Positions 1 through 64,000 of a stretch of DNA of 64,000 bases are shown here, one piece after another. Every line of letters starts with the position of its first letter. Within the stretch, counting starts at the first letter, position 1. This stretch comes from Rhodothermales bacterium (GTDB lineage Bacteria > Bacteroidota > Rhodothermia > Rhodothermales > JANQRZ01): NCBI GenBank assembly GCA_039944855.1, contig JBDUXZ010000024.1, positions 1 through 64,000 of the forward strand. Reading direction: 5' to 3'. Under the pieces are notes generated by a model, which made no database searches, was not told where the DNA came from, and saw nothing but the letters and a program-made list of their open reading frames with translations. A program made the translations under genes and the position numbers.

Positions 1-76
1 CGGTGGCGTCGACGGTGAGGGCGAAGACGGAGCGCTTGTGGAGGTCGAGGCCGGTGTAGAGTGTCGTGGCAGACAT
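1..76 (-). CDS. IS110-family transposase, N-terminal fragment cut by window edge
   Basis: Reading the minus strand from the ATG at 74-76 gives 25 residues, MSATTLYTGLDLHKRSVFAL followed by TVDAT, which run off the window. The 'YxGLDLHKRS' start is the hallmark of IS110/IS116/IS902 transposases. Its Asp (residue 11) is the first acidic residue of their RuvC-like DEDD catalytic domain. These enzymes mediate insertion sequence recombination, guided in studied members by a bridge RNA encoded in a non-coding end of the element. Only the first 25 codons are visible, so intactness cannot be judged. The family call rests on this one motif but is distinctive. Confidence 0.75.
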   Translation of the reverse strand, partial: MSATTLYTGLDLHKRSVFALTVDAT

Positions 77-354
77 GGCAGCGGGCGGCTGATGAGAGGG
101 ACCTATCCATGAGGCGCTGTACCTTGTTGGAAAGATCCCGCGCTCGTAGGCCGACGCTAGGCTGTGCGGTTCTGCCCGTTACGGTCGCCGCGCCTACTTT
201 GTCACTGTTCCATCGCTTGTGCCACCCGGCGCGGCTGAAGCGAATCATGTTATCGCCTGAGGGGCAGCAGACAGGGCGGATTCCTTTGCCGTGATCGCCA
301 CGACAGCCGACGATGCGGTAAGTTCGGGCTCCCGTTCAACCCGCTTCCGCCGCC
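77..354 (-). other. Non-coding end of the IS110-like element; possible bridge RNA region
   Basis: This 278-base gap lies upstream of the transposase start and ahead of the gene starting at 355, and holds no convincing gene. It contains a perfect 8-bp inverted repeat (GCCGCGCC at 187-194, GGCGCGGC at 228-235) enclosing 33 bases. Bridge RNAs of IS110-group elements come from the non-coding end next to the transposase start and fold into stems with large internal loops. The position and the stem fit that idea, but the outer end of the element was not identified. The bridge RNA call is inference. Confidence 0.35.
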
Positions 355-3300
355 ATGCTCGCTCGTGCCCTCTGCCTCGGTCTGCTCGTCTCCTTCGCCT
401 TTCCCGCTGCTGCCCAGGATGAGGAGGAAGCGACGTGGGACGTGAACGCCGCCCACGGCCCGACGCGCTCCATCGAATTCACGACGACGGAGGGGACGTG
501 GATGAACCTCGACGTGCACCCCGACGGCACCGAGATCGTGTTCGACCTCCTCGGCGACCTCTACCTGCTCCCGATCGACGGCGGGACGGCGCGGCGGATT
601 ACGAGCGGCCCGGCGTTCGACATCCAACCCCGCTTCTCGCCGGACGGGACGGAGATCGCGTTCACCAGCGACCGCGCGGGCGGCGACAACCTCTGGGTCG
701 CGGACCGCGACGGCGAGAACCCGCGGCAGGTGACGGAGGAGGACTTCCGCCTCGTCAACGGCCCGGCGTGGACGCCGGACGGCTCTTACCTCCTCGGCCG
801 CAAGCACTTCACGAGCACGCGCTCGCTCGGTGCGGGCGAGGTGTGGATGTACCACACGGCGGGCGGCGCGGGGCTGGGACTCACCGAGCGCCGGAACGAC
901 CAGCAAGACCAGGGCAACGAGGTCGCCGTCTCGCCCGACGGCCGCTACGTCTACTTCTCCGAGGACGCCACGGGCGGCTCGTTCTTCGAGTACAACAAGG
1001 ACCCCAACGCCGGGATCTATCGCATCCGCCGGCTCGACCGCGAGACGGGCGACATCGAAACGGTCGTCGGTGGGCCGGGCGGCGCGGCGCGGCCGACGCC
1101 GAGCCCGGACGGGCGGCACCTCGCGTTCGTCCGCCGCGTGCGCGACGAGGAGGTGCTCTTCCTCTACGATTTCGAGACCGGCGCGGAGATGCCGCTCTTC
1201 GACGGCCTCTCGCTCGATCAGCAGGAGACGTGGGCGATCTTTGGTGTCTACCCGGCCTTCGACTGGACGCCCGACGGCGAGCATCTCGTGTTCTGGGCGC
1301 ACGGCGGGCTCCACCGGATCGACGTAGCTAGCAAGACGGTGACGCCGATCCCGTTCTCCGCTGAGGTCGAGTTGACGACGACGGAGCCAGTGACGGGGGA
1401 CTACGAGGTCGCGCCCGAGCGCTTTCGCGTCCGCATGCTCCGCGACGCGGCGACCGCGCCCGACGGCCGGACCTTCGCCTTCCATGCCGTCGGCGATCTG
1501 TGGACAGCGGCCGGGGTGAGCGCTGAGCCGCAGCGCCTCGCGACGAGTGATGCGTTCGCCTACGACCCCGCGTTTTCGCCGGACGGCCGACGGCTCGTCT
1601 ACACGACGTGGAGCGACGACACGTACGGGCACATCGAAGTGCGCGAGCTCGACTCGGGCGCGACGCGGCGGCTGACCGAGCGGCCCGGCCACTACGCCAC
1701 GCCGCGCTTCTCGCCCGACGGCCAGCGGATCGTGTTCGCCCGCGAGACCGGTAACGGCCTGCGCGGCGCGCTCTACGGCGTCGACGACGGTCTCTACTGG
1801 ATCGACGCCGACGGCGGGCCGATGACGCTCGTCGCGGACGACGGCCGCGAGCCGCGCTTCTCCGCCGATGGCGAGCGCGTCTATTTCCTCAGCGGCGGCG
1901 GGCTCGAGAAGGAATACAAAAGCGTCCGCCTCGACGGCGGCGACGAGCGCACGCACTTCACGCTGAAATACCCGACCGACGTCGTGCCGAGCCCGGACGG
2001 CGAGTGGGTCGCGTTCACCGAGGCGTTCAACGTCTACGTCGCCCCGTTCCCCAAGACCGGCGGCGCGGTCGAACTCAACAAAGACACGAAGTCGATCCCC
2101 GTCACGCGCCTCAGCCGCGACGCCGGGACCGACCTCCACTGGGTCGGGAATGACCGCGTGCGCTGGCTCATCGGGCCGGAGGTCTACACCCGCTCGCTCG
2201 ACGACGCCTTCGCCTTCCGCTCCGACGCGCCGGACGATCTGCCCGAGCCCGACTCGGTCGGCGCCGCCATCGAGTTGATGATGCCGTTCGACGCGCCGAG
2301 CGGGACGGTGGCGTTCGTCGGTGCGCGCATCATCACTGTCGATGGCGACGCAGTGATCGAGGACGGGACGATCGTCGTCGACGGCAACCGGATCGCGTCG
2401 GTCGGGTCGAGGGCGGACGTGGACGTGCCGGCAGGGGCGACGGTAATCGACGCCGCCGGCCACACGATTATGCCGGGGCTCGTGGACGTGCACGCGCACT
2501 CCGGGCATTTCTACGACGGCGCGCTCCCCGAGGCGAACTGGACCTATTACGCGAACCTCGCTTACGGCGTCACGACGATGCACGACCCGTCGGCGACGAC
2601 GGAGACCGTCTTCAGCCTCGCCGAACTCGTCAAGGCAGGCGAGGTCGTCGGCCCCCGCGTGTACTCGACGGGGACGATCCTCTACGGCGCCGACGGCGAC
2701 TTCCGCGCCACCGTCAACTCGCTGGACGACGCGCGCAGCCACCTCCGGCGGATGAAGGCGGTCGGGGCGCACTCGGTGAAGAGCTACAACCAGCCACGCC
2801 GCGACCAGCGCCAGCAAGTCCTGAAGGCCGCGCGTGAGCTAAACATGCTCGTCGTGCCCGAGGGCGGCTCGACGTTTCACCACAACCTCAACCAGATCGT
2901 CGACGGGCACACCGGGATCGAGCACGCGATGCCCGTCGCGCCGCTCTACGACGACGTGCTGACGCTGTGGGGCGAGAGCGGCGTGGCGTACACGCCCACG
3001 CTCGTCGTCGGCTACGGCGGGCTGTGGGGCGAGAACTACTGGTACGCGACCGAGAACGTGTGGGAGGACGAGCGCCTGCTCACGTTCACCCCGCGCGGCC
3101 TCGTCGACGCCCGCTCGCGCCGCCGCACGCTCGTCCCCGACAGCGAGTACTGGCACCAGACGCTCGCCGCCTCCGCGAAGGACTTGAGTGATCGAGGCGT
3201 CGGGGTCAATCTCGGCGCGCACGGGCAGATGCAGGGCGTCGCGGCGCACTGGGAGCTGTGGATGTTCGGGCAGGGCGGGATGACGCCGCTCGAAGCGATC

Positions 3301-3606
3301 CGCGCCGCCACGCTCAACGGCGCGCGCTACGTCGGGCTCGACGGCGACATCGGCTCCATCGAAGCGGGCAAGCTCGCCGACTTCGTCGTCCTCACCGCGA
3401 ACCCCCTGGATGACCTCCGCCACACGCGCGACATTCACTACACCGTCGCCAACGGCCGGGTCTACGACGCCGCAACGATGGACCAGGTGTGGCCCGTCGC
3501 CGCGCCGCGCCCGCCGCTGTGGTTCGAGCGCGAGGGCGCGAGCGATGCCTCTGTCTGGCGCGACGGCGAGGTGCGCGCCTTCGGCTGCTCCTGCGGCACG
3601 CACTGA
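355..3606 (+). CDS. Secreted amidohydrolase fused to TolB/PD40-type beta-propeller
   Basis: The 1083-aa protein starts with a signal peptide (MLARALCLGLLVSFAFPAAA, then Q). Residues about 45-640 carry repeated 'SPDG..IAF.S.R.G..NLW' and 'DG..L.Y' motifs of WD40-like TolB/PD40 propeller blades. Residues about 660-1060 form an amidohydrolase domain with the entry motif 'GLVDVHAHSGHF' (metal-binding HxH), 'EHAMP', and a C-terminal 'LNGARYVGLDGDIGSIEAGK' block that closes the composite beta-sandwich. It probably hydrolyses a C-N bond of a small or peptide substrate in the periplasm or outside the cell; the substrate is unknown. This propeller-amidohydrolase architecture is known in several bacterial phyla. 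It ends just before a palindromic repeat and a convergent gene. Confidence 0.88.
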   Translation: MLARALCLGLLVSFAFPAAAQDEEEATWDVNAAHGPTRSIEFTTTEGTWMNLDVHPDGTEIVFDLLGDLYLLPIDGGTARRITSGPAFDIQPRFSPDGTEIAFTSDRAGGDNLWVADRDGENPRQVTEEDFRLVNGPAWTPDGSYLLGRKHFTSTRSLGAGEVWMYHTAGGAGLGLTERRNDQQDQGNEVAVSPDGRYVYFSEDATGGSFFEYNKDPNAGIYRIRRLDRETGDIETVVGGPGGAARPTPSPDGRHLAFVRRVRDEEVLFLYDFETGAEMPLFDGLSLDQQETWAIFGVYPAFDWTPDGEHLVFWAHGGLHRIDVASKTVTPIPFSAEVELTTTEPVTGDYEVAPERFRVRMLRDAATAPDGRTFAFHAVGDLWTAAGVSAEPQRLATSDAFAYDPAFSPDGRRLVYTTWSDDTYGHIEVRELDSGATRRLTERPGHYATPRFSPDGQRIVFARETGNGLRGALYGVDDGLYWIDADGGPMTLVADDGREPRFSADGERVYFLSGGGLEKEYKSVRLDGGDERTHFTLKYPTDVVPSPDGEWVAFTEAFNVYVAPFPKTGGAVELNKDTKSIPVTRLSRDAGTDLHWVGNDRVRWLIGPEVYTRSLDDAFAFRSDAPDDLPEPDSVGAAIELMMPFDAPSGTVAFVGARIITVDGDAVIEDGTIVVDGNRIASVGSRADVDVPAGATVIDAAGHTIMPGLVDVHAHSGHFYDGALPEANWTYYANLAYGVTTMHDPSATTETVFSLAELVKAGEVVGPRVYSTGTILYGADGDFRATVNSLDDARSHLRRMKAVGAHSVKSYNQPRRDQRQQVLKAARELNMLVVPEGGSTFHHNLNQIVDGHTGIEHAMPVAPLYDDVLTLWGESGVAYTPTLVVGYGGLWGENYWYATENVWEDERLLTFTPRGLVDARSRRRTLVPDSEYWHQTLAASAKDLSDRGVGVNLGAHGQMQGVAAHWELWMFGQGGMTPLEAIRAATLNGARYVGLDGDIGSIEAGKLADFVVLTANPLDDLRHTRDIHYTVANGRVYDAATMDQVWPVAAPRPPLWFEREGASDASVWRDGEVRAFGCSCGTH

Positions 3607-3626
3607 CGCTGACAAACCCCCTTCAC

Positions 3627-3720
3627 TTGTCATTGCGAGCGACTGAAAGGAGCGCGGCAATCTCCCGATTCCAGCAGCCTGAAGGAGATTGCCGCGTCGC
3701 TGCGCTCCTCGCAATGACAA
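3627..3720. repeat. Intergenic palindromic repeat, TCATTGCGAG family, copy 1
   Basis: The ends TTGTCATTGCGAG (3627-3639) and CTCGCAATGACAA (3708-3720) are perfect inverted repeats. The arms continue inward through GGCAATCTCC and GGAGATTGCC around a short central loop. The left arm carries a 'GACTGAAAGGAGCG' module and the right arm a 'GCAGCGACG' module (read as reverse complement). It lies between convergent genes, where its transcript would fold into a long hairpin that could also end transcription from both sides. Confidence 0.9.
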
Positions 3721-3762
3721 GCGGGGGTGTTAGGGGACGACCATGCGCTTCGGCATGAGCGC

Positions 3763-5322
3763 TCACCGGCCGACCATCTGCACGATCGCATCGGCGCAGC
3801 GCTCGCCGTCCATCGCCGCCGATGCGATGCCCCCAGCGTAGCCCGCGCCCTCGCCGCATGGGAAGAGCCCCGGCACGCCCACATGCTGGAGCGTCTGCGG
3901 GTCGCGCGGGATGCGGACGGGCGACGACGTGCGCGACTCCGGCGCGTGTACGACGGCCTCGTTCGTCAGGTAGCCACGCATCGAGCGGTCGAACTGCCGG
4001 AAGCCCTGCACGAGCGCCGCGTGGATGAAGTCCGGCAGCACCTCCCCCAGCTCCACCGACGCGATACCGGGCGCGTACGAGGTGTTCGGCAGGTCGGCCG
4101 AGACGCGGCCCTCCACGAAATCGACGAGGCGTTGCGCGGGGGCCACCTGCGTGCGACCCCCGGCCTCCCAGGCTCGGCGCTCTACGGCCTGCTGGAACGC
4201 CATCGCCGCGAGCGGGCCGTGCTCCGCGAAGGGCGCGAAGTCGGCCTCGCGTAGCTCGACGACGATGCCCGAGTTGGCCGTGGCGCGGGCGCGTCGGGAG
4301 GACGACCAGCCGTTCGTGACGACCTCGCCGGGGCGCGTGGCGCAGGGCGCGATCACGCCGCCGGGGCACATGCAGAATGAGTACACGCCGCGCCCGTCCA
4401 CCTGCTTCGACACCGCGTAGGGCGACGGCGGCAGGTACGGCCCCCGCTCGGGGCAATCGTACTGAATCGCGTCGATGAGCGCCTGCGGATGCTCGACGCG
4501 CACGCCGATTGCGAGGGGTTTCAGATCAATTGCGATGCCGCGCCGGTGGAGGAGCTCGAAGATGTCGCGCGCCGAGTGGCCCGTGGCAAGAAGGGCGGCG
4601 CGGGCCCGGTGCACTGTCCCGTCGAGCGTGCGAACGCCGGCGAACGCCCCGCCCTCCAGCACGAAGTCGTCCACGCGCGTGTCGAACAAGACCTCGCCGC
4701 CGTGGTGGCGGATGCACTCGCGCATCGCCGCGATGATGGGCGGCAGCTTGTTGGTCCCGATGTGGGGGTGGGCCTCGACGAGGATCTCGTCCGTCGCGCC
4801 GAAGGCAACGAGCAGTTCGAGCACGCGCAGCACGTTGCCCCGCTTCTTGGACCGGGTGTAGAGCTTGCCGTCGGAGTACGTGCCGGCCCCGCCTTCGCCG
4901 AAGCAGTAGTTTGAGTCCTCGTTGACCTCGTGGCGCGTGTTGATCCCTTTGAGGTCCGCGATGCGCGCGCGCACGTCCTTCCCCCGCTCCAGCACGATCG
5001 GCCGCAGGCCCCGCTCGATGAGGCGCAGCGCGGCGAACAGGCCGGCCGGCCCCGCCCCGATCACCAGCACCTCCTCGGCGTCGCGCACGTTGGGGTAGTC
5101 CGGGAGCGCGGGCGGCGACGGGGCGTACGGCTCGTCGGTGTACACGTCCACGGTGAGGTTAACGTAGATCGTGCGCTGTCGCGCGTCGATGGAGCGGCGC
5201 ACGGGGACGACGTGGCGCACGTCGGCGGGCGCCACGCCGAGCGTGCGGGCGACGTGCTCGGCGAGCGCGACGGGCTCGCCGGCTACTTCGGGAAGGACGC
5301 GTAGCTGGAGGGAATGAGGCAT
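3763..5322 (-). CDS. FAD-dependent dehydrogenase, COG2509 family
   Basis: The 519-aa protein from the ATG at 5322 (MPHSLQLRVLPE) has an N-terminal ferredoxin-like segment, then a dinucleotide-binding motif 'VLVIGAGPAGLFAALRLIER' at about residues 105-125. It also has the family blocks 'CFGEGGAGTYSDGKLYTRSK', 'CMCPGGVIAP' and a C-terminal FAD-binding 'PCGEGAGYAGGI.SAAMDG'. These mark the uncharacterised BFD/FAD dehydrogenase family (COG2509), cytoplasmic flavoproteins of unknown substrate. An open frame extends 52 codons upstream to 5478, but that part reads through a palindromic repeat and is not conserved-looking, so the internal ATG is preferred. Confidence 0.88.
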   Translation of the reverse strand: MPHSLQLRVLPEVAGEPVALAEHVARTLGVAPADVRHVVPVRRSIDARQRTIYVNLTVDVYTDEPYAPSPPALPDYPNVRDAEEVLVIGAGPAGLFAALRLIERGLRPIVLERGKDVRARIADLKGINTRHEVNEDSNYCFGEGGAGTYSDGKLYTRSKKRGNVLRVLELLVAFGATDEILVEAHPHIGTNKLPPIIAAMRECIRHHGGEVLFDTRVDDFVLEGGAFAGVRTLDGTVHRARAALLATGHSARDIFELLHRRGIAIDLKPLAIGVRVEHPQALIDAIQYDCPERGPYLPPSPYAVSKQVDGRGVYSFCMCPGGVIAPCATRPGEVVTNGWSSSRRARATANSGIVVELREADFAPFAEHGPLAAMAFQQAVERRAWEAGGRTQVAPAQRLVDFVEGRVSADLPNTSYAPGIASVELGEVLPDFIHAALVQGFRQFDRSMRGYLTNEAVVHAPESRTSSPVRIPRDPQTLQHVGVPGLFPCGEGAGYAGGIASAAMDGERCADAIVQMVGR

Positions 5323-5472
5323 GGGCTGGAGGCTGCTGGGGCGGGCTCGGTGCAACGCACGGGCCGACCTCGGCGTGCCCCAAGCTCCGCGATACAACGG
5401 ATTCTTCTCCCTCGCAACGGCAGCGCGGATCGGTTCGGGGCACGTCCGAGGTGCGCACGAATCACCCTTACA

Positions 5473-5602
5473 TGTCATTGCGAGGAGCGAAGCGACGCGG
5501 CAATCTCCTCCATATCAGCAGACCGAAGGAGATTGGCTCCGCCGAACCCTTCGGTATTGCCACGTCGCTACGGGACAAGTCCCTGCGCTCCTCACAATGA
5601 CA
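5473..5602. repeat. Intergenic palindromic repeat, TCATTGCGAG family, copy 2
   Basis: The left arm starts GTCATTGCGAGGAGCGAAG and reaches GGCAATCTCC. The right arm ends CTGCGCTCCTCACAATGACA. The right arm contains, in reverse complement, the same 'GGGACT.GTCCCGTAGCGACG' insert found in the left arm of the copy at 59471. The outer arm has one mismatch (CTCACAATGAC). It occupies most of the gap between the FAD dehydrogenase start (5322) and the sppA stop (5624), both on the minus strand. Confidence 0.88.
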
Positions 5603-5623
5603 GGGCTAATGGGTATGAGACGC

Positions 5624-7414
5624 TCAGCGTACCTGCACGTCGGAGAGGAGGCGGGCTTGCGGGGTGGCGTGGAGCGTGGCCGCCTCACGGAGAAGCGTGA
5701 CCTGCTGGCGGAACGCCCGCTCGTGCAGCGTCTCCCGACGCGCCTGCACGGTGCCGAGTGCGGCCTGCACGAACGCGCCGTCCGTGAGTAGTTCGAAAAA
5801 CCCTTTCTCTTCGGGCAGCACACGGAGGCCGTAGTCGGTGTCGAGCCCGGCCATCGCGGCGGCGACAGTGAGCGCGCCGTCGAGGTCGGCGAGGCCGTCG
5901 ATGAGGCCGAGTTGGAGGGCGCGGGCGCCGGTGTAGACGCGGCCCCCGGCGAGCGCGCGGACGGAGTCGGGCGAGAGCCCGCGCCCGCTCGCGACGCGGT
6001 CCACGAAAGCGGTGTAGACCTCCTCCGTCGTCCGTTCGAGGATTGCCCGCTCCTGCGGCCCGAGCGGCTGGCCGAGCGCGCCGAGGTCGGCGGCGGGGCC
6101 GGTCTGCACGGCGTCGAACGTGACGCCGAGCTTGTCGTTGAGGAGCTCCGTCGCGTCGAAGAGGACGGAGATCACGCCGATCGAGCCCGTGATCGTGTTC
6201 GGGTCGGCGAGGATCGTGTCGGCGGCGGCGGCGAGGTAGTACCCGCCCGAGGCCGCGACGCCGCCCATCGAGACGACGACGGGGACGTGCCGCCGCGCTT
6301 CGCGGACGGCGTGCCACATCGCGTCCGACGCCGTCGCCGCTCCGCCCGGCGAGTCGACGCGGACGACAATTGCGCGGACGGTCTCGTCGCGGACGGCCTC
6401 GCGGAGGGCGTCGGCGAAGGTGTCGGCCCCGAGGATCGCGCCGCTGCCGGTGTCGGGCGTGCTCTCGCCCGGCATGATTTGCCCGACGGCGTAGACGAGC
6501 GCGATCCGCTCGCTCGCATCGCCGAGCGCGAGTCCGGCTTCGGAGGGCGTGACGGCGGCATAGTCCTCGAACGCGACGGTGCGGAGTTCGTCATCGGCGT
6601 CTTGATCGGTGTACGCGCGGAGTCCGTCGCGCACCGCTTCTTCGTAGCGGAGGCCGTCTACGAGCCCGGCAGCGAGCGCGGCCCTGGCGTCGTAGAGCCC
6701 GCCGGCTTCGACGATCCGGTCGAGGTCGGCGAGGGTGACGGGGCGCGAGGCGGCGATGGCGGTGCGGAACGTCGTGCTCACGCCGTCGACGAGGTCCTGG
6801 TATTGCTCGCGGTTCTCGGGCGAGAATTGGCGGTTCGTAAACGTCTCGGCGGCGCTCTTGTACGACCCGGCGCGGATCACCTCGGGCTCCACACCGAGCT
6901 TGTCGAGCGCGCCGGCGAAGAACGGGACGGTGAGGTAGAAGCCGTTGAGTTCGAACGTCGCCTCGGGCGGGGTGAAGACGGAGTCGGCAGCCGAGGCGAG
7001 GTAGTAGGCGGCCTCGCTGAAGCCGTTCGACCCGCTGGAAGCGATCAGTGGCTTCCCGCTCGCGCGGTACGTGTCGAGTGCGCCGCGAATCTCCGATAGC
7101 ACGGCCCACGACGCGCTGACGCCCTCGGGCCGGAGCCACACGACCTCGATCCGGTCGTCGGCCGCCGCTTTGCGGAGGGCTTCGGTCACGTCGCGCAGCG
7201 TCAGCCCTTCCTGCCCGATGAGGGCCCCGACGGGGTCGAGCGGGGCGATCTCGGGGATGAATCCGCCGAGGTCGAGGTCGAGGACGGAGTCGCTCGCGAC
7301 GGGCGGCGTGGCCTCGCCGCCGACGAGCGCGGCGGTGACGAGCAGGAACAGGAAGAAGAGCGCCGCGAGCGTGCCGAAGAACGCGGCAGTGAGGTACAGC
7401 AGAAAACGCTTCAT
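5624..7414 (-). CDS. sppA: Signal peptide peptidase SppA, 67-kDa type
   Basis: The 596-aa protein has an N-terminal membrane anchor (about residues 3-32) followed by two ClpP-fold S49 repeats, as in the long SppA form. The catalytic pair is present: Lys186 in 'RAGSYKSAAETFTNRQ' of the first repeat and Ser389 in 'GGVAASGGYYLAAAAD' of the second. The enzyme cleaves remnant signal peptides in the inner membrane with its active site facing the periplasm. The length matches E. coli SppA. The start at 7414 (MKRFLLYLTA) places the anchor correctly. Confidence 0.93.
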   Translation of the reverse strand: MKRFLLYLTAAFFGTLAALFFLFLLVTAALVGGEATPPVASDSVLDLDLGGFIPEIAPLDPVGALIGQEGLTLRDVTEALRKAAADDRIEVVWLRPEGVSASWAVLSEIRGALDTYRASGKPLIASSGSNGFSEAAYYLASAADSVFTPPEATFELNGFYLTVPFFAGALDKLGVEPEVIRAGSYKSAAETFTNRQFSPENREQYQDLVDGVSTTFRTAIAASRPVTLADLDRIVEAGGLYDARAALAAGLVDGLRYEEAVRDGLRAYTDQDADDELRTVAFEDYAAVTPSEAGLALGDASERIALVYAVGQIMPGESTPDTGSGAILGADTFADALREAVRDETVRAIVVRVDSPGGAATASDAMWHAVREARRHVPVVVSMGGVAASGGYYLAAAADTILADPNTITGSIGVISVLFDATELLNDKLGVTFDAVQTGPAADLGALGQPLGPQERAILERTTEEVYTAFVDRVASGRGLSPDSVRALAGGRVYTGARALQLGLIDGLADLDGALTVAAAMAGLDTDYGLRVLPEEKGFFELLTDGAFVQAALGTVQARRETLHERAFRQQVTLLREAATLHATPQARLLSDVQVR

Positions 7415-7518
7415 GAACGGGGTGATAGCGAGAAGGAGGGCGGGAAGCTACGCGCGTCCGATATTGCCGGGGCGGCGAACGCGCGGTTCGCCGGTTTCTA
7501 CCCGCTCCGTAGCGCCTC

Positions 7519-7971
7519 ATGCCGAACGTCGAGATCCCGTACTGGCACCCGGTCATCGTGCACTTCCCGATTGCCCTGCTCATCTTTGGGGCGGGCATGG
7601 CGGCGGTGTACGCCGTCGTCGGGCGGGCGTTCTGGCGCGGCGTGACGCTCCTCGCGTTCGCGGCCGGCACGCTCGGCGCGTGGGCGGCCGTGTGGACGGG
7701 CGAGGCGATCTACGAGGGGGTCGAGGGAACGCCCATCGTGGAAGCCCTCGTGGAAACGCACGAGGAGTTCGGCGAGTGGGCGCTGTGGCTGGGCGTCGCG
7801 ACGACACTCGTGCTCGTCGGCGTCACGGTGTGGGCGCGGCACACGAAGCGCGACGCGGCAGACCCGGTGGCGGTGCGGCTCATCGTGCTCGCGCTCGCGC
7901 TCGCGGCGGCGGGGCTCGTCGCGCGTGCAGGGCACCTCGGCGGGACGATGGTGTGGGGCGTCGCCGGTTGA
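7519..7971 (+). CDS. DUF2231 family four-helix membrane protein
   Basis: The 150-aa protein begins 'MPNVEIPYWHPVIVHFPIAL', the diagnostic start of DUF2231 proteins, in which the two conserved His sit at the first membrane helix. Four hydrophobic segments follow (about residues 15-38, 42-62, 88-108, 124-145). A role in haem or redox chemistry at the membrane has been suggested for the family, but the function is not established. It is divergent from sppA across about 100 bases and 120 bases upstream of hrcA. Confidence 0.8.
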   Translation: MPNVEIPYWHPVIVHFPIALLIFGAGMAAVYAVVGRAFWRGVTLLAFAAGTLGAWAAVWTGEAIYEGVEGTPIVEALVETHEEFGEWALWLGVATTLVLVGVTVWARHTKRDAADPVAVRLIVLALALAAAGLVARAGHLGGTMVWGVAG

Positions 7972-8091
7972 GACGCCCTGCCAGCGGCCGGCGCTCCATA
8001 AAAAACACACTCACGCCCCTGAACACACCGAACGGAGCCCGGTATCAGTGGGGCTTACCCCGACCGACTGAGTGGTAGCTTTCGACCCGTC

Positions 8092-9183
8092 ATGGCAGAA
8101 CCCGAATCCCAGCAGACAACGTCCGATGAGCGCCCGCGCTTGAACGAGCGCGAGGCCATCATCCTGCGCTCCGTCGTCACGCGGTTTATCCAGACGGCGG
8201 CGCCCGTCGGTTCGAAAGTGCTGGCGGAGCAGGGGATCGTGGACCTCTCGTCGGCGTCGATCCGCAACACGCTGAGCGCGCTCGAGTCGCACGGCTACCT
8301 CGACCACCCGCACACCTCGGCGGGCCGGATCCCGACGGACCTCGGCTACCGGGCGTACGTGGACGATCTGACGGACCTGCCGGGCGTATCGCCGGCCGAG
8401 CAGCTCCTCCTCCGCACCGGGCTGCAACAGCTCTACGGCGACGTCGAATCGCTGATGCGCGAGGCGTCGCGCCTGCTCGGGCAGTTCACGAACCTCCTCG
8501 GCGTCGTCCTCAGCCCGCGCCTCGCGACGGGCGTGTTGGAACGGCTCGACGTGGTGCGGCTGTCGTCGTCGCGGCTGATGTTCGTCGTCTCCGTGCGCGG
8601 CGGCCTCGTCAAGACGATCGTGGCCGAGCTCGACGCCGAGATGCAGCGGACGGACCTCGACCGCGTGGTGTCGGCGATGAACGAGCGGCTGGTCGGGCTG
8701 ACGCTCGAAGAGATCCGGCAGACGGCCGTCGAGCGGATGCGCGACCTCGACGCGGGCGACGGCACCGGCGTCGTGCGCCTCGTGCTGCACCAAGCCGCGG
8801 CGCTCTTCGCCGACCTCCCCGAGGAGCGGCAGGCGGAGCTCGGCGGCGCGCAGCAGATCGTGACGCAGCCGGAGTTCCAGGAGCCCGGCGAAGTCCGCAG
8901 CGTGATCGAGCTGATGGAGAACCACGACGTCGTCGTCCACCTGCTGGAAGCGGGCGTGCAGCAGCCCACGTCGGCAGGCCGTGCCGTCGTCCTCATCGGC
9001 CACGAGAGCGACGACGCGAACCGCTTCGGCGGCAAGTACTCCGTCGTGAAGGCGCAGTACCGCTTCGGCGACACGACGGGCTCGCTCGGGGTGATCGGTC
9101 CGAAACGGATGGACTACGCCTACGTTATCACCCTCGTCGAATACCTCGCGGGCTTGCTGAGCGGCGCCACGTCCGAGGCGTGA
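8092..9183 (+). CDS. hrcA: Heat-inducible transcription repressor HrcA
   Basis: The 363-aa protein carries the HrcA winged-helix signature 'SSASIRNTLSALESHGYLDH' followed by 'PHTSAGRIPTDLGYRAYVD' (about residues 57-95), and a C-terminal GAF-like and dimerisation region ending 'GVIGPKRMDYAYVITLVEYL'. HrcA represses chaperone operons by binding CIRCE inverted repeats and depends on GroEL for activity. It is the first gene of a probable hrcA-grpE-dnaJ operon. I could not find a CIRCE element (TTAGCACTC-N9-GAGTGCTAA) in the 120 bases upstream, so autoregulation is not visible here. Confidence 0.96.
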   Translation: MAEPESQQTTSDERPRLNEREAIILRSVVTRFIQTAAPVGSKVLAEQGIVDLSSASIRNTLSALESHGYLDHPHTSAGRIPTDLGYRAYVDDLTDLPGVSPAEQLLLRTGLQQLYGDVESLMREASRLLGQFTNLLGVVLSPRLATGVLERLDVVRLSSSRLMFVVSVRGGLVKTIVAELDAEMQRTDLDRVVSAMNERLVGLTLEEIRQTAVERMRDLDAGDGTGVVRLVLHQAAALFADLPEERQAELGGAQQIVTQPEFQEPGEVRSVIELMENHDVVVHLLEAGVQQPTSAGRAVVLIGHESDDANRFGGKYSVVKAQYRFGDTTGSLGVIGPKRMDYAYVITLVEYLAGLLSGATSEA

Positions 9184-9263
9184 GCGGCGCGCACCCCGCT
9201 ACTTCCCACTTTATGACCGTGCGGCCCGGCCGCGCGGAAGACCCAAGCCGAAGACCCAGACGC

Positions 9264-9860
9264 ATGACTGAGAAGGACACGCAGACCCAAACCGCTCCCG
9301 AGAACTCGGCACCCGAACCGCAGGAGCCCGAAGCCGCTGCGCCGCAGGATGCCGCCGACGGCCCGACGGCGACGTCCGTCGACGACCTCGCCGCCGAGCT
9401 CGACCGCCACCGCGAGCAGACGCGGCAGCTCGAAGAGCAGCTCCTCCGCCGCGCCGCCGAATTTCAGAACTACCGCCGCCGCACCGATACCGAGTTGGGC
9501 CAGGCCACCGAGCGCGGCCGGGGCGAGGTCGTCGTCCAGATGCTCGACGTGCTCGACGACCTCCAGCGCTCGCTTGCCGCCGCCGAGACCGCAGCGGAGA
9601 CGGAGCAGGGCGGCCCGACGTACGAGGCGCTCAAGACCGGCGTCGACCTCGTGTACAAGAAGTTCGGCGACACGCTCCGCAGCCTCGGCGTCGAGGAGAT
9701 CGACGCCGTCGGCGAGCCGTTCGACGAGCATTTCCACGAGGCGATGATGCAGCAGGAGGTGCCCGGCACTGACGCGGGCACCGTCGTCGGCGAGGTCCAA
9801 AAGGGCTACCGGATGGGCGACCGCGTGCTGCGCCACGCCCGCGTCATCGTCGCGCAGTAG
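9264..9860 (+). CDS. grpE: GrpE nucleotide exchange factor for DnaK
   Basis: The 198-aa protein starts at the ATG at 9264 (MTEKDTQTQTAPEN). An acidic disordered tail (about 1-45) precedes a long coiled coil ('DDLAAELDRHREQTRQLEEQ') and the GrpE core 'RRAAEFQNYRRRT'. It ends in the C-terminal beta domain with 'GTVVGEVQKGYRMGDRVLR' and 'HARVIVAQ'. It releases ADP from DnaK. An in-frame upstream start at 9180 would overlap the hrcA stop, but the extra residues look non-coding. It is 80 bases after hrcA and 107 before dnaJ, so the three are probably co-transcribed. Confidence 0.95.
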   Translation: MTEKDTQTQTAPENSAPEPQEPEAAAPQDAADGPTATSVDDLAAELDRHREQTRQLEEQLLRRAAEFQNYRRRTDTELGQATERGRGEVVVQMLDVLDDLQRSLAAAETAAETEQGGPTYEALKTGVDLVYKKFGDTLRSLGVEEIDAVGEPFDEHFHEAMMQQEVPGTDAGTVVGEVQKGYRMGDRVLRHARVIVAQ

Positions 9861-9967
9861 GCAGCACGCGGCCTGAACCTCGGGCAGCGTGGCGCGTAGC
9901 TCGGCGCTGCTAGGCGGCCTCGGGCTCGTTGTTGACCCTCTATTTTTCAAGCAGAAGCAGCAATAGT

Positions 9968-11128
9968 ATGGCAAGCTCCACCGACGCGATGGACTACTAC
10001 GAGGTGCTCGGCGTCTCGCGCACGGCGCAGCCGGACGAGATCAAGAAGGCGTACCGGAAGAAGGCGCTCCAGTATCACCCGGACCGCAACCCGGGCGATG
10101 CCGAGGCAGAGTCGCGCTTCAAAGAGGCGGCCGAGGCGTACGAGGTCCTCTCGAATCCGGAGAAGCGCCAGCGCTACGACCGCTTCGGCAAGGCCGGCGT
10201 GAACGGCGGCGGCGGCGGCGCGCGGCCCGGCGGCTTCCAGGACATCTCCGACATCTTCAGCGCGTTCTCCGACATTTTCGGCGGTGAGGCGGGCGACGCC
10301 TTCGGACGGCGCGGCGGCGCTCGGCGACGGACCGGCAGCGACCTCCGCGTCCGGCTCGCGCTCACGCTCGAAGAGATCGCCGAAGGCGTCGAGAAGAAGA
10401 TCAAAGTCAAGAAGTTCGTCGTCTGCGACGAGTGCGACGCGACGGGTGCCGAGGGCGGCGAATCGGGCTATCAGGTCTGCCCGACCTGCAAGGGCTCCGG
10501 CGAGTTTCGGCAGGTGTCGAGCACGTTCTTCGGCCAGTTCGTCAACGTGCAGCCGTGCCCGGCGTGCCGCGGCGAAGGCCGGATCGTCACTGATCCGTGC
10601 TCCAATTGCAGCAGCGAGGGCCGGGTGAAGGGGGAGGAGACCACGACGGTCGAGATCCCCGCCGGCGTTCGCGAGGGCCACTTCCTCTCGATCCGCGGCG
10701 CCGGGAACGCGGGCCGTCGCGGCGATCCGGCCGGCGACCTCCGCGTTGAGATCATCGAGACACCGCACGAGGAGCTGACGCGCGACGGGCTCGACGTCCG
10801 CTGCGACCTCCACCTCTCGTTCCCCGACGCCGCGCTCGGGACGGAAGTCGAAGTGCCGACGCTGAAGGGCCGCGCCCGGCTGCAGATCGACGCCGGCATC
10901 CAGAGCGGGCGCGTGCTGCGGATGCGCGGGCGCGGCATTCCCGAACTCGGCAGCGGACGGCGCGGCGATCAACTCGTCACGGTGCAGGTGTGGACGCCGA
11001 CGAAGCTCACGAGCGAGCAGCGCGAACTCATCGAAGAGCTCCGCGGCGCGCCGTCGTTCCAGCCCCGGCCCGACGAGCCGGAGGAGAAGAAGTCGTTCTT
11101 CAGCAAAGTCAAAGACGTGTTCTCGTGA
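9968..11128 (+). CDS. dnaJ: Chaperone DnaJ
   Basis: The 386-aa protein has a J-domain with the HPD motif ('[13 protein letters not shown]'), a Gly-rich linker ([10 protein letters not shown]), and a four-repeat zinc domain ([32 protein letters not shown]). The C-terminal substrate-binding domains follow. It delivers unfolded clients to DnaK and stimulates ATP hydrolysis. The first and fourth zinc repeats deviate from CxxCxGxG by replacing the first Gly, but all eight Cys are present. The start at 9968 is chosen; MDYYEVLG at 9989 is an alternative. dnaK itself is not in the window. Confidence 0.96.
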
Positions 11129-11189
11129 TGCGTAACGCGTGACGCGTGGGCTTGGAGACGAGCGCCGCGTCTCCCGAATCCCCCTGCCC

Positions 11190-11759
11190 GTGGCCCTCGA
11201 CCTTCGCCATCCCGATCACGCTCCGACCGATGCGCCCGTCCACGACGACGAGGCGCACGCGGGCGAGGGCGGCGCAGGCGGCGAGATGCTGCGCGCGGTG
11301 ATGCGCCGCGTGGCGTCGCCGGTGACGGTCGTCACCGCAGCGTCGGGCGGGGAACGGCGCGGGGCGACGATCGGCTCGTTCACGAGCGTCTCGCTCGACC
11401 CGCCGCTGATTTCGTTCAACGTGCAGAAGGACTCGTCGCTCCACGCCGCCCTCCTCGGGGCCGACACGTTCGCCGTCCACCTGCTGAGCGAGACGCAGGC
11501 CGACCTCGCCAACCACTTCGCCGTGCCGGACCTGACGAGCGAGGAGCAGTTCCGCGACGTGGCCCACGGCACGGCACAGGGCGGAGCGCCGATCCTGCCC
11601 GATACGTTCGGCGTGCTCCACTGCGAGCGTTACGCCGTCCACGACGCGGGCGACCACTCGCTCTTCCTCGGCCGCGTCCTCCGCGTCACCGAGGCCGAGG
11701 CGGCGGGGCCGCTGCTCTACTACGACCGCTCGTACCGCGCCGTCGGTGGCGAAGTGTGA
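11190..11759 (+). CDS. Flavin reductase-like FMN-binding split-barrel protein
   Basis: About 189 aa from a GTG at 11190; another GTG at 11139 is possible and the true start is uncertain. The core begins at 'LRAVMRRVASPVTVVTA' and contains the family blocks 'GATIGSFTSVSLDPPLISFN', 'FAVHLLSETQADLANHFA', and 'HCERYAVHDAGDHSLFLGRV'. This is the DIM6/NTAB flavin reductase family, which reduces FMN or FAD with NAD(P)H to supply flavin monooxygenases. No partner oxygenase lies next to it. It ends before a 30-bp perfect palindrome and the convergent FKBP gene. Confidence 0.85.
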   Translation: MALDLRHPDHAPTDAPVHDDEAHAGEGGAGGEMLRAVMRRVASPVTVVTAASGGERRGATIGSFTSVSLDPPLISFNVQKDSSLHAALLGADTFAVHLLSETQADLANHFAVPDLTSEEQFRDVAHGTAQGGAPILPDTFGVLHCERYAVHDAGDHSLFLGRVLRVTEAEAAGPLLYYDRSYRAVGGEV

Positions 11760-11774
11760 CGGGGCAGAAACGAA

Positions 11775-11804
11775 CGTAGGGGCGCAGCATGCTGCGCCCC
11801 TACG
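11775..11804. repeat. 30-bp perfect palindrome between convergent genes
   Basis: The sequence CGTAGGGGCGCAGCA (11775-11789) is followed directly by its exact reverse complement (11790-11804). It lies 16 bases after the flavin reductase stop and 27 bases before the FKBP stop on the other strand. There is no T-tract, so it is either a bidirectional factor-dependent stop or a copy of the widely dispersed GTAGGGGCGC-type extragenic palindromes. Confidence 0.85.
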
Positions 11805-11830
11805 GCGAATCTCGATGGGGGAAGAGGGGG

Positions 11831-12547
11831 CTAGTTGCCCGCCTGCGGTGCCGCTCCCTTCATCACGTCGAGTAGCTCCACGTCGAACACGAGCGCGCGG
11901 TTCGGGCCGATCTGCGGCGGGGCCTGCTCGCCGTAGGCGAGGTCGGCCGGGATGAACACCCGCCACTCGGAGCCGACCTGCATCAGCTGCAGCGCCTCGT
12001 TCCAGCCGGGGATCACCTCGCCGACGACGAAGCGGGCCGGACGGCCGCGGCGGTACGACGAGTCGAACTCCGTGCTGTCGGGGAGCGTGCCGCGGTAGTT
12101 GACGAGGACGGTGTCGCCGAGCGTCGGCGACTCGCCCTGACCCACCTGAATCACCTTGTACTGCAGGCCGCTCTCCGTCACCTCGATGCTGTCGCGGCCA
12201 GCGTTGGCGGCGAGGAATTCCTCGCTCGTCCGCATGTTCGTGACGGAGGCGCGGGCGGTAAGGGTATCCTGGAAGGCGCGCATGATCGAGTCGACCTGGA
12301 CCGTCGTGAAGCGGAGGGAGTCGCCGTTGAGGCCGGCGCGGACGGCCGTGAGGATCAGTTCGTCGTCGAGCACGATGCTCTCGTCGATCTGCTCCATCTG
12401 GTCGTGGAGGGCCGTGCCGAGGTCGTGGCCGACGATGTACGCCACCTGATCGTCGAGCGTGTCGAGGCTGCCGGGGTCGGCGGAGCGCTCGCACGCGGCG
12501 AGGGTGAGGGTCGCGGCGAGGAGGGCAAAGACGTAGCGTCGGGTCAT
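11831..12547 (-). CDS. FKBP-type peptidyl-prolyl isomerase, lipoprotein
   Basis: The 238-aa protein has a lipoprotein signal (MTRRYVFALLAATLTLAAC, lipobox LAAC, Cys19). An FkpA-like helical N-terminal dimerisation region (about 25-125) precedes the FKBP domain with 'GDTVLVNYRGTLPDSTEFDS', 'GWNEALQLMQVGSEWRVFIP' and 'LAYGEQAPPQIGPNRALVFD'. These include the usual active-site aromatic and Asp residues. It should catalyse proline cis-trans isomerisation and assist folding in the periplasm, attached to a membrane. It is divergent from metG across about 220 bases. Confidence 0.92.
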   Translation of the reverse strand: MTRRYVFALLAATLTLAACERSADPGSLDTLDDQVAYIVGHDLGTALHDQMEQIDESIVLDDELILTAVRAGLNGDSLRFTTVQVDSIMRAFQDTLTARASVTNMRTSEEFLAANAGRDSIEVTESGLQYKVIQVGQGESPTLGDTVLVNYRGTLPDSTEFDSSYRRGRPARFVVGEVIPGWNEALQLMQVGSEWRVFIPADLAYGEQAPPQIGPNRALVFDVELLDVMKGAAPQAGN

Positions 12548-12765
12548 AGGGGGAAGGCGGGGTCGGCCCGCATCGGGTGTCGGTTGCTCGAGCGTGAGGA
12601 CGGGGGAGCCCCGCCAAAAGCGCAGCGCGCAGTATACCGATGGGCCGCCGACGCATCCAAGACGCGGAGCCGCCGGCGGGCATTTCTGCTCAAACCTTCG
12701 CGAGCGAATCGGACCCGGCGTTGCGCGGCTCCGTAGCTTTTGGCCCTCGCTTTCACCGCCCCGCC

Positions 12766-14853
<2,088 letters not shown>

Positions 14854-14880
14854 CGGGAGCGCGCCCGCACCAAAACAGAG

Positions 14881-15082
14881 ATAGGCCGCCTCTCTCCCCA
14901 GAGAGGCGACCTATCGTGACGGCTGCGAGCCGTCTGGAAAATCGGGTGGCAGGCCCCACCACCAAGCCTGCCACCCGAATAGCGCCCTGGTTGGACCTGT
15001 CGGGCGCTATAGTGATTACGTCTCCATCCATCGACGTAATGGCACCTGTTGAGCGGAGAGTGCGGAGGACACCGGCCGCTCA
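14881..15082. other. Run of six adjacent perfect or near-perfect hairpins
   Basis: Six inverted repeats follow each other with gaps of 10 bases or less: 14881-14914 (about 14 bp, one mismatch, loop CCCC); 14918-14934 (7 bp, loop GCG); 14942-14978 (13 bp); 14979-15010 (9 bp, abutting the previous stem); 15015-15040 (8 bp); 15050-15082 (7 bp). The first may end metG transcription. The others have no T-tracts, so they are not simple terminators. The density suggests a structured non-coding RNA or long structured leader of the downstream peptidase gene. I recognise no known RNA family. Confidence 0.7.
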
Positions 15083-15285
15083 TCTACATATACGCGAGGG
15101 AGCCGTGCAGGAGGTCAAAGAAGGACGAAAAGTTTTTATTCCCTGATCTTTACTACGGATACGACCGGGCGGAGATGCAGGGTCTCAGGGTAGGAATCGC
15201 TGGCTTCCCGATGCCGGGGGCATTGCTCGTGTCCGTAACGTCCGGCCGTACCTTCGCCCTCTCCGAACGCTCTGCCTACGCCGTG

Positions 15286-16932
15286 ATGTACCGATTCCTC
15301 CTCGTCGCCCTCCTCACCGCCGCCTCGCTGCACGCGCAGCCCGCTCCTTCCGACCCCTCGTCTTCCGGTGGGCTCCTGATCCTCGAGCAGGCCGCGTTCG
15401 ACGTGCACTACTACGATCTCGAGATTGAGGTCGAGCCTGTTGCGGAACGCATCGAGGGGCACCTCGGGATGTACGCGACGATGGTGCTCCCGAGCGACGC
15501 CATCGCGCTCGACCTCGACACGACGTTCGCCGTCGCGCAGGTCACCGACGTAAAGAGGGGGGAGACCCTACCCTTCGAGCGGTTGGGAGGGCGGCTCCTG
15601 ATCGACCTCGGCTGGACGATGCAGCCGGGGGATTCAGTCGCCGTTCGCGTGGACTACGCGGGCAAGCCTCGTGTCGCTCCCAACCCGCCGTGGGACGGGG
15701 GTTTCACGTGGGTCGACCGAGCGGACGGGACCCACTGGGTCGGCGTTTCCTGTCAGGGCGAGGGGGCGGACCTGTGGTGGCCGGTGAAAGACCATCCGTC
15801 GGACGAGCCCGATTCGCTGCGCATCCGCGCTACCGTCCCCGCCGGTCACACCGCCGTCTCCGCGGGCCGTCTCCGGGGCGTCGTGGAGAACCCCGACGGC
15901 ACGCGCACCTTCGACTGGTTCGTCTCGACGCCGATCAACAACTACGGCCTCTCGCTCTACGTCGCGCCCTACGAAACGGTCGAGGCGGACTACACCAGCG
16001 TCGCGGGCGAGGCGCTGCCGATCCGGTTTTACGTGCTGCCGGAGGACCGGGCGAAGGCCGAAGCGCTGATGCCGCAGATCGTCGAGCAGATGCGGTTCAT
16101 GGAGGAGACGTTCGGGCCGTACCCATTCCGCGCGGACAAGTACGCCGTCGTCCAGTCACCGTACCTCGGGATGGAACACCAGACCGCGATCGCGTACGGC
16201 GACACGTTCACTGACAACGCGTTCGGGTTCGACTGGCTCCACCTCCACGAGTTCGCGCACGAGTGGTGGGGCAACCTCGTCACCGTGCCGGACTGGAGCC
16301 ATTTGTGGATCCACGAGGGGTTCGCGATGTACGTCGAAGCGCTCTACGCCGAGCACCTCGGCGGGCGGGATGCCTACCTCCGCTACCTCCAGTCGAAGCG
16401 CGGGCGGATTCTCAACGCGCGGCCCGTCGTTCCGAGCCGGACGGTGGATACGCAGGAAGCCCACTTCGGCACGAGCTCGACCGACGCCGACGTGTACTTC
16501 AAAGGGATGTGGTTCCTCCACACGCTGCGCTACGCCGTCGACGACGACCCGGCGTTCTTCCGGGCGCTCCGTCGCATGGCCTATCCCGACCCCGCCATGG
16601 AGGCCATGACCGATGGGCGGCAAGCCCGCTTCGCGACGACGGAGGACTTCCAGCGGATCCTAGAGCATGAGACCGGGAGGAATCTCAGCACGCTCTTCCG
16701 GCTCTACCTCTACCAGCCCACGCTTCCGCGCCTCGTAGCCGAGCGGGAGGGCCGCCGGCTCCACCTGCGGTGGGAGACCCCCGAAGGGTACCCGGTCGAA
16801 CTTCCGGTCGAAGTCGCCGTCGATGGCGAGGTGCGCCGGGTCCCGATGCGGGCCGGACAGGGACAGGTCTTGCTGCCGCCGGACGCCGAGGTAGCGATCG
16901 ACCCCAACGGCTGGGTGCTGAAGGCGGAGTGA
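15286..16932 (+). CDS. Secreted M1-family zinc metallopeptidase (aminopeptidase-like)
   Basis: The 548-aa protein from the ATG at 15286 starts with a signal peptide (MYRFLLVALLTAASLHA, then Q). The N-terminal beta-saddle domain is followed by the catalytic domain with the zinc motif HEFAHEWWGN at residues 321-330 and Glu344 in 'WIHEGFAMYVEALY', giving HExxH-x18-E. 'GMEHQT' takes the place of the GAMEN exopeptidase motif, as in many secreted bacterial M1 enzymes. It probably trims peptides outside the inner membrane. It is shorter than PepN and lacks its large C-terminal domain. An upstream in-frame extension crosses the hairpin region and is not used. Confidence 0.9.
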   Translation: MYRFLLVALLTAASLHAQPAPSDPSSSGGLLILEQAAFDVHYYDLEIEVEPVAERIEGHLGMYATMVLPSDAIALDLDTTFAVAQVTDVKRGETLPFERLGGRLLIDLGWTMQPGDSVAVRVDYAGKPRVAPNPPWDGGFTWVDRADGTHWVGVSCQGEGADLWWPVKDHPSDEPDSLRIRATVPAGHTAVSAGRLRGVVENPDGTRTFDWFVSTPINNYGLSLYVAPYETVEADYTSVAGEALPIRFYVLPEDRAKAEALMPQIVEQMRFMEETFGPYPFRADKYAVVQSPYLGMEHQTAIAYGDTFTDNAFGFDWLHLHEFAHEWWGNLVTVPDWSHLWIHEGFAMYVEALYAEHLGGRDAYLRYLQSKRGRILNARPVVPSRTVDTQEAHFGTSSTDADVYFKGMWFLHTLRYAVDDDPAFFRALRRMAYPDPAMEAMTDGRQARFATTEDFQRILEHETGRNLSTLFRLYLYQPTLPRLVAEREGRRLHLRWETPEGYPVELPVEVAVDGEVRRVPMRAGQGQVLLPPDAEVAIDPNGWVLKAE

Positions 16933-16989
16933 GCGTATCGCTGCTAGCGATCGATCTCGGGGCGTGAGGGGTCGGTTCTCCACACGCCC

Positions 16990-17017
16990 TTTACAAACCT
17001 CTGACTGGGCCTATATT
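16990..17017 (+). promoter_or_regulatory. Candidate promoter for the secreted metzincin gene
   Basis: TTTACA (16990-16995) and TATATT (17012-17017) are separated by 16 bases, a good match to a sigma-70-like -35/-10 pair and unusually AT-rich for this window. It would give a leader of about 80 bases before the ATG at 17105. Promoters in this phylum can follow other consensuses, so this is a sequence match only. Confidence 0.45.
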
Positions 17018-17104
17018 CTACGTCTTCGCAGGCGGGAGAGACCGGTCGGGCTCTCTGTACCATCATGGGCCTCGAATCGTCCTCTCACTCAACCCAGGCG
17101 GACT

Positions 17105-19432
17105 ATGCATAGCGCACCCTCCTTCTCACTCTCTCGCACCTTCCTCGCGACGGTGCTCGCTCTCCTGTTGGCCGCGTCGCCTGCGTTTGCGCAGGATCTC
17201 GCGGATCGCCTCTGGACGGATGTCGTCTCGGCGTCGGTCACCACGGGCGCGGAGCGGCAGATCGTCCCGAACGCGTACCGGAGCGTCCGGATGGACGGGG
17301 CGCTGATGGCGAGTCTCTTGGCCGAGGCCCCGCTCGAAGCCGCCCCGTTTGACACCCGCAGTGGCGTGATCGTACCGTTGCCGACGCCCGACGGGGGCTT
17401 CGCGTCGTTCCGTGTTGTGGAAGCGCCCATCATGGAAGCAGGGCTCCAGGCGCGCTATCCCGAGCTGCGCACCTACTACGGCCGCGGCGTGGAAGCGAAG
17501 GGCTCTATGGTTCGCATCAGCGCCACGCCAGAAGGGTTCCACGCATTTGTGCTCGGGAAGGGCGGCAGCATGCTGATCGACCCGATGCAGGCCTTGGACA
17601 CCGAGCACTACGTCGTCTATCGCAAGCGTGACTACGTGCCGGACCAGGCGCGCGTGCTCGAAGCCTTCGGCAACGAAGAAGTCATCGAGGCACCGGGCGA
17701 TGACGAGCCGGTTGACGTGACGACGGCGCGGCCCGAGAACGGGGAGTTGCTCCGGACCTACCGCCTCGCGATGGCCGCCACGGGCGAGTACACCGCCTTC
17801 CACAGCGCGCGCCGGAACCGGCCGTCGAACGTAGCCGATGGCCTCGCCGCGATCATCATCGCGATGAACCGGGTCAACGGCATTTACGAGCGCGACCTCT
17901 CTGTGCGCATGGTGCTGATCGACGAGACTGACCAGGTCATCTATACCGACGGGACGTCGGATCCGTATACGAACAACAGCGGGGGGGCGATGCTCGGGGA
18001 GAACCAGTCGAACCTCGACGCCGTCATCGGGTCCGACAACTACGATGTCGGCCACGTCTTCTCGACGGGCGGCGGCGGCGTGGCCGGGCTCGGCGTCGTG
18101 TGCCGGACCGGGCAGAAGGGGCGCGGTGTGACCGGCCTTGGTTCGCCCATCAACGACATCTTCTACGTCGACTTCGTCTCCCACGAAATCGGCCACCAGT
18201 TCCGCGGCAACCACAGCTTCAACGGGAGTTCCGGCAACTGCAGCGGCGGCAACCGCAACGGCTCGACGGCCTACGAACCGGGGAGCGGCTCGACGATCAT
18301 GGCCTACGCCGGCATCTGCAACCCGCAGAACCTACAGAACACCAGCGACGACTATTTCCACGCCGTATCGCTCATCGAGATCGTGAATTACATCTCGGTC
18401 GGCGCGGGCAACGACTGCGCCGAGGAGACGGAGACGGAGAACAGTCCGCCCGTCGTGATGTCCGACGTCGACGGCCTCTCGATCCCGATCGAAACCCCCT
18501 TCGTGCTCACTGGCAGTGCGGAGGACGACAACAACGACCCCGAGGATCTCACGTATACGTGGGAAGAGTTCGACCTCGGCCCGGCCGGCCCCCCGGCCGG
18601 AGGGACGGGGTGGAACGGGACGCCGCCGTTCTTCCGCTCGTTCGACCCCGTGGATGAGCCCGTCCGCTACTTCCCCGCCCTCGACCGCCTCATCGCAGGT
18701 AACCCGCCGGTGATCGGGGAAGGGCTCCCCTCTTCTGACGGGAGGCTCCGGTTCCGGCTCACCGCGCGCGACAACGCCGGCGGTATTGGCGACCTCCAGG
18801 TCACGCTCGACGTCGTCGAGGACGCCGGGCCGTTCGAGGTCACGTTCGCCAACGAAGGAGACCTCGTCTACGGCACGGGCTCCGAGCAGGAGGTCACGTG
18901 GGACGTGGCCGGCACCGACGCCGGCGACGTGAACACGCCGACCGTGGACATCCTCTTCTCCGCCGATGGCGGCGACACCTTCGACATCGTCCTCGCAGAG
19001 GGCACGGACAACGACGGCGCCGAACTCGTGACAATGCCGAGCGAGGTGACCGACGAAGCTCGCATCATGATCCGGGCCGTCGACAACGTTTTCTTCGCCG
19101 TGAATCGGGAGGAGTTCGCCCTCGAGATCGGGGTGGCGAACGAGGCCCGTCCCGAGGCCACGCACTCGCTCAGCGCCGTCTACCCGAACCCGTTCGGCGT
19201 GACGTCGTCGCGCGCCACGCTGAACCTGACGGTGGAGCAGAGCCAGGCCGTGCGCGTCGCGGTCTACGACGCGCTCGGGCGGCAGGTGGCCGTGCTCCAC
19301 GACGGCACGCTCGCCGCCGGGCAGAACCGCCAGCTCTCGCTCGACGCGGCAGCGTTGGCGGGCGGCACGTACTTCGTCCGCGTCGTCGGCGAGACGTTCA
19401 CCGACGTGCAGCAGATGACCGTCGTACGCTAG
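17105..19432 (+). CDS. Secreted reprolysin-like metzincin with C-terminal sorting domain
   Basis: The 775-aa protein from the ATG at 17105 has a signal peptide (about 1-30), a propeptide-like region, and a metallopeptidase domain with 'HEIGHQFRGNH' at residues 360-370 and a Met-turn 'GSTIMAYAGIC' (Met399). A beta-sandwich region follows ('DNNDPEDLTYTWEEFD', 'VTWDVAGTDAGDVNTPTVDI'). It ends in a type A sorting domain ('AVYPNPFGVTSSRATL', 'YDALGRQVAVLHDG', 'GGTYFVRVVGE'), which suggests type IX secretion. In metzincins the eighth residue of HExxHxxGxxH is Gly; here it is Arg367, followed by Gly368. All zinc-ligand His are kept. Confidence 0.88.
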   Translation: MHSAPSFSLSRTFLATVLALLLAASPAFAQDLADRLWTDVVSASVTTGAERQIVPNAYRSVRMDGALMASLLAEAPLEAAPFDTRSGVIVPLPTPDGGFASFRVVEAPIMEAGLQARYPELRTYYGRGVEAKGSMVRISATPEGFHAFVLGKGGSMLIDPMQALDTEHYVVYRKRDYVPDQARVLEAFGNEEVIEAPGDDEPVDVTTARPENGELLRTYRLAMAATGEYTAFHSARRNRPSNVADGLAAIIIAMNRVNGIYERDLSVRMVLIDETDQVIYTDGTSDPYTNNSGGAMLGENQSNLDAVIGSDNYDVGHVFSTGGGGVAGLGVVCRTGQKGRGVTGLGSPINDIFYVDFVSHEIGHQFRGNHSFNGSSGNCSGGNRNGSTAYEPGSGSTIMAYAGICNPQNLQNTSDDYFHAVSLIEIVNYISVGAGNDCAEETETENSPPVVMSDVDGLSIPIETPFVLTGSAEDDNNDPEDLTYTWEEFDLGPAGPPAGGTGWNGTPPFFRSFDPVDEPVRYFPALDRLIAGNPPVIGEGLPSSDGRLRFRLTARDNAGGIGDLQVTLDVVEDAGPFEVTFANEGDLVYGTGSEQEVTWDVAGTDAGDVNTPTVDILFSADGGDTFDIVLAEGTDNDGAELVTMPSEVTDEARIMIRAVDNVFFAVNREEFALEIGVANEARPEATHSLSAVYPNPFGVTSSRATLNLTVEQSQAVRVAVYDALGRQVAVLHDGTLAAGQNRQLSLDAAALAGGTYFVRVVGETFTDVQQMTVVR

Positions 19433-19453
19433 CGGACGGACAAGCCACAGGCA

Positions 19454-19492
19454 GGGCGGAAGGGGTTCCTATCCCTTCCGCCCTTTCTTTTT
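19454..19492 (+). terminator. Rho-independent terminator after the metzincin gene
   Basis: The stem GGGCGGAAGGG (19454-19464) pairs perfectly with CCCTTCCGCCC (19473-19483) around an 8-base loop, and TTTCTTTTT follows at once. It lies 22 bases past the stop codon on the plus strand, a textbook intrinsic terminator. Confidence 0.93.
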
Positions 19493-19572
19493 GGGCGGCG
19501 TGAAGAGGGAATGGACGCGAAACGTTCGCACCCTGACAGGGTTGTACCGGGCCACCACGAACGACGATACAG

Positions 19573-19953
19573 ATGATGGAACGGCTCAAATGCAAGGCCT
19601 GCGGGTGCTATAGCATGGTCCCCGTGGCAATCGACAGCGATACGGAAGAGGACGAACTCCTACTCTTCACCGACGAACAGGAGTCCCGATTTTTCACCTG
19701 CCACGTGTGCGGCGACAACTGGCTCTCCGTGAAGCAGGTCGAGGAGGGAGACTGCCAGATCACGTTCGTCCACCAGATGGGGATGCAGCCCCTCCTCAAG
19801 CGCACCGCCCACATGGCGACGCCCATCGTGCTCAACGAAGGCACCGTCGGCCAGTGGAGCTACTACCTCGGCGACGACGAGGTCGCGGAGAGCGAGTGGC
19901 GTCACGTCCTCGGCAAGCGGCGCCGGGTCCTACGCGCGATCTGTACGAACTGA
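19573..19953 (+). CDS. Small zinc-ribbon protein of unknown function
   Basis: The 126-aa protein carries two Cys pairs, 'CKAC' at residues 7-10 and 'CHVC' at 43-46, which probably form one zinc ribbon with a 30-residue acidic insertion. The rest is a compact alpha/beta segment with several Trp and Tyr ('TVGQWSYYLGDDEVAESEWR') and a basic tail (GKRRRVLRAICTN). There is no signal peptide, so it is cytoplasmic. I do not recognise the family. The start may be the second ATG at 19576. It stands alone between two terminators. Confidence 0.75.
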   Translation: MMERLKCKACGCYSMVPVAIDSDTEEDELLLFTDEQESRFFTCHVCGDNWLSVKQVEEGDCQITFVHQMGMQPLLKRTAHMATPIVLNEGTVGQWSYYLGDDEVAESEWRHVLGKRRRVLRAICTN

Positions 19954-19973
19954 GCGCGCGGAGCGGGGAGTAC

Positions 19974-20029
19974 AAAAAAACTGCTCGACTCGCCGGTCAC
20001 CTCTCAAGGCTTCGGCGAGTCGAGCAGTT
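19974..20029 (-). terminator. Strong terminator with 17-bp stem
   Basis: Bases 19979-19995 and 20013-20029 are perfect inverted repeats (AACTGCTCGACTCGCCG and its complement) around a 17-base loop. Read on the minus strand the stem is followed by seven T (19974-19980 on plus are A), an ideal intrinsic terminator for the nuclease gene at 20177-21316. On the plus strand TTGTTCTT follows, so it may also stop the zinc-ribbon gene. Confidence 0.88.
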
Positions 20030-20123
20030 GTTCTTCCCGCATTAATAGGGTGGGGCGTTCTTGGCCCGCGACTACAACATAGGGGAATCCCCCAGCGAAG
20101 TCAAGGGCGTTCCACCAAAACGA

Positions 20124-20156
20124 CGAGAAAGAGTTCCAGCGTGGGGCTCTTTCTCG
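20124..20156. terminator. Hairpin just past the nuclease gene stop
   Basis: CGAGAAAGAG (20124-20133) pairs perfectly with CTCTTTCTCG (20147-20156) over a 13-base loop, 20 bases downstream of the nuclease stop on the minus strand. There is no T-tract, so it may protect the transcript end or act with the stronger terminator at 19974-20029. Confidence 0.6.
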
Positions 20157-20176
20157 CCGCTTGAGGGGCGGCCTGC

Positions 20177-21316
20177 TCAGTTCTCGATACGCAGCGTGGC
20201 GATGACCCCTGCGTGGTCGCTGGGCCACAGCAGGTCGCTGCCGACGGCGACGCGGTCCTCCGATTCATCTCCGACGATCTCAGCCGACAGCGTCTCTACG
20301 TTGCCGCGGTGGAGGATGAGGTCGATCCGCGTAGCGAACTCGGAGGTCATGTTGCGGAGGTCGGGAGCCTGGCAGCACGTCCCGCCATCGACACCGGCTT
20401 CAACGAAGGAGTCGGTATAGGTGACGTCCAGCAGGGCGTAGCTCCGGGTGCCGGAGCCGTCCGCCGGGCTGTTGAAATCGCCGACGAGCACGACGGGATT
20501 GGTTTCACTGCCGAGCGCTTCGATGAGTTCGAGCGCCTGGCCCTCCTGCGGCTGGCCCGGCGCGCCCGGCGGAAGCTGGACCTCCACCTCGAGGTGGGCA
20601 TTGGCGAACGTGAACGTCACGTCGCCGACCGTCGCATCGACCCACTGCGCGCTCCGCGTGAACTCCAGCGTGTTGCCGCTGGCCGGGGGGACTTCGAGTC
20701 CGACCTGGATCTCGAACGTGCGGACCATCGGGTTCGCCGTCGTCACGCCCGAGCGGGCGAGGATCACGTCGCGGTCGGTGAGGCGGACGTCGAGGAAGTC
20801 CGTGGGGAGCATCGGGTTGGCGACGAGGGCCGTGGGCAGTTCCACGTCCGCGTTGTCCTCTTCGAGCACGACGCGGTAGTCGAGTCCACGCTCGCCCAAC
20901 TCTGCCATGAGGATCGCGAGGAAGTCGATGGCGGGCGTCGAGGCATTGGGGGTCCGGGTGCCGGTGACGAAATCGCTCGGAGTCTGCGTCTGGTAGCGCG
21001 TGACCTCCTGCAAGCCGATGAGGTCGGGCGTCTCGGCCTCGATGATGTCAGCGATGGCCTCGGCGCGGAGGTCGAAGCGCGATGCTTGGACGGTCGCCCA
21101 GAGCGCGGTCGCCGCCGCGATGGCTTCGGCTTGGGTCGTCGTCGCCGTGACGGGGAAGAGGTCGCCGCCGAGGTAGAGGTTGTAGCTCATCACCTTGACG
21201 TCGGCGGAGACGCCTTCGGGTTCGGGGTCGTCGCTGTCGCAGCCAGCGAGGGGGAGGACGGCGAGGAGCAGGAGCGTGGCGAGGCCGACAGGCCATGCGT
21301 GGAGCAGTCGTTTCAT
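20177..21316 (-). CDS. Endonuclease/exonuclease/phosphatase family lipoprotein
   Basis: The 379-aa protein starts at the ATG at 21316 with a lipoprotein signal (MKRLLHAWPVGLATLLLLAV ... LAGC). The EEP fold shows 'VMSYNLYLGGDL', the metal-binding Glu in 'DLIGLQEVTRYQ', 'VVLVGDFNSPADGSG' with the catalytic Asp-x-Asn, and a C-terminal 'WPSDHAGVIATLRI' with the catalytic Asp-His pair. Such enzymes cleave phosphodiester or phosphomonoester bonds; the lipid anchor points to an extracytoplasmic nuclease or phosphatase role, substrate unknown. An insertion of about 100 residues between the motifs is larger than in minimal family members. Confidence 0.87.
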   Translation of the reverse strand: MKRLLHAWPVGLATLLLLAVLPLAGCDSDDPEPEGVSADVKVMSYNLYLGGDLFPVTATTTQAEAIAAATALWATVQASRFDLRAEAIADIIEAETPDLIGLQEVTRYQTQTPSDFVTGTRTPNASTPAIDFLAILMAELGERGLDYRVVLEEDNADVELPTALVANPMLPTDFLDVRLTDRDVILARSGVTTANPMVRTFEIQVGLEVPPASGNTLEFTRSAQWVDATVGDVTFTFANAHLEVEVQLPPGAPGQPQEGQALELIEALGSETNPVVLVGDFNSPADGSGTRSYALLDVTYTDSFVEAGVDGGTCCQAPDLRNMTSEFATRIDLILHRGNVETLSAEIVGDESEDRVAVGSDLLWPSDHAGVIATLRIEN

Positions 21317-21412
21317 GTCGAGAAAGGGCGTAGTGGGTATAATCGTGGGGCGCCCGGTGTCGCGGCACCCCACGTATTGGCTATGTTAGACGGACAAGAT
21401 AGGAGCGCAGAT

Positions 21413-22237
21413 ATGAAACTCCGAACGATCAGCGTGCTCGGCTGTGGCTGGCTCGGGCTCCCCCTCGCCGAGGCCCTCGCACGCACGGGACATACCGTCC
21501 GCGGCAGCACCACCTCAGCGGAGAAGCTAGAACGGCTCGAAGCCGCCGGCATCGAGCCCCACCGCATCGTCCTCGGCGACGAGGTCGAGGGCGACGACCC
21601 CGAGGCCTTTTTCGAAGCTGACGTGCTCGTCTTCTGCGTCCCGCCCTCGGGGAGCACCGCTTCGTACCCGGCCGTGGCGAGCGCCGTCCGCCGCGCTGCC
21701 GAGAGGGCCGGCACGGGCTGGGTGCTGATGACGAGTTCCACCTCCGTCTACCCCGACCTCGACGGCGTCGTGACGGAGTCCGATGCCGGGGCGCACGAGG
21801 GCGTCCCGCTGCGGCGGAACGGAGAGGACGTGCTGGTCGCCGAGCGTGTGTTCTACGGGGCGACAGCGTTCGATACGACGATCCTCCGGCTGGCCGGACT
21901 GTACGGATACGGCCGGCACCCGGCCCGCTACTTCGCAGGAAAACGCGACCTCGCGGGCGGTGAAGCCCCCGTCAACCTCGTCCATCGCGACGACGTGATC
22001 GGGGCGGTGATGGCCGTGCTGGAGCATGAGGCGCGCGGCGCGACGTTCAACGTCTGCGCCGACCATCACCCGACGCGCAACCGACTCTACCCCGCGACCG
22101 CGGAGCGCCTGGGGCTGGAGCCGCCGACGTTCAACGGCGCCGAGGCCGACGGCTACAAGATCGTGTCGAGCCAACGGCTCCGGGACCGGCTCGACTTCCG
22201 CTTCGCGTACCCCGACCCAATGACCCCTGCGCCGTAG
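21413..22237 (+). CDS. NAD-dependent epimerase/dehydratase-like protein (YeeZ type)
   Basis: The 274-aa protein starts at an ATG preceded by AGGAG (21401-21405), 7 bases upstream and one of the few clear ribosome sites in the window. It opens with a Rossmann motif 'ISVLGCGWLGLPLAEALART', then 'GSTTSAEKLERLEAAGIEPH' and a short-chain dehydrogenase-like core with 'MTSSTSVYPDLDG' and 'RLAGLYGYGRHPARYFAG'. This fits the YeeZ/extended SDR group. The Tyr-x-x-x-Lys catalytic pair is not obvious, so it may bind NAD(P) without classical epimerase activity. Substrate unknown. Confidence 0.82.
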   Translation: MKLRTISVLGCGWLGLPLAEALARTGHTVRGSTTSAEKLERLEAAGIEPHRIVLGDEVEGDDPEAFFEADVLVFCVPPSGSTASYPAVASAVRRAAERAGTGWVLMTSSTSVYPDLDGVVTESDAGAHEGVPLRRNGEDVLVAERVFYGATAFDTTILRLAGLYGYGRHPARYFAGKRDLAGGEAPVNLVHRDDVIGAVMAVLEHEARGATFNVCADHHPTRNRLYPATAERLGLEPPTFNGAEADGYKIVSSQRLRDRLDFRFAYPDPMTPAP

Positions 22238-22247
22238 CGGCAAAAAA

Positions 22248-22277
22248 GAAGAGGGCGCTCGTCGGAGCGCCCTCTTC
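22248..22277. terminator. Bidirectional terminator between convergent genes
   Basis: GAAGAGGGCGCTC (22248-22260) pairs perfectly with GAGCGCCCTCTTC (22265-22277) over a GTCG loop. Six A precede it (22242-22247), so the minus-strand transcript of the SCP2 gene ends in a T-tract. It starts 10 bases after the plus-strand stop codon. Confidence 0.92.
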
Positions 22278-22299
22278 GGCATTCGGGGGACTCAGTCGT

Positions 22300-22635
22300 T
22301 CAGCCTTTGCCGCCGAACATCCCCATGAATTTGGTGGCGAAGGGGACCGAGCCGCGGAGTTTCACTTTGCCCGACATCATCGCCATCATCGGGTTGGTCT
22401 GGCCGTTCTCGACGCTGAGCCACACGTCGGCGGGGGCGCTGAGGGTGAGCGTCGGGTCGTCGACGGTGCCTTCGGAGACGTCAACCTGCTGATCGTGGAC
22501 GTGGATGACGTAGTTGCCGCCGCCCTCGCCGCTGAGGTTCATCTGCACGGTGTCGTCAACGCCTTCGGCCTTGTCGGCGTTGAAGCGCTGGGGGTAGGAA
22601 GCGATCACTTCGTCGATGGAGCTGTAGCGAGGCAT
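22300..22635 (-). CDS. SCP2 sterol-binding domain protein
   Basis: The 111-aa protein is a stand-alone SCP2 domain: 'IDEVIASYPQRFNADKAEGV', 'GEGGGNYVIHVHDQQVDVSE' and the C-terminal block 'ADVWLSVENGQTNPMMAMMS', then 'GKVKLRGSVPFATKFMGMFG'. These small cytoplasmic proteins bind lipids or acyl chains in a hydrophobic tunnel. The exact ligand in bacteria is usually unknown. The length is standard for the family. Confidence 0.9.
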   Translation of the reverse strand: MPRYSSIDEVIASYPQRFNADKAEGVDDTVQMNLSGEGGGNYVIHVHDQQVDVSEGTVDDPTLTLSAPADVWLSVENGQTNPMMAMMSGKVKLRGSVPFATKFMGMFGGKG

Positions 22636-22766
22636 AGGAGTGCGAGGTGGGCGAGCGGAAGGGGAGGCCCAAGACGAACGGGCTGCGACGGGAAGATAAC
22701 ACCGTTAAGCGCGTGTCCGAAAGCCCGCACCGAAAGACGATGCGGGGCGGGCCGACGCGGACGGCG

Positions 22767-23381
22767 TCAGACGTTCCGGGGGAGGAGTTCGAGCTTCACG
22801 CGCGCGGTGCCGCGCTTCAGCATGCCGATCTGCTTCGCGGCCGCCTTCGAGAGGTCGATGACGCGCTGGCCGTGGAAGGGGCCGCGGTCGTTGATGCGGA
22901 CAACGACCGCGTCACCGGTACGCGTGTTCGTGACGCGGACGCGGCTGCCGAGCGGGAGCGTCCGGTGGGCGGCGGTCAGCTTCGTGGGGTCGAAGCGTTC
23001 CCCGCTGGCCGTGGGGTTGCCGGCGAGTTCCTCGCCGTAGTAGCTGGCGTCGCCATCGCCGAGCGGCTTAGCAGGCGCGGCCTCCGGTGCGGCTTCGGCC
23101 GAGCGAGCCGGCGCTTCCGGCGCAGTAGCGTCGAGCCCGCGTGGGGCATTCGTGACGCCTTCGACGCCGGCCTTGCCTGTGCCGAGCGGGACGGGCTCCG
23201 GCTGCTCGTTGGCCTGGACGACCGTGAAGGCCGCTAGCGCTACGAGCGCGACGGCTGTGGTCGCGGCGACGGTGCGGTAGAGCGTAATGCGACGACGGAG
23301 TCCGCGGAACGCCCGTGCGAGCGGGACGCGCTTCCGTCGTGTAGGGAGGGATTCGTGGTCGCGGTGGGGAGCGTCATGCAT
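22767..23381 (-). CDS. RlpA-like septal ring protein with double-psi beta-barrel
   Basis: The 204-aa protein has a membrane segment at about residues 35-55 ('[20 protein letters not shown]'), an Ala/Pro-rich linker, and a C-terminal double-psi beta-barrel: '[20 protein letters not shown]', '[20 protein letters not shown]', '[20 protein letters not shown]'. This is the RlpA domain, a lytic transglycosylase or glycan-binding module acting on septal peptidoglycan. The catalytic Asp of 'INDRGPF' is present. No SPOR domain is attached, unlike E. coli RlpA, and it is membrane-anchored rather than a lipoprotein. Confidence 0.88.
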
Positions 23382-23583
23382 AAACGAGAGCCCGAGGGCA
23401 CTTGTGAGTGTGGCGCTAAAACTAACAGGTCTTGTACGGGCGCGGCCCCCGTGCTCGTTCCGCTACGGCTCCAGACTCACGATACCTCCGCGGAATGCGC
23501 CGAAACGGAGTCAATTTCGGAACTGCATCAAGGTGTCGAGCCGTACAACACGTCCCATCTCTCCTTCGCCTATCATCCGATCC

Positions 23584-24435
23584 ATGTCGCAATTCATCTG
23601 TGCCGTCAGCACCGCCGCTTCGTCCAACACCCCCGCCGCCTACGTCCTCACCGAACAGGCCACGCGCAACGGGGACGATCAGCCGGGGTATTACATCCGG
23701 GATGTCGGTCACTTCGGCGACGACGACCCGGTGGAGACGATTCAGGATCTCCTCGCCGATGAGGAGCAGTACGCCGGGCGCGTCACCGTTGTGGTGATGG
23801 GCGGGCAGAAAATGGCCGACCGCTTCGGCAAAGTTGGACTGAGCGCCGTGCCCGTCGAAGTCGGCGGGAGCGGGGGCGATGACACGCTCCGCGTAACGGA
23901 GCAGACGCTCGTCGACACGTTCGAGGCCGTGTACCGGCACCGCACCGTCGAGATGCCGAACGAGGACGAGAAACTTTCGGCCGTGCTCGCTGCCCTTTAC
24001 GGCGCGATGAGCGACGACGCCGGGGCGACCGAGGCCTCGCCGCAGATGGAAGCCCTCGCCCGCGAAGAGACGACCGGCATTCCCACCGAGACGATTCCCG
24101 AGGACGGCCCGAAGCCGGCCGTGCCCGAGCTCTCCGGTTCCAGCGCCGCGGTCGGTGTCGCCAAGATCGGCGGTGACGCCGACGACCGCACGGCGACCGT
24201 AGCTGAGGCGATGACGGCTCCGCCGCGCCGCCACGGGCTCGAAGACGACAGCAACGCCGGGCCCGCCAGTCTCGGCGAGCACCGGGACCTCGCCCTCGCC
24301 CTCGCGCTCTCGTGCTGGTACGGTGAGTACGACGCCGACGAGCTCCCGATGACAGACCAGGCCGACGAGACGGCGCGCGACGCCCGCGTGCGCGAGAAGC
24401 GCCGTCGGCAGGCGCAGGACAAGAAGAATCGGTAG
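23584..24435 (+). CDS. Unknown protein resembling a degenerate terminase-type RNase H nuclease
   Basis: The 283-aa cytoplasmic protein starts at 23584 (MSQFICAVST). Three stretches resemble the nuclease domain of phage terminase-like proteins: 'GYYIRDVGHFGDDDPVETIQ' (about 35-54), 'RVTVVVMGGQKMADRFGKVG' (66-85, where relatives have a VVDATG-type strand), and 'EHRDLALALALSCWYGE' (232-248, where relatives have H-D-D-L). The expected catalytic Asp residues appear replaced. A low-complexity, Ala/Asp/Pro-rich insert of about 90 residues lies between, and the tail is basic. The resemblance is from memory of motifs, so the family call is inference. No phage genes surround it. Confidence 0.6.
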   Translation: MSQFICAVSTAASSNTPAAYVLTEQATRNGDDQPGYYIRDVGHFGDDDPVETIQDLLADEEQYAGRVTVVVMGGQKMADRFGKVGLSAVPVEVGGSGGDDTLRVTEQTLVDTFEAVYRHRTVEMPNEDEKLSAVLAALYGAMSDDAGATEASPQMEALAREETTGIPTETIPEDGPKPAVPELSGSSAAVGVAKIGGDADDRTATVAEAMTAPPRRHGLEDDSNAGPASLGEHRDLALALALSCWYGEYDADELPMTDQADETARDARVREKRRRQAQDKKNR

Positions 24436-24454
24436 GGCGAGCGCAGACACACGG

Positions 24455-24491
24455 GCGCGGGGCGACGGGAGTGTATCCCCTCGCCCCGCGC
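24455..24491. terminator. Hairpin between convergent genes
   Basis: GCGCGGGGCGA (24455-24465) pairs perfectly with TCGCCCCGCGC (24481-24491) around a 15-base loop. It lies 20 bases after the plus-strand stop at 24435 and 28 bases before the minus-strand stop at 24519. Only a weak T-rich stretch follows (TCATTTCG). Confidence 0.7.
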
Positions 24492-24518
24492 TCATTTCGT
24501 ATGACTACGCACTGTCGT

Positions 24519-25862
24519 TTACGCGCCGTGCTCGGTGCGGATCTGCCGGGAGAGTCGCCACGCCATCCAGCCAAGGAACCCGACACCCAGGACGAGTACG
24601 GCCCACAGCAGGAGCCGCTGTGTCGGGATCTCGTCCGACGGTCGGAGCGCGGCCGGACCTGCGAGGTCGAACGGTTCGCCGACGCTTGCCGGAGAAACCA
24701 ACGCGGAAGCTCCGACGCGGGGCACACTGCCGAGTACGGTGGATGGGCTGAGTCCGGCCGGCTCTGCCGCATAGCTGCCGAAGGCGAGGCGGAACGGGTC
24801 GGTTCCGCGCGCGACGAATAGCACCGTCTCGGGCACGTAGCCAACCTCGAGCGCTGGCGGCTGCTGGCCGAGAGCCCCCTCGGGCTCGACCGTCAGCCGC
24901 CAGTAGCGGGCGGACGTGGGGGCGAACGAGAAATCGGGCGTCGTCAGTTCGGTGCCGTCGATGCGGAGGCGGTAGATCGGGCCGGAGGCGCGCGTGCGCC
25001 ACGGGCCGTCCGGCGTCTCCGCGGATGCGAGCGTGGCGCTCGCGAGCGTGTTGACTTCGGGCAGCGCGATGCGTGCGCCGTCGGCGGGCGGCCGGGCGTC
25101 GAGGTCGAAGGTGTACATGGAGCCCGACGCGTCGAGCAGCGGGGCCGGCAGCCACGCGCGCTCCACCGGCCGCTCGGCCTCGACGACCTCGGCTTCGGCG
25201 CGGGTGAGCGGCGGCAGCGTTTCGTCCTCGGGCCACGTCACGCGGAGAAAGCGCGCCGTCGTCGGCACGTCGAAGGCGACCGTGCGGCGGACGAGCCGCT
25301 GATCGCCCTGCCGGAGATCGGCGAGCGCGGCGTCGCGGACGAGCGGCGTCCACCGGGCGAGGTCGGAACTCGCGCCGATCTGCACGGACGTCACGAAGCT
25401 CGGCGCGTCGTCGGCCCACGAAAAGGTGAGGCGGCGGATCGGGCGATCGGTGCCGCGGGTGTCGAGGAGGTAGGCTGCGCGCGGTCGGTCGGCACGATCG
25501 GTGCGCGGGGCGAGTTCGACGACCGTGCCGGTGGCGTCGCGGCGGACAGTGAGGGCGGGATCGCTCGCGCGCGTCGTATCGCTGAGGACGAAGAAGGGGA
25601 GGGCGACGGTGCGGACGGAGCGCGTGCTCGACGCCGGGCGCTCGACGGCGTGCGGCACGGGCTCGTCGGAGGCGTTGAACACGCGGAGGTCGCCGAGGTC
25701 GGTGCGGACGGCGCTGCGGTAGACGGCGGGCGGCACCGTGACGCGGTAGATCGGCCCGTCGCCGTCGAGCGTGAGGTCGGCACCGAACGCGAAGTCGGAC
25801 GGGGCGACCTGCGCCGTCGCGACGGACGCGGCGAATAGGAAGAGGAGCGGCAGCAGACGCAT
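24519..25862 (-). CDS. DUF3999 family envelope protein
   Basis: The 447-aa protein has a signal peptide (MRLLPLLFLFAASVATAQ) and a long periplasmic beta-rich part with DUF3999 blocks ('PPAVYRSAVRTDLGDLRVFN', 'FVTSVQIGASSDLARWTPLV', 'TARFLRVTWPEDETLPPLTR'). It ends with one C-terminal membrane helix (about 420-440) and a short basic tail. The function is unknown. It lies downstream of a DUF2339 gene on the same strand, an association seen in many bacteria, so the two probably act together at the inner membrane. A 160-bp nested palindrome separates them. Confidence 0.87.
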   Translation of the reverse strand: MRLLPLLFLFAASVATAQVAPSDFAFGADLTLDGDGPIYRVTVPPAVYRSAVRTDLGDLRVFNASDEPVPHAVERPASSTRSVRTVALPFFVLSDTTRASDPALTVRRDATGTVVELAPRTDRADRPRAAYLLDTRGTDRPIRRLTFSWADDAPSFVTSVQIGASSDLARWTPLVRDAALADLRQGDQRLVRRTVAFDVPTTARFLRVTWPEDETLPPLTRAEAEVVEAERPVERAWLPAPLLDASGSMYTFDLDARPPADGARIALPEVNTLASATLASAETPDGPWRTRASGPIYRLRIDGTELTTPDFSFAPTSARYWRLTVEPEGALGQQPPALEVGYVPETVLFVARGTDPFRLAFGSYAAEPAGLSPSTVLGSVPRVGASALVSPASVGEPFDLAGPAALRPSDEIPTQRLLLWAVLVLGVGFLGWMAWRLSRQIRTEHGA

Positions 25863-25884
25863 CGGCGGGCGAGAGTTTGAGACT

Positions 25885-26046
25885 GTTTAGTAACTATCGA
25901 TGGGAAGTCCCCCTCCTGACAGGAGGGGACAGGGGTGGTAGAAAGCGGGCCGCGGAAGCGTTCCTGGTCTACCCCCTCCCCGCTGCGCGGGACTCCCCCT
26001 GTCCAGGGGGAGGGCACTATTGCCCGCTGCCACATAGTATCTAAAC
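25885..26046. repeat. Nested palindromic element inside the DUF2339-DUF3999 pair
   Basis: The outer arms GTTTAGTAACTAT (25885-25897) and ATAGTATCTAAAC (26034-26046) match as inverted repeats at 11 of 13 positions. Inside are smaller hairpins: CCCCTCCT/AGGAGGGG (near 25910-25928), CCCGC/GCGGG (near 25979-25991) and TCCCCCTG/CAGGGGGA (near 25994-26011). The 'CCCCCTCC..GGGGACAGGGGTGG' wording is typical of dispersed extragenic repeats. It fills almost the whole gap between two co-directional genes. Confidence 0.8.
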
Positions 26047-26053
26047 TGCCTGC

Positions 26054-28789
26054 TTAGGATAGGACCATTGGCTCGGGCTCGACGTCTTCGGGCTCATCGC
26101 GGCGGGGCGGGGCGGGCGAGAAGTACCCGATCAGGAGGACCAGCAGGCCGACGCCGACGAACGACACGATGCGCGCGAGCGTGCCGGCGTTCGAGAGGTC
26201 CACGACGAGCAGCTTGACGCCGACGAGCGCGAGGAGCGCCGCGCCGACGAACCACGGCGTCCGCAGCCGGAGCCGCGTCGCCGCGATCATCACCGCCATC
26301 GCCAGCAGCGCCCACGTGATCGAGAGCGCGGTCTGGAAGAGCGTCGAGGCGAAGAGGATGTCCGGGTCGAACGGGACGGCAGCGAGGTGGTGCACCGCGC
26401 GGGCCACGAACCCGCTGACGGCGACGAACACGCCGAGGCTGAGTGCGCTGTAGAGCAGCGATGCCGTAGCGGGCGTCGTGCGCTCGGCGCGGATGAGCAC
26501 GCGGACGTAGAGCGCGAGCACGAGGAGCGAGGCGATGTGGGCGAGGTCGAACGGGTTGAGGAGCGGGAGGTACGGCAGCGGCGACGGATCGCCCGCGCTG
26601 TAGAGGTCCGTGAGGATCGACCACCCGAGGAGGGCCACGGCGAGCCCGCCCGCGCCGATCCGGAGGTAGGCCGTTCGGTGCGACGCCATCCACCGCGCGA
26701 GCACATCCGGCGGGCGCATCACCGCGAGCACGAGCGCGGCGAGCACGACGCCGACGCCGGCCTCGGCCCAGCCTGCGCCGCCGTCGGTCCACCGGTCCAG
26801 CAGCCACGCCACTTCGCGCGTAGCGACGAGCGCGAAGAGCCACAGCGCCGCCGCGTGCGCGACGCCGAGGCGGCGGGGGAGCGTCGCGCCCTCGCGCCGC
26901 CACAGCACGACGCCGAGGAGGACGAACGCCAGCGGCCACGCCAGCCAGCCGCCGTGCGCGAGGGGGTGCTCGTGGAAGAAGAGGAAGAACGGGAGGAGGA
27001 GGTAGCCCGCGCCGAGCCCGAGCGGCAGCGCCGTCGCGCCGAGCGCCGGCCACCGCAGCGAGCGAGCCAACTCCACGAATCCCCACACCGAGACGGCGAA
27101 GAATGTCAGCAGCACGCTCGCCACGGAGTCGTCGGGAATCCGGTCGGCGAAGAACGTCAGCCCGCTCGCGCTCCAGAGGTAGACGCCGAGCAGGAGAACG
27201 ACCGGGCTTAGCCGGCGCTCCCACGGGCGCACGCCGTCGCTCGCGTGGAGCCAGTACGCCGACGCGCCGAGCGTGAGCGCGGCCAGCCAGCCCGAGAGCC
27301 GCACGCCGAGCGGCACCGCGTCGAACGCGAGCGCGTCCTCGCCGACGAGCAGGAAAACAGCGACGAGTTGGAGCCCGAGGCCGGAGATCCGCAGCCACAG
27401 TCGCCGCTGCCGCACGCCCGTCCACACGAGCGCCGCCCCTTCGAGCAGCCACAGCGCGCCCGACCACACGGCGTCGAGCGCGAACGGGATCGTGAGCGTG
27501 GCAAACGTCAGCCCAATCGCGAAGAACGCCTCGACGAGCGGGCGCGTCTCGGGGCGCTCCGACCGCGCGAGCGCTGTCGCCGTGCCGAGATAAATCAGGG
27601 CGAGGGCGAACGCGCTCCACGCCCGCCCGAACTCGAACGGCTCGACGAGCACGGCTTGCAGCGCGAACGCCGCGACGGGCAGGCCGAACACGAGCGAGCC
27701 GTCAATCGGCGCGTTGAGGCGCGGGGCGCGGCGGCGCGTGGCGAGGACGGGGATCGCGAAGTAGAGCGCGAAGAACAGGAGCAGGAACGGCTCCGTTGAG
27801 GCGAACAGCGCAGGCTCGTAATTCAATCCGCCCCAGAGGCCGCCGATGACGAACGTGCAGACGAAGCCGACGAGGTAGAGCGAGCGCCACGACTTGACGT
27901 ACGCGATCGCGAACACGCCCGCGTTGAGCACGGCGTAGTACGAGAAGAGCAGGACGTGGTCGCCCTGCCCGGTCGAGGCCAGCACGGGGGCGCCGAAGCC
28001 GCCGAGCACGCCGACGACGGCGAGGACGGGCGCGTTCTGCACGATCGCGAGCACGGCCGAGAACGCGGCGATCGCAGCCAGCAACACGAACGCGGGCGCG
28101 GGCGGGAGCACGTCGTAGAGTTGGAATGCGGCAAACACCGTGAGGTACATCACCGCCACGCCGCCGCCCTGCAACGTCACCGCGTAGACCTCGGCCCGGC
28201 GGCGCAGCAGCCACCCCGCGACGACGAGCGCGAGCCCGGCCGCGGCCGTCGCCAGGAGGCGGATCTCGATCGAGAGGTAGCCCTGCTCGGTCGCGTAGCC
28301 GATGAGGAAAACGAGCCCCACGAACAGCATCGCAATCCCGATGCGCGCGAGCGGGTTGCCGCCCGTCAACAGCGTCCACGCCTGCGCGACGAGCGACGGC
28401 TCGGCGGGCTCGCGCTCCACAACAGGCGGCGGTACCGGGCGCGGATCCGCCGCTGGCTCGGCGTCGAACTCGGGCGGCGGATCGTGAGCCGAGATCGGGT
28501 CGCGCAGTTCGACGGGCTTCGCGACGGGCTCCGTCGGCACGAACTCCTCCGGCATCGCTTCGGGCGAGACCTCGTCCACCGGGATGTCAGCGGTCGCAGA
28601 GACGGGGGCGGCGGTGCCGCGCGTTTCGAGGTCGAGGACGCGGTCGGAGAGGGTCTCGATCTCTTCCCGCATTTCGAGGAAGAGGGCCGCTGCGAACCCG
28701 ATCGCCGCCCCGATCAGCAGGCCGGACGAGGTGAACGTCGAGACCCCGGCGAAGGCACCGAGCGCGGTCAGCAGGATGCGGCGTTTCAT
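26054..28789 (-). CDS. DUF2339 polytopic membrane protein
   Basis: The 911-aa protein has an N-terminal membrane helix, a short coiled coil ('EIETLSDRVLDLETR', about 43-57), and a Pro/Glu-rich linker. A core of many consecutive membrane helices follows from about residue 145 to the end. Blocks such as 'GGNPLARIGIAMLFVGLVFL', 'AAAGLALVVAGWLLRRRAEV' and 'VLGGFGAPVLASTGQGDHVL' are typical of DUF2339. The function is unknown. It is the upstream partner of the DUF3999 gene and is divergent from the M28 peptidase gene across 122 bases. Confidence 0.9.
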   Translation of the reverse strand: MKRRILLTALGAFAGVSTFTSSGLLIGAAIGFAAALFLEMREEIETLSDRVLDLETRGTAAPVSATADIPVDEVSPEAMPEEFVPTEPVAKPVELRDPISAHDPPPEFDAEPAADPRPVPPPVVEREPAEPSLVAQAWTLLTGGNPLARIGIAMLFVGLVFLIGYATEQGYLSIEIRLLATAAAGLALVVAGWLLRRRAEVYAVTLQGGGVAVMYLTVFAAFQLYDVLPPAPAFVLLAAIAAFSAVLAIVQNAPVLAVVGVLGGFGAPVLASTGQGDHVLLFSYYAVLNAGVFAIAYVKSWRSLYLVGFVCTFVIGGLWGGLNYEPALFASTEPFLLLFFALYFAIPVLATRRRAPRLNAPIDGSLVFGLPVAAFALQAVLVEPFEFGRAWSAFALALIYLGTATALARSERPETRPLVEAFFAIGLTFATLTIPFALDAVWSGALWLLEGAALVWTGVRQRRLWLRISGLGLQLVAVFLLVGEDALAFDAVPLGVRLSGWLAALTLGASAYWLHASDGVRPWERRLSPVVLLLGVYLWSASGLTFFADRIPDDSVASVLLTFFAVSVWGFVELARSLRWPALGATALPLGLGAGYLLLPFFLFFHEHPLAHGGWLAWPLAFVLLGVVLWRREGATLPRRLGVAHAAALWLFALVATREVAWLLDRWTDGGAGWAEAGVGVVLAALVLAVMRPPDVLARWMASHRTAYLRIGAGGLAVALLGWSILTDLYSAGDPSPLPYLPLLNPFDLAHIASLLVLALYVRVLIRAERTTPATASLLYSALSLGVFVAVSGFVARAVHHLAAVPFDPDILFASTLFQTALSITWALLAMAVMIAATRLRLRTPWFVGAALLALVGVKLLVVDLSNAGTLARIVSFVGVGLLVLLIGYFSPAPPRRDEPEDVEPEPMVLS

Positions 28790-28911
28790 AGGCGGGGCTC
28801 GTGGGGAAGCCCGAAATTAGATCGGCGGAGGTCGGGAGGCAACGCGGGCGACCTTTTCGACGCAGAGCGGGGAGGCGTACCTTCCGCCGCCCCTCCACTA
28901 TTCGCCCCGCC

Positions 28912-30288
28912 ATGCGCTCTCTCGCTCTGCTCCTCCTCGCGCTCGCCGCCCCCGTCGTCGCGCAGCCGACCCCCGATGCCTCGCCCTTCCGCGCCACCGC
29001 CGACCGCATCATCGACGCCGCCCTCGCCGACAGCACAGCGTACGTCCGGCTCGCGGAGATGGCCGACGCCTTCGGCCATCGCCTCAGCGGAAGCCAGGCC
29101 CTCGAAGACGCCATCGACTGGATGCTGGAGATGATGGAGGCCGACGGGCTCGACAACGTCCGAGGCGAGCCGGTGATGGTCCCGCACTGGGTCCGCGGCG
29201 AGGAGTCGGTGACGCTCATCGAGCCCCGGCGCGAGCGGCTCGCGATGCTCGGCATCGGGAATAGCGTCGGGACGCCGGAGGGCGGCGTCACGGCCGAGGT
29301 CCTCGTCGTCGGCTCCTTCGATGAACTGGCGCGGCGGGCGGACGAAGTGCCGGGCAAGATCGTCCTCTTCAACGTGCCGTTCACGACCTACGGGCAGACG
29401 GTGCCGTACCGCACGCGCGGCGCGAACGAGGCCGCCCGCTACGGCGCCGTCGCGAGCCTCGTCCGCTCGGTCGGGCCGGTCTCGCTCCAGACTCCGCACA
29501 CCGGCACGCTCGTCTACGACGACGACCTCCCGCGCATCCCCCACGCCGCGCTCACGATCGAGGGGGCCGAGATGCTCCAGCGGATGCAGGACCGTGGCGA
29601 CCGCGTCGTGGTGAACCTCGACATGGAGGCCGAGATGCTGCCCGACGCGCTCTCGCACAACGTCGTCGCCGAGCTTCGCGGGCGCGAGACGCCGGAGGAG
29701 ATCGTCGTCATCGGCGGCCACATCGACTCGTGGGACGTGGGGCAGGGCGTCGTGGACGATGCCGGCGGCGTCGTCGCGTCGTGGGAAGCCGTGCGGTTGC
29801 TCAAAGAACTCGGGCTCCGGCCGCGCCGCACGATCCGCGTCGTCGGGTGGACGAACGAGGAGAACGGGCTGCGCGGCGGCCGGGCTTACCGCGACGCCCA
29901 CCTCGACGAACTCGACGACCACGTCCTCGCCGTCGAGACCGATGGTGGCGTGTTCACGCCCGTCTCTTTCGGCGTCACGGCGAGCGACGAAGCGTTCGCC
30001 ATGCTGGATCCGTTGAACGAATTGCTTGCGCCCGTCATGGCGGCGACCGAGGCGCGGACGGAGACGGGGATCACGCGCGGCGGCGGTGGGGCCGACATCG
30101 GCCCGATCATGGCGGAGGGCGTCCCCGGCGCGGGCCTCAGCGTGGACGGCTCGACGTACTTCTGGGTCCACCACACCGAGGCCGATACGATGGACAAGAT
30201 CGACGTGCGCGAGCTGCAGCGGTGCGTGGCGGCGCTCGCCGTCCTCGCCTACTACGTCGCCGAGCTGCCCGAGCGGCTGCCGCGCTGA
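28912..30288 (+). CDS. Secreted M28-family zinc peptidase (carboxypeptidase Q-like)
   Basis: The 458-aa protein from the ATG at 28912 has a signal peptide (MRSLALLLLALAAPVVA, then Q), an inserted PA-like region (about 115-225), and an M28 catalytic domain. The co-catalytic zinc ligands are visible: 'GGHIDSWDVGQGVVDDAGG' (His and bridging Asp), 'TNEENGLRGG' (catalytic Glu and ligand Glu), 'VETDGG', and a final 'HHTEADTMDKID' (His). It should remove amino acids from peptide ends outside the cytoplasm. An upstream in-frame extension to 28801 lacks a signal and is not used. Confidence 0.92.
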   Translation: MRSLALLLLALAAPVVAQPTPDASPFRATADRIIDAALADSTAYVRLAEMADAFGHRLSGSQALEDAIDWMLEMMEADGLDNVRGEPVMVPHWVRGEESVTLIEPRRERLAMLGIGNSVGTPEGGVTAEVLVVGSFDELARRADEVPGKIVLFNVPFTTYGQTVPYRTRGANEAARYGAVASLVRSVGPVSLQTPHTGTLVYDDDLPRIPHAALTIEGAEMLQRMQDRGDRVVVNLDMEAEMLPDALSHNVVAELRGRETPEEIVVIGGHIDSWDVGQGVVDDAGGVVASWEAVRLLKELGLRPRRTIRVVGWTNEENGLRGGRAYRDAHLDELDDHVLAVETDGGVFTPVSFGVTASDEAFAMLDPLNELLAPVMAATEARTETGITRGGGGADIGPIMAEGVPGAGLSVDGSTYFWVHHTEADTMDKIDVRELQRCVAALAVLAYYVAELPERLPR

Positions 30289-30386
30289 GGGGCGTACGGT
30301 TTCGTTTGGATTCGGGTGAGTAGAGGGTTTACTTGGTGTTAGGGGCGGCGCTCGCCGTGCCGTCCGCTCACCGACCGGGCCTCGCC

Positions 30387-32027
30387 ATGAACGCCGTTCG
30401 CTACGTCCTGCTCGCCCTCTTCGCGCTCGCTCCTGTATGCGCCTCCGCGCAGGGGCCGGACAGTGTCCACGTTGAATACCAGGGGACTGAGTATCCCGGT
30501 TACGGGGCCGCCTTCGGCCAGCGATTTAACCTCGGAGAGGAGATCGGGCCGCTTCCGCTCGTCACCGTCGAGTCCGGTCCAACGGGAGAGTTCCCCGATT
30601 CGCCTCCGGATGAGGGCTGCAACCCTTACACGCCCGAGAGCGCGGCCGAGGTCGAGGGCAACATCGCGATCGTCGAGCGCGGCGTATGCACGTTCGTCCT
30701 CAAGGTGCAGAATGCGGTCGCCGCCGGTGCCGTCGCCGTCGTCGTCTTCAACGACGAGCGCGAAGGGCCCGAGAGCGAGACGCTCGTTCAGATGGGCGGC
30801 GACTGCGAACCAGAGGAGGGCTGCACGATCCCAGCGGCCTTCATCTCCCGCGCCAGCGGTCTGGAGATCCTCACGAACTTGGAGTTCGGCGGGCCTGCTA
30901 TCATCATCCCGATTCGCGTGAGCTATGAGCTGCCGTGCTTCCACTGTGTGGGCACGCACGACACGGGCACGGTCAAGTTCGACGTGTTCGACCAAGGCTT
31001 CCTCGGTACAGACATTGGGTTCGCTGGACAAGGCTTCGTCTTCGATGGGGTCAACGGCCTCTTCGTGAGCACCGTCCTCGTCGGCGTGGACGGCAACGTA
31101 GCTACGAACCCCTACGACGGGGCGTCCGAATGGACGAGGTTTGGTGACGGGATGATGCTCCCCGCTCCGTTCCCGGAGCCGTTCGACGACTTCGACCAGG
31201 GCTTCATCGCCGCGTTCGAGAACACCGACCTCGGCGTCCGCGTGACGGAGCGCTCGTACTCCCGCGCGGGCGATCCCTTCGTGATCGTCGAACTCGAGGT
31301 GGAGAACGTCTCGGGCAGCGATCTCGAAGATGTCTACGTCGGCATCTTCGCCGATTGGGACGCGGGCACGACGTCCGCCGACGATCGCGGCGGGGTGAAC
31401 GAGGAGTTGGGCCTCGTCTACGTCTTCGACCCTGTCGAGGCTGGGCCGTACTTCGGTGTATCCTGGTCCGAGAAGGCCATGGGCCCGCTCTCCGGCTACA
31501 GCACCGACACGGCGATGGGCACGGACGCCCAACTGTGGGAGGCGCTCACGACGGCGGTCGCGCCGGGCGCTGAGCCGGCCGAGCGCGCGGCCGTCACCGG
31601 CACCGGCCCGTACGACCTCGCGGCGGGCTCGTCGCAGACGGTCCGCTTCGCCTTCGTCGCGGGCGTGGACCTCGCCGACCTCCTCGCGAATGCGCGGCGG
31701 GCCCAACTCCCCATCGCCACATCCGCGGAGGCGACGCCGGCCGGCACGTTCGCGCTCGGCGCGGCGTACCCGAACCCGCTCTCGGACCGGGCGACGATCG
31801 GCTTCACGCTGCCGACGGCGCAGCGCGTCCGGCTCGCGGTCTACGACGTGCTCGGGCGCGAGGTGGCCGTGCTCGTCGATGGCGCGCGGCCGGCCGGGGC
31901 ACAGGCGGTGGCGTTCGACGCGGCGGGGCTTCCGAGCGGGGTTTATCTTTACCGGCTCGAAGTCACGGACCCCGCTCGCGGTGCGGGCGGGACCGTGCTC
32001 ACGCAGCGGCTCACGCTCGTCCGCTGA
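30387..32027 (+). CDS. Secreted PA-domain protein with C-terminal sorting domain
   Basis: The 546-aa protein from the ATG at 30387 has a signal peptide (MNAVRYVLLALFALAPVCAS) and a PA domain ('GNIAIVERGVCTFVLKVQNA', 'AGAVAVVVFNDERE', 'IPAAFISRASGLEILTNLEF', about 90-180). A beta-rich central region and a type A sorting domain follow ('GAAYPNPLSDRATIGFTLP', 'YDVLGREVAVLVDG', 'SGVYLYRLEV'). No protease motif is seen, so the PA domain probably serves protein binding. The part around 'VEVENVSG.DLEDVYVGIFADWD' resembles the flanks of the large paralogues at 38735-50080. Confidence 0.85.
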   Translation: MNAVRYVLLALFALAPVCASAQGPDSVHVEYQGTEYPGYGAAFGQRFNLGEEIGPLPLVTVESGPTGEFPDSPPDEGCNPYTPESAAEVEGNIAIVERGVCTFVLKVQNAVAAGAVAVVVFNDEREGPESETLVQMGGDCEPEEGCTIPAAFISRASGLEILTNLEFGGPAIIIPIRVSYELPCFHCVGTHDTGTVKFDVFDQGFLGTDIGFAGQGFVFDGVNGLFVSTVLVGVDGNVATNPYDGASEWTRFGDGMMLPAPFPEPFDDFDQGFIAAFENTDLGVRVTERSYSRAGDPFVIVELEVENVSGSDLEDVYVGIFADWDAGTTSADDRGGVNEELGLVYVFDPVEAGPYFGVSWSEKAMGPLSGYSTDTAMGTDAQLWEALTTAVAPGAEPAERAAVTGTGPYDLAAGSSQTVRFAFVAGVDLADLLANARRAQLPIATSAEATPAGTFALGAAYPNPLSDRATIGFTLPTAQRVRLAVYDVLGREVAVLVDGARPAGAQAVAFDAAGLPSGVYLYRLEVTDPARGAGGTVLTQRLTLVR

Positions 32028-32059
32028 CGCCGTCCCGCATTCCCATCGCATCGCCCCGC

Positions 32060-32557
32060 ATGTCCCGCAACCTCACGGTCCTCGTCTTCGCCATCGCCAC
32101 GCTCGTCGCCTGCAACGCAGAGCCGGACCGGGCCGAGCCCACCGTCACCGAGGCGACCGTCCCCGACGTGCGGGCGGACACCCTCATCGCCGACCCGCGC
32201 CCGAACACGGAAACCGACGCCGACCCGAAGGCGCAGGCGCTCAACGTCGCGCTGGACTCGCTCGAAGCGTTCGTGAGCGTGCTCGCGCGGGTGGAGGGGC
32301 CGATCGCGGCGTGGAACCAGGCGGAGGATGCGGCCCGGCTTCTGCGCTACCTGGAGCAGAACCGCGCCGCATTCGCCCTCGACATGTCGGAGGAGGAGGC
32401 GATGGAGCGCTACCCCGCTCAGATCCGCCGGCTCAACGAACTGGAAGCGCGCCGCTCGGCCGAACTCAGGCGGATCGACAGGGACGGCGTCGCCGGGCGC
32501 GTGCTCGTGGAGGAGATGGCGAAGGCGGACGCGGCGGCAGAGGCGGCCGGGCAGTAG
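32060..32557 (+). CDS. Unknown small lipoprotein
   Basis: The 165-aa protein has a lipoprotein signal (MSRNLTVLVFAIATLVAC, lipobox LVAC, Cys18), a Pro/Thr/Asp-rich linker, and a helical body rich in Ala, Glu and Arg ('LDSLEAFVSVLARVEGPIAA', 'MSEEEAMERYPAQIRRLNEL'), probably coiled coil. It starts 32 bases after the PA-domain gene stop, so the two may be co-transcribed. I recognise no family; it would sit on a membrane facing the periplasm. Confidence 0.72.
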   Translation: MSRNLTVLVFAIATLVACNAEPDRAEPTVTEATVPDVRADTLIADPRPNTETDADPKAQALNVALDSLEAFVSVLARVEGPIAAWNQAEDAARLLRYLEQNRAAFALDMSEEEAMERYPAQIRRLNELEARRSAELRRIDRDGVAGRVLVEEMAKADAAAEAAGQ

Positions 32558-32584
32558 CGCGTCGCCGAAGCGGCGCCCTGCGAC

Positions 32585-32815
32585 TCAGCGGACGCGGCGC
32601 ACGGGAGTCCAGCGAGCGCGGACGACGGGCGGGCGGAGCGGGGCACGGTCGCGCCGGCGCGGGGCCGGGGGCACGGTCGGGAGCGGCGACTGCGGATCGG
32701 GCGGCGGCGGGGGCTCGTCGGGTCCGTCTTCGCCGCGTCGCCGGACGAGGTGCCACGCGTACACCCCGATCAAAAATGGCATCAGGCCGAAGAGGAGAAA
32801 GAGAGCGCCGAGCAT
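32585..32815 (-). CDS. Possible small membrane protein
   Basis: The 76-aa frame starts MLGALFLLFGLMPFLIGVYA, one clear membrane helix (about 2-22), then a short acidic patch and a Pro/Arg-rich cytoplasmic tail. It is convergent with the lipoprotein gene, which stops 27 bases away. A helix in the correct place at the very start argues for a real gene, while the low-complexity tail argues caution. No family is recognised. Confidence 0.45.
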   Translation of the reverse strand: MLGALFLLFGLMPFLIGVYAWHLVRRRGEDGPDEPPPPPDPQSPLPTVPPAPRRRDRAPLRPPVVRARWTPVRRVR

Positions 32816-32953
32816 GGCAGGCTGCCGGGAATCGTCATTTTCTAGCAGATAGGTACGGGGTCTACTTCAATCCTTCATCGAAGGTTCTACCCGGGCGTGA
32901 TTTTGCACGGCCTCGCCCGAAGCCACCGCCTCCCGCCGTCCGTCGGGTCCCGG

Positions 32954-35900
32954 TCACAGCATATTCTTCGCACGCAGCGCGTCCGTCACCGGGGCGACGG
33001 CGAGGGGGTGGAGCCGGTAACGTACCCCTTCCTGCACGGGCTGCGACACGCCGGGCACGCCGTTGCGCCGGGCCGGCAGCCCCGCCTCGGTCCCGTCCGT
33101 CGGCTGGATCAGACGGAGGTTGTGGAGCGACTCGAAGATGAGGAAGCTCTCGTCGCGCGTCGTGCGGAAGATGCGGTCGTGCTCGGAGAGGGTGAGCGTG
33201 CCGTGCTGGAGGAGGGCCTTGAGCGCGAATGAGCGCGGGAGGTCGAACGCGCCGACGAAGGCGAAGTCGAGCGGGCGGACGGGGCGGAGCGTGAGGGTGT
33301 CAGCCGTGACTTCGAAGTCGGCGGCGCGGAGCCAATAGAGCAGGGCCAGCATCATGTTCGGTCCACTCGCGCGGTAGAGCCCATCGAAGAACTCGCCGTG
33401 GAGGATCTCCTGCCGGGCCTCGGGAGACGTGGCTTTGCTCAGCCGCCGCGCCAAGAGCGGCGACGGCTCGGCGGGCTCGGCGAAGGTGAGGGGGAGGCCG
33501 CTGCGGGCGTGCCGCTTCATGAGGGCCGCCTCGACCTGGGCCCGCGTAAACGGCGGGAGCACGACGGCGTCGACGAGCCCGGTGATCTGCGGGGCCGTCC
33601 GCTCGACGAACCGCCACCCCGGCAGCACCATCGTCCCGACCCACAGCACGGGCGCGTCGGTGCGGGACATGAAGATGAACGTCCGCTCGACGAGGTCGAG
33701 CCCGCCCGGCGCGCGGAGGAGGAGGTGTTCGAGCCCTTCGATGAGGCAGACGCGCTTGCGGCCGACGTGCTCCGGCGCGAGGAGGTGGGCTTCGAGCGCT
33801 TCGAACGACGCGGCCCCGTCGACGCCCAGCGTCTCGCCGATCAGCCGGGCGAGGGTCGCCTCGTCCGCGGTGCGGTCCGTGAGGTCGAGGTGGACCGTCT
33901 CGTCGTCGGCGAAGGTCGTGGCGCGGAGGAGGTTGAGGAACGACGTCCGCCCGCTACCGGGCTCGGCGGTGACGATGAGGGCGCTGGAGTCGCGGTCCTC
34001 GCGCCAGCGCTTCGCGTGCTCGGCGGCGCGGGCGAGCTGGTCGGCCCGGTCCTCGAAGAGTGTCGCGTCGGTGAGGGGGGCGAAGGAGAAGAGGCGGCGG
34101 TAGACGAGCGGGAGGCCCGCATGGAGGCGGGCGGCCTCGGCGAGGGCGTCGAGCGTCCGCTGCCGGTCCGCCTCGGTCTGCGCGGCGAGGCCCGCCGCGG
34201 CCTGCCCGATCTGCACGAGCCGCTTGGCCCCGACGCGGCCGAAGCGCAGCCACTTGCGGAGCGCGAGCGCGGTGCGCTCGCCCGTCTCCCGCGTCTGCCG
34301 CTGCGCCCGCGTGAACGTCTGCTGCGTGCGCGTCTTGAAGTCGAGGAACTGCGCCTCGACGAGGTTGGCGGCGTTCGCGCGGCCGTGGAGCGTGGTCCAG
34401 CCGTTCTCGAACGTCTCGGTGGCGCGGCGGATGAACGCCTGCCACGGCTCGCCGAGGGGAGCCGTGATGCTGTGGAGCCGCTCCTCGGCCCGCGCGAGCC
34501 CGTCGACGGTCAGCTCGCGCGCGTTCGCGAAGGCGTCCTCGCCCTCGTCGTCGCTCCTGGCGGCCGTCTCCGTAGCCGGGTGGCTGGCGACCGCTTCCAG
34601 CTCTTCGATCGCCGTCTCGATATTGTAGCGGACGACATCGCGGATGCCCTCGGCCCCGGAGATCGCTTTGAAGAGGGGCTGGCGGAGGGCATCGGCGCTC
34701 TTGAGGAGGTAGGCGACGAACTCCTCGCTGAGCGTCGTGCGCACGATGCGCTGGAGCTCCACCTCGGCGGTGCGGCCCGCGTGGCCGGCGCGGTCGGGGC
34801 CGAGGCTCGCGTAGAGCGTGACGCGCTCGGGGAGCGCCGCGACGGCCTCGTTCAGCCGCCCGCGCATCGCGGCGAGCGCCTCCTCCACCGCGCGGTCGAG
34901 CGAGAGGGTCTGGAGCGCGGGCAGCATCGCGCGGTCAACGTGGTGGAGGGCCGTGTCGAGCACGCCGCGGAGCGCGTCGGCGAGGGCCGCCGGGTCGTCG
35001 ATCCGGTCACAGACCTCGGTGGCCTCGGCGCGCAGCGTGCCGAACACGCCCGCTGCCGCCTCCACGGTCTCGATCACGGGCAGCACGACGGCGTCGGTTA
35101 CGCCGTCGATCAGGCGCTCGACCTCCTCGACGAGCCGCTCGCGGAGGTACAGCAGCAGGCGGTCCACGCCCATGCGGCGCACGACCATCCGGTGCCAGTC
35201 GGCCCAGCGCTCGACGTCGCTGCGGATCTCGGCGAGGGGTTCGCCGTCGCCCGGCGCCGCGACGCGGTCGCTGTCGTAGCCGCTGCGGCGGACGCGCTCG
35301 ACGAGGGCGTCGCGGGCGGGCGCGAGCGTGTCCTCGTCGTCGAGCGACGGGGCGAGGGCGAAGCCGTGGAGCGCGGCGTCGAGGGCCTGCGCCACCTCGC
35401 GCACGCGGCGGACTTCGGCGATGGGTACGGGCGGCGGCGGCGCCGGAGCACCGTCGGGCGCGGCGTCGGGATCGGCCGGAGCGGGCGCGGCCCACGCGAG
35501 GGCGTCGGTGGCGTGGAAGCGCGGCCGGTCGAGCTTGGACTCCAGCCGGAGCAGCTCGTTGGCCCACGTCGCGAAGGCGTCTTCGAGCCGGGCGACGGCG
35601 CGGCCGAACTCGGCCTGCACCCGCTGGTGCTCGGCGGCGAAAGCGTGGGGCAGCCGGACGCTGACCTGCTCCTCGACGAGGGCGCGGAGCGGGACCGACT
35701 GCGCGACGGGCTCGGCCGGGCGCGGCGCTTTGCGGACGACGCCGCGGAGCCCGTTCGTGACGGAGCGGCCGAGTTCGCGGCTGCGGCGGCGCGTTCGCTC
35801 TGTGAGTTTCCGGCCGAGGAGGGCGACGCTGTCTCCGGCCTCGGCGGCGACGAGGCCCTCGGGCTCGGGGCGGAGGACGACGGCGGGCTGGTCGTCGGCT

Positions 35901-36277
35901 AGCGTCGCGAGCGAGGCCAGCATCTTCGTGTACCGGCCGCCGAGCGTGGCGCCGAGGTCGAGGGCTTCGAGCCCGTCCCGAAATGCGGTGTGCGCGTCGG
36001 TCATCTCCCGGCGGTACGCGGTGAGCGCGTCCCACAGCACCTCGGGCGGGCGCGGCGGGGCGTCGAGCGGGCGGTCGAAGCCGTAGACCTCCATCGTGCG
36101 CCGGTGGACGGCTGCGGCCTCGGCGGTGAGGGCGCGGAGCGGCTCAGCGGCGTCGGCGCGGACGGCGTCGCGCAGCACGGCGTGGGCCGCGCGGGCGTCC
36201 CGGTCGAGGGCGTCGAGTCGGAGCTGGAGATCGGTGTCGGCGTCGAGCCAGGCGTCGGGGGGGAGGGCGTCGGTCAT
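32954..36277 (-). CDS. Large STAND/AAA-like P-loop ATPase of unknown function, coupled to MscS
   Basis: The 1107-aa cytoplasmic protein has a long, mostly helical N-terminal part (1 to about 740). Next comes an ATPase domain with a P-loop 'TAEPGSGRTSFLNLL' (770-784) and a Walker B-like 'RKRVCLIEGLEHLLL' (840-854). The C-terminus resembles a winged helix ('SFALKALLQHGTLTLSEHDR', 'FLIFESLHNLRLIQPTDGT', 1017-1063). The P-loop Lys is replaced by Arg777. The domain order resembles STAND or Orc-type ATPases. Its start overlaps the mscS stop by 4 bases (ATGA), so translation of the two is probably coupled. No close family is recognised; a link to membrane tension sensing is inferred only from context. 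Confidence 0.75.
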   Translation of the reverse strand: MTDALPPDAWLDADTDLQLRLDALDRDARAAHAVLRDAVRADAAEPLRALTAEAAAVHRRTMEVYGFDRPLDAPPRPPEVLWDALTAYRREMTDAHTAFRDGLEALDLGATLGGRYTKMLASLATLADDQPAVVLRPEPEGLVAAEAGDSVALLGRKLTERTRRRSRELGRSVTNGLRGVVRKAPRPAEPVAQSVPLRALVEEQVSVRLPHAFAAEHQRVQAEFGRAVARLEDAFATWANELLRLESKLDRPRFHATDALAWAAPAPADPDAAPDGAPAPPPPVPIAEVRRVREVAQALDAALHGFALAPSLDDEDTLAPARDALVERVRRSGYDSDRVAAPGDGEPLAEIRSDVERWADWHRMVVRRMGVDRLLLYLRERLVEEVERLIDGVTDAVVLPVIETVEAAAGVFGTLRAEATEVCDRIDDPAALADALRGVLDTALHHVDRAMLPALQTLSLDRAVEEALAAMRGRLNEAVAALPERVTLYASLGPDRAGHAGRTAEVELQRIVRTTLSEEFVAYLLKSADALRQPLFKAISGAEGIRDVVRYNIETAIEELEAVASHPATETAARSDDEGEDAFANARELTVDGLARAEERLHSITAPLGEPWQAFIRRATETFENGWTTLHGRANAANLVEAQFLDFKTRTQQTFTRAQRQTRETGERTALALRKWLRFGRVGAKRLVQIGQAAAGLAAQTEADRQRTLDALAEAARLHAGLPLVYRRLFSFAPLTDATLFEDRADQLARAAEHAKRWREDRDSSALIVTAEPGSGRTSFLNLLRATTFADDETVHLDLTDRTADEATLARLIGETLGVDGAASFEALEAHLLAPEHVGRKRVCLIEGLEHLLLRAPGGLDLVERTFIFMSRTDAPVLWVGTMVLPGWRFVERTAPQITGLVDAVVLPPFTRAQVEAALMKRHARSGLPLTFAEPAEPSPLLARRLSKATSPEARQEILHGEFFDGLYRASGPNMMLALLYWLRAADFEVTADTLTLRPVRPLDFAFVGAFDLPRSFALKALLQHGTLTLSEHDRIFRTTRDESFLIFESLHNLRLIQPTDGTEAGLPARRNGVPGVSQPVQEGVRYRLHPLAVAPVTDALRAKNML

Positions 36278-37626
36278 GCCGTGTCGGGCGGGGATTCGGG
36301 CTGCGGATGGGGGGCGGCGCGGCGGGCCGAGGCGCCGTCGCCGTTCGCGCCGTCCCCGCTGGGGCGTTCGCCCGAGCGCTCGTCGACGATCTCCTCGTTC
36401 ATGTCGTTGAGCGCGTCCACGTACGCATCGACCGTCGGCATGGGCCGGAGGAGGCCGGTGCGGAGGAACTCGACCTTCGCCGCCTCTGTGACGTCGCTCA
36501 TCAGGAGGAACTCGTAGCGTGTGTCGAGCACGTAGGCCTTGACCTTGAGGTGGAGCAGGAACGTCTCCTTGAACTCGTCCTTCACGATGACGACGATGGG
36601 CTTGTCGAGGTAGACGTACTTCGAGTTGGCGGCGGCGGCGTAGGCGATCCGCTTGGCGAGGGCGACGTCGACCCAGCCGGGGAGGTAGAGGTCGGTGACG
36701 ACTTGGAGGTTCAGCTCGCCCGCGTTCGCGTTCGCCACCTGGTCGGCGACGACCTGCGAGTTCGGGACGGAGACGAGGTTGTCATCGGGCGTGACGATCC
36801 GCGTCGAGCGGAGGCCGATGGAAACGACCTCGCCATACGTCCCGCCGACGGCGATCTTGTCGCCGACCTGGAACGGCTGGTCGAGGATGATGACGATCCC
36901 GCCGAAGATGTTCTTGAGTACCTCCTGCGCCGCGAACCCGACGGCGACGCCGACAGCGGCAGCCGCGGCGAGCAGGCTGTTCCCGGGAATGCGGAAGACG
37001 GCGGTGATGACGAGGTAGACCGTGAAAGCCCAGACGAGCAGGCGGACGATCGGGATGAGCTTTTTGTAGAACAGGCGCCGCTCGGCCCCGCGCGCGGCGA
37101 GTTCCTCGAGCAGCCAGACGAACCCGCGCACGATGTAGAGCGCGAGGATCACGAGGAGGATCGACACGAGCAGCTTCGGCCCGAAGTTCTGGAGCGCCTG
37201 CGTCGCCGTGCCCGCGACGTCGTCGATGGTCGCCTGCGCGGTGGCGCGGGCCGTCGTATCGCGGGCGGGGCGCCGCGCGAGGGCCCGCGCGAGGCTGTCG
37301 TTCCGGGCGGCCAACCCGGCGACGGTGCCGAGCGATCGCATCAAGCTGTCGTTCTGCGCCGCGAGCCCGAGAACGGCGGCGCGGAGTGTGGCGAGTTCGG
37401 CGCGCACGTCGTCCGCCGTCTGCGGAGGGACCGTTTCCCGAGTCGCCGGTGCGGCTTGAGGCACTACAGCGGTGGCGGGGGGCGAAGCCGCAGTGTCGCG
37501 CGCGGTGGGCGTCGGCGCGACGGTCTGGGGTGCGACCGAGTCGGCGGCCTGCTGGGCCGCGGCGGGGCCGCCGAGCGCGAAGGCCAGAGCCAGTACGAGA
37601 GACAGCGCGAGGCGCGGGAGGACCAT
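36274..37626 (-). CDS. MscS-family mechanosensitive channel
   Basis: The 450-aa protein from the ATG at 37626 has a signal peptide (MVLPRLALSLVLALAFALGG) and a Thr/Pro/Ala-rich periplasmic stretch. Coiled-coil repeats follow ('RAELATLRAAVLGLAAQNDS', 'LGTVAGLAARNDSLARALAR'), then three membrane helices. The pore helix and beta domain are clear: 'AAVGVAVGFAAQEVLKNIFG', 'GIVIILDQPFQVGDKIAVGG', 'SIGLRSTRIVTPDDNLVSVP', 'NSQVV'. The channel should open under membrane tension and release solutes. It is the first gene of a two-gene unit with the ATPase. An upstream extension to 37767 is not supported. Confidence 0.9.
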   Translation of the reverse strand: MVLPRLALSLVLALAFALGGPAAAQQAADSVAPQTVAPTPTARDTAASPPATAVVPQAAPATRETVPPQTADDVRAELATLRAAVLGLAAQNDSLMRSLGTVAGLAARNDSLARALARRPARDTTARATAQATIDDVAGTATQALQNFGPKLLVSILLVILALYIVRGFVWLLEELAARGAERRLFYKKLIPIVRLLVWAFTVYLVITAVFRIPGNSLLAAAAAVGVAVGFAAQEVLKNIFGGIVIILDQPFQVGDKIAVGGTYGEVVSIGLRSTRIVTPDDNLVSVPNSQVVADQVANANAGELNLQVVTDLYLPGWVDVALAKRIAYAAAANSKYVYLDKPIVVIVKDEFKETFLLHLKVKAYVLDTRYEFLLMSDVTEAAKVEFLRTGLLRPMPTVDAYVDALNDMNEEIVDERSGERPSGDGANGDGASARRAAPHPQPESPPDTA

Positions 37627-37765
37627 GGGAGGCAGGTGGGCGACGGAACGATGCCCGAATGTACGGCGGCGCTCCAACTTCGGGGGGCGCCGGAGTTCTC
37701 GGCGGGCACGGACGCGGGAATGGTCCGTACAACGTGCTCCCTTCGCCCCATTTCGCCCCTCCGCC

Positions 37766-38722
37766 ATGCGCCTCCGTCACCTCGGCTACGCCTGCATCAA
37801 CCTCACCCTCGGCACGAAGAGCCGGACCCTCCGCCTCGCGAACCTCCGCACGGAAAGGCTCATCCCCGTCATCACCCAGAACCTCCAGTCGATCCTGGAC
37901 ATGCTGCGGTGGAACGCCGAGCACGGCATCCACTTCTTCCGCGTCTCGTCCGACGTGATCCCGTTCGCGACGAAGCCGGAGTTCCCGTTCGACTGGGCCG
38001 AGGCCTACGACTGGCTGTTCCGCGACATCCGCCGCGTCGTCAAAGCGGAGGGCATCCGCGTCTCGTCCCACCCCGGGCAGTACACCGTGCTCAACTCGCC
38101 GAAGCGGCGCGTCGTCGAGGAGTCGATCGCGGAGCTGGAGCACCAGGCCCGCTTCCTCGATCTCATCGACCCTGTCCACGGGACGCTCACGCTCCACGTC
38201 GGCGGGGCGTACGGGGACAAGGCGGCGGCCGTCGAACGGTTCGTGGAGACCTTCGGCCGCCTCTCGGACCGGGCGCAGCAGATGCTCATCCTCGAAAACG
38301 ACGACACCACGTATTCGCTCGACGACGTGCTCCCGCTCTGCGAACGGCTCGGCATCCCCCTCGTCTTCGACTACTTCCACCACCAGTGCCTCCACTCGGG
38401 CGACGACTACCGCGAGGGGCTGACCGAAAAGCTCGACCGCGTCGTGGCGACGTGGGGCGGGCGCGTCCCGAAGTTCCACCTCTCGTCCGCCCGCCCCGAC
38501 GGGCCGCCCACCGCCCACGCCGACTACGTCCGGCCCGAAGACCTCGACGAATTCGTCGCCCTCATGGACACGGTCAGAGGCGACGGGGAGTACGACATCA
38601 TGCTGGAGGCGAAGGCGAAGGAGCGCGCCACGCTCGCCCTCGCCGACTACCTCCGCGACGGCACGGTGCCCGCACCCCTCGGCCCGGCCGAAACCGTGGC
38701 CGAGGGGGTGGACGCCGGCTGA
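37766..38722 (+). CDS. uvsE: UV-damage endonuclease UvsE/UvdE
   Basis: The 318-aa protein starts at the ATG at 37766 (MRLRHLGYACINLTLGTKSR). The TIM-barrel fold shows the UVDE blocks 'FFRVSSDVIPFATKPEFPF', 'RVSSHPGQYTVLNSPKRRVV', 'LTLHVGGAYGDKAAAVERF', 'LILENDDTTYSLDDVLPLCE', 'PLVFDYFHHQCL' and 'KFHLSSARP', with the metal-binding His, Glu and Asp residues in place. The enzyme nicks DNA 5' of UV photoproducts and some other lesions, starting an alternative excision repair pathway. It is divergent from mscS across about 140 bases and convergent with the secreted protein gene at 38735, only 12 bases away. Confidence 0.93.
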   Translation: MRLRHLGYACINLTLGTKSRTLRLANLRTERLIPVITQNLQSILDMLRWNAEHGIHFFRVSSDVIPFATKPEFPFDWAEAYDWLFRDIRRVVKAEGIRVSSHPGQYTVLNSPKRRVVEESIAELEHQARFLDLIDPVHGTLTLHVGGAYGDKAAAVERFVETFGRLSDRAQQMLILENDDTTYSLDDVLPLCERLGIPLVFDYFHHQCLHSGDDYREGLTEKLDRVVATWGGRVPKFHLSSARPDGPPTAHADYVRPEDLDEFVALMDTVRGDGEYDIMLEAKAKERATLALADYLRDGTVPAPLGPAETVAEGVDAG

Positions 38723-38734
38723 ACTGACGCTGGG

Positions 38735-41461
38735 CTAGCGGACGACGAGCACTTTCGACGCCTGCCGCTGCCCGCCCGCTTCGAGCACGACGAGGTACAC
38801 CCCCGTCGCCAGCCGCGAGCCGTCGAATGTGGCGCGGTGCGGGCCCGCTGCCACGTCGCCCTCGACGAGCACGGCGACCTGCCGCCCGAGCACGTCGAAG
38901 ACGGAGAGCCGGACGGGGCCGGGGCGCTCGACCTCGAACGGCACCGTGGCCGTCGTCGCGAACGGGTTCGGGAACGCCGCGCCGAGCCGGAATGCGGTGG
39001 GCTGCGTCGGGCCGTCGTCCTCAGCGTCGACCGTGAGCCGGTCGTTGGAGTCGAACCGGATCACGGTCCCGGCGGGCGGCGTGGTGCCGTCGCCGGCGAG
39101 GTCGGCGAGGACGAGCCCTTCGAGTCCGCCAATCGGGGCAACAACGCGGACGAAGCCACTCGTGGCGCGGTAGCAGAAGTTGGTGTAGAAGTTCTGGCTG
39201 CGGCAATCTCTCCCGTCGGGGAGCATGTCGACCTGCTCGTCGCCGTCGGTCGCCGGATCATACGTCGCGCCCGGCCCGCCGAAGCCGTTCGCGGCGGCCT
39301 CGAAGAGGGCGTAGCCGTTCGGGCGGTCGGGCATCACGCCAATCACGCGCTGCGTGACCGGGATCGTGAGCGTATCGTCGCCTGCGATGACGTCTCGCTC
39401 AGCGGGGAACGTGTCGACCCACGCGGCGGCCGGCTCGGTGCCGGAGAGGGCGCGGAGGAGAGGGATCATGCGCACGTCATCCTCCGGTATGTCGACGACG
39501 GCGCTGCCGACGTTCCACAGCTCGAACGGCACGCTCGCGATGAGGTTGGAGCCGTCGGGGAGCGTAGAGGCGTAGACGCCGAGGCAGGCGCCGGGCGCAG
39601 CGCAGGCTTCCGTAAAGCGAATCTCGAAGTCGTCGCCGTCGAAAACAGCCCCATCGACGAGGAGGTCGGAGAGATCGTTGTCTGGGTTGGTGAGGACGTA
39701 ATCGGCTGTTGAGTTCGGGTCACGCCAGACGGTGTTGCCGGAGTAGCCCTCGGTGCAGCCCGGGTCGTCCGCGTCGGGGCAGACGTTGGTGCCGGGGGAG
39801 GCCGTCTCGATGACGCCGACGCCACCGGCGAGGCCGTCGAAGGCGTAGCGGTAGAGTGTGAACGAACGGGCCTCCGAGTACGATGTCGATGCGAGGCCCG
39901 CCCCAACCGCCTTGACGCGCCAGTAGTAGGTTTCTACTTCGTTCGTCGGCCCGGTAAACGTGAGCGCCGGGTCGGTGGGATACGACACTTCGAGGTCGAT
40001 GAAGTCGGGGTCGGTGGCGATCTCGACGCGGTAGCTCGTAGAACCGAGCACGGTCGACCAGGAGAGGTCCACAGGCTCGTCGATGACTACGGCACCGTCG
40101 GCTGGAGACTCGAGCGTGGGGGGGAAGCCGGCCGGCGGGGGCGGGGCGAAGCCGGGGGCGAAGAGGGAGCCGCTGTCGTAGCGGGGTTGCACAGCGTCGG
40201 AGGCGTCCCGCAACTCCGTCACCGAGTCGAGGTTGTTCGTGCCCTGCGCGAAGAGCAGCGCGAGGTCGAACACGCGGCTCTCGCCCGGAGCCAGCGTGAA
40301 GGCCTCCGACGCGAGGAGGTTGCGGCGGTCGCCGGGGGAAGTGTTTGACCCCGTGCCGTCGCGGTTCACCTCGCTCCAGAACTGCTCCGTGACGGGGTCG
40401 CCGGGGAACGCCCGCGTTGTGATGGGTCCCGAGGTCATGTACCCGTCGCCGCCCTCCGTCACGGGCGTGCCGTCCTTCCACAGCCCGCGCAGGTAATTGT
40501 AGACCTCGTCGCCGTCGTCGGGGTCCGAGGTCGGAGCACTTGGATTGTTGCTGAAGTACATCGCCACCTCGGCACCGGAGAGGAGGTCGTACCCGAAGGC
40601 GGGCGGCATCGTGCCGTAGCCGCCGTTGAGCCCGCCGAAGTCGGCGTTGTCGGCGTTGTAGACGATGGCCATCCCCCGCGTCGAGTCGCTCCCGACGTAG
40701 TCGTCGGCGGGGTCACCGAGGTCGGGGTCGGCGAAGAACCCGAACCGCGCCGCCTCGAAGGGCTGGCTGTTCCGGTTGACGAGTTCGTACCGGTAGAACG
40801 TGTGCTGGTCGAGGAGGGCCTCGGCCGAGGTGAACGCCGTGACGCGGACCTCCAGCCCGATGGGTTCTGTGAGCGAGTTCTCGTGCTCGTTGCCGACGTC
40901 GTTCATCACCCAGAACGCCGTCTGGTGGCCGTACACCTCGGGCCGGTCGCCCGCCGCGAGGTCGTAGTTGTCGGGGTTGCCGTCGCCGTCGACGACTGGC
41001 GCACCGAGATGGAAGGGCCAGTTTAGCATGTCGCTCGTTGCCTCGCCGGTCGCGTCATAGCGCTGGAGGTCGAAGGCGTCGACGACGTAGATCCGGTCGA
41101 ACGCCGAGCAGTCGTCGTCGGGGAGCGTGGCGCCGGGCTCGAGGGGGCCGGGCCAGAACTCGAAGTCGGCATACGTCGCTCCGGCGACCCGGATCTCGCC
41201 GCCGATGAGCCCGCCGACCCAGATCCCCGCGGCGAACAGGGGCGAGCGATCCGGACGGTCCGAGATCTTCGGCGCGATGTAGCCGTCGCCGCTGACGGTG
41301 CTGTTGCCGAAGAAGAGGGAGCCCGTGTTGAAGAGGCGGGCGCGCACGTCGGCGATGGCGAGGTCGGCCTCCGCGCGGCCGGTCTGGCAATTGCCGGGCG
41401 TCTGCGCGAGGGCAGGAACGGCGCCACAGAGGGTGAGGACGAGGGCGATGAACAGGCGCAT
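38735..41461 (-). CDS. Large secreted cargo protein, tandem paralogue 1 (908 aa)
   Basis: Signal peptide MRLFIALVLTLCGAVPALAQ. The N-terminal domain (about 25-450) has 'ARLFNTGSLFFGN', 'GDGYIAPK', 'FAAGIWVGGLIGGEIRVAGA' and 'DLGDPADDYVGSDSTRGMAI'. A fibronectin type III-like domain (about 455-545: 'LESPADGAVVIDEPVDLSWS', 'YRVEIATDPDF', 'YYWRVKAV') and a second conserved region ('FRFTEACA'-like block 'IRFTEACAAPGACLGVYAST') follow. The end is a type A sorting domain ('AAFPNPFATTATVPFEVE', 'VFDVLGRQVAVLVEG'). It is likely exported by the type IX system and attached to the surface or released; its function is unknown. It is last in a four-gene same-strand array, 188 bases after paralogue 2. Confidence 0.88.
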   Translation of the reverse strand: MRLFIALVLTLCGAVPALAQTPGNCQTGRAEADLAIADVRARLFNTGSLFFGNSTVSGDGYIAPKISDRPDRSPLFAAGIWVGGLIGGEIRVAGATYADFEFWPGPLEPGATLPDDDCSAFDRIYVVDAFDLQRYDATGEATSDMLNWPFHLGAPVVDGDGNPDNYDLAAGDRPEVYGHQTAFWVMNDVGNEHENSLTEPIGLEVRVTAFTSAEALLDQHTFYRYELVNRNSQPFEAARFGFFADPDLGDPADDYVGSDSTRGMAIVYNADNADFGGLNGGYGTMPPAFGYDLLSGAEVAMYFSNNPSAPTSDPDDGDEVYNYLRGLWKDGTPVTEGGDGYMTSGPITTRAFPGDPVTEQFWSEVNRDGTGSNTSPGDRRNLLASEAFTLAPGESRVFDLALLFAQGTNNLDSVTELRDASDAVQPRYDSGSLFAPGFAPPPPAGFPPTLESPADGAVVIDEPVDLSWSTVLGSTSYRVEIATDPDFIDLEVSYPTDPALTFTGPTNEVETYYWRVKAVGAGLASTSYSEARSFTLYRYAFDGLAGGVGVIETASPGTNVCPDADDPGCTEGYSGNTVWRDPNSTADYVLTNPDNDLSDLLVDGAVFDGDDFEIRFTEACAAPGACLGVYASTLPDGSNLIASVPFELWNVGSAVVDIPEDDVRMIPLLRALSGTEPAAAWVDTFPAERDVIAGDDTLTIPVTQRVIGVMPDRPNGYALFEAAANGFGGPGATYDPATDGDEQVDMLPDGRDCRSQNFYTNFCYRATSGFVRVVAPIGGLEGLVLADLAGDGTTPPAGTVIRFDSNDRLTVDAEDDGPTQPTAFRLGAAFPNPFATTATVPFEVERPGPVRLSVFDVLGRQVAVLVEGDVAAGPHRATFDGSRLATGVYLVVLEAGGQRQASKVLVVR

Positions 41462-41649
41462 GAGCGAGGAGGTAAGGGTCGATAGCCGGATGATGCGTCG
41501 CCAGGATACGGTGTCCCAAAGATAGAAGCCACTCGATTAGGGATAGGCCGCGCCGCACCGTGTTGCAACGCGCGACCCTCGTCGGATCGAGTCCGACGAG
41601 GGCCGCTTGCAGGGATACCGAGACTCGCTGCACGGAAGCATTGACAGGG

Positions 41650-44370
41650 TCAACGCACGACGAGGACCTTCGACGCCTGCCGCTGCCCGTCCGCTTCGAG
41701 CACGACGAGGTACACCCCCGTCGCCAGCCGCGAGCCGTCAAACGTGGCACGGTGCGGGCCTGCCGCCACGTCGCCGTCGACGAGCACGGCGACCTGCCGC
41801 CCGAGCACGTCGAAGACGGAGAGCCGGATCGCGCCGGCGCGCTCGACCTCGAACGGCACCGTCGCCGTCGCGGCGAACGGGTTCGGGAACGCGGACCCGA
41901 GCCGGAACGCCTGCGGTGCCGTCGGGGCTTCGCCCTCGGCATCCACGAAGAGGATGTCGTTGGAGTCGAACCGGATCACCGTTCCGGCGGGCGGCGTGGT
42001 GCCGTCGCCGGCGAGGTCGGCGAGGACGAGCCCTTCGAGCCCGCCGATCGGGGCGACGAAGCGGTTGTTGCCACCGCGGTAGCAGAAGTCGGCGTAGAAG
42101 TCCTGGCTGCGGCAATCGCGGCCGTCGGCCGGATTGATGTCGACCTGCTCGTCGCCGTCGGTCGCGGGGTCGTAGGTCGCGCCCGGTCCGCCGAAGCCAT
42201 TCGCGGCGGCCTCAAACAAGTCATAGCCGTTCGGCCGGTCGGGCATCACGCCGATCACGCGCTGCGTGACGGGGAGCGTGGGCGCGTCGTCACCGACGAG
42301 GACGACCTGGGAGCCGGGGAAGACGTCGGCCCACGCGGCCGTCGGCGCTGCGCCTTCGAGGGCGCGGAGCATCGGGATCATGCGCACGTCGTCCTCCGGC
42401 ACGTCCTCAGCCAAACGGCCCACGTTCCACAGCTCGAAGGGCACGCTCGTGATGAGGTCGGAGCCGCCGGGGAGGGCCGAGGCGTAGACGCCGAGGCAGG
42501 CGCCGGGCGTGGCGCACGCTTCCGTGAAGCGGATCTCGTAGTCGTCCGGAACCGCGACGTCGAGGTAGCGGAAGAGGTCGCCGAAATCGTTCTCGGGCGT
42601 CGTGAGGACGTAGTCAGACGTCGAGTTCGGGTCGAGCCAGACGGTGTTGCCGGGGTAGCCCTCGGAGCAACCGGGATCGTCGCTATCCTCACAAACGTCG
42701 GCGCCGGGGTAGGCCGTCTCGATGATGCCCGTGCCGCGGCCGAAGTCATCGGACTCGTAGCGGTAGAACCGGAACGAGCGGCTGTCGGAGAACTCGCTCG
42801 TGGCGAGCCCGTCCGCCACGGCCTGCACGTGCCAGAAGTAGTCGATCACGGCGTTGGATACGCCTTCGAACGTGAGCGACAGATCGGCCGAGTAGAACAC
42901 CTGGCGGTCGCTGAAGTCGGCGTTGGTCGCGACCTCGATGCGGTAGCTCTCGGCGCCGGGCACGGCCGACCATTCGAGGACCGCTTCGTCGTCGAAGAAG
43001 GCCCCGTCGGCGGGCGATACGAGTTCAGGCGTGGCGAGGCCGCCGGGCTCGGGCGGCGTGAAGCCGGGAGCGAAGAGGGTGCCCGCGTCGTAGCGGAACT
43101 GCACGGCGTCGGATGCATCGCGGAGTTCGCTGACGGAGTCGAGGTTGTTCGCGCCCTGCGCGAAGAGGAGCGCGAGGTCGAAGGTCCGGCTCTCACCCGG
43201 CGCAAGCGTGAAGGCCTCCGACACGAGGAGGTTGCGACGGTCGCCGGGGTCGTTCTCGTCGCCGGTGCCGCCGATGTTCACCTCGCTCCAGAACTGTTCG
43301 GTGACGGGGTCGCCGGGGAAGGCCCATGTCGTGACGGGCCCCGAGGTCATGTACCCGTCGCCGCCCTCCGTCACCGGCGTACCGTCACCCCAGAGCGCGC
43401 GGAGGTAGTTGTAGATCTGTTCCGCGTTGTTGGGGTCCGATGTCGGACCACCTGCAGTGTTCGTGAAATACATCGCCCCGGCAGCGCCGGAGAGGAGGTC
43501 GTACCCGAAGGCCGGCGGGTTCATCCCGTAGCCGCCGCCGAGTCCGCCGACGTCGTCGTTGTCGGCGTTGTAGACGAAGGCCATGCTCCGCGTCGAGTCG
43601 CTCCCGACGTAGTCGTCGGCGGGGTCGCCGAGGTCGGGGTCGGCGAAGAACCCGAACCGCGCGGCCTCGAAGGGCTGGCTGTTCCGGTTGATGACCTCGT
43701 AGCGGTAGAACGTGTGACGGTCGAGCACGGACTCGGCCGAGGCGAACGCGGTGACGCGGACCTCGAGCCCGATCGGCGCCGTCAGCGAGTTCGTGTGCGC
43801 GTTCCCCACGTCGTTCATCACCCAGAACGCCGTCTGGTGCCCGTAGATCTCGGGCCGGTCGCCGCCCTCCAAATTGTAGTTCCCCTCGACGCCGTCGCCG
43901 TCGACGACGGGTGCGCCGAGGTCGACGGGCCACGCGGCGAGGTCGTCGGAGGCCGTGCCGGTTTCGTCGTAGCGCTGGAGGTCGAAGGCGTCGACGACGT
44001 AGATGCGGTCGAACGCCGAGCAGTCGTCGTCGGGGAGCGTGGCGCCGGGCTCGAGGGGGCCGGGCCAGAACTCGAAGTCGTTGTACGTCGCCGCCGCTAC
44101 GCGGAGACTATCGTCGATGCGCCCGCCGACCCAGATGCCTGCGGCGAACATGGGGGCGCGGCCGGAGCCCTTCGGCGCGATGTAGCCGTCGCCGCTGACG
44201 GTGGTGTTGCCGAAGAAGAGGCTGCCGGTGTTGAAGAGACGGGCCTGCACATCGGCGAGGTTGAGGTCGGCCTCGGCCGTGCCGGTCTGGCAAGTACCGG
44301 GCGTCTGCGCGAGGGCAGCGGGCACGGCCAGGAGGCCCCAGAGAAAGAGGAAGAGCGTAGCGAGTCGCAT
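41650..44370 (-). CDS. Large secreted cargo protein, tandem paralogue 2 (906 aa)
   Basis: Signal peptide MRLATLFLFLWGLLAVPAAL, then AQTPG. It has the same architecture as its three neighbours. It shares with paralogue 1 the block 'LPDDDCSAFDRIYVVDAFDL' and the C-terminal 'PPAGTVIRFDSND', whereas paralogues 3 and 4 differ there. Its own traits include 'RIDDSLRVAAATYNDFEFWP' and the fibronectin-like segment 'ELVSPADGAFFDDEAVLEWS'. The C-terminus ends 'LEADGQRQASKVLVVR'. The function is unknown. The gap to paralogue 3 upstream is 143 bases with no clear terminator, so read-through is possible. Confidence 0.88.
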   Translation of the reverse strand: MRLATLFLFLWGLLAVPAALAQTPGTCQTGTAEADLNLADVQARLFNTGSLFFGNTTVSGDGYIAPKGSGRAPMFAAGIWVGGRIDDSLRVAAATYNDFEFWPGPLEPGATLPDDDCSAFDRIYVVDAFDLQRYDETGTASDDLAAWPVDLGAPVVDGDGVEGNYNLEGGDRPEIYGHQTAFWVMNDVGNAHTNSLTAPIGLEVRVTAFASAESVLDRHTFYRYEVINRNSQPFEAARFGFFADPDLGDPADDYVGSDSTRSMAFVYNADNDDVGGLGGGYGMNPPAFGYDLLSGAAGAMYFTNTAGGPTSDPNNAEQIYNYLRALWGDGTPVTEGGDGYMTSGPVTTWAFPGDPVTEQFWSEVNIGGTGDENDPGDRRNLLVSEAFTLAPGESRTFDLALLFAQGANNLDSVSELRDASDAVQFRYDAGTLFAPGFTPPEPGGLATPELVSPADGAFFDDEAVLEWSAVPGAESYRIEVATNADFSDRQVFYSADLSLTFEGVSNAVIDYFWHVQAVADGLATSEFSDSRSFRFYRYESDDFGRGTGIIETAYPGADVCEDSDDPGCSEGYPGNTVWLDPNSTSDYVLTTPENDFGDLFRYLDVAVPDDYEIRFTEACATPGACLGVYASALPGGSDLITSVPFELWNVGRLAEDVPEDDVRMIPMLRALEGAAPTAAWADVFPGSQVVLVGDDAPTLPVTQRVIGVMPDRPNGYDLFEAAANGFGGPGATYDPATDGDEQVDINPADGRDCRSQDFYADFCYRGGNNRFVAPIGGLEGLVLADLAGDGTTPPAGTVIRFDSNDILFVDAEGEAPTAPQAFRLGSAFPNPFAATATVPFEVERAGAIRLSVFDVLGRQVAVLVDGDVAAGPHRATFDGSRLATGVYLVVLEADGQRQASKVLVVR

Positions 44371-44513
44371 GATGAGTGGGGGTTGGTGAGCAGGGATTAG
44401 AGCTTAGCGAGTGAGGAGTTAGGAGGCAAGGCGAATGGTCGTGCCCTTCTGCGCTGGAGCCAGAGCCTCGGGCACGCTCCCCCGGCTCCGAGCGCATCCG
44501 AAGCCCCGTGCCG

Positions 44514-47252
44514 CTAACGCACGACGAGGACCTTCGTCGCCTGCCGCTGCCCGTCGGCGTCGAGCACGACGAGGTACACCCCCGTCGCGAGGCGCGACCC
44601 GTCGAGCGTCGCCCGGTGCGGGCCGGCCGCCACGTCGCCGTCGACGAGCATCGCTACCCGCCGCCCGAGCACGTCGAAGACGGAGAGCCGGACCGGGCCG
44701 GGGCGCTCGACCTCGAACGGCACCGTCGCCGTCACCGAGAACGGGTTCGGGAACGCCGCGCCGAGCCGGAACGCCTGCGGTGCCGCCGGGCCGTCCTCCT
44801 CCGCATTCACAGGGGCGCGGTCGTTCGAGTCGAGGCGGATCGTGGTGCCGGCGGGCGGGGTCGTGCCGTCGCCGGCGAGGTCGGCGAGGACGAGCCCTTC
44901 GAGCCCACCAATCGGGACGACGATGCGGTTGCTCCCGCCGCGGTAGCAGAAGTCGGCGTAGAAGCGCTGGCTCCGGCAGTCGGCGCCGTCGGCGGGGTTC
45001 GGGTCGACCTGCTCGTCGCCGTCCTCGGCCGGGACGTACGTCGAGCCGGGTCCGCCGAATCCGAGCGCGGCAGCTTCGAAGAGGGCGTAGCCGTTCGGCC
45101 GGTCCGGCATCACGCCGAGCACGCGATTTGTCACGGGGAGCGTGAGCGTGTCGCCGCCGGCGATGACGGCCTGCTCGATGGGGAACGTGTCGGCCCACGC
45201 TGCCGTCGCTGCTGCGCCTTCGAGCGCACGGAGGAGCGGGATCATCCGCACGTCGTCCTCGGGCACGTCGTCGGCGGCGCTGCCCACGTTCCACAGCTCG
45301 AAGGGCACGCTCGCGATGAGATCCGAGTTGCTGCCTGCCCCTCCAGGCAGCACCGAGGCGTAGACGCCGAGGCAGGCGCCGGGCGTGGCACAGGCCTCGG
45401 TGAAGCGGATCTCGAAATCCTCTCCGTCGAAGATGTCGCGGTTGCGGAGCAGGTCGCGGAACTCATTGTCCGGGTTGGTGAGGACGTAGTCGCCGGTGCT
45501 GTTCGGGCTCAGCCAGACGGTGTTGCCGGGGTAGCCGGCGGCGCAGCCGGGGTCGTCGGCGTCAGGGCACACGTCGGCACCGGGGTAGGCCGTCTCGATG
45601 ATGCCGATGCCACCGGCGAGGCCGTCGAAGACGTAGCGGTAGAACGTGAACGAGCGCGTCTCGGAATCGACGCTCGACGCGAGCCCGTCGCCGAGCGCCT
45701 GCACGCGCCAGCGGTACGGGCTCACCTCGTTCGTCACCCCCTCGAAGGTCAGCGTCGGCTCGATGGGGTAGAACGTCTCGGTGTCGGCGAAGTCGGGGCC
45801 GGTGGCGACCTCGACGCGGTAGCTCTCGGCGCCGGGCACGGCCGTCCACGTGAGCACGGCCGGCTCGTCGACGAAGACCGCGCCGTCGTCGGGCGTGAGG
45901 AGCGCGGGCGCGGAGAGGGCGCCGGGCGGCGGCGGGGCGAAGCCGGGGGCGAAGAGGGTGCCTGCGTCGTAGCGAGCTTGCACGGCGTCCGAGGCGGCAC
46001 GCAACGCGACGATCGAGCCGAGGTTATCCGCGCCCTGCGCGAAGAGGATCGCGAGGTCGAACACGCGGCGCTCGCCCGGTGCGAGCGTGAAAGCGGGCGA
46101 GGCGATGGTATGGCGCCGATCACCGGGAGGGTTGGGGTCACCAGCTGGATCTGGGTTCACCTCACTCCAGAACTGCTCCGTGACGGGGTCGCCGGGGTAG
46201 GTCCACGGGAGGACGGGCCCCTCGGTCTCATAGCCGTCGCCGCCCTCCGTCACCGGCGTACCGTCTAGCCACAGGCCGCGGAGGTAGTTGTAGATCTGGG
46301 GGCCATTGTTCGGGTCCGAATTCGGAGCGCCTGCCGTGCTTGCGAAGTACATCGAGACGGCGGCTCCAGTGAGGAAGTCGTAGCCGAGGGCGGGCGGCGT
46401 ATCCCCGTAGCCATTGTTGAGCCCGCCGCGGTCGTCGTTGTCGGCGTTGTAGACGAACGCCATTCCCCGAGTCGAATCCATCCCCACGTAGTCGTCGGCG
46501 GGATCGCCGAGGTCGGGGTCGGTGAAGAACCCGAACCGCGCGGCCTCGAAGGGCTGGCTGTTCCGGTTGACGAGTTCGTACCGATAGAACGTGTGCTGGT
46601 CGAGGAGCGCTTCGGCTGAGGTGAACGCCGTCGCTCGTACCTCCAACCCGATCGGCTCCGTCAGCGAGTTGTCGTGCTCGTTGCCGACGTCGTTCATCAC
46701 CCAGAACGCCGTCTGGTGCCCGTACACCGCCGGGCGGTCGCCCGCCGCGAGGTCGTAGTTGTTCGGGTTGCCGTCGCCGTCGATCACCGGTGCGCCGAGG
46801 TCGGCGGGCCAGCCGGCGAGGTCGTCGGAGGCGACGCCGGTGTCGTCGTAGCGCTGGAGGTCGAAGGCGTCGACGACCCAGAAGCGGTCGAAGGCGGAGC
46901 AGTCGTCGGGATTGGGGAGCGAGCCGTCTTCGTTCAGCGGCCCCGGCCAGAACTCGAAGTCGGCGTACGTCGCTCCGGCGACCCGGATCTCGCCACCGAT
47001 GAGGCCGCCGATCCAGAGCCCGCCGGCGAATAGGGGCGAGAGGCCGGAGCCCTTCGGCGCGATGTAGCCGTCGCCCGCAACCGTCGTGTTGCCGAAGAAG
47101 AGGCTGCCGGTGTTGAAGAGGCGGGCCCGCACATCGGCGATGGCGAGGTCGGCTTCGGCGCGGCCGGGCTGGCAGTCGCCGGGCGTCTGCGCGAGGGCAG
47201 CGGGCGCTGCCGTGAGGCCCGACAAGAGCAGGAAGAGCGTAGCGAGGCGCAT
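44514..47252 (-). CDS. Large secreted cargo protein, tandem paralogue 3 (912 aa)
   Basis: Start at the ATG at 47252 (MRLATLFLLLSGLTAAPAAL, signal peptide, then AQTPGDC); a longer frame to 47330 lacks a proper signal at its start. It shares with paralogue 4 the segment 'LPNPDDCSAFDRFWVVDAFD' and 'DLAGWPADLGAPVIDGDG'. A short insertion 'GGAGSNSDL' (relative to the others) lies in the middle domain. The fibronectin-like region is 'ALLTPDDGAVFVDEPAVLTW', and the sorting domain reads 'YDVLGR'-type as 'VFDVLGRRVAMLVDGDVAAG'. The C-terminal 'LDADGQRQATKVLVVR' differs most from the other copies. Exported cargo of unknown role. Confidence 0.88.
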   Translation of the reverse strand: MRLATLFLLLSGLTAAPAALAQTPGDCQPGRAEADLAIADVRARLFNTGSLFFGNTTVAGDGYIAPKGSGLSPLFAGGLWIGGLIGGEIRVAGATYADFEFWPGPLNEDGSLPNPDDCSAFDRFWVVDAFDLQRYDDTGVASDDLAGWPADLGAPVIDGDGNPNNYDLAAGDRPAVYGHQTAFWVMNDVGNEHDNSLTEPIGLEVRATAFTSAEALLDQHTFYRYELVNRNSQPFEAARFGFFTDPDLGDPADDYVGMDSTRGMAFVYNADNDDRGGLNNGYGDTPPALGYDFLTGAAVSMYFASTAGAPNSDPNNGPQIYNYLRGLWLDGTPVTEGGDGYETEGPVLPWTYPGDPVTEQFWSEVNPDPAGDPNPPGDRRHTIASPAFTLAPGERRVFDLAILFAQGADNLGSIVALRAASDAVQARYDAGTLFAPGFAPPPPGALSAPALLTPDDGAVFVDEPAVLTWTAVPGAESYRVEVATGPDFADTETFYPIEPTLTFEGVTNEVSPYRWRVQALGDGLASSVDSETRSFTFYRYVFDGLAGGIGIIETAYPGADVCPDADDPGCAAGYPGNTVWLSPNSTGDYVLTNPDNEFRDLLRNRDIFDGEDFEIRFTEACATPGACLGVYASVLPGGAGSNSDLIASVPFELWNVGSAADDVPEDDVRMIPLLRALEGAAATAAWADTFPIEQAVIAGGDTLTLPVTNRVLGVMPDRPNGYALFEAAALGFGGPGSTYVPAEDGDEQVDPNPADGADCRSQRFYADFCYRGGSNRIVVPIGGLEGLVLADLAGDGTTPPAGTTIRLDSNDRAPVNAEEDGPAAPQAFRLGAAFPNPFSVTATVPFEVERPGPVRLSVFDVLGRRVAMLVDGDVAAGPHRATLDGSRLATGVYLVVLDADGQRQATKVLVVR

Positions 47253-47341
47253 GGTGCGAGGGGATAGATGCGAAGGGGAGAACAGCGCGAGGCGCGAGGC
47301 GATTCGACGGTCGTCGAGTACCGTGTTCACGTGGCTCTGGG

Positions 47342-50080
47342 CTAGCGGACGACGAGCACTTTCGACGCCTGCCGCTGCCCGCCCGCTTCGAGCACGACGA
47401 GGTACACCCCCGTCGCCAATCTCGACCCGTCGAGCGTCGCCCGGTGCGGGCCCGCTGCCACGTCGCCCTCGACGAGCACGGCGACCTGCCGCCCGAGCAC
47501 GTCGAAGACGGAGAGCCGGACGGGGCCGGGGTGCTCGACCTCGAACGGCACCGTCGCCGTCACCGCGAACGGATTGGGGAAGGCCGCGCCGAGCCGGAAC
47601 GCCTGCGGGCTCGCGGGCGCGTCGTCCTCGGCGTCGACCGTGAGCCGGTCGTTGGAGACGAAGCGGATCGTGGTGCCGGCCGGCGGCGTGGTCCCGTCGT
47701 CGGCGAGATCGGCGAGGACGATCCCTTCGAGCCCGCCAATCGGCGCGACGATGCGGTTGCTGTTCCCCCGGTAGCAGAAGTCGGCGTAGAAGCGCTGGCT
47801 CCGGCAGTCGGCGCCGTCAGCGGGGTTCGGGTCGATCTGCTCGTCGCCGTCTTCGGCCGGGACGTACGTCGCACCGGCGCCGCCGAAGCCATTCGCGGCG
47901 GCCTCGAAGAGGGCGTAGCCGTTCGGCCGATCCGGCATCACGCCGAGCACGCGGTTCGTCACGGAGAGCGCGAGCGTGTCGTCTCCCGCGATCACGTCTT
48001 GCTCGGCGGGGAAGGTGTCGGCCCATTCCGCGACAGGCTCGGCGCCGGTGAGCGCGCGGAGGAGCGGAATCATCCGCACGTCGTCGGCCGCGTCGTCGCT
48101 CGCCCCGAGCCCACCGCGAACGTTCCACAGCTCGAAGGGCACACTGGCGATCAGGTTGTTGCCGCCCGGAATCCGTGAGGCGTAGACGCCGAGGCAGGTG
48201 CCGGGCGTAGCGCAGGCTTCGGTGAAGCGGATCTCGAAGTCGTCGCCATCGACCGTGAGGATGTCCCGGAGGAGGTCATTGGGGCGATTCGCGGGGTTCG
48301 TGAGGATGTAATCGCCAGTCGAGTTCGGGTCGCGCCAGACGGCGTTGCCGGGGTAGCCCGCGGCGCAGGCGGGGTCGCTGCCGTCGGCGCAGACCGTGAC
48401 CCCGGGATAGGCCGTCTCGATGAGGCCGAGGCCGTCGCCGAAGAAGTCGCCCACGTAGCGGTAGAACGTGAACGAGCGGACGTCGGAGAACGCGCTCGAC
48501 GCGAGGCCGTCGGCGAACGCCTGCACGCGCCAGCGGTAGGCGAAGACCTCGTTGGCCCGGTCGTCGGCGAAGGTGAACGCGGGCTCGAGGGTGTAGAACG
48601 CGCGGCGGTCACTGAAGTCGGGCTCGGTGGCGATCTCGATGCGGTAGCTCTCGGCGCCGGGCACCTCGGTCCACGTGAGCGTCGCGGACTCGTCGATGAA
48701 GACGGACCCGTCGGCGGGGGTGAGGAGGGCGGGCGCGGCGAGGGCGCCGGGCGGCGGCGGGGCGAAGCCGGGGGCGAAGAGGGTGCCGCTGTCGTGGCGG
48801 AACTGCACGGCGTCGGAGGCCTCGCGGAGTTCGGCGACGGAGTCGAGGTTGTCCGCGCCCTGTGCGAAGAGGATCGCGAGGTCGAACGTGCGGCGCTCGC
48901 CGGGGGCGAGCGTGAAGGCCTCCGAGGCGATGACGTTGCGGCGGTCGCCGGGAGCCGTGTCCGCCCCGGTGCCGTCGATGTTCACCTCGCTCCAGAACTG
49001 CTCGGTCTCGGGCGCGCCCGGGAACGCCCACGTGAGGACGGGGCCGCCGGTCATATACCCGTCGCCGCCCTCCGTCAACGGCGTGCCGAACCGCCACCTC
49101 GCTCGGAGGACGTTGTAGATCTCAGGCCCGTTGTTGGGGTCTGCGATCTCTGTCCCGGCGACACCCGAGAAATACATCGAGGCCCCGGCGCCGGTGAGGA
49201 AGTCGTAGCCGGCCGCCGCGGGCCGGTCGCCGTAGCCACCGTTGAGCCCGCCGTTGTCGTCGTTGTCGGCGTTGTAGACGAACGCCATCCCCCGCATCGA
49301 GTCGCTCCCGACGTAGTCGTCGGCAGGATCGCCGAGGTCGGGGTCCACAAAGAGGCCGAACCGGGCGGCCTCGAACGGCTGGCTGTTCCGGTTGACGAGT
49401 TCGTAGCGGTAGAACGTGTGCTGGTCGAGCACGGACTCGGCCGAGACGAACGCCGTCGCTCGCACCTCCAGCCCGATGGGTTCCGTGAGCGAGTTGTCGT
49501 GCGCGTTCCCCACGTCGTTCATCACCCAGAACGCCGTCTGATGGCCGTACACCGCCGGGCGGTCGCCTGCCGCGAGGTCGTAGTTCCCCTCGACTCCGTC
49601 GCCGTCGATCACCGGTGCGCCGAGGTCGGCGGGCCAGCCGGCGAGGTCGTCGGAGGCGACACCGGTGTCGTCGTAGCGCTGCACGTCGAAGGCGTCGACG
49701 ACCCAGAAGCGGTCGAAGACGGAGCAGTCGTCGGGATTGGGGAGCGAGCCGTCTTCGTCGAGGGGGCCGGGCCAGAACTCGAAGTCGGCGTACGTCGCCG
49801 CCGCCACGCGGAGGTCGCCGCCGATGAGCCCGCCGACCCAGATCCCGGCGGGGAAAATCGGCGAGAGGCCGGCGCCCTTCGGGGCGATGTAGCCGTCGCC
49901 GCTGACGGTGCTGTTACCGAAGAAGAGGCTGCCGGTGTTGAAGAGGCGGGCCTGCACATCGGCGAGGTTGAGGTCGGTCTCGGCCGTGCCGAGCTGGCAA
50001 TCGCCGGGCGTCTGGGCGGAGGCGGGGACGGTGCCGAGCAGGAGGACGAGCGCGACGAGGCGAGCGGTAGCGAGGCGCAT
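47342..50080 (-). CDS. Large secreted cargo protein, tandem paralogue 4 (912 aa)
   Basis: Signal peptide MRLATARLVALVLLLGTVPA, then SAQTPGDC. It is the first gene of the array in the direction of transcription. The N-terminal half follows paralogue 3 ('LPNPDDCSVFDRFWVVDAFD'), but the last 30 codons and 4 bases beyond the stop are almost identical in DNA to paralogue 1, giving a mosaic. Distinct traits are 'YVGDFFGDGLGLIETAYPGV' and 'NVRGGLGASDDAADDVRMIP' in the middle domain. The same three-part architecture and sorting domain are present. The role is unknown. Confidence 0.88.
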   Translation of the reverse strand: MRLATARLVALVLLLGTVPASAQTPGDCQLGTAETDLNLADVQARLFNTGSLFFGNSTVSGDGYIAPKGAGLSPIFPAGIWVGGLIGGDLRVAAATYADFEFWPGPLDEDGSLPNPDDCSVFDRFWVVDAFDVQRYDDTGVASDDLAGWPADLGAPVIDGDGVEGNYDLAAGDRPAVYGHQTAFWVMNDVGNAHDNSLTEPIGLEVRATAFVSAESVLDQHTFYRYELVNRNSQPFEAARFGLFVDPDLGDPADDYVGSDSMRGMAFVYNADNDDNGGLNGGYGDRPAAAGYDFLTGAGASMYFSGVAGTEIADPNNGPEIYNVLRARWRFGTPLTEGGDGYMTGGPVLTWAFPGAPETEQFWSEVNIDGTGADTAPGDRRNVIASEAFTLAPGERRTFDLAILFAQGADNLDSVAELREASDAVQFRHDSGTLFAPGFAPPPPGALAAPALLTPADGSVFIDESATLTWTEVPGAESYRIEIATEPDFSDRRAFYTLEPAFTFADDRANEVFAYRWRVQAFADGLASSAFSDVRSFTFYRYVGDFFGDGLGLIETAYPGVTVCADGSDPACAAGYPGNAVWRDPNSTGDYILTNPANRPNDLLRDILTVDGDDFEIRFTEACATPGTCLGVYASRIPGGNNLIASVPFELWNVRGGLGASDDAADDVRMIPLLRALTGAEPVAEWADTFPAEQDVIAGDDTLALSVTNRVLGVMPDRPNGYALFEAAANGFGGAGATYVPAEDGDEQIDPNPADGADCRSQRFYADFCYRGNSNRIVAPIGGLEGIVLADLADDGTTPPAGTTIRFVSNDRLTVDAEDDAPASPQAFRLGAAFPNPFAVTATVPFEVEHPGPVRLSVFDVLGRQVAVLVEGDVAAGPHRATLDGSRLATGVYLVVLEAGGQRQASKVLVVR

Positions 50081-50190
50081 GGGACCGGAGGTGGATGAGC
50101 AGGAGCTACAGCCTAGCGCCTAGCTAGTTAGGAATCAATCCCATCCTCCGTGCCCTCCGCGTACCTCCAGCCGGAGCCCGCGCGGCACCG

Positions 50191-50412
50191 TCAGGCGGCG
50201 AGCAGCGGGGCGGCGTCCGGCGCAAAGCGGGACCCCGTCGCGTCCTGCGTCCCCGGCAGCGGGCCGTCCGGGTCGATGATCTCTTCCATGTCGTTGGGCT
50301 CGTGGCAGCCGCGGACGGAGATGATCGCGCCGACGATGAAGATGACGACGAGGGTCGCGATGATAAAAATCGTGGTGGATTTGCGGTTGGTCTCTTGCTG
50401 GGAGTCGGCCAT
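50191..50412 (-). CDS. Small single-pass membrane protein
   Basis: The 73-aa frame starts MADSQQETNRKSTTIFIIAT and has one strong membrane helix (about 14-33, 'TIFIIATLVVIFIVGAIISV'). A short tail follows with 'RGCHEPNDMEEIIDPDGPLP'. It lies 110 bases after the array promoter side and is divergent from the TonB receptor gene, whose ATG is 138 bases away. The AT-richer codons for the helix argue for a real gene, even though the same frame stays open antisense through the receptor gene. No family is recognised. Confidence 0.65.
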   Translation of the reverse strand: MADSQQETNRKSTTIFIIATLVVIFIVGAIISVRGCHEPNDMEEIIDPDGPLPGTQDATGSRFAPDAAPLLAA

Positions 50413-50550
50413 GAGAGGAGAGAGGCGAAGAGGAAGTGAACGAATAGTCAGCGCGGGGCCGCTCGGGGTACGGGATCGGGGGCACGCCGCGTTCCCACAG
50501 AAACCGGGCGGCACCCGTCGCGTTCCTGCCGCCCTCTCCATCGCCCCGCT

Positions 50551-52839
50551 ATGCTCCGCGCCCTGCCGCTCGCCCTGCTCCTCCTCTCGCTCACGCCGAC
50601 GGCCGCGGCGCAAACGGCTTCCGTCAGCGGCACCGTCCGCGACGCTGAGACGGGCGAGACGCTGATCCAGGCGACGGTCGTCGCCGAGGGCACCGGGCTC
50701 GGCGTGGCGACGAACCGCGAGGGGTTCTACGGGCTCACCGGGCTCGGCGCGGGCGAGGTCGCGCTCGTGGTGTCGTACGTCGGCTACGAGCCGTTCCGCA
50801 CGACGCTGAACCTCGGGCCGGACGAGCGGCGGCGGCTCGACGTGGCGCTGCGCCCGTCGGCCGTCGAGGGTGGCGAGGTCGTCGTCGAGAGCGAGGCGCC
50901 GCTCGAAGAGGAGAAGGCCGTCGGCGTGCAGAACGTGCCGATCCGGCTGATCCAGCAGATCCCGTCGGCGATCGAGAACGACCTCTTCCGCGCGCTCCAA
51001 CTCCTCCCCGGCGTCAAGGCCGCGAGCGACTTCTCGTCCCGCCTCTACATCCGCGGCGGCTCGCCCGACCAGACCCTCATCCTCCTCGACCAGACGACGG
51101 TCTACAACCCGACCCACTTCTTCGGCTTCTTCTCGACGTTCAACACCGACGCCATCAAGGACGTCCGCGTGTTCAAAGGCGGCTACCCGGCGGAGTACGG
51201 CGGCCGGCTCGGCTCGGTGATCGACGTGAGCAACCGCGACGGCAACCGGAACGCGCTCGACGGCAAGCTCAGCGTCGGCCTCCTCGCCTCGCGCGTCAAC
51301 GCCGAGGGGCCGTACCGCCTGCCGAAGGCGCTCGGCGGGGCCGAGGGCTCGTGGTTCCTCGCCCTCCGCCGCTCCACGCTCGAACCCCTCCTCGCCGCCC
51401 TCCGCGACTCCGAGGAGTTCATCCCCGACGGGTTCTACTTCCTCGACTTCAACGGCAAGGTGAACCTCGACCTCTCGCCCAACGACCGGCTCTCGGTCTC
51501 GGGCTACGCCGGCGTCGACGACGTGGACTTCCCCTTCGCCGAGAACGCCCGCTTCAACCTCCGCTACGGCAACCAGACCGGCAGCGTCCGCTACACCCGC
51601 ATCTTCTCCGACCGCGTGTTCTCGACGCTCCGGTTCACTGGCTCGCGCTACTTCAGCTTCCCGAAGGCGGAGGTCGCCGGGACGGAGTTCGAGCAGCGCA
51701 ACACGATCGACGACGTCTCGGCGAAGGCGGACGTGGAGTGGCTCGCGAGCCCGCAGTTCGAGGTCAAGGCCGGGGCGTGGGGCGGCGACCTCTCGCTCCG
51801 GCTCAACAACTTCTTCGACGGGCGAGAGACGCTCGACTCCCGCATCGAGAGCCGCTATTTCTCGGGCTACGGGCAGGCGACGTTCCGCCCGACGCCGGCG
51901 TGGATCCTCACCGGCGGCCTCCGCGCGGCGTACTTCTCCTCGGGCGACTACCTCCGGCTGGAGCCGCGCCTCTCCGTCGAGCGGAAGTTCGGCGAGCGCG
52001 TCCTCGCGCAGGCCGCCTACGGCCGCTACTACCAGTTCCTCACCCTCGTCTCGAACGAGGCGTTCTCCGCCTTCGACGTGTGGGTGACGGCCGCCGAAGC
52101 CGTGCCGCCGTCGTACGGCGACCAGTTCGTGCTCGGGCTCAAGACGCGCCCGCTCGACAACTTCGGCGCCGACGTCGAGGTCTACTACCGGACCCTCCGC
52201 GACCTCTTCGAGATCGACCCGAACCTGCCCGACGTGGCGGGGCTTGAATACGCTGACATCTTCCGCTTCGGCGAGGGCTACGCGACGGGCATCGAGATGC
52301 AGCTGGAGCGGCCGAAGGGGCGCCTCAACGGGTTCATCGGCTACACGCTCGCGCTCACGCAACGGAAGTTCATCGGCGCCGACGGCGACCCGGTCAACCC
52401 CGACGCCAACGGCGAGCCGCAGTACTACTCGCCGAAGTACGACCGTCGCCACGACCTCTCGCTCGTGGCGAACCTCGAGCTCGGCCGGGGGTGGACGCTG
52501 ACGGGCACGTTCGTCTACGCCACCGGGCAGGCCTACACCCGCGCGAACGGCCGCTACGACGTGGACCTCCCCGTCGGCAGCATCGAGGGCGGCGCCATCG
52601 AGACCTCGGGGCTCAACCGCGCCCGCCTCCCGGCGTACCACCGCGCCGACCTCGGCTTCACACGCGAGGGCTCGTTCTTCGGACTCGGCGACTACGAGCT
52701 CCGGCTCCAGACGATCAACCTCTATTCGCGCCGCAACGTGTGGTTCATCCTCACCGACCTCGACGAGGAGTTCGCGGCGCAGGACCCGGTGCGGATGCTG
52801 CCGCTCCTCCCGAACGTCTCCCTCACCGTCGATTTTTAG
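50551..52839 (+). CDS. TonB-dependent outer membrane receptor
   Basis: The 762-aa protein has a signal peptide (MLRALPLALLLLSLTPTAAA), a carboxypeptidase-regulatory-like beta-sandwich ('SVSGTVRDAETGETLIQATV', about 24-105), and a plug domain ('VQNVPIRLIQQIPSAIENDL', 'LYIRGGSPDQTLILLDQTTV', 'FKGGYPAEYGGRLGSVIDVS'). A 22-strand-type barrel follows, ending in an aromatic C-terminus (SLTVDF). It takes up a ligand using TonB energy; the ligand is unknown. The DUF4249 lipoprotein downstream is the usual partner of such SusC-like receptors in Bacteroidota, so the two probably form one transport unit. Confidence 0.92.
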   Translation: MLRALPLALLLLSLTPTAAAQTASVSGTVRDAETGETLIQATVVAEGTGLGVATNREGFYGLTGLGAGEVALVVSYVGYEPFRTTLNLGPDERRRLDVALRPSAVEGGEVVVESEAPLEEEKAVGVQNVPIRLIQQIPSAIENDLFRALQLLPGVKAASDFSSRLYIRGGSPDQTLILLDQTTVYNPTHFFGFFSTFNTDAIKDVRVFKGGYPAEYGGRLGSVIDVSNRDGNRNALDGKLSVGLLASRVNAEGPYRLPKALGGAEGSWFLALRRSTLEPLLAALRDSEEFIPDGFYFLDFNGKVNLDLSPNDRLSVSGYAGVDDVDFPFAENARFNLRYGNQTGSVRYTRIFSDRVFSTLRFTGSRYFSFPKAEVAGTEFEQRNTIDDVSAKADVEWLASPQFEVKAGAWGGDLSLRLNNFFDGRETLDSRIESRYFSGYGQATFRPTPAWILTGGLRAAYFSSGDYLRLEPRLSVERKFGERVLAQAAYGRYYQFLTLVSNEAFSAFDVWVTAAEAVPPSYGDQFVLGLKTRPLDNFGADVEVYYRTLRDLFEIDPNLPDVAGLEYADIFRFGEGYATGIEMQLERPKGRLNGFIGYTLALTQRKFIGADGDPVNPDANGEPQYYSPKYDRRHDLSLVANLELGRGWTLTGTFVYATGQAYTRANGRYDVDLPVGSIEGGAIETSGLNRARLPAYHRADLGFTREGSFFGLGDYELRLQTINLYSRRNVWFILTDLDEEFAAQDPVRMLPLLPNVSLTVDF

Positions 52840-52861
52840 CGCCCTACCTCAAAAATCTGAG

Positions 52862-52971
52862 TGTCATTGCGAGCGGAGCGAAGCAACCCCTCAGGGCTCG
52901 GCGCAGCCAATCTCCAAAGGGATAAGGAAGCCTCAGGAGGTTGCCGCGTCGCTTCGCTCCTCGCAATGACA
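52862..52971. repeat. Intergenic palindromic repeat, TCATTGCGAG family, copy 3
   Basis: TGTCATTGCGAG at 52862 and CTCGCAATGACA ending at 52971 are perfect inverted ends. The inner part holds GCCAATCTCC and GGAGGTTGCC arms with more mismatches than in the other copies. CCCTTTTT follows the right arm. It sits between the receptor stop (52839) and the DUF4249 start (52990), leaving 18 bases for a ribosome-binding region. Confidence 0.88.
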
Positions 52972-52989
52972 GCCCTTTTTAAATCCGCC

Positions 52990-53916
52990 ATGCGCCGCTC
53001 CCTGCTTGCCCTGCTCTTCGCCCTCGTCCCCCTCGCCGGCTGTGATCTGAACGAGGACGACTTCGAGCCCCGCGTCGTCGTCGAGGCGTTCCTCGTGGCC
53101 GACGAGTTCTTGCCGACGATCCGGCTCTCGGAGACGGCCCCCATCGACGCGCGCTACACGTTCGAGGCGTACGCGCTGACGGGGGCGGAGGTGGAGGTGG
53201 CCCTGCTCGACGGGAGCGGCGAGGTGGAGCAAACGTTTGGGTTCTACGAGAACGTGGGCGTCCCCGGCAACGAGGGCAGCTTCCCCGGCAACTACGTTCC
53301 GACCGACGGCCACCGCGTCCTCCCGAACCGGCGCTACCGCCTCACCGCCCGCGTACCCGACCGCACCGACCTCGTCCCGTCCAGCGAACTCGTCCGCGCC
53401 GAAACCCTCGTGCCGGACACGTTCCGCGTCGTCCGCTTTCCGCCCGACACGATCCGTTACAACATCCTCGCGCCCTCGCCCGCGCTCGACGTCACGCCGA
53501 GCGTCGGCGAGGGGCAGGCCGTCTACATCTTCAGCATCGAAGCCCTCGACCCCGACAACTACGAGTTGACGCCGACGATCGCCTCGCTCCTCGAAAACGC
53601 CGACGACGTGGACGAGAGCGACTTCGTCACGACCTCGTCGCCCCTCCTCAACGAGGGGAACTACGAGCGGAACCCGGACGGCACGCTCCGCCTCCGCGTC
53701 CCGTGGTTCGCGATCGCTTACTACGGCCCCAACCGCCTCAGCGCGAGCGCCCTCGACGACGCGCTCTACGATTTCATCCGCTCCCGCGACGCGCAGTTCA
53801 ACCCGACCACGCTCTCGCCGGGCGAGATCCAGCGCGTGCTCTCGAACGTGGAGAACGGCACCGGCGTCTTCGGCAGCCTCGCCACCGTCCGCACCGAGGC
53901 GTTCATCGCCGAGTAG
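52990..53916 (+). CDS. DUF4249 lipoprotein, partner of the TonB-dependent receptor
   Basis: The 308-aa protein from the ATG at 52990 has a lipoprotein signal (MRRSLLALLFALVPLAGC, lipobox LAGC). The DUF4249 blocks are 'RVVVEAFLVADEFLPTIRLS' followed by 'ETAPID', 'GAEVEVALLDGSGE' and 'YVPTDGHRVLPNRRYRLTAR'. Family members are exposed lipoproteins encoded next to SusC-like receptors, where they probably help bind the ligand. An open frame to 52861 runs through the palindromic repeat and is rejected as the start. Confidence 0.87.
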   Translation: MRRSLLALLFALVPLAGCDLNEDDFEPRVVVEAFLVADEFLPTIRLSETAPIDARYTFEAYALTGAEVEVALLDGSGEVEQTFGFYENVGVPGNEGSFPGNYVPTDGHRVLPNRRYRLTARVPDRTDLVPSSELVRAETLVPDTFRVVRFPPDTIRYNILAPSPALDVTPSVGEGQAVYIFSIEALDPDNYELTPTIASLLENADDVDESDFVTTSSPLLNEGNYERNPDGTLRLRVPWFAIAYYGPNRLSASALDDALYDFIRSRDAQFNPTTLSPGEIQRVLSNVENGTGVFGSLATVRTEAFIAE

Positions 53917-53943
53917 GGCGCACGCGCAAACGGAGCACAGAAG

Positions 53944-53972
53944 AGGGCGACCGGCACGCGGCCGGTCGCCCT
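53944..53972. terminator. Hairpin between convergent genes
   Basis: AGGGCGACCGGC (53944-53955) pairs perfectly with GCCGGTCGCCCT (53961-53972) around a 5-base loop, 28 bases after the DUF4249 stop and 30 bases before the fasciclin stop on the opposite strand. No T-tract follows, so efficiency is uncertain. Confidence 0.75.
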
Positions 53973-54001
53973 TCGTAGTGGCAGTCGTGGGGCCGCTGCG
54001 G

Positions 54002-54616
54002 CTAGAACCCGTCGGGGTTGAGGACGAGGTTGATGAGGTGGATCACGCCGTTGCTCGACTCGACGTCGTACACGATGAAGTCGGCGTTGCCGATGCGCTT
54101 CGCCGTGAGGTCGTTCTCGTCGCGGCCGATGGGGAACTCCTCGCCGCTGAGCATGACGACCATCATGCCCTCGTTGAGCGAGCCGTACATCGTCGCATCG
54201 TCGGCGACGTGGGACTTCAGCAGCATCTGGAGATTCGCCTTCTCATCCTCCGACATCGTCATGCTGAACTCGTCCATGTCGGCGCGGTCGAACGCCGCGT
54301 TGATGGGAGCGAAGACGGTGAACGAGCCGGGGCCGTTGAGCGTCTCGGCGAGCCCCGCAGCCTGCACGGCTTCGACGAGGTTGGAGAGGTTCGGGATCGC
54401 CAGCGCGTTCTCGACGATCGTGTTCGAGGGCGACGTGGTGGCGCCGAGGAGCTCCATCGCTTCTTCGGTGCCGGCCTCGACGGGCACAGGGATGACGGCG
54501 CCGTCGGCCATGGTCATGTCGCCGTCGTTCATCATCTCGCCGCTGCGGGCGCAGCCGGTGAGCACGAGCGGGAGGGCGATGGCGAGGAGCAGGAGGGGAT
54601 AGGCAATGCGTTTCAT
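54002..54616 (-). CDS. Fasciclin-domain lipoprotein
   Basis: The 204-aa protein has a lipoprotein signal (MKRIAYPLLLLAIALPLVLT, then GC; lipobox LTGC) and one fasciclin (FAS1) domain: 'NLVEAVQAAGLAETLNGPGS', 'FTVFAPINAAFDR', 'LKSHVADDATMYGSLNEGMM', 'SNGVIHLINLVLNP'. FAS1 domains mediate adhesion or ligand binding. Compared with the neighbour fasciclin protein it lacks the 'LLYHVVPG' H2-type wording and has the longer Met-rich N-terminal spacer. It is transcribed away from the DUF4249 gene and 162 bases downstream of the second fasciclin gene. Confidence 0.9.
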   Translation of the reverse strand: MKRIAYPLLLLAIALPLVLTGCARSGEMMNDGDMTMADGAVIPVPVEAGTEEAMELLGATTSPSNTIVENALAIPNLSNLVEAVQAAGLAETLNGPGSFTVFAPINAAFDRADMDEFSMTMSEDEKANLQMLLKSHVADDATMYGSLNEGMMVVMLSGEEFPIGRDENDLTAKRIGNADFIVYDVESSNGVIHLINLVLNPDGF

Positions 54617-54728
54617 GGAAGTGGAGGTGATGAGAAGAGAGGGGAGAAGAGAGCTAGGTATACGTGCGTAACCGGATACGGTTCAACGTCCAACGACTAC
54701 ACGCCGCCCGCCCCGGCACCAACTAAAG

Positions 54729-54757
54729 GAGGGGGCGACACGTCGTGCCGCCCCCTC
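54729..54757. terminator. GC-rich hairpin downstream of the second fasciclin gene
   Basis: GAGGGGGCG (54729-54737) pairs perfectly with CGCCCCCTC (54749-54757), and the interior can extend with CACG/CGTG. It lies 22 bases past the fasciclin stop at 54779 on the minus strand. There is no strong T-tract. Confidence 0.65.
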
Positions 54758-54778
54758 GTCCCTACGTGGTTCCGTCGA

Positions 54779-55315
54779 TCAGTACGAGCTCGACGCATCC
54801 TGCATCTCGGCCGGCGGCAGCAGCACGCTGTCGATCACGTGCGCAACGCCGTTCGAGGCGGCTACGTTCGGCGTGACGACGGTCGCGCCGCCCACCATCA
54901 CGGTGCCGTCTTTGATGGTCACGCGGAGCGGCTTGCCGTTGAGCGTCTCCAGCACCTGCCCGTCGCTGAGATCGGCGGCCATGAGCTTGCCGGGGACCAC
55001 GTGGTAGGTCAGGATGCCTTTGAGCTGCTCGATGTTTTCGTCTTCGAGGAGCCCGGCGACGGTGCCTTCGGGGAGCGCGCCGAACGCGTCATCGGTGGGG
55101 GCGAAGACGGTGAACGGGCCTTCGCCGCTGAGAGCGTCGACAAGGCCGGCTTCCTTGACGGCCGTTTCGAGTGTGCTCAGCGCGTCGGTGCTGACGACGA
55201 CTTCGACGAGCGAGGGTTGCGTGTCCGCCGCGCCGTACTGCGCGAGGACGACGGGGGATGAGAAGAGGAGCGCCGCGAGAGCGACGAGGGCGGAGAAGCG
55301 AGTGAGGGTAGACAT
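54779..55315 (-). CDS. Secreted fasciclin-domain protein
   Basis: The 178-aa protein from the ATG at 55315 has a signal peptide (MSTLTRFSALVALAALLFSS, then PVVLAQ) and a single canonical FAS1 domain: 'LETAVKEAGLVDALSGEGPF', 'TVFAPTDDAFGALPEGTV', 'LKGILTYHVVPGKLMAADLS', 'VTPNVAASNGVAHVIDSVLL'. All H1, H2 and YH motifs are present. It is probably a secreted adhesion or matrix protein. An upstream extension to 55381 lacks a signal and is not used. The leader contains two tandem copies of AACGTTTTG (55342-55359). Confidence 0.92.
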   Translation of the reverse strand: MSTLTRFSALVALAALLFSSPVVLAQYGAADTQPSLVEVVVSTDALSTLETAVKEAGLVDALSGEGPFTVFAPTDDAFGALPEGTVAGLLEDENIEQLKGILTYHVVPGKLMAADLSDGQVLETLNGKPLRVTIKDGTVMVGGATVVTPNVAASNGVAHVIDSVLLPPAEMQDASSSY

Positions 55316-55460
55316 GGCAGAGGAGGGTTGAGAGGAGGATGAACGTTTTGAACGTTTTGCTCCTCTGGTACCACACACCACGCCCTAAGTTCTGTCTATT
55401 CGTAAGTCCCCGAGCCTGGGGCATGGCAAGCGGCCTCTCCCCCCTCGGGAGCCCGATCGC

Positions 55461-56015
55461 TCAGTACAGGATCTCTCGTTTCAAGTCCTCTTCACACACA
55501 CCGACCGGCTCGCGTTCGCTGTCCAGCCCGCGCTGCCGTAGCCGCCAGCACTCGCCATAGACCGAGCAGTAGCACAGTTCGAAGGCAAGGCGAGGGGCCT
55601 CGGTGAGGTAAGCATCACGGACGCGGGCGGCACGCTCGCCCCCGGCGGCCGAGAGCGTGTTGAGCGACGACTGAGCCGGGAGGACGCGGCCGTTCGTGAG
55701 GTCCTGCGCCCACGAACTGTCGGCCACGCCAAGCGCTCCGAACATGTCCTCCCAGGAATAGACGAGCGCCCCGTCCACCTCCACGCGCATCGAGCGGATG
55801 AGCGCTGGCCCGATGCCTTAATTGTACGTCTTAATGTGGAAGCCACCGCCACTGAAGCCTGGTCCGATCTCGACGTAGGGCCACGCCGCCGCGCGCTGCT
55901 GCTCGCGCATGACCCGCGCCTCGTAGAGCAGGACGACGAGCGTGCAGAGGCTGATGAAGATGGCGGCTCCGGACACGATGAGGTCGGTATTGATACGGCG
56001 GGGCGAGTCGGGCAC
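55461..56015 (-). pseudogene. Unknown membrane protein gene interrupted by an in-frame stop
   Basis: Two open pieces lie in the same frame, separated only by TAA at 55818-55820. The first piece, from a possible GTG at 56015, has one membrane helix ('TDLIVSGAAIFISLCTLVVL') followed by 'MREQQRAAAWPYVEIGPGFS' and 'IKTYN'. After the stop the frame continues 'GIGPALIRSMRVEVDGALVY', the natural continuation in proteins of this type. The rest runs to 55461 with a Cys-rich end ('LCYCSVYGECWRLRQR'). A single base change from a Gln, Lys or Glu codon explains the stop. The start is uncertain because the upstream region is a heptanucleotide repeat. Confidence 0.75.
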
Positions 56016-56062
56016 GGGCGTGTGGGCGGGAGCTGGGAAAGCTACCGAAAGGGATATTTTTC

Positions 56063-56167
56063 GGACCACGGACCACGGACCACGGACCACGGACCACGGA
56101 CCACGGACCACGGACCACGGACCACGGACCACGGACCACGGACCACGGACCACGGACCACGGACCAC
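56063..56167. repeat. Heptanucleotide tandem repeat, 15 copies of GGACCAC
   Basis: Fifteen perfect, uninterrupted copies of the 7-base unit GGACCAC (105 bases) lie 4 bases past the DNA polymerase stop codon and before the interrupted membrane-protein gene. On the minus strand each frame reads repeating Gly-Pro-Trp-Ser-Val-Val-Arg without a stop. The unit is not a multiple of three, so a gain or loss of a copy would shift the reading frame of anything translated through it. Confidence 0.97.
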
Positions 56168-56170
56168 GGG

Positions 56171-58537
56171 CTAAAATGGCACGTCGTCCTCGACCTCTTC
56201 CGGCGCCCGCTCCGTCCGCTGGAGCGTAATCCCGCTCGGGTCAAAGCCGAAGAGGTCTTCGGGCGAGAACACGAGGCGGAAGTCATGATCCCCCGCGAAG
56301 AAGGGGGCGAACTTGGCGGCGAACTCGTCGAGCCGCTTGAGATAGTAGGCCGTGTTCTCGTCGGGCGCGGCGGGGGCCCACGCGTCGGCGAGGCGGGCGT
56401 TTTCGAACGCCGTGATATTCGCACTCGTGCCAGTGAGGTAGTAGCTGATCCGGTCGCCTTTGACGATGGGCTGGCCCGTCGCCTCCATCCGCTGGATCGC
56501 GAGCTCGTACGAGGCCGCCCGCGTCCGCTTGCCCGCCTCGACGTCGGCGCGGTACTGCTCGACGGAGTCCTTGATCGTCTCCGTCCGCTGGAACGACTCG
56601 ACGCCCTCCCAATCGTGGGCAATGACGGCATCGCGATAGCGGAGGTAGAGGTCGTGCAGGCCTTGGATGTCTTCTTCGAGCAGGAGCGGGACGGCCTGCC
56701 GGAGGAACCGCCGCCCGAACCGCTCCGACGAGCGGGAGACGAGCGACGAGCCCTTGAACTTCAGCGTGCCGTCGTAGCCGAGGAGCGCGTAGTTCTTCTT
56801 CTTGTACGAGAGCATCTTCTGGAACCGCCCGTCGAAGCCGACGCGGATGCCGTCGGGGAGCGCGTCGCTGAGGGCGGCGACGAACGCCCGCTCGGCCGCG
56901 TCGCCGCGCACGTCGTCGGGCGGGACGAAGAGTACCCCGTCGGTGTCGACCTCGACGACGGTGCCGCCGCGCTCGCGGATCGTGCGGATGATCCGGCGGA
57001 GGAGGTCCTGCCCGACGCTCGCCACGCGATCGGCCTCGGCGAAGTCGTTGAAGAGGGCCATCCCAAAGCCCATGTTTCCGTAAAAGCTATTGATGATGTT
57101 CTTGTAGGCGGTCTGCCGGGCGTCGAGCTCGCCGCGCTGCTCGTCGGAGGCGGCGGTGCGCATGAGCGCCTTCGTGGCGAAGCGGAGCTCGGTGAGGGTG
57201 CGGAGCAGGCCGGGGAAGAGCCCGAGCGTGTCGCCCTTCGGCTGCACGCCGTAGTTCAGCATGATCGACGGGTAGAGGCTCTCGACGTCGGCGTAGACCA
57301 CGGGGCCGACGACGCCGGTGACGAACACGTCGGTGTAGCCGCCGACAACCTGGCTGCCCCACTCGGATTTGGGAAGCGCCTGCCGCCGCCGGAGGTACTC
57401 GCGCACGAAGAGGGCCTCGATCTTCGACGCCGGGCCGGTGCGAGCGCACTGGTCGTAGGGCATCGGTACCATCTGGGTGAGGTAGAACGTGCTCCCCGAG
57501 AGGTGCCGGCTCAGCCGCTCCGTCTCGATCACGTCGTCGAGCGCATACGCGAGGAGGCGCTCGGGGTCCTCGTCCCACACGCGCGGGATGTCGCCGCCGT
57601 CGACGTAGGTCCGTCCCTCGGGTGCGAAGCCGAAATACTTCGCCGCCGCTTTCAGCCCGTACGCCGGGAGGTCGCGCTTGAACACGTCGTAGCTCATCAC
57701 CTGGAAATACGTGTCGATCACGTGCCGCCCGGCGATGTCGAGCGCGGGGAAATCCACTGTCCGCTCGGCGAAGCGCATGGACGACGGGAAGCTGCGCGGC
57801 ACCGACCCGTCGCGGCCGATGGCGAACGGCACGCCCCAGCGTGCGCACCGCGTCATCAAATACGGGAAGTCGAAGGCGTATGCGTTGTGGCCCTCGATCA
57901 CGTCGGGGTCTTTCTCGCGGATGAGGCGGACGACCTCTTGCAGGATCGTCTTCTCGGGGAGGCTGCGTGCGTCGAGCAGGCGCGTCCAGCCCCGATTGTC
58001 GGAGAGCGAGACGATGATGACGGCGTCGCCCGGCCGCTCGGCGTCGGGGAAGCCGCCGGCGCTGGCGTACGTCTCGATGTCGATCTGCATCCGGTAGAGG
58101 TCCTCGAAGGGCATCCCTTTGAAGAGCGTCCGGCCCGTCTGCATGAGGTACTGCTGCTCGGGCGAGCCGGCGAAATAGACCTCCTCGGGCCGCTTCGCGT
58201 TCGTGTCCGTCACGCGCTCGATGTGGCGCAGGGCGTCCCAGTACGCCGAGCGGTTTGGGAAGACGACGAGCCAGCGGAAATATCCCTCACCGGCCAGCTC
58301 CTGAAACTGGAAGCGGTCGCGCGGGAAGTCGCGCAGTAGCTCAGCGTCGGAGAGGAAGAAGAAGGGATAGAACGGGACGTCCTCGTGCTCGACCGTGTCC
58401 GGCCCCGTGCGGCGATAGACCCGCATCTGCTCCGCGCCGTCGCCCGCCGCGACGAGGTGGAGCCCGACGATCCGCTCCGTCCGGTCGCGCCCGTAGAGGG
58501 CGACGTCGTAGGCATCGGGTTCGGGCACGTCAGGCAT
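56171..58537 (-). CDS. polB: Family B DNA polymerase
   Basis: The 788-aa protein from the ATG at 58537 (MPDVPEPDAYDVALYGRDRT) has the 3'-5' exonuclease motifs ExoI 'QIDIETYAS' (Asp153, Glu155) and ExoII 'EGHNAYAFDFPYL'. The polymerase motifs are A 'YADVESLYPSIMLNYG', B 'QTAYKNIINSFYGNMGFG' and C 'VVEVDTDGVLFV'. It is therefore an intact proofreading polymerase of the Pol II/archaeal PolB type. In bacteria these act in repair or replication restart. An open extension to 58720 has no family resemblance. The gene is divergent from the GNAT gene and ends at a heptanucleotide repeat. Confidence 0.94.
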   Translation of the reverse strand: MPDVPEPDAYDVALYGRDRTERIVGLHLVAAGDGAEQMRVYRRTGPDTVEHEDVPFYPFFFLSDAELLRDFPRDRFQFQELAGEGYFRWLVVFPNRSAYWDALRHIERVTDTNAKRPEEVYFAGSPEQQYLMQTGRTLFKGMPFEDLYRMQIDIETYASAGGFPDAERPGDAVIIVSLSDNRGWTRLLDARSLPEKTILQEVVRLIREKDPDVIEGHNAYAFDFPYLMTRCARWGVPFAIGRDGSVPRSFPSSMRFAERTVDFPALDIAGRHVIDTYFQVMSYDVFKRDLPAYGLKAAAKYFGFAPEGRTYVDGGDIPRVWDEDPERLLAYALDDVIETERLSRHLSGSTFYLTQMVPMPYDQCARTGPASKIEALFVREYLRRRQALPKSEWGSQVVGGYTDVFVTGVVGPVVYADVESLYPSIMLNYGVQPKGDTLGLFPGLLRTLTELRFATKALMRTAASDEQRGELDARQTAYKNIINSFYGNMGFGMALFNDFAEADRVASVGQDLLRRIIRTIRERGGTVVEVDTDGVLFVPPDDVRGDAAERAFVAALSDALPDGIRVGFDGRFQKMLSYKKKNYALLGYDGTLKFKGSSLVSRSSERFGRRFLRQAVPLLLEEDIQGLHDLYLRYRDAVIAHDWEGVESFQRTETIKDSVEQYRADVEAGKRTRAASYELAIQRMEATGQPIVKGDRISYYLTGTSANITAFENARLADAWAPAAPDENTAYYLKRLDEFAAKFAPFFAGDHDFRLVFSPEDLFGFDPSGITLQRTERAPEEVEDDVPF

Positions 58538-58718
58538 CAGGCGTGGAGCGGGTTGGGGAGAACATAACGCGCAGGGCCTGTCAACGCTCCGTCGCGGGCG
58601 CAGCGTCGAAGATCGGGCGAAGCCCGAGCGAGGTGCGGATGAATTGACGCGGTGCGGCGAACCCTTCCGTCCGGCGGGGATAACCCTCGCTTCCCCCACG
58701 GACCAACAGCTAGCCCGC

Positions 58719-59264
58719 ATGCACTGGTACGAGAAGCTGAATCAGTATTTCCCCGTCGAAGAGATGAAGTCGCAGCGCCACATGGAGACGTTGCTGCGCG
58801 AGAAGCCCGAGGTCTATCACAAAGACGAAGGTCCGCACCACGTCCTGATGTACGTCGAGGCTGACGACTTCGTCTTCATCGACTACGTGTTCGTCGCGGC
58901 CGAGGCGCGCGGGCAGGGGATCGGCCGCAAACTGATCGACACGCTCAAGGCGAAGGGGAAGCCGATCCTGCTCGAAGTGGAGCCGCTCGATTACGAGAAC
59001 TCGGACACCGAGAAGCGGCAGCGGTTCTACACCCGCGAGGGGTTCCGCCACGCCACGCGCGTCGGCTACCGCCGCCGCTCCCTCGCCACCGACCGCGTCA
59101 ACGAGCTCGAGATCCTCTTCTGGACGCCCGGCACGCACGGCGAGGACGACGTGTTCGACGCCATGCGCCGGACCTACGAGGGCATCCACACCTTCCGCGA
59201 CGTCGAGTTCTACGGCAAGCCCTACCAACCCGTCCATGAGGTGCTGACACTGGACGAGGCGTAG
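58719..59264 (+). CDS. GNAT-family N-acetyltransferase
   Basis: The 181-aa protein starts at the ATG at 58719 (MHWYEKLNQYFPVEEMKSQR). The GNAT fold is marked by a central strand and acetyl-CoA loop, 'FIDYVFVAAEARGQGIGRKL' followed by 'IDTLKAKG', with the R-G-Q-G-I-G-R pyrophosphate-binding motif, and 'RFYTREGFRHATRVGYRR' in the C-terminal part. The acceptor is unknown. It ends before a 350-base region holding two palindromic repeats. Confidence 0.88.
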   Translation: MHWYEKLNQYFPVEEMKSQRHMETLLREKPEVYHKDEGPHHVLMYVEADDFVFIDYVFVAAEARGQGIGRKLIDTLKAKGKPILLEVEPLDYENSDTEKRQRFYTREGFRHATRVGYRRRSLATDRVNELEILFWTPGTHGEDDVFDAMRRTYEGIHTFRDVEFYGKPYQPVHEVLTLDEA

Positions 59265-59312
59265 GATACTGGGTAGTTCACGCCGGGTGGATCGTCGCGC
59301 GTCCCGCGCTCT

Positions 59313-59418
59313 GTCATCCTGAGCTTGCCGAAGGATCTGTTCGGGCACGGATCTAACAGGCTGGCAAGGTTTCGCCCGGAGAGATCCTTCGACTTCACTC
59401 CGTTCCGCTCAGGATGAC
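59313..59418. repeat. Intergenic palindromic repeat, GTCATCCTGAGC family
   Basis: GTCATCCTGAGC at the left end and GCTCAGGATGAC at the right end are perfect inverted ends, with inner arms GAAGGATCT and AGATCCTTC. The family is distinct from the TCATTGCGAG repeats but has the same general plan, and it is likewise found dispersed in many bacterial genomes. It lies 49 bases past the GNAT stop. Confidence 0.88.
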
Positions 59419-59448
59419 GGGCATGAGGTACAGCTTGGGCTTAGAACG

Positions 59449-59594
59449 CCTAACAAAACCCAACAACGCTGTCATTGCGAGGAGCGCAGGGACTCGTCCC
59501 GTAGCGACGCGGCAATCTCCCTCGGTCTGCTAGAATCGGGAGATTGCCGCGCTCCTTTCAGTCGCTCGCAATGACGGCATGGGGTTTTGTTAGG
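59449..59594. repeat. Nested palindrome: TCATTGCGAG repeat (copy 4) inside a 13-bp inverted repeat
   Basis: The core 59471-59575 begins GTCATTGCGAGGAGCGCAGG and ends CGCTCGCAATGAC, with inner GGCAATCTCC/GGAGATTGCC-type arms. Outside it, CCTAACAAAACCC (59449-59461) and GGGTTTTGTTAGG (59582-59594) form a perfect 13-bp outer stem. The left core arm matches the right arm of the copy at 5473, and the right core arm matches the left arm of the copy at 3627. It lies between convergent genes. Confidence 0.9.
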
Positions 59595-59615
59595 GCCTCT
59601 TAATCCATCAGGCCC

Positions 59616-60494
59616 TTATGGGGCCGCTGTCGGCTCGGCGAGCGGCCGGGCGACGGTGGTGTGGAAAACGGGCTGCCGCCGCTCCATCACGGTGATGAGT
59701 TTGCCCTCGTCCTCCAGTTCGATCATCGTCTCGCCGAGGAGGGCGAGGAGCCGCGATCGGTACAGCTCTTCCATCCGGGCGTAGAACGCGGTGAGCTCTG
59801 CCGCGAACTCCTCTTTGAGGAACGGGAACGCCGGCTCCCACAACTCATCGGCGGGGTCGCCCGCGTAGCGGTAGGCTCGGAATTGGAGGTCGAACGTGGT
59901 GCCGAACTCGTGGCTCGACGTGCCCTGCGCGGCGTTCACGTTCACCCCGCGCAGCCGCTCCTGATCTTCTTGCGTGCGGAGGACCGACGTAACGAAGAAC
60001 TTGTAGGGTGGCAGCCCAAAGCTCGCGAGCTTCTGCTGGAACCGCACGCCGATGGAGTCGAGCGCGGCGGCGGCGTCGGGCGTCGCGTAGGGGACGGAGT
60101 GCGTGAGGTCGTCGACCCAGTAGTACGGGTTCTCCGTGTTCACATTCACGAGCCCGGCTTCGTCGGCCTGGTCGAGCACGTCGTCGCGCTCGGCGACGGG
60201 GGTGATGCCGAGGCGCTGCGCGGCTTCGACGTGGACGGCGTTGGTAGAGCGGCGGAGCTGGGCGCGCTGCCGGTCCGTCAGCAGGCCGATCTTGAGGTAG
60301 CGCGCCTCCTGCGCTTCGAGGTAGTCCGCGAACCGGGCACGCTCGGCGAGGACGATCTGCCGCCGCTCTTCCGCCTGCTTCGCGAGGTGCGTCACGACCG
60401 CAAACGCGCCGAGGGCGACGAGCAGCAGCCCGATGGGAATCAGGAACCGCTTCTTCCGGTACAGCGGACGCGACCGCTTCTCAGGCCGTGGCAT
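59616..60494 (-). CDS. DUF5715 membrane-anchored protein
   Basis: The 292-aa protein from the ATG at 60494 (MPRPEKRSRPLYRKKRFLIP) has a basic N-terminus, one membrane helix (about 17-36) and a periplasmic coiled-coil segment. The DUF5715 domain follows: 'YYWVDDLTHSVPYATPDAAA', 'LPPYKFFVTSVLRTQEDQER', 'NVNAAQGTSSHEFGTTFDLQ'. That layout resembles the zinc-binding core of M15 D-Ala peptidases (SxHxxGxxxD), so a peptidoglycan-related role is possible but unproven. The extension to 60647 is not used. It is downstream of sodC on the same strand. Confidence 0.8.
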   Translation of the reverse strand: MPRPEKRSRPLYRKKRFLIPIGLLLVALGAFAVVTHLAKQAEERRQIVLAERARFADYLEAQEARYLKIGLLTDRQRAQLRRSTNAVHVEAAQRLGITPVAERDDVLDQADEAGLVNVNTENPYYWVDDLTHSVPYATPDAAAALDSIGVRFQQKLASFGLPPYKFFVTSVLRTQEDQERLRGVNVNAAQGTSSHEFGTTFDLQFRAYRYAGDPADELWEPAFPFLKEEFAAELTAFYARMEELYRSRLLALLGETMIELEDEGKLITVMERRQPVFHTTVARPLAEPTAAP

Positions 60495-60710
60495 CGGCGA
60501 CGGCGCGGACCGACGCGGAGGCGTCGGGCGGTTGGCAGAGGGCTTGTACGGGTGGCCGATCAGGTCGGGCACGGGCTTGGCGGACTGGTTCGAAGAGAGA
60601 GGGGAGGGTAGCAGCAGGCCGTCTTCGAACGCTGCCACCCCTGCCAAATTGCATGGCTTCGGCCTGCCGGGGGTTCCAGCCTTTCGTGCGAAAGACAGCG
60701 CTCGCAGCGG

Positions 60711-61304
<594 letters not shown>

Positions 61305-61401
61305 AGCGGAAGCGGATGGGTGAGAGAGAGGCCGCGCCGGGTCGGTGGGCCGCGGGTATTTTACGACTCCGCCCGCCTCCCCCGTTCCGTCCTCGCCGAT
61401 T

Positions 61402-62049
61402 ATGCTTTCCGAGCCGAGGCTCTCTGAGCCGCGCCTTTCCGTCGAAGGCCTCGCCAAGCGCTACGGCCGGCGCTCCCTGTTCCGCGGGCTCGACTTCGAC
61501 CTCGGGCCGGGCGACTCGCTCGCCGTCACGGGAAGGAACGGGGCGGGGAAGTCCACGCTGCTGCAGATCGTCGCGGGCGTGCGGACGCCGACGGCGGGGA
61601 CAGTTCGGCTATGGCTGCGCGGCGAAGAGGTGGAGCCGGAGGCCCGGCCGCTGCGGACCGGCTTCGTCGCGCCGTACCTCAACCTCTACGACGCGTTCTC
61701 CGCACGCGAGAACCTCGACTTCCTCGCCCGCGCCCGCCGCCTCGCCGATGCCGAGGCGCGGATCGAGGCCGTGCTCGACCGCGTCGGGCTCGGGGGGCGG
61801 GGGGACGACCTCGTGCGGACCTACTCCTCGGGCATGAAGCAGCGCGTCCGCCTCGCCGCGGCGCTCCTCGCCGGCCCGTCGCTGTTGCTGCTCGACGAGC
61901 CGACGGCGAACCTCGACGCGCCCGGCCGCGCCGTCGTCGAGGCCGTCGCGGGCGCGCACCGCGAAGCCGGCGGCATCCTCCTCGTCGCGACGAACGTGGA
62001 CCACGAGGCGGCGCTGTGCGAGCGCGCCATCGAGGTCGGCGGCGATTAA
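61402..62049 (+). CDS. ABC transporter ATP-binding protein, CcmA-like
   Basis: The 215-aa protein starts at 61402 (MLSEPRLSEPRLSVEGLAKR) and is a single ABC domain: Walker A 'VTGRNGAGKSTLL', Q-loop region 'GFVAPYLNLYDAFSARENLD', signature 'TYSSGMKQRVRLAAALLAGP', Walker B 'LLLLDEPTANLD' and a switch His region. The short length and wording resemble CcmA of the haem exporter, but no ccmB or ccmC lies beside it. The permease partner is therefore unknown and the CcmA label is tentative. Its stop overlaps the comF stop of the opposite strand by 4 bases. Confidence 0.85.
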   Translation: MLSEPRLSEPRLSVEGLAKRYGRRSLFRGLDFDLGPGDSLAVTGRNGAGKSTLLQIVAGVRTPTAGTVRLWLRGEEVEPEARPLRTGFVAPYLNLYDAFSARENLDFLARARRLADAEARIEAVLDRVGLGGRGDDLVRTYSSGMKQRVRLAAALLAGPSLLLLDEPTANLDAPGRAVVEAVAGAHREAGGILLVATNVDHEAALCERAIEVGGD

Positions 62050-62771
62050 TCCCGCGTGCAGGCGAGCACGGCGAGGTCGACCTCGGCCCCGGCGGATCGG
62101 AGGACGCGCGCTGCGGCGACAGCGGTAGCACCGGTCGTGAGCACGTCGTCCACGAGGAGGACGCGGCGTCCGGCGACGGCCTCCGCGTCGGGCACGGCGA
62201 AGGCGGCTTCGACGTTGCGCCAGCGCTCGGTTTTGGAGAGGCTCGTCTGCGAGTGCGTGGGGCGCGGGCGCGTCAAGCCGTCCGCCCGGACCGGACGGCC
62301 GAGCACGGCGGAAATTCCGGCGGCGAGGCGTTCGCTCTGGTTATAGCCGCGTTCCAGCCGTCGCCGTCGGTGGAGCGGGACCGGCACGACGAGGTCTGGC
62401 GTCGGCGCGCCGCGCGCTCGCCACGCTTCGCCGACGAGTCGGCCGAGGCGGACGCCGAGCGTCGGGCGGTTGCCGTACTTCAGGGCGTGCTGGATCCGCT
62501 GGAGCGTCCCGCCGTCGTCGAAGAGCCAAAGCGCGTCAGCGTGGCCGAAGGCGGCGGGGCCGCCGGGGAGGTCGGCGAGGCGGGGGCGGAGGAGGTCGGG
62601 CTCGGCGGGGGGGAGGGCGCGGAGGCAGTCGGGGCAGAGGGGCGGCGCGGCGGTGTCGGGCGGTAGGCGGCCGTCGCAGCCGAGGCAGAGCGAGGGGTAG
62701 ACCACGCCGAGGAGGGCGCGGCCGAGGCGGCGGAGCAGGAGGACCGGGCCGGATGGAACCGCTTCATTCAC
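62046..62771 (-). CDS. comF: ComF family phosphoribosyltransferase-like protein
   Basis: About 241 aa from a GTG near 62771 (VNEAVPSGPVLLLRRLGRAL); an upstream GTG at 62879 is possible but the added residues look non-coding. It has the ComF zinc motif 'CLGCDGRLPPDTAAPPLCPD' and 'ALKYGNRPTLGVRLGRL'. The PRTase core shows 'RGYNQSERLAAGISAVLGRP', 'TRPRPTHSQTSLSKTERWRN' and 'VLLVDDVLTTGATAVAAARV', the last being the PRPP-binding loop. ComF helps single-stranded DNA handling during natural transformation; the biochemical role is not settled. Confidence 0.9.
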   Translation of the reverse strand: MNEAVPSGPVLLLRRLGRALLGVVYPSLCLGCDGRLPPDTAAPPLCPDCLRALPPAEPDLLRPRLADLPGGPAAFGHADALWLFDDGGTLQRIQHALKYGNRPTLGVRLGRLVGEAWRARGAPTPDLVVPVPLHRRRRLERGYNQSERLAAGISAVLGRPVRADGLTRPRPTHSQTSLSKTERWRNVEAAFAVPDAEAVAGRRVLLVDDVLTTGATAVAAARVLRSAGAEVDLAVLACTRD

Positions 62772-62898
62772 TCGATTTTCCTCCGTTTCGGGGCAGGTCT
62801 TCAGGTCGGATTGCGGGGGCGGGGATATCTTGCGTACTCTCCAATCTAGCCCGTTCGCGCTAGCGCTGTCCCCTCGCACGCTTCACCCCTCTCCGACT

Positions 62899-63132
62899 AT
62901 GGCCCGAGACCGCCGCGGCATGCTCATCAAGAACCTTAGCGAGCAGTCGCTCACCATCCGTATGGCGACGCGGAAGCTGGAGCTCGACGCCGGCGAGGAG
63001 ATCGCCGTCACCGCCGAGGAGGTCCGCGACGCCGTCCTCCGCGACCACCTCCAGGTCCGCACGATCGCCGTCGTCCGCCCGACGACCGCCGAGGAGAACG
63101 ACGACCTCGAGCGCGTGCTCGCTGGCGAGTAG
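62899..63132 (+). CDS. Small conserved-looking protein of unknown function
   Basis: The 77-aa protein starts MARDRRGMLIKNLSEQSLTI and is a compact, charged cytoplasmic protein ('RKLELDAGEEIAVTAEEVRD' followed by 'AVLRDHLQVRTIAVVRPTTA'). It reads like a small beta-rich domain with an acidic tail. No signal, helix or motif gives a function. It starts 128 bases from the divergent comF start and 34 bases before the glycosyltransferase gene, with which it may be co-transcribed. Confidence 0.7.
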   Translation: MARDRRGMLIKNLSEQSLTIRMATRKLELDAGEEIAVTAEEVRDAVLRDHLQVRTIAVVRPTTAEENDDLERVLAGE

Positions 63133-63166
63133 CGCCCACGTCCCCTCGTAGAGCCGAGCACCCCCG

Positions 63167-64000
63167 ATGAACGTCCTCGCGCTCGAACCGTGGTACGGCG
63201 GCTCCCACCGTCACTTCCTCGACGGCCTCGCCCGCCACAGCGCGCACGACCTCCGCCTCATCACGATGGCGGACCGCTACTGGAAATGGCGGATGCAGGG
63301 TGGGGCCGTGACGCTCGCCGCGAAGGCGCGGGAGGCGGCCGACGAAGGCTTCGTCCCGGACGTGATTTTCGCCACGGGGATGGTGAACGTGCCGGCGTTC
63401 CTCGCGCTCACGCGCGACCGGTTCGCGGACACGCCCGTCGTCCTCTACTTCCACGAGAATCAGCTCACGTACCCCCTCCGCGACGGGCAGCAACGCGACC
63501 TCACGTACGCGTACATCAACTACCTCTCGGCCCTCGCCGCCGACCGCGTCGTGTTCAACTCGGCGTTCCACCGCGACGAGTTCTTCGAGGCCCTGCCCGA
63601 ACTGCTCCGCCGCTTCCCGGACTACACCCACCTCCGCACGGCGCAGCGCCTCCGTGACAAGAGCGAGGTGCTCCATCTGGGCCTCGACCTCGACGCGCTC
63701 GACCGGAACGCGCCGCTTAGGAAGAAAGATGGCGGCGCGCCCATCGTGCTCTGGAATCAGCGGTGGGAGCATGACAAGAACCCCGAGGCGTTCTTCCGCA
63801 CGATGAACCGGCTCGACGACATCGGCGCCCCGTTCCGGCTGATCCTCGCGGGCGAGCGGTTCGAGGAGCAGCCGCCGGCGTTCGAGACGGCCTTCCGCCG
63901 CTACGCCGACCGCATCATCCACTACGGCTACGCCGAAGACCTCCCCGAGTACGCCCGCCTGCTCCACCGCGCCGACCTCGTGGTCTCGACGTCGAAGCAC
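63167..64000 (+). CDS. DUF3524-type glycosyltransferase (tRNA-queuosine mannosyltransferase-like), cut by window end
   Basis: The frame opens at the ATG at 63167 (MNVLALEPWYGGSHRHFLDG) and stays open for 278 codons to the window end. 'LEPWYGGSHRHFLDGLA' is the DUF3524 signature, followed by 'MADRYWKWRMQGGA', 'YFHENQLTYPLRDGQQRDLT', 'VVFNSAFHRDEFF', and the start of a GT-B C-terminal domain ('LWNQRWEHDKNPEAFF', 'ADRIIHYGYAEDLPEYARLL'). The human relative GTDC1/QTMAN mannosylates queuosine in tRNA-Asp. Whether the bacterial protein does the same is inference. Confidence 0.87.
   Translation, partial: MNVLALEPWYGGSHRHFLDGLARHSAHDLRLITMADRYWKWRMQGGAVTLAAKAREAADEGFVPDVIFATGMVNVPAFLALTRDRFADTPVVLYFHENQLTYPLRDGQQRDLTYAYINYLSALAADRVVFNSAFHRDEFFEALPELLRRFPDYTHLRTAQRLRDKSEVLHLGLDLDALDRNAPLRKKDGGAPIVLWNQRWEHDKNPEAFFRTMNRLDDIGAPFRLILAGERFEEQPPAFETAFRRYADRIIHYGYAEDLPEYARLLHRADLVVSTSKH

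Follow-up and report, generated by a model that had tools for sequence, protein, structure and literature searches.

The hairpin row between metG and a peptidase gene

Within the window, the whole 64,000-nucleotide stretch of Rhodothermales DNA analysed here, the intergenic gap from the end of metG (14853) to the likely start of an M1 peptidase gene (about 15286) carries six inverted repeats at 14880-15082. All six repeats proposed in the initial annotation were recovered, and its description of five perfect stems with the third and fourth abutting proved accurate. Hairpin 1 (14880-14915; 16 bp) is the one with a mismatch, and together with TCTGTTTT it makes up a predicted intrinsic terminator of a minus-strand RNA (14872..14915, minus strand; 16 pairs, one of them G-U). 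The remaining hairpins are described as read on the minus strand. Hairpin 2 (14918..14934; 7 bp, 3-nt loop) occurs in the window genome only and is missing from the aligned relatives. Hairpin 3 (14942..14978; 13 bp) has a conserved stem and an invariant 11-nt loop, UUGGUGGUGGG, and is followed by TTTT; it is abutted by hairpin 4 (14979..15010; 9 bp), in which the stem AUAGCGCCC/GGGCGCUAU is conserved and the loop has diverged. Hairpin 5 (15015..15040; 8 bp, loop GAUGGAUGGA) is not conserved, and hairpin 6 (15050..15082; 7 bp) would be the 5' hairpin of the RNA proposed below. When folded on the minus strand, hairpin 6 gains an inner stem that includes G-U pairs, and at its place the relatives have a hairpin of other sequence, recognised by eye and also present in the minimum free energy (MFE) fold of one of them, G002.

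The density of hairpins had been called unusual, and so it is: the gap holds six disjoint hairpins with perfect stems of at least 7 bp, whereas 500 dinucleotide shuffles gave 0.44 on average and never more than 4, and no 210-nt segment elsewhere in the window contains more than three. Folding z-scores of the hairpin region were -6.9 on the plus and -6.6 on the minus strand, and in a composition-corrected fold scan of the whole window the segment 14851-15050 ranked first on both strands.

Several other strong folds of the window are explained by a dispersed, MITE-like palindromic repeat with four copies (3629-3718, 5474-5601, 52863-52970 and 59471-59575). Its ends, GTCATTGCGAGNRGC...GCAATGAC, gave 8 matches where 0.08 were expected, and at least two copies share an inner GGCAATCTCC/GGAGATTGCC stem. 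Separately, a long hairpin at about 19975-20035 (AACTGCTCGACTCGCCG...CGGCGAGTCGAGCAGTT), flanked by A/T runs and lying just past the end of a short ORF at 19953, is probably a bidirectional terminator.

A conserved two-hairpin core with changing neighbours

We searched 99 relatives at the DNA level, and convincing core matches were returned only from G001, a contig of the Rhodothermales MAG IP29b_bin.81, and G002, which represent the other two sampled genomes of the family. Both matches span exactly hairpins 3 and 4 (14942-15010) at 83% identity. The comparison with relatives for compensatory changes that the initial annotation had proposed thus showed hairpins 3 and 4 to be conserved with their pairing kept, while hairpins 1, 2 and 5 show no conservation as such. 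The three-genome alignment of the core comprises about 70 columns with no gap inside the two hairpins, and all 61 of 61 scored cells (100%) retain pairing, which drops to only 36-48% when the partner is shifted by 1-3 columns. Two compensatory pairs were found, one per helix: the stem of hairpin 3 has a U-A / C-G exchange, that of hairpin 4 has one such pair and a G-C to G-U change, and neither contains a broken pair. As 54 of 500 column shuffles reached its covariation measures, we regard this covariation as suggestive only; it is not decisive with three sequences from two genera.

Conservation is sharply centred. Identity reaches 19/20 over hairpin 3, as compared with 3-8/20 in most flanking blocks, and a second peak (12-14/20) coincides with the promoter-like block described below. 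None of the 11 positions of the hairpin 3 loop has changed among the three genomes, whereas about half of the 14-nt hairpin 4 loop has. Around the core, the overall fold is not constant, and the whole-locus folds of the relatives differ. In the MFE fold of G002, the segment matching hairpin 5, GACATACA, pairs with TGTATGTC beyond hairpin 3; the outer stem there, GACAUACA/UGUAUGUC, surrounds hairpins 3 and 4. The window genome lacks the 3' partner of this stem, and its corresponding segment folds locally as hairpin 5. In place of hairpin 1, G002 has another terminator-like end.

The genes on either side of the core are not the same in the relatives. In both G001 and G002 it is flanked by a VWA-domain gene and uppS, and the orthologues of metG (81-83% identical) and of the peptidase (73-74%) lie far from it; the VWA gene of the window genome (92% identical) has other genes after it, and uppS does not adjoin it. 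Because its neighbours differ in this way, the core is an autonomous unit, unlinked to any fixed protein gene. This bears directly on the initial annotation, which had suggested either a structured RNA or a structured leader of the peptidase gene: the former is supported by the conserved core, its pairing-preserving changes and the invariant loop, and the latter is not. A riboswitch- or attenuator-like 5' leader of the peptidase mRNA would be read on the plus strand. It would fit the order seen in the window, where the hairpins precede the peptidase, and the plus-strand fold is as unusual as that of the minus strand. However, the peptidase orthologues of both relatives lack the core, which if read on the plus strand would there be antisense to uppS; the mismatches favour the minus strand, opposite to that of the peptidase; and even in the window the hairpin row ends about 200 nt from the peptidase start codon. 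Given the relatives, a leader therefore appears largely refuted, and we consider it very unlikely.

The same change of location might recall a DNA-level element, such as a dispersed or mobile repeat, an attC-like site or a cruciform, since the core sits in different places in the two genera. Against this, each genome holds a single convincing copy, and the possibility raised at the outset that the gap consists of dispersed repeats found no second copy in the window's own genome. Moreover, the G·U-type pairs indicate RNA, and the promoter-like block is conserved alongside the core. A DNA-level element is thus already disfavoured, and we give it hardly any credence.

To the extent of our sampling, the RNA appears limited to one family. 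A degenerate hairpin pattern recovered only the three known copies from 245 genomes of the class. In GTDB genome contigs it returned just G001 and one chance match, apparently in pyrE coding sequence, and in viral contigs nothing. A covariance model of the core, run on 395 genomes of the phylum and, with laxer filters, on 40 relatives, likewise gave nothing further that was convincing; the four of seven weak extra matches that we looked at (L059, L068, L069 and L070) are all hairpins between genes.

Probable transcribed strand, promoter-like block and predicted terminators

In the initial annotation only hairpin 1 was taken to resemble a transcript end. This holds on the minus strand; it does not on the plus strand, where GTGACGG follows with no T run, and hairpin 3 with its TTTT offers a second possible minus-strand end. 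Between 14700 and 15500 the terminator scan scored a single site, 14915-14872 on the minus strand. In G002 the scan marks the end of the hairpin 3 copy, and in G001 the terminator at the 3' side of hairpin 3 is weak. Elsewhere, hairpin 1 with its flank CCTATCGTGACG (14883-14927) resembles L053:952-996, a hairpin just past a gene end on contig C22 of G001 (80% over 45 nt), and the two perhaps have a terminator type in common.

Upstream of the row, as read on the minus strand, lies a promoter-like block. Its upstream element, TTTGACC (TTGACC; 15107..15119, minus strand), is a consensus match only, and its putative downstream element, TATATGTA (15081..15092, minus strand), corresponds to GTATGTACA in the relatives, with the same N20 spacer. 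The block takes the form TTGACC-N20-TATRTG/TATGTA, in which TTGACC and TAT lie 26 nt apart, counted from first base to first base. The upstream element reads TTGACC in the window, ATGACC in G002 and TTGACC in G001, and in each of these genomes it precedes the core by 101-104 nt. A sigma-70 consensus scan gave no match at the block. Bacteroidota promoters have a -33/-7 geometry with the motifs TTTG and TAnnTTTG (PMC7366714); the 26-nt start-to-start distance of the block is similar, while its letters fit only partly.

Both the mismatch of hairpin 1 and that of hairpin 4 in the relatives are A·C on the plus strand and G·U on the minus strand. Because these mismatches become G-U pairs, the sole scored terminator lies on the minus strand and the promoter-like block keeps its distance, we infer that the minus strand is indicated as the transcribed one. 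Fold energies give it no preference (z-scores of -6.6 vs -6.9 on the plus strand; -5.75 vs -6.58 in the composition-corrected scan).

The terminators themselves suggest another explanation, in which the row comprises terminators and spacer hairpins lying between metG and the adjacent gene; it would hold no RNA gene, and the core would be just a strong terminator. A T run follows each of hairpins 1 and 3 on the minus strand, weak second-rank matches of the core model in these genomes are intergenic hairpins that appear to be plain terminators, and the hairpin-1-like stretch recurs once in G001 at the identity given above. Yet plain terminators would not be expected to keep an 11-nt loop while the adjoining loop diverges, nor does this account for the second hairpin and the upstream promoter-like block, which are also kept, and no minus-strand gene ends just upstream in the window. 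We therefore regard such a cluster as improbable.

A candidate small RNA and its relation to known RNAs

Taken together, these data lead us to favour, with somewhat more confidence than doubt, a stand-alone small RNA gene, present in one copy and read from the minus strand, with a putative promoter of its own and one or more intrinsic terminators. The candidate RNA would begin near 15080 and end near 14938 or 14872 (150-210 nt). Its functional core would be the hairpin 4–hairpin 3 pair, presenting the G-rich loop UUGGUGGUGGG as a putative contact site, and the remaining hairpins would protect and end the transcript, being free to change. The likeliest role of the loop, which we propose only tentatively, would be that of a pre-organised seed for base pairing with CCACCACC-like mRNA stretches. 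A search for the exact 11-nt loop complement returned no gene in common to the genomes, only the RNA gene itself and one other place, in G001.

The main alternative to mRNA pairing by the loop is protein binding. Here the RNA would be a ribonucleoprotein scaffold or would sequester a protein, and the invariant G-rich loop, perhaps together with the hairpin 4 loop, would be the protein site, with no mRNA pairing. Consistent with this, no exact target recurs, the GC-rich fold is very stable, as opposed to several largely unfolded Bacteroides sRNAs (PMC7366714), and the loops of hairpins 3 and 4 can pair in all three genomes with different letters per genus (-6.8 to -8.4 kcal/mol). This candidate loop–loop pairing is, however, short and differs by genus. 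Overall we judge protein binding rather unlikely, if the foremost competitor. More speculative still, and in our view a long shot, is a new class of regulatory or scaffold RNA, compact and almost fully folded and confined to a single family of Rhodothermales, whose invariant G-rich loop would kiss the adjoining loop through sequences that differ by genus.

Known identities were considered in turn. The initial annotation had matched the row to no known RNA class, and this stands: the covariance search against Rfam that it had suggested matched no family at the gathering cut-off, and at a permissive E-value gave only a sub-threshold match to ftsZ-DE outside the core. The ftsZ-DE RNA (RF02985) resembles the match region (14853-14917, plus strand; 27.7 bits) in having two hairpins with a CACCAAAACA-like linker, but its gathering score is far higher (72.2 bits), the match covers the metG end and hairpin 1 instead of the core, and no such match was found at the relatives' loci. 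6S RNA folds into a single extended rod interrupted by a central bubble. It is similar in length to the hairpin-row RNA, which differs in being a series of separate hairpins without a match to the 6S model; the model (RF00013) in fact matched nothing in five Rhodothermales genomes (G000, G001, G002, G004 and G013). The genome's own tmRNA and RNase P RNA lie elsewhere, at C5:518517 and C5:104092, respectively. A small protein gene was also rejected, with substitutions distributed 3:6:3 over codon positions 1:2:3 in the sole shared open frame.

Parallels also come from the trans-encoded sRNAs of Bacteroidota, such as GibS of Bacteroides thetaiotaomicron (PMC7366714), which are likewise intergenic, with their own promoter (putative in our case) and a Rho-independent terminator. 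These sRNAs also share a conserved single-stranded stretch as likely contact site and an occurrence in few genera (PMC7366714). GibS, however, has an unfolded 5' seed, and Bacteroides sRNAs average about 35% GC, several being largely unstructured (PMC7366714), whereas the hairpin-row RNA is GC-rich and almost fully folded, with its conserved unpaired letters in a hairpin loop. We view it as a new RNA family of an already known kind, real, lineage-restricted as far as sampled and probably functional. In a limited literature search, we came across no small RNA gene of the Rhodothermota lineage that had been characterised. If our reading is true, the hairpin-row RNA would be a first candidate riboregulator for this lineage, and would stand in contrast to the AT-rich, partly unfolded sRNAs of Bacteroides.
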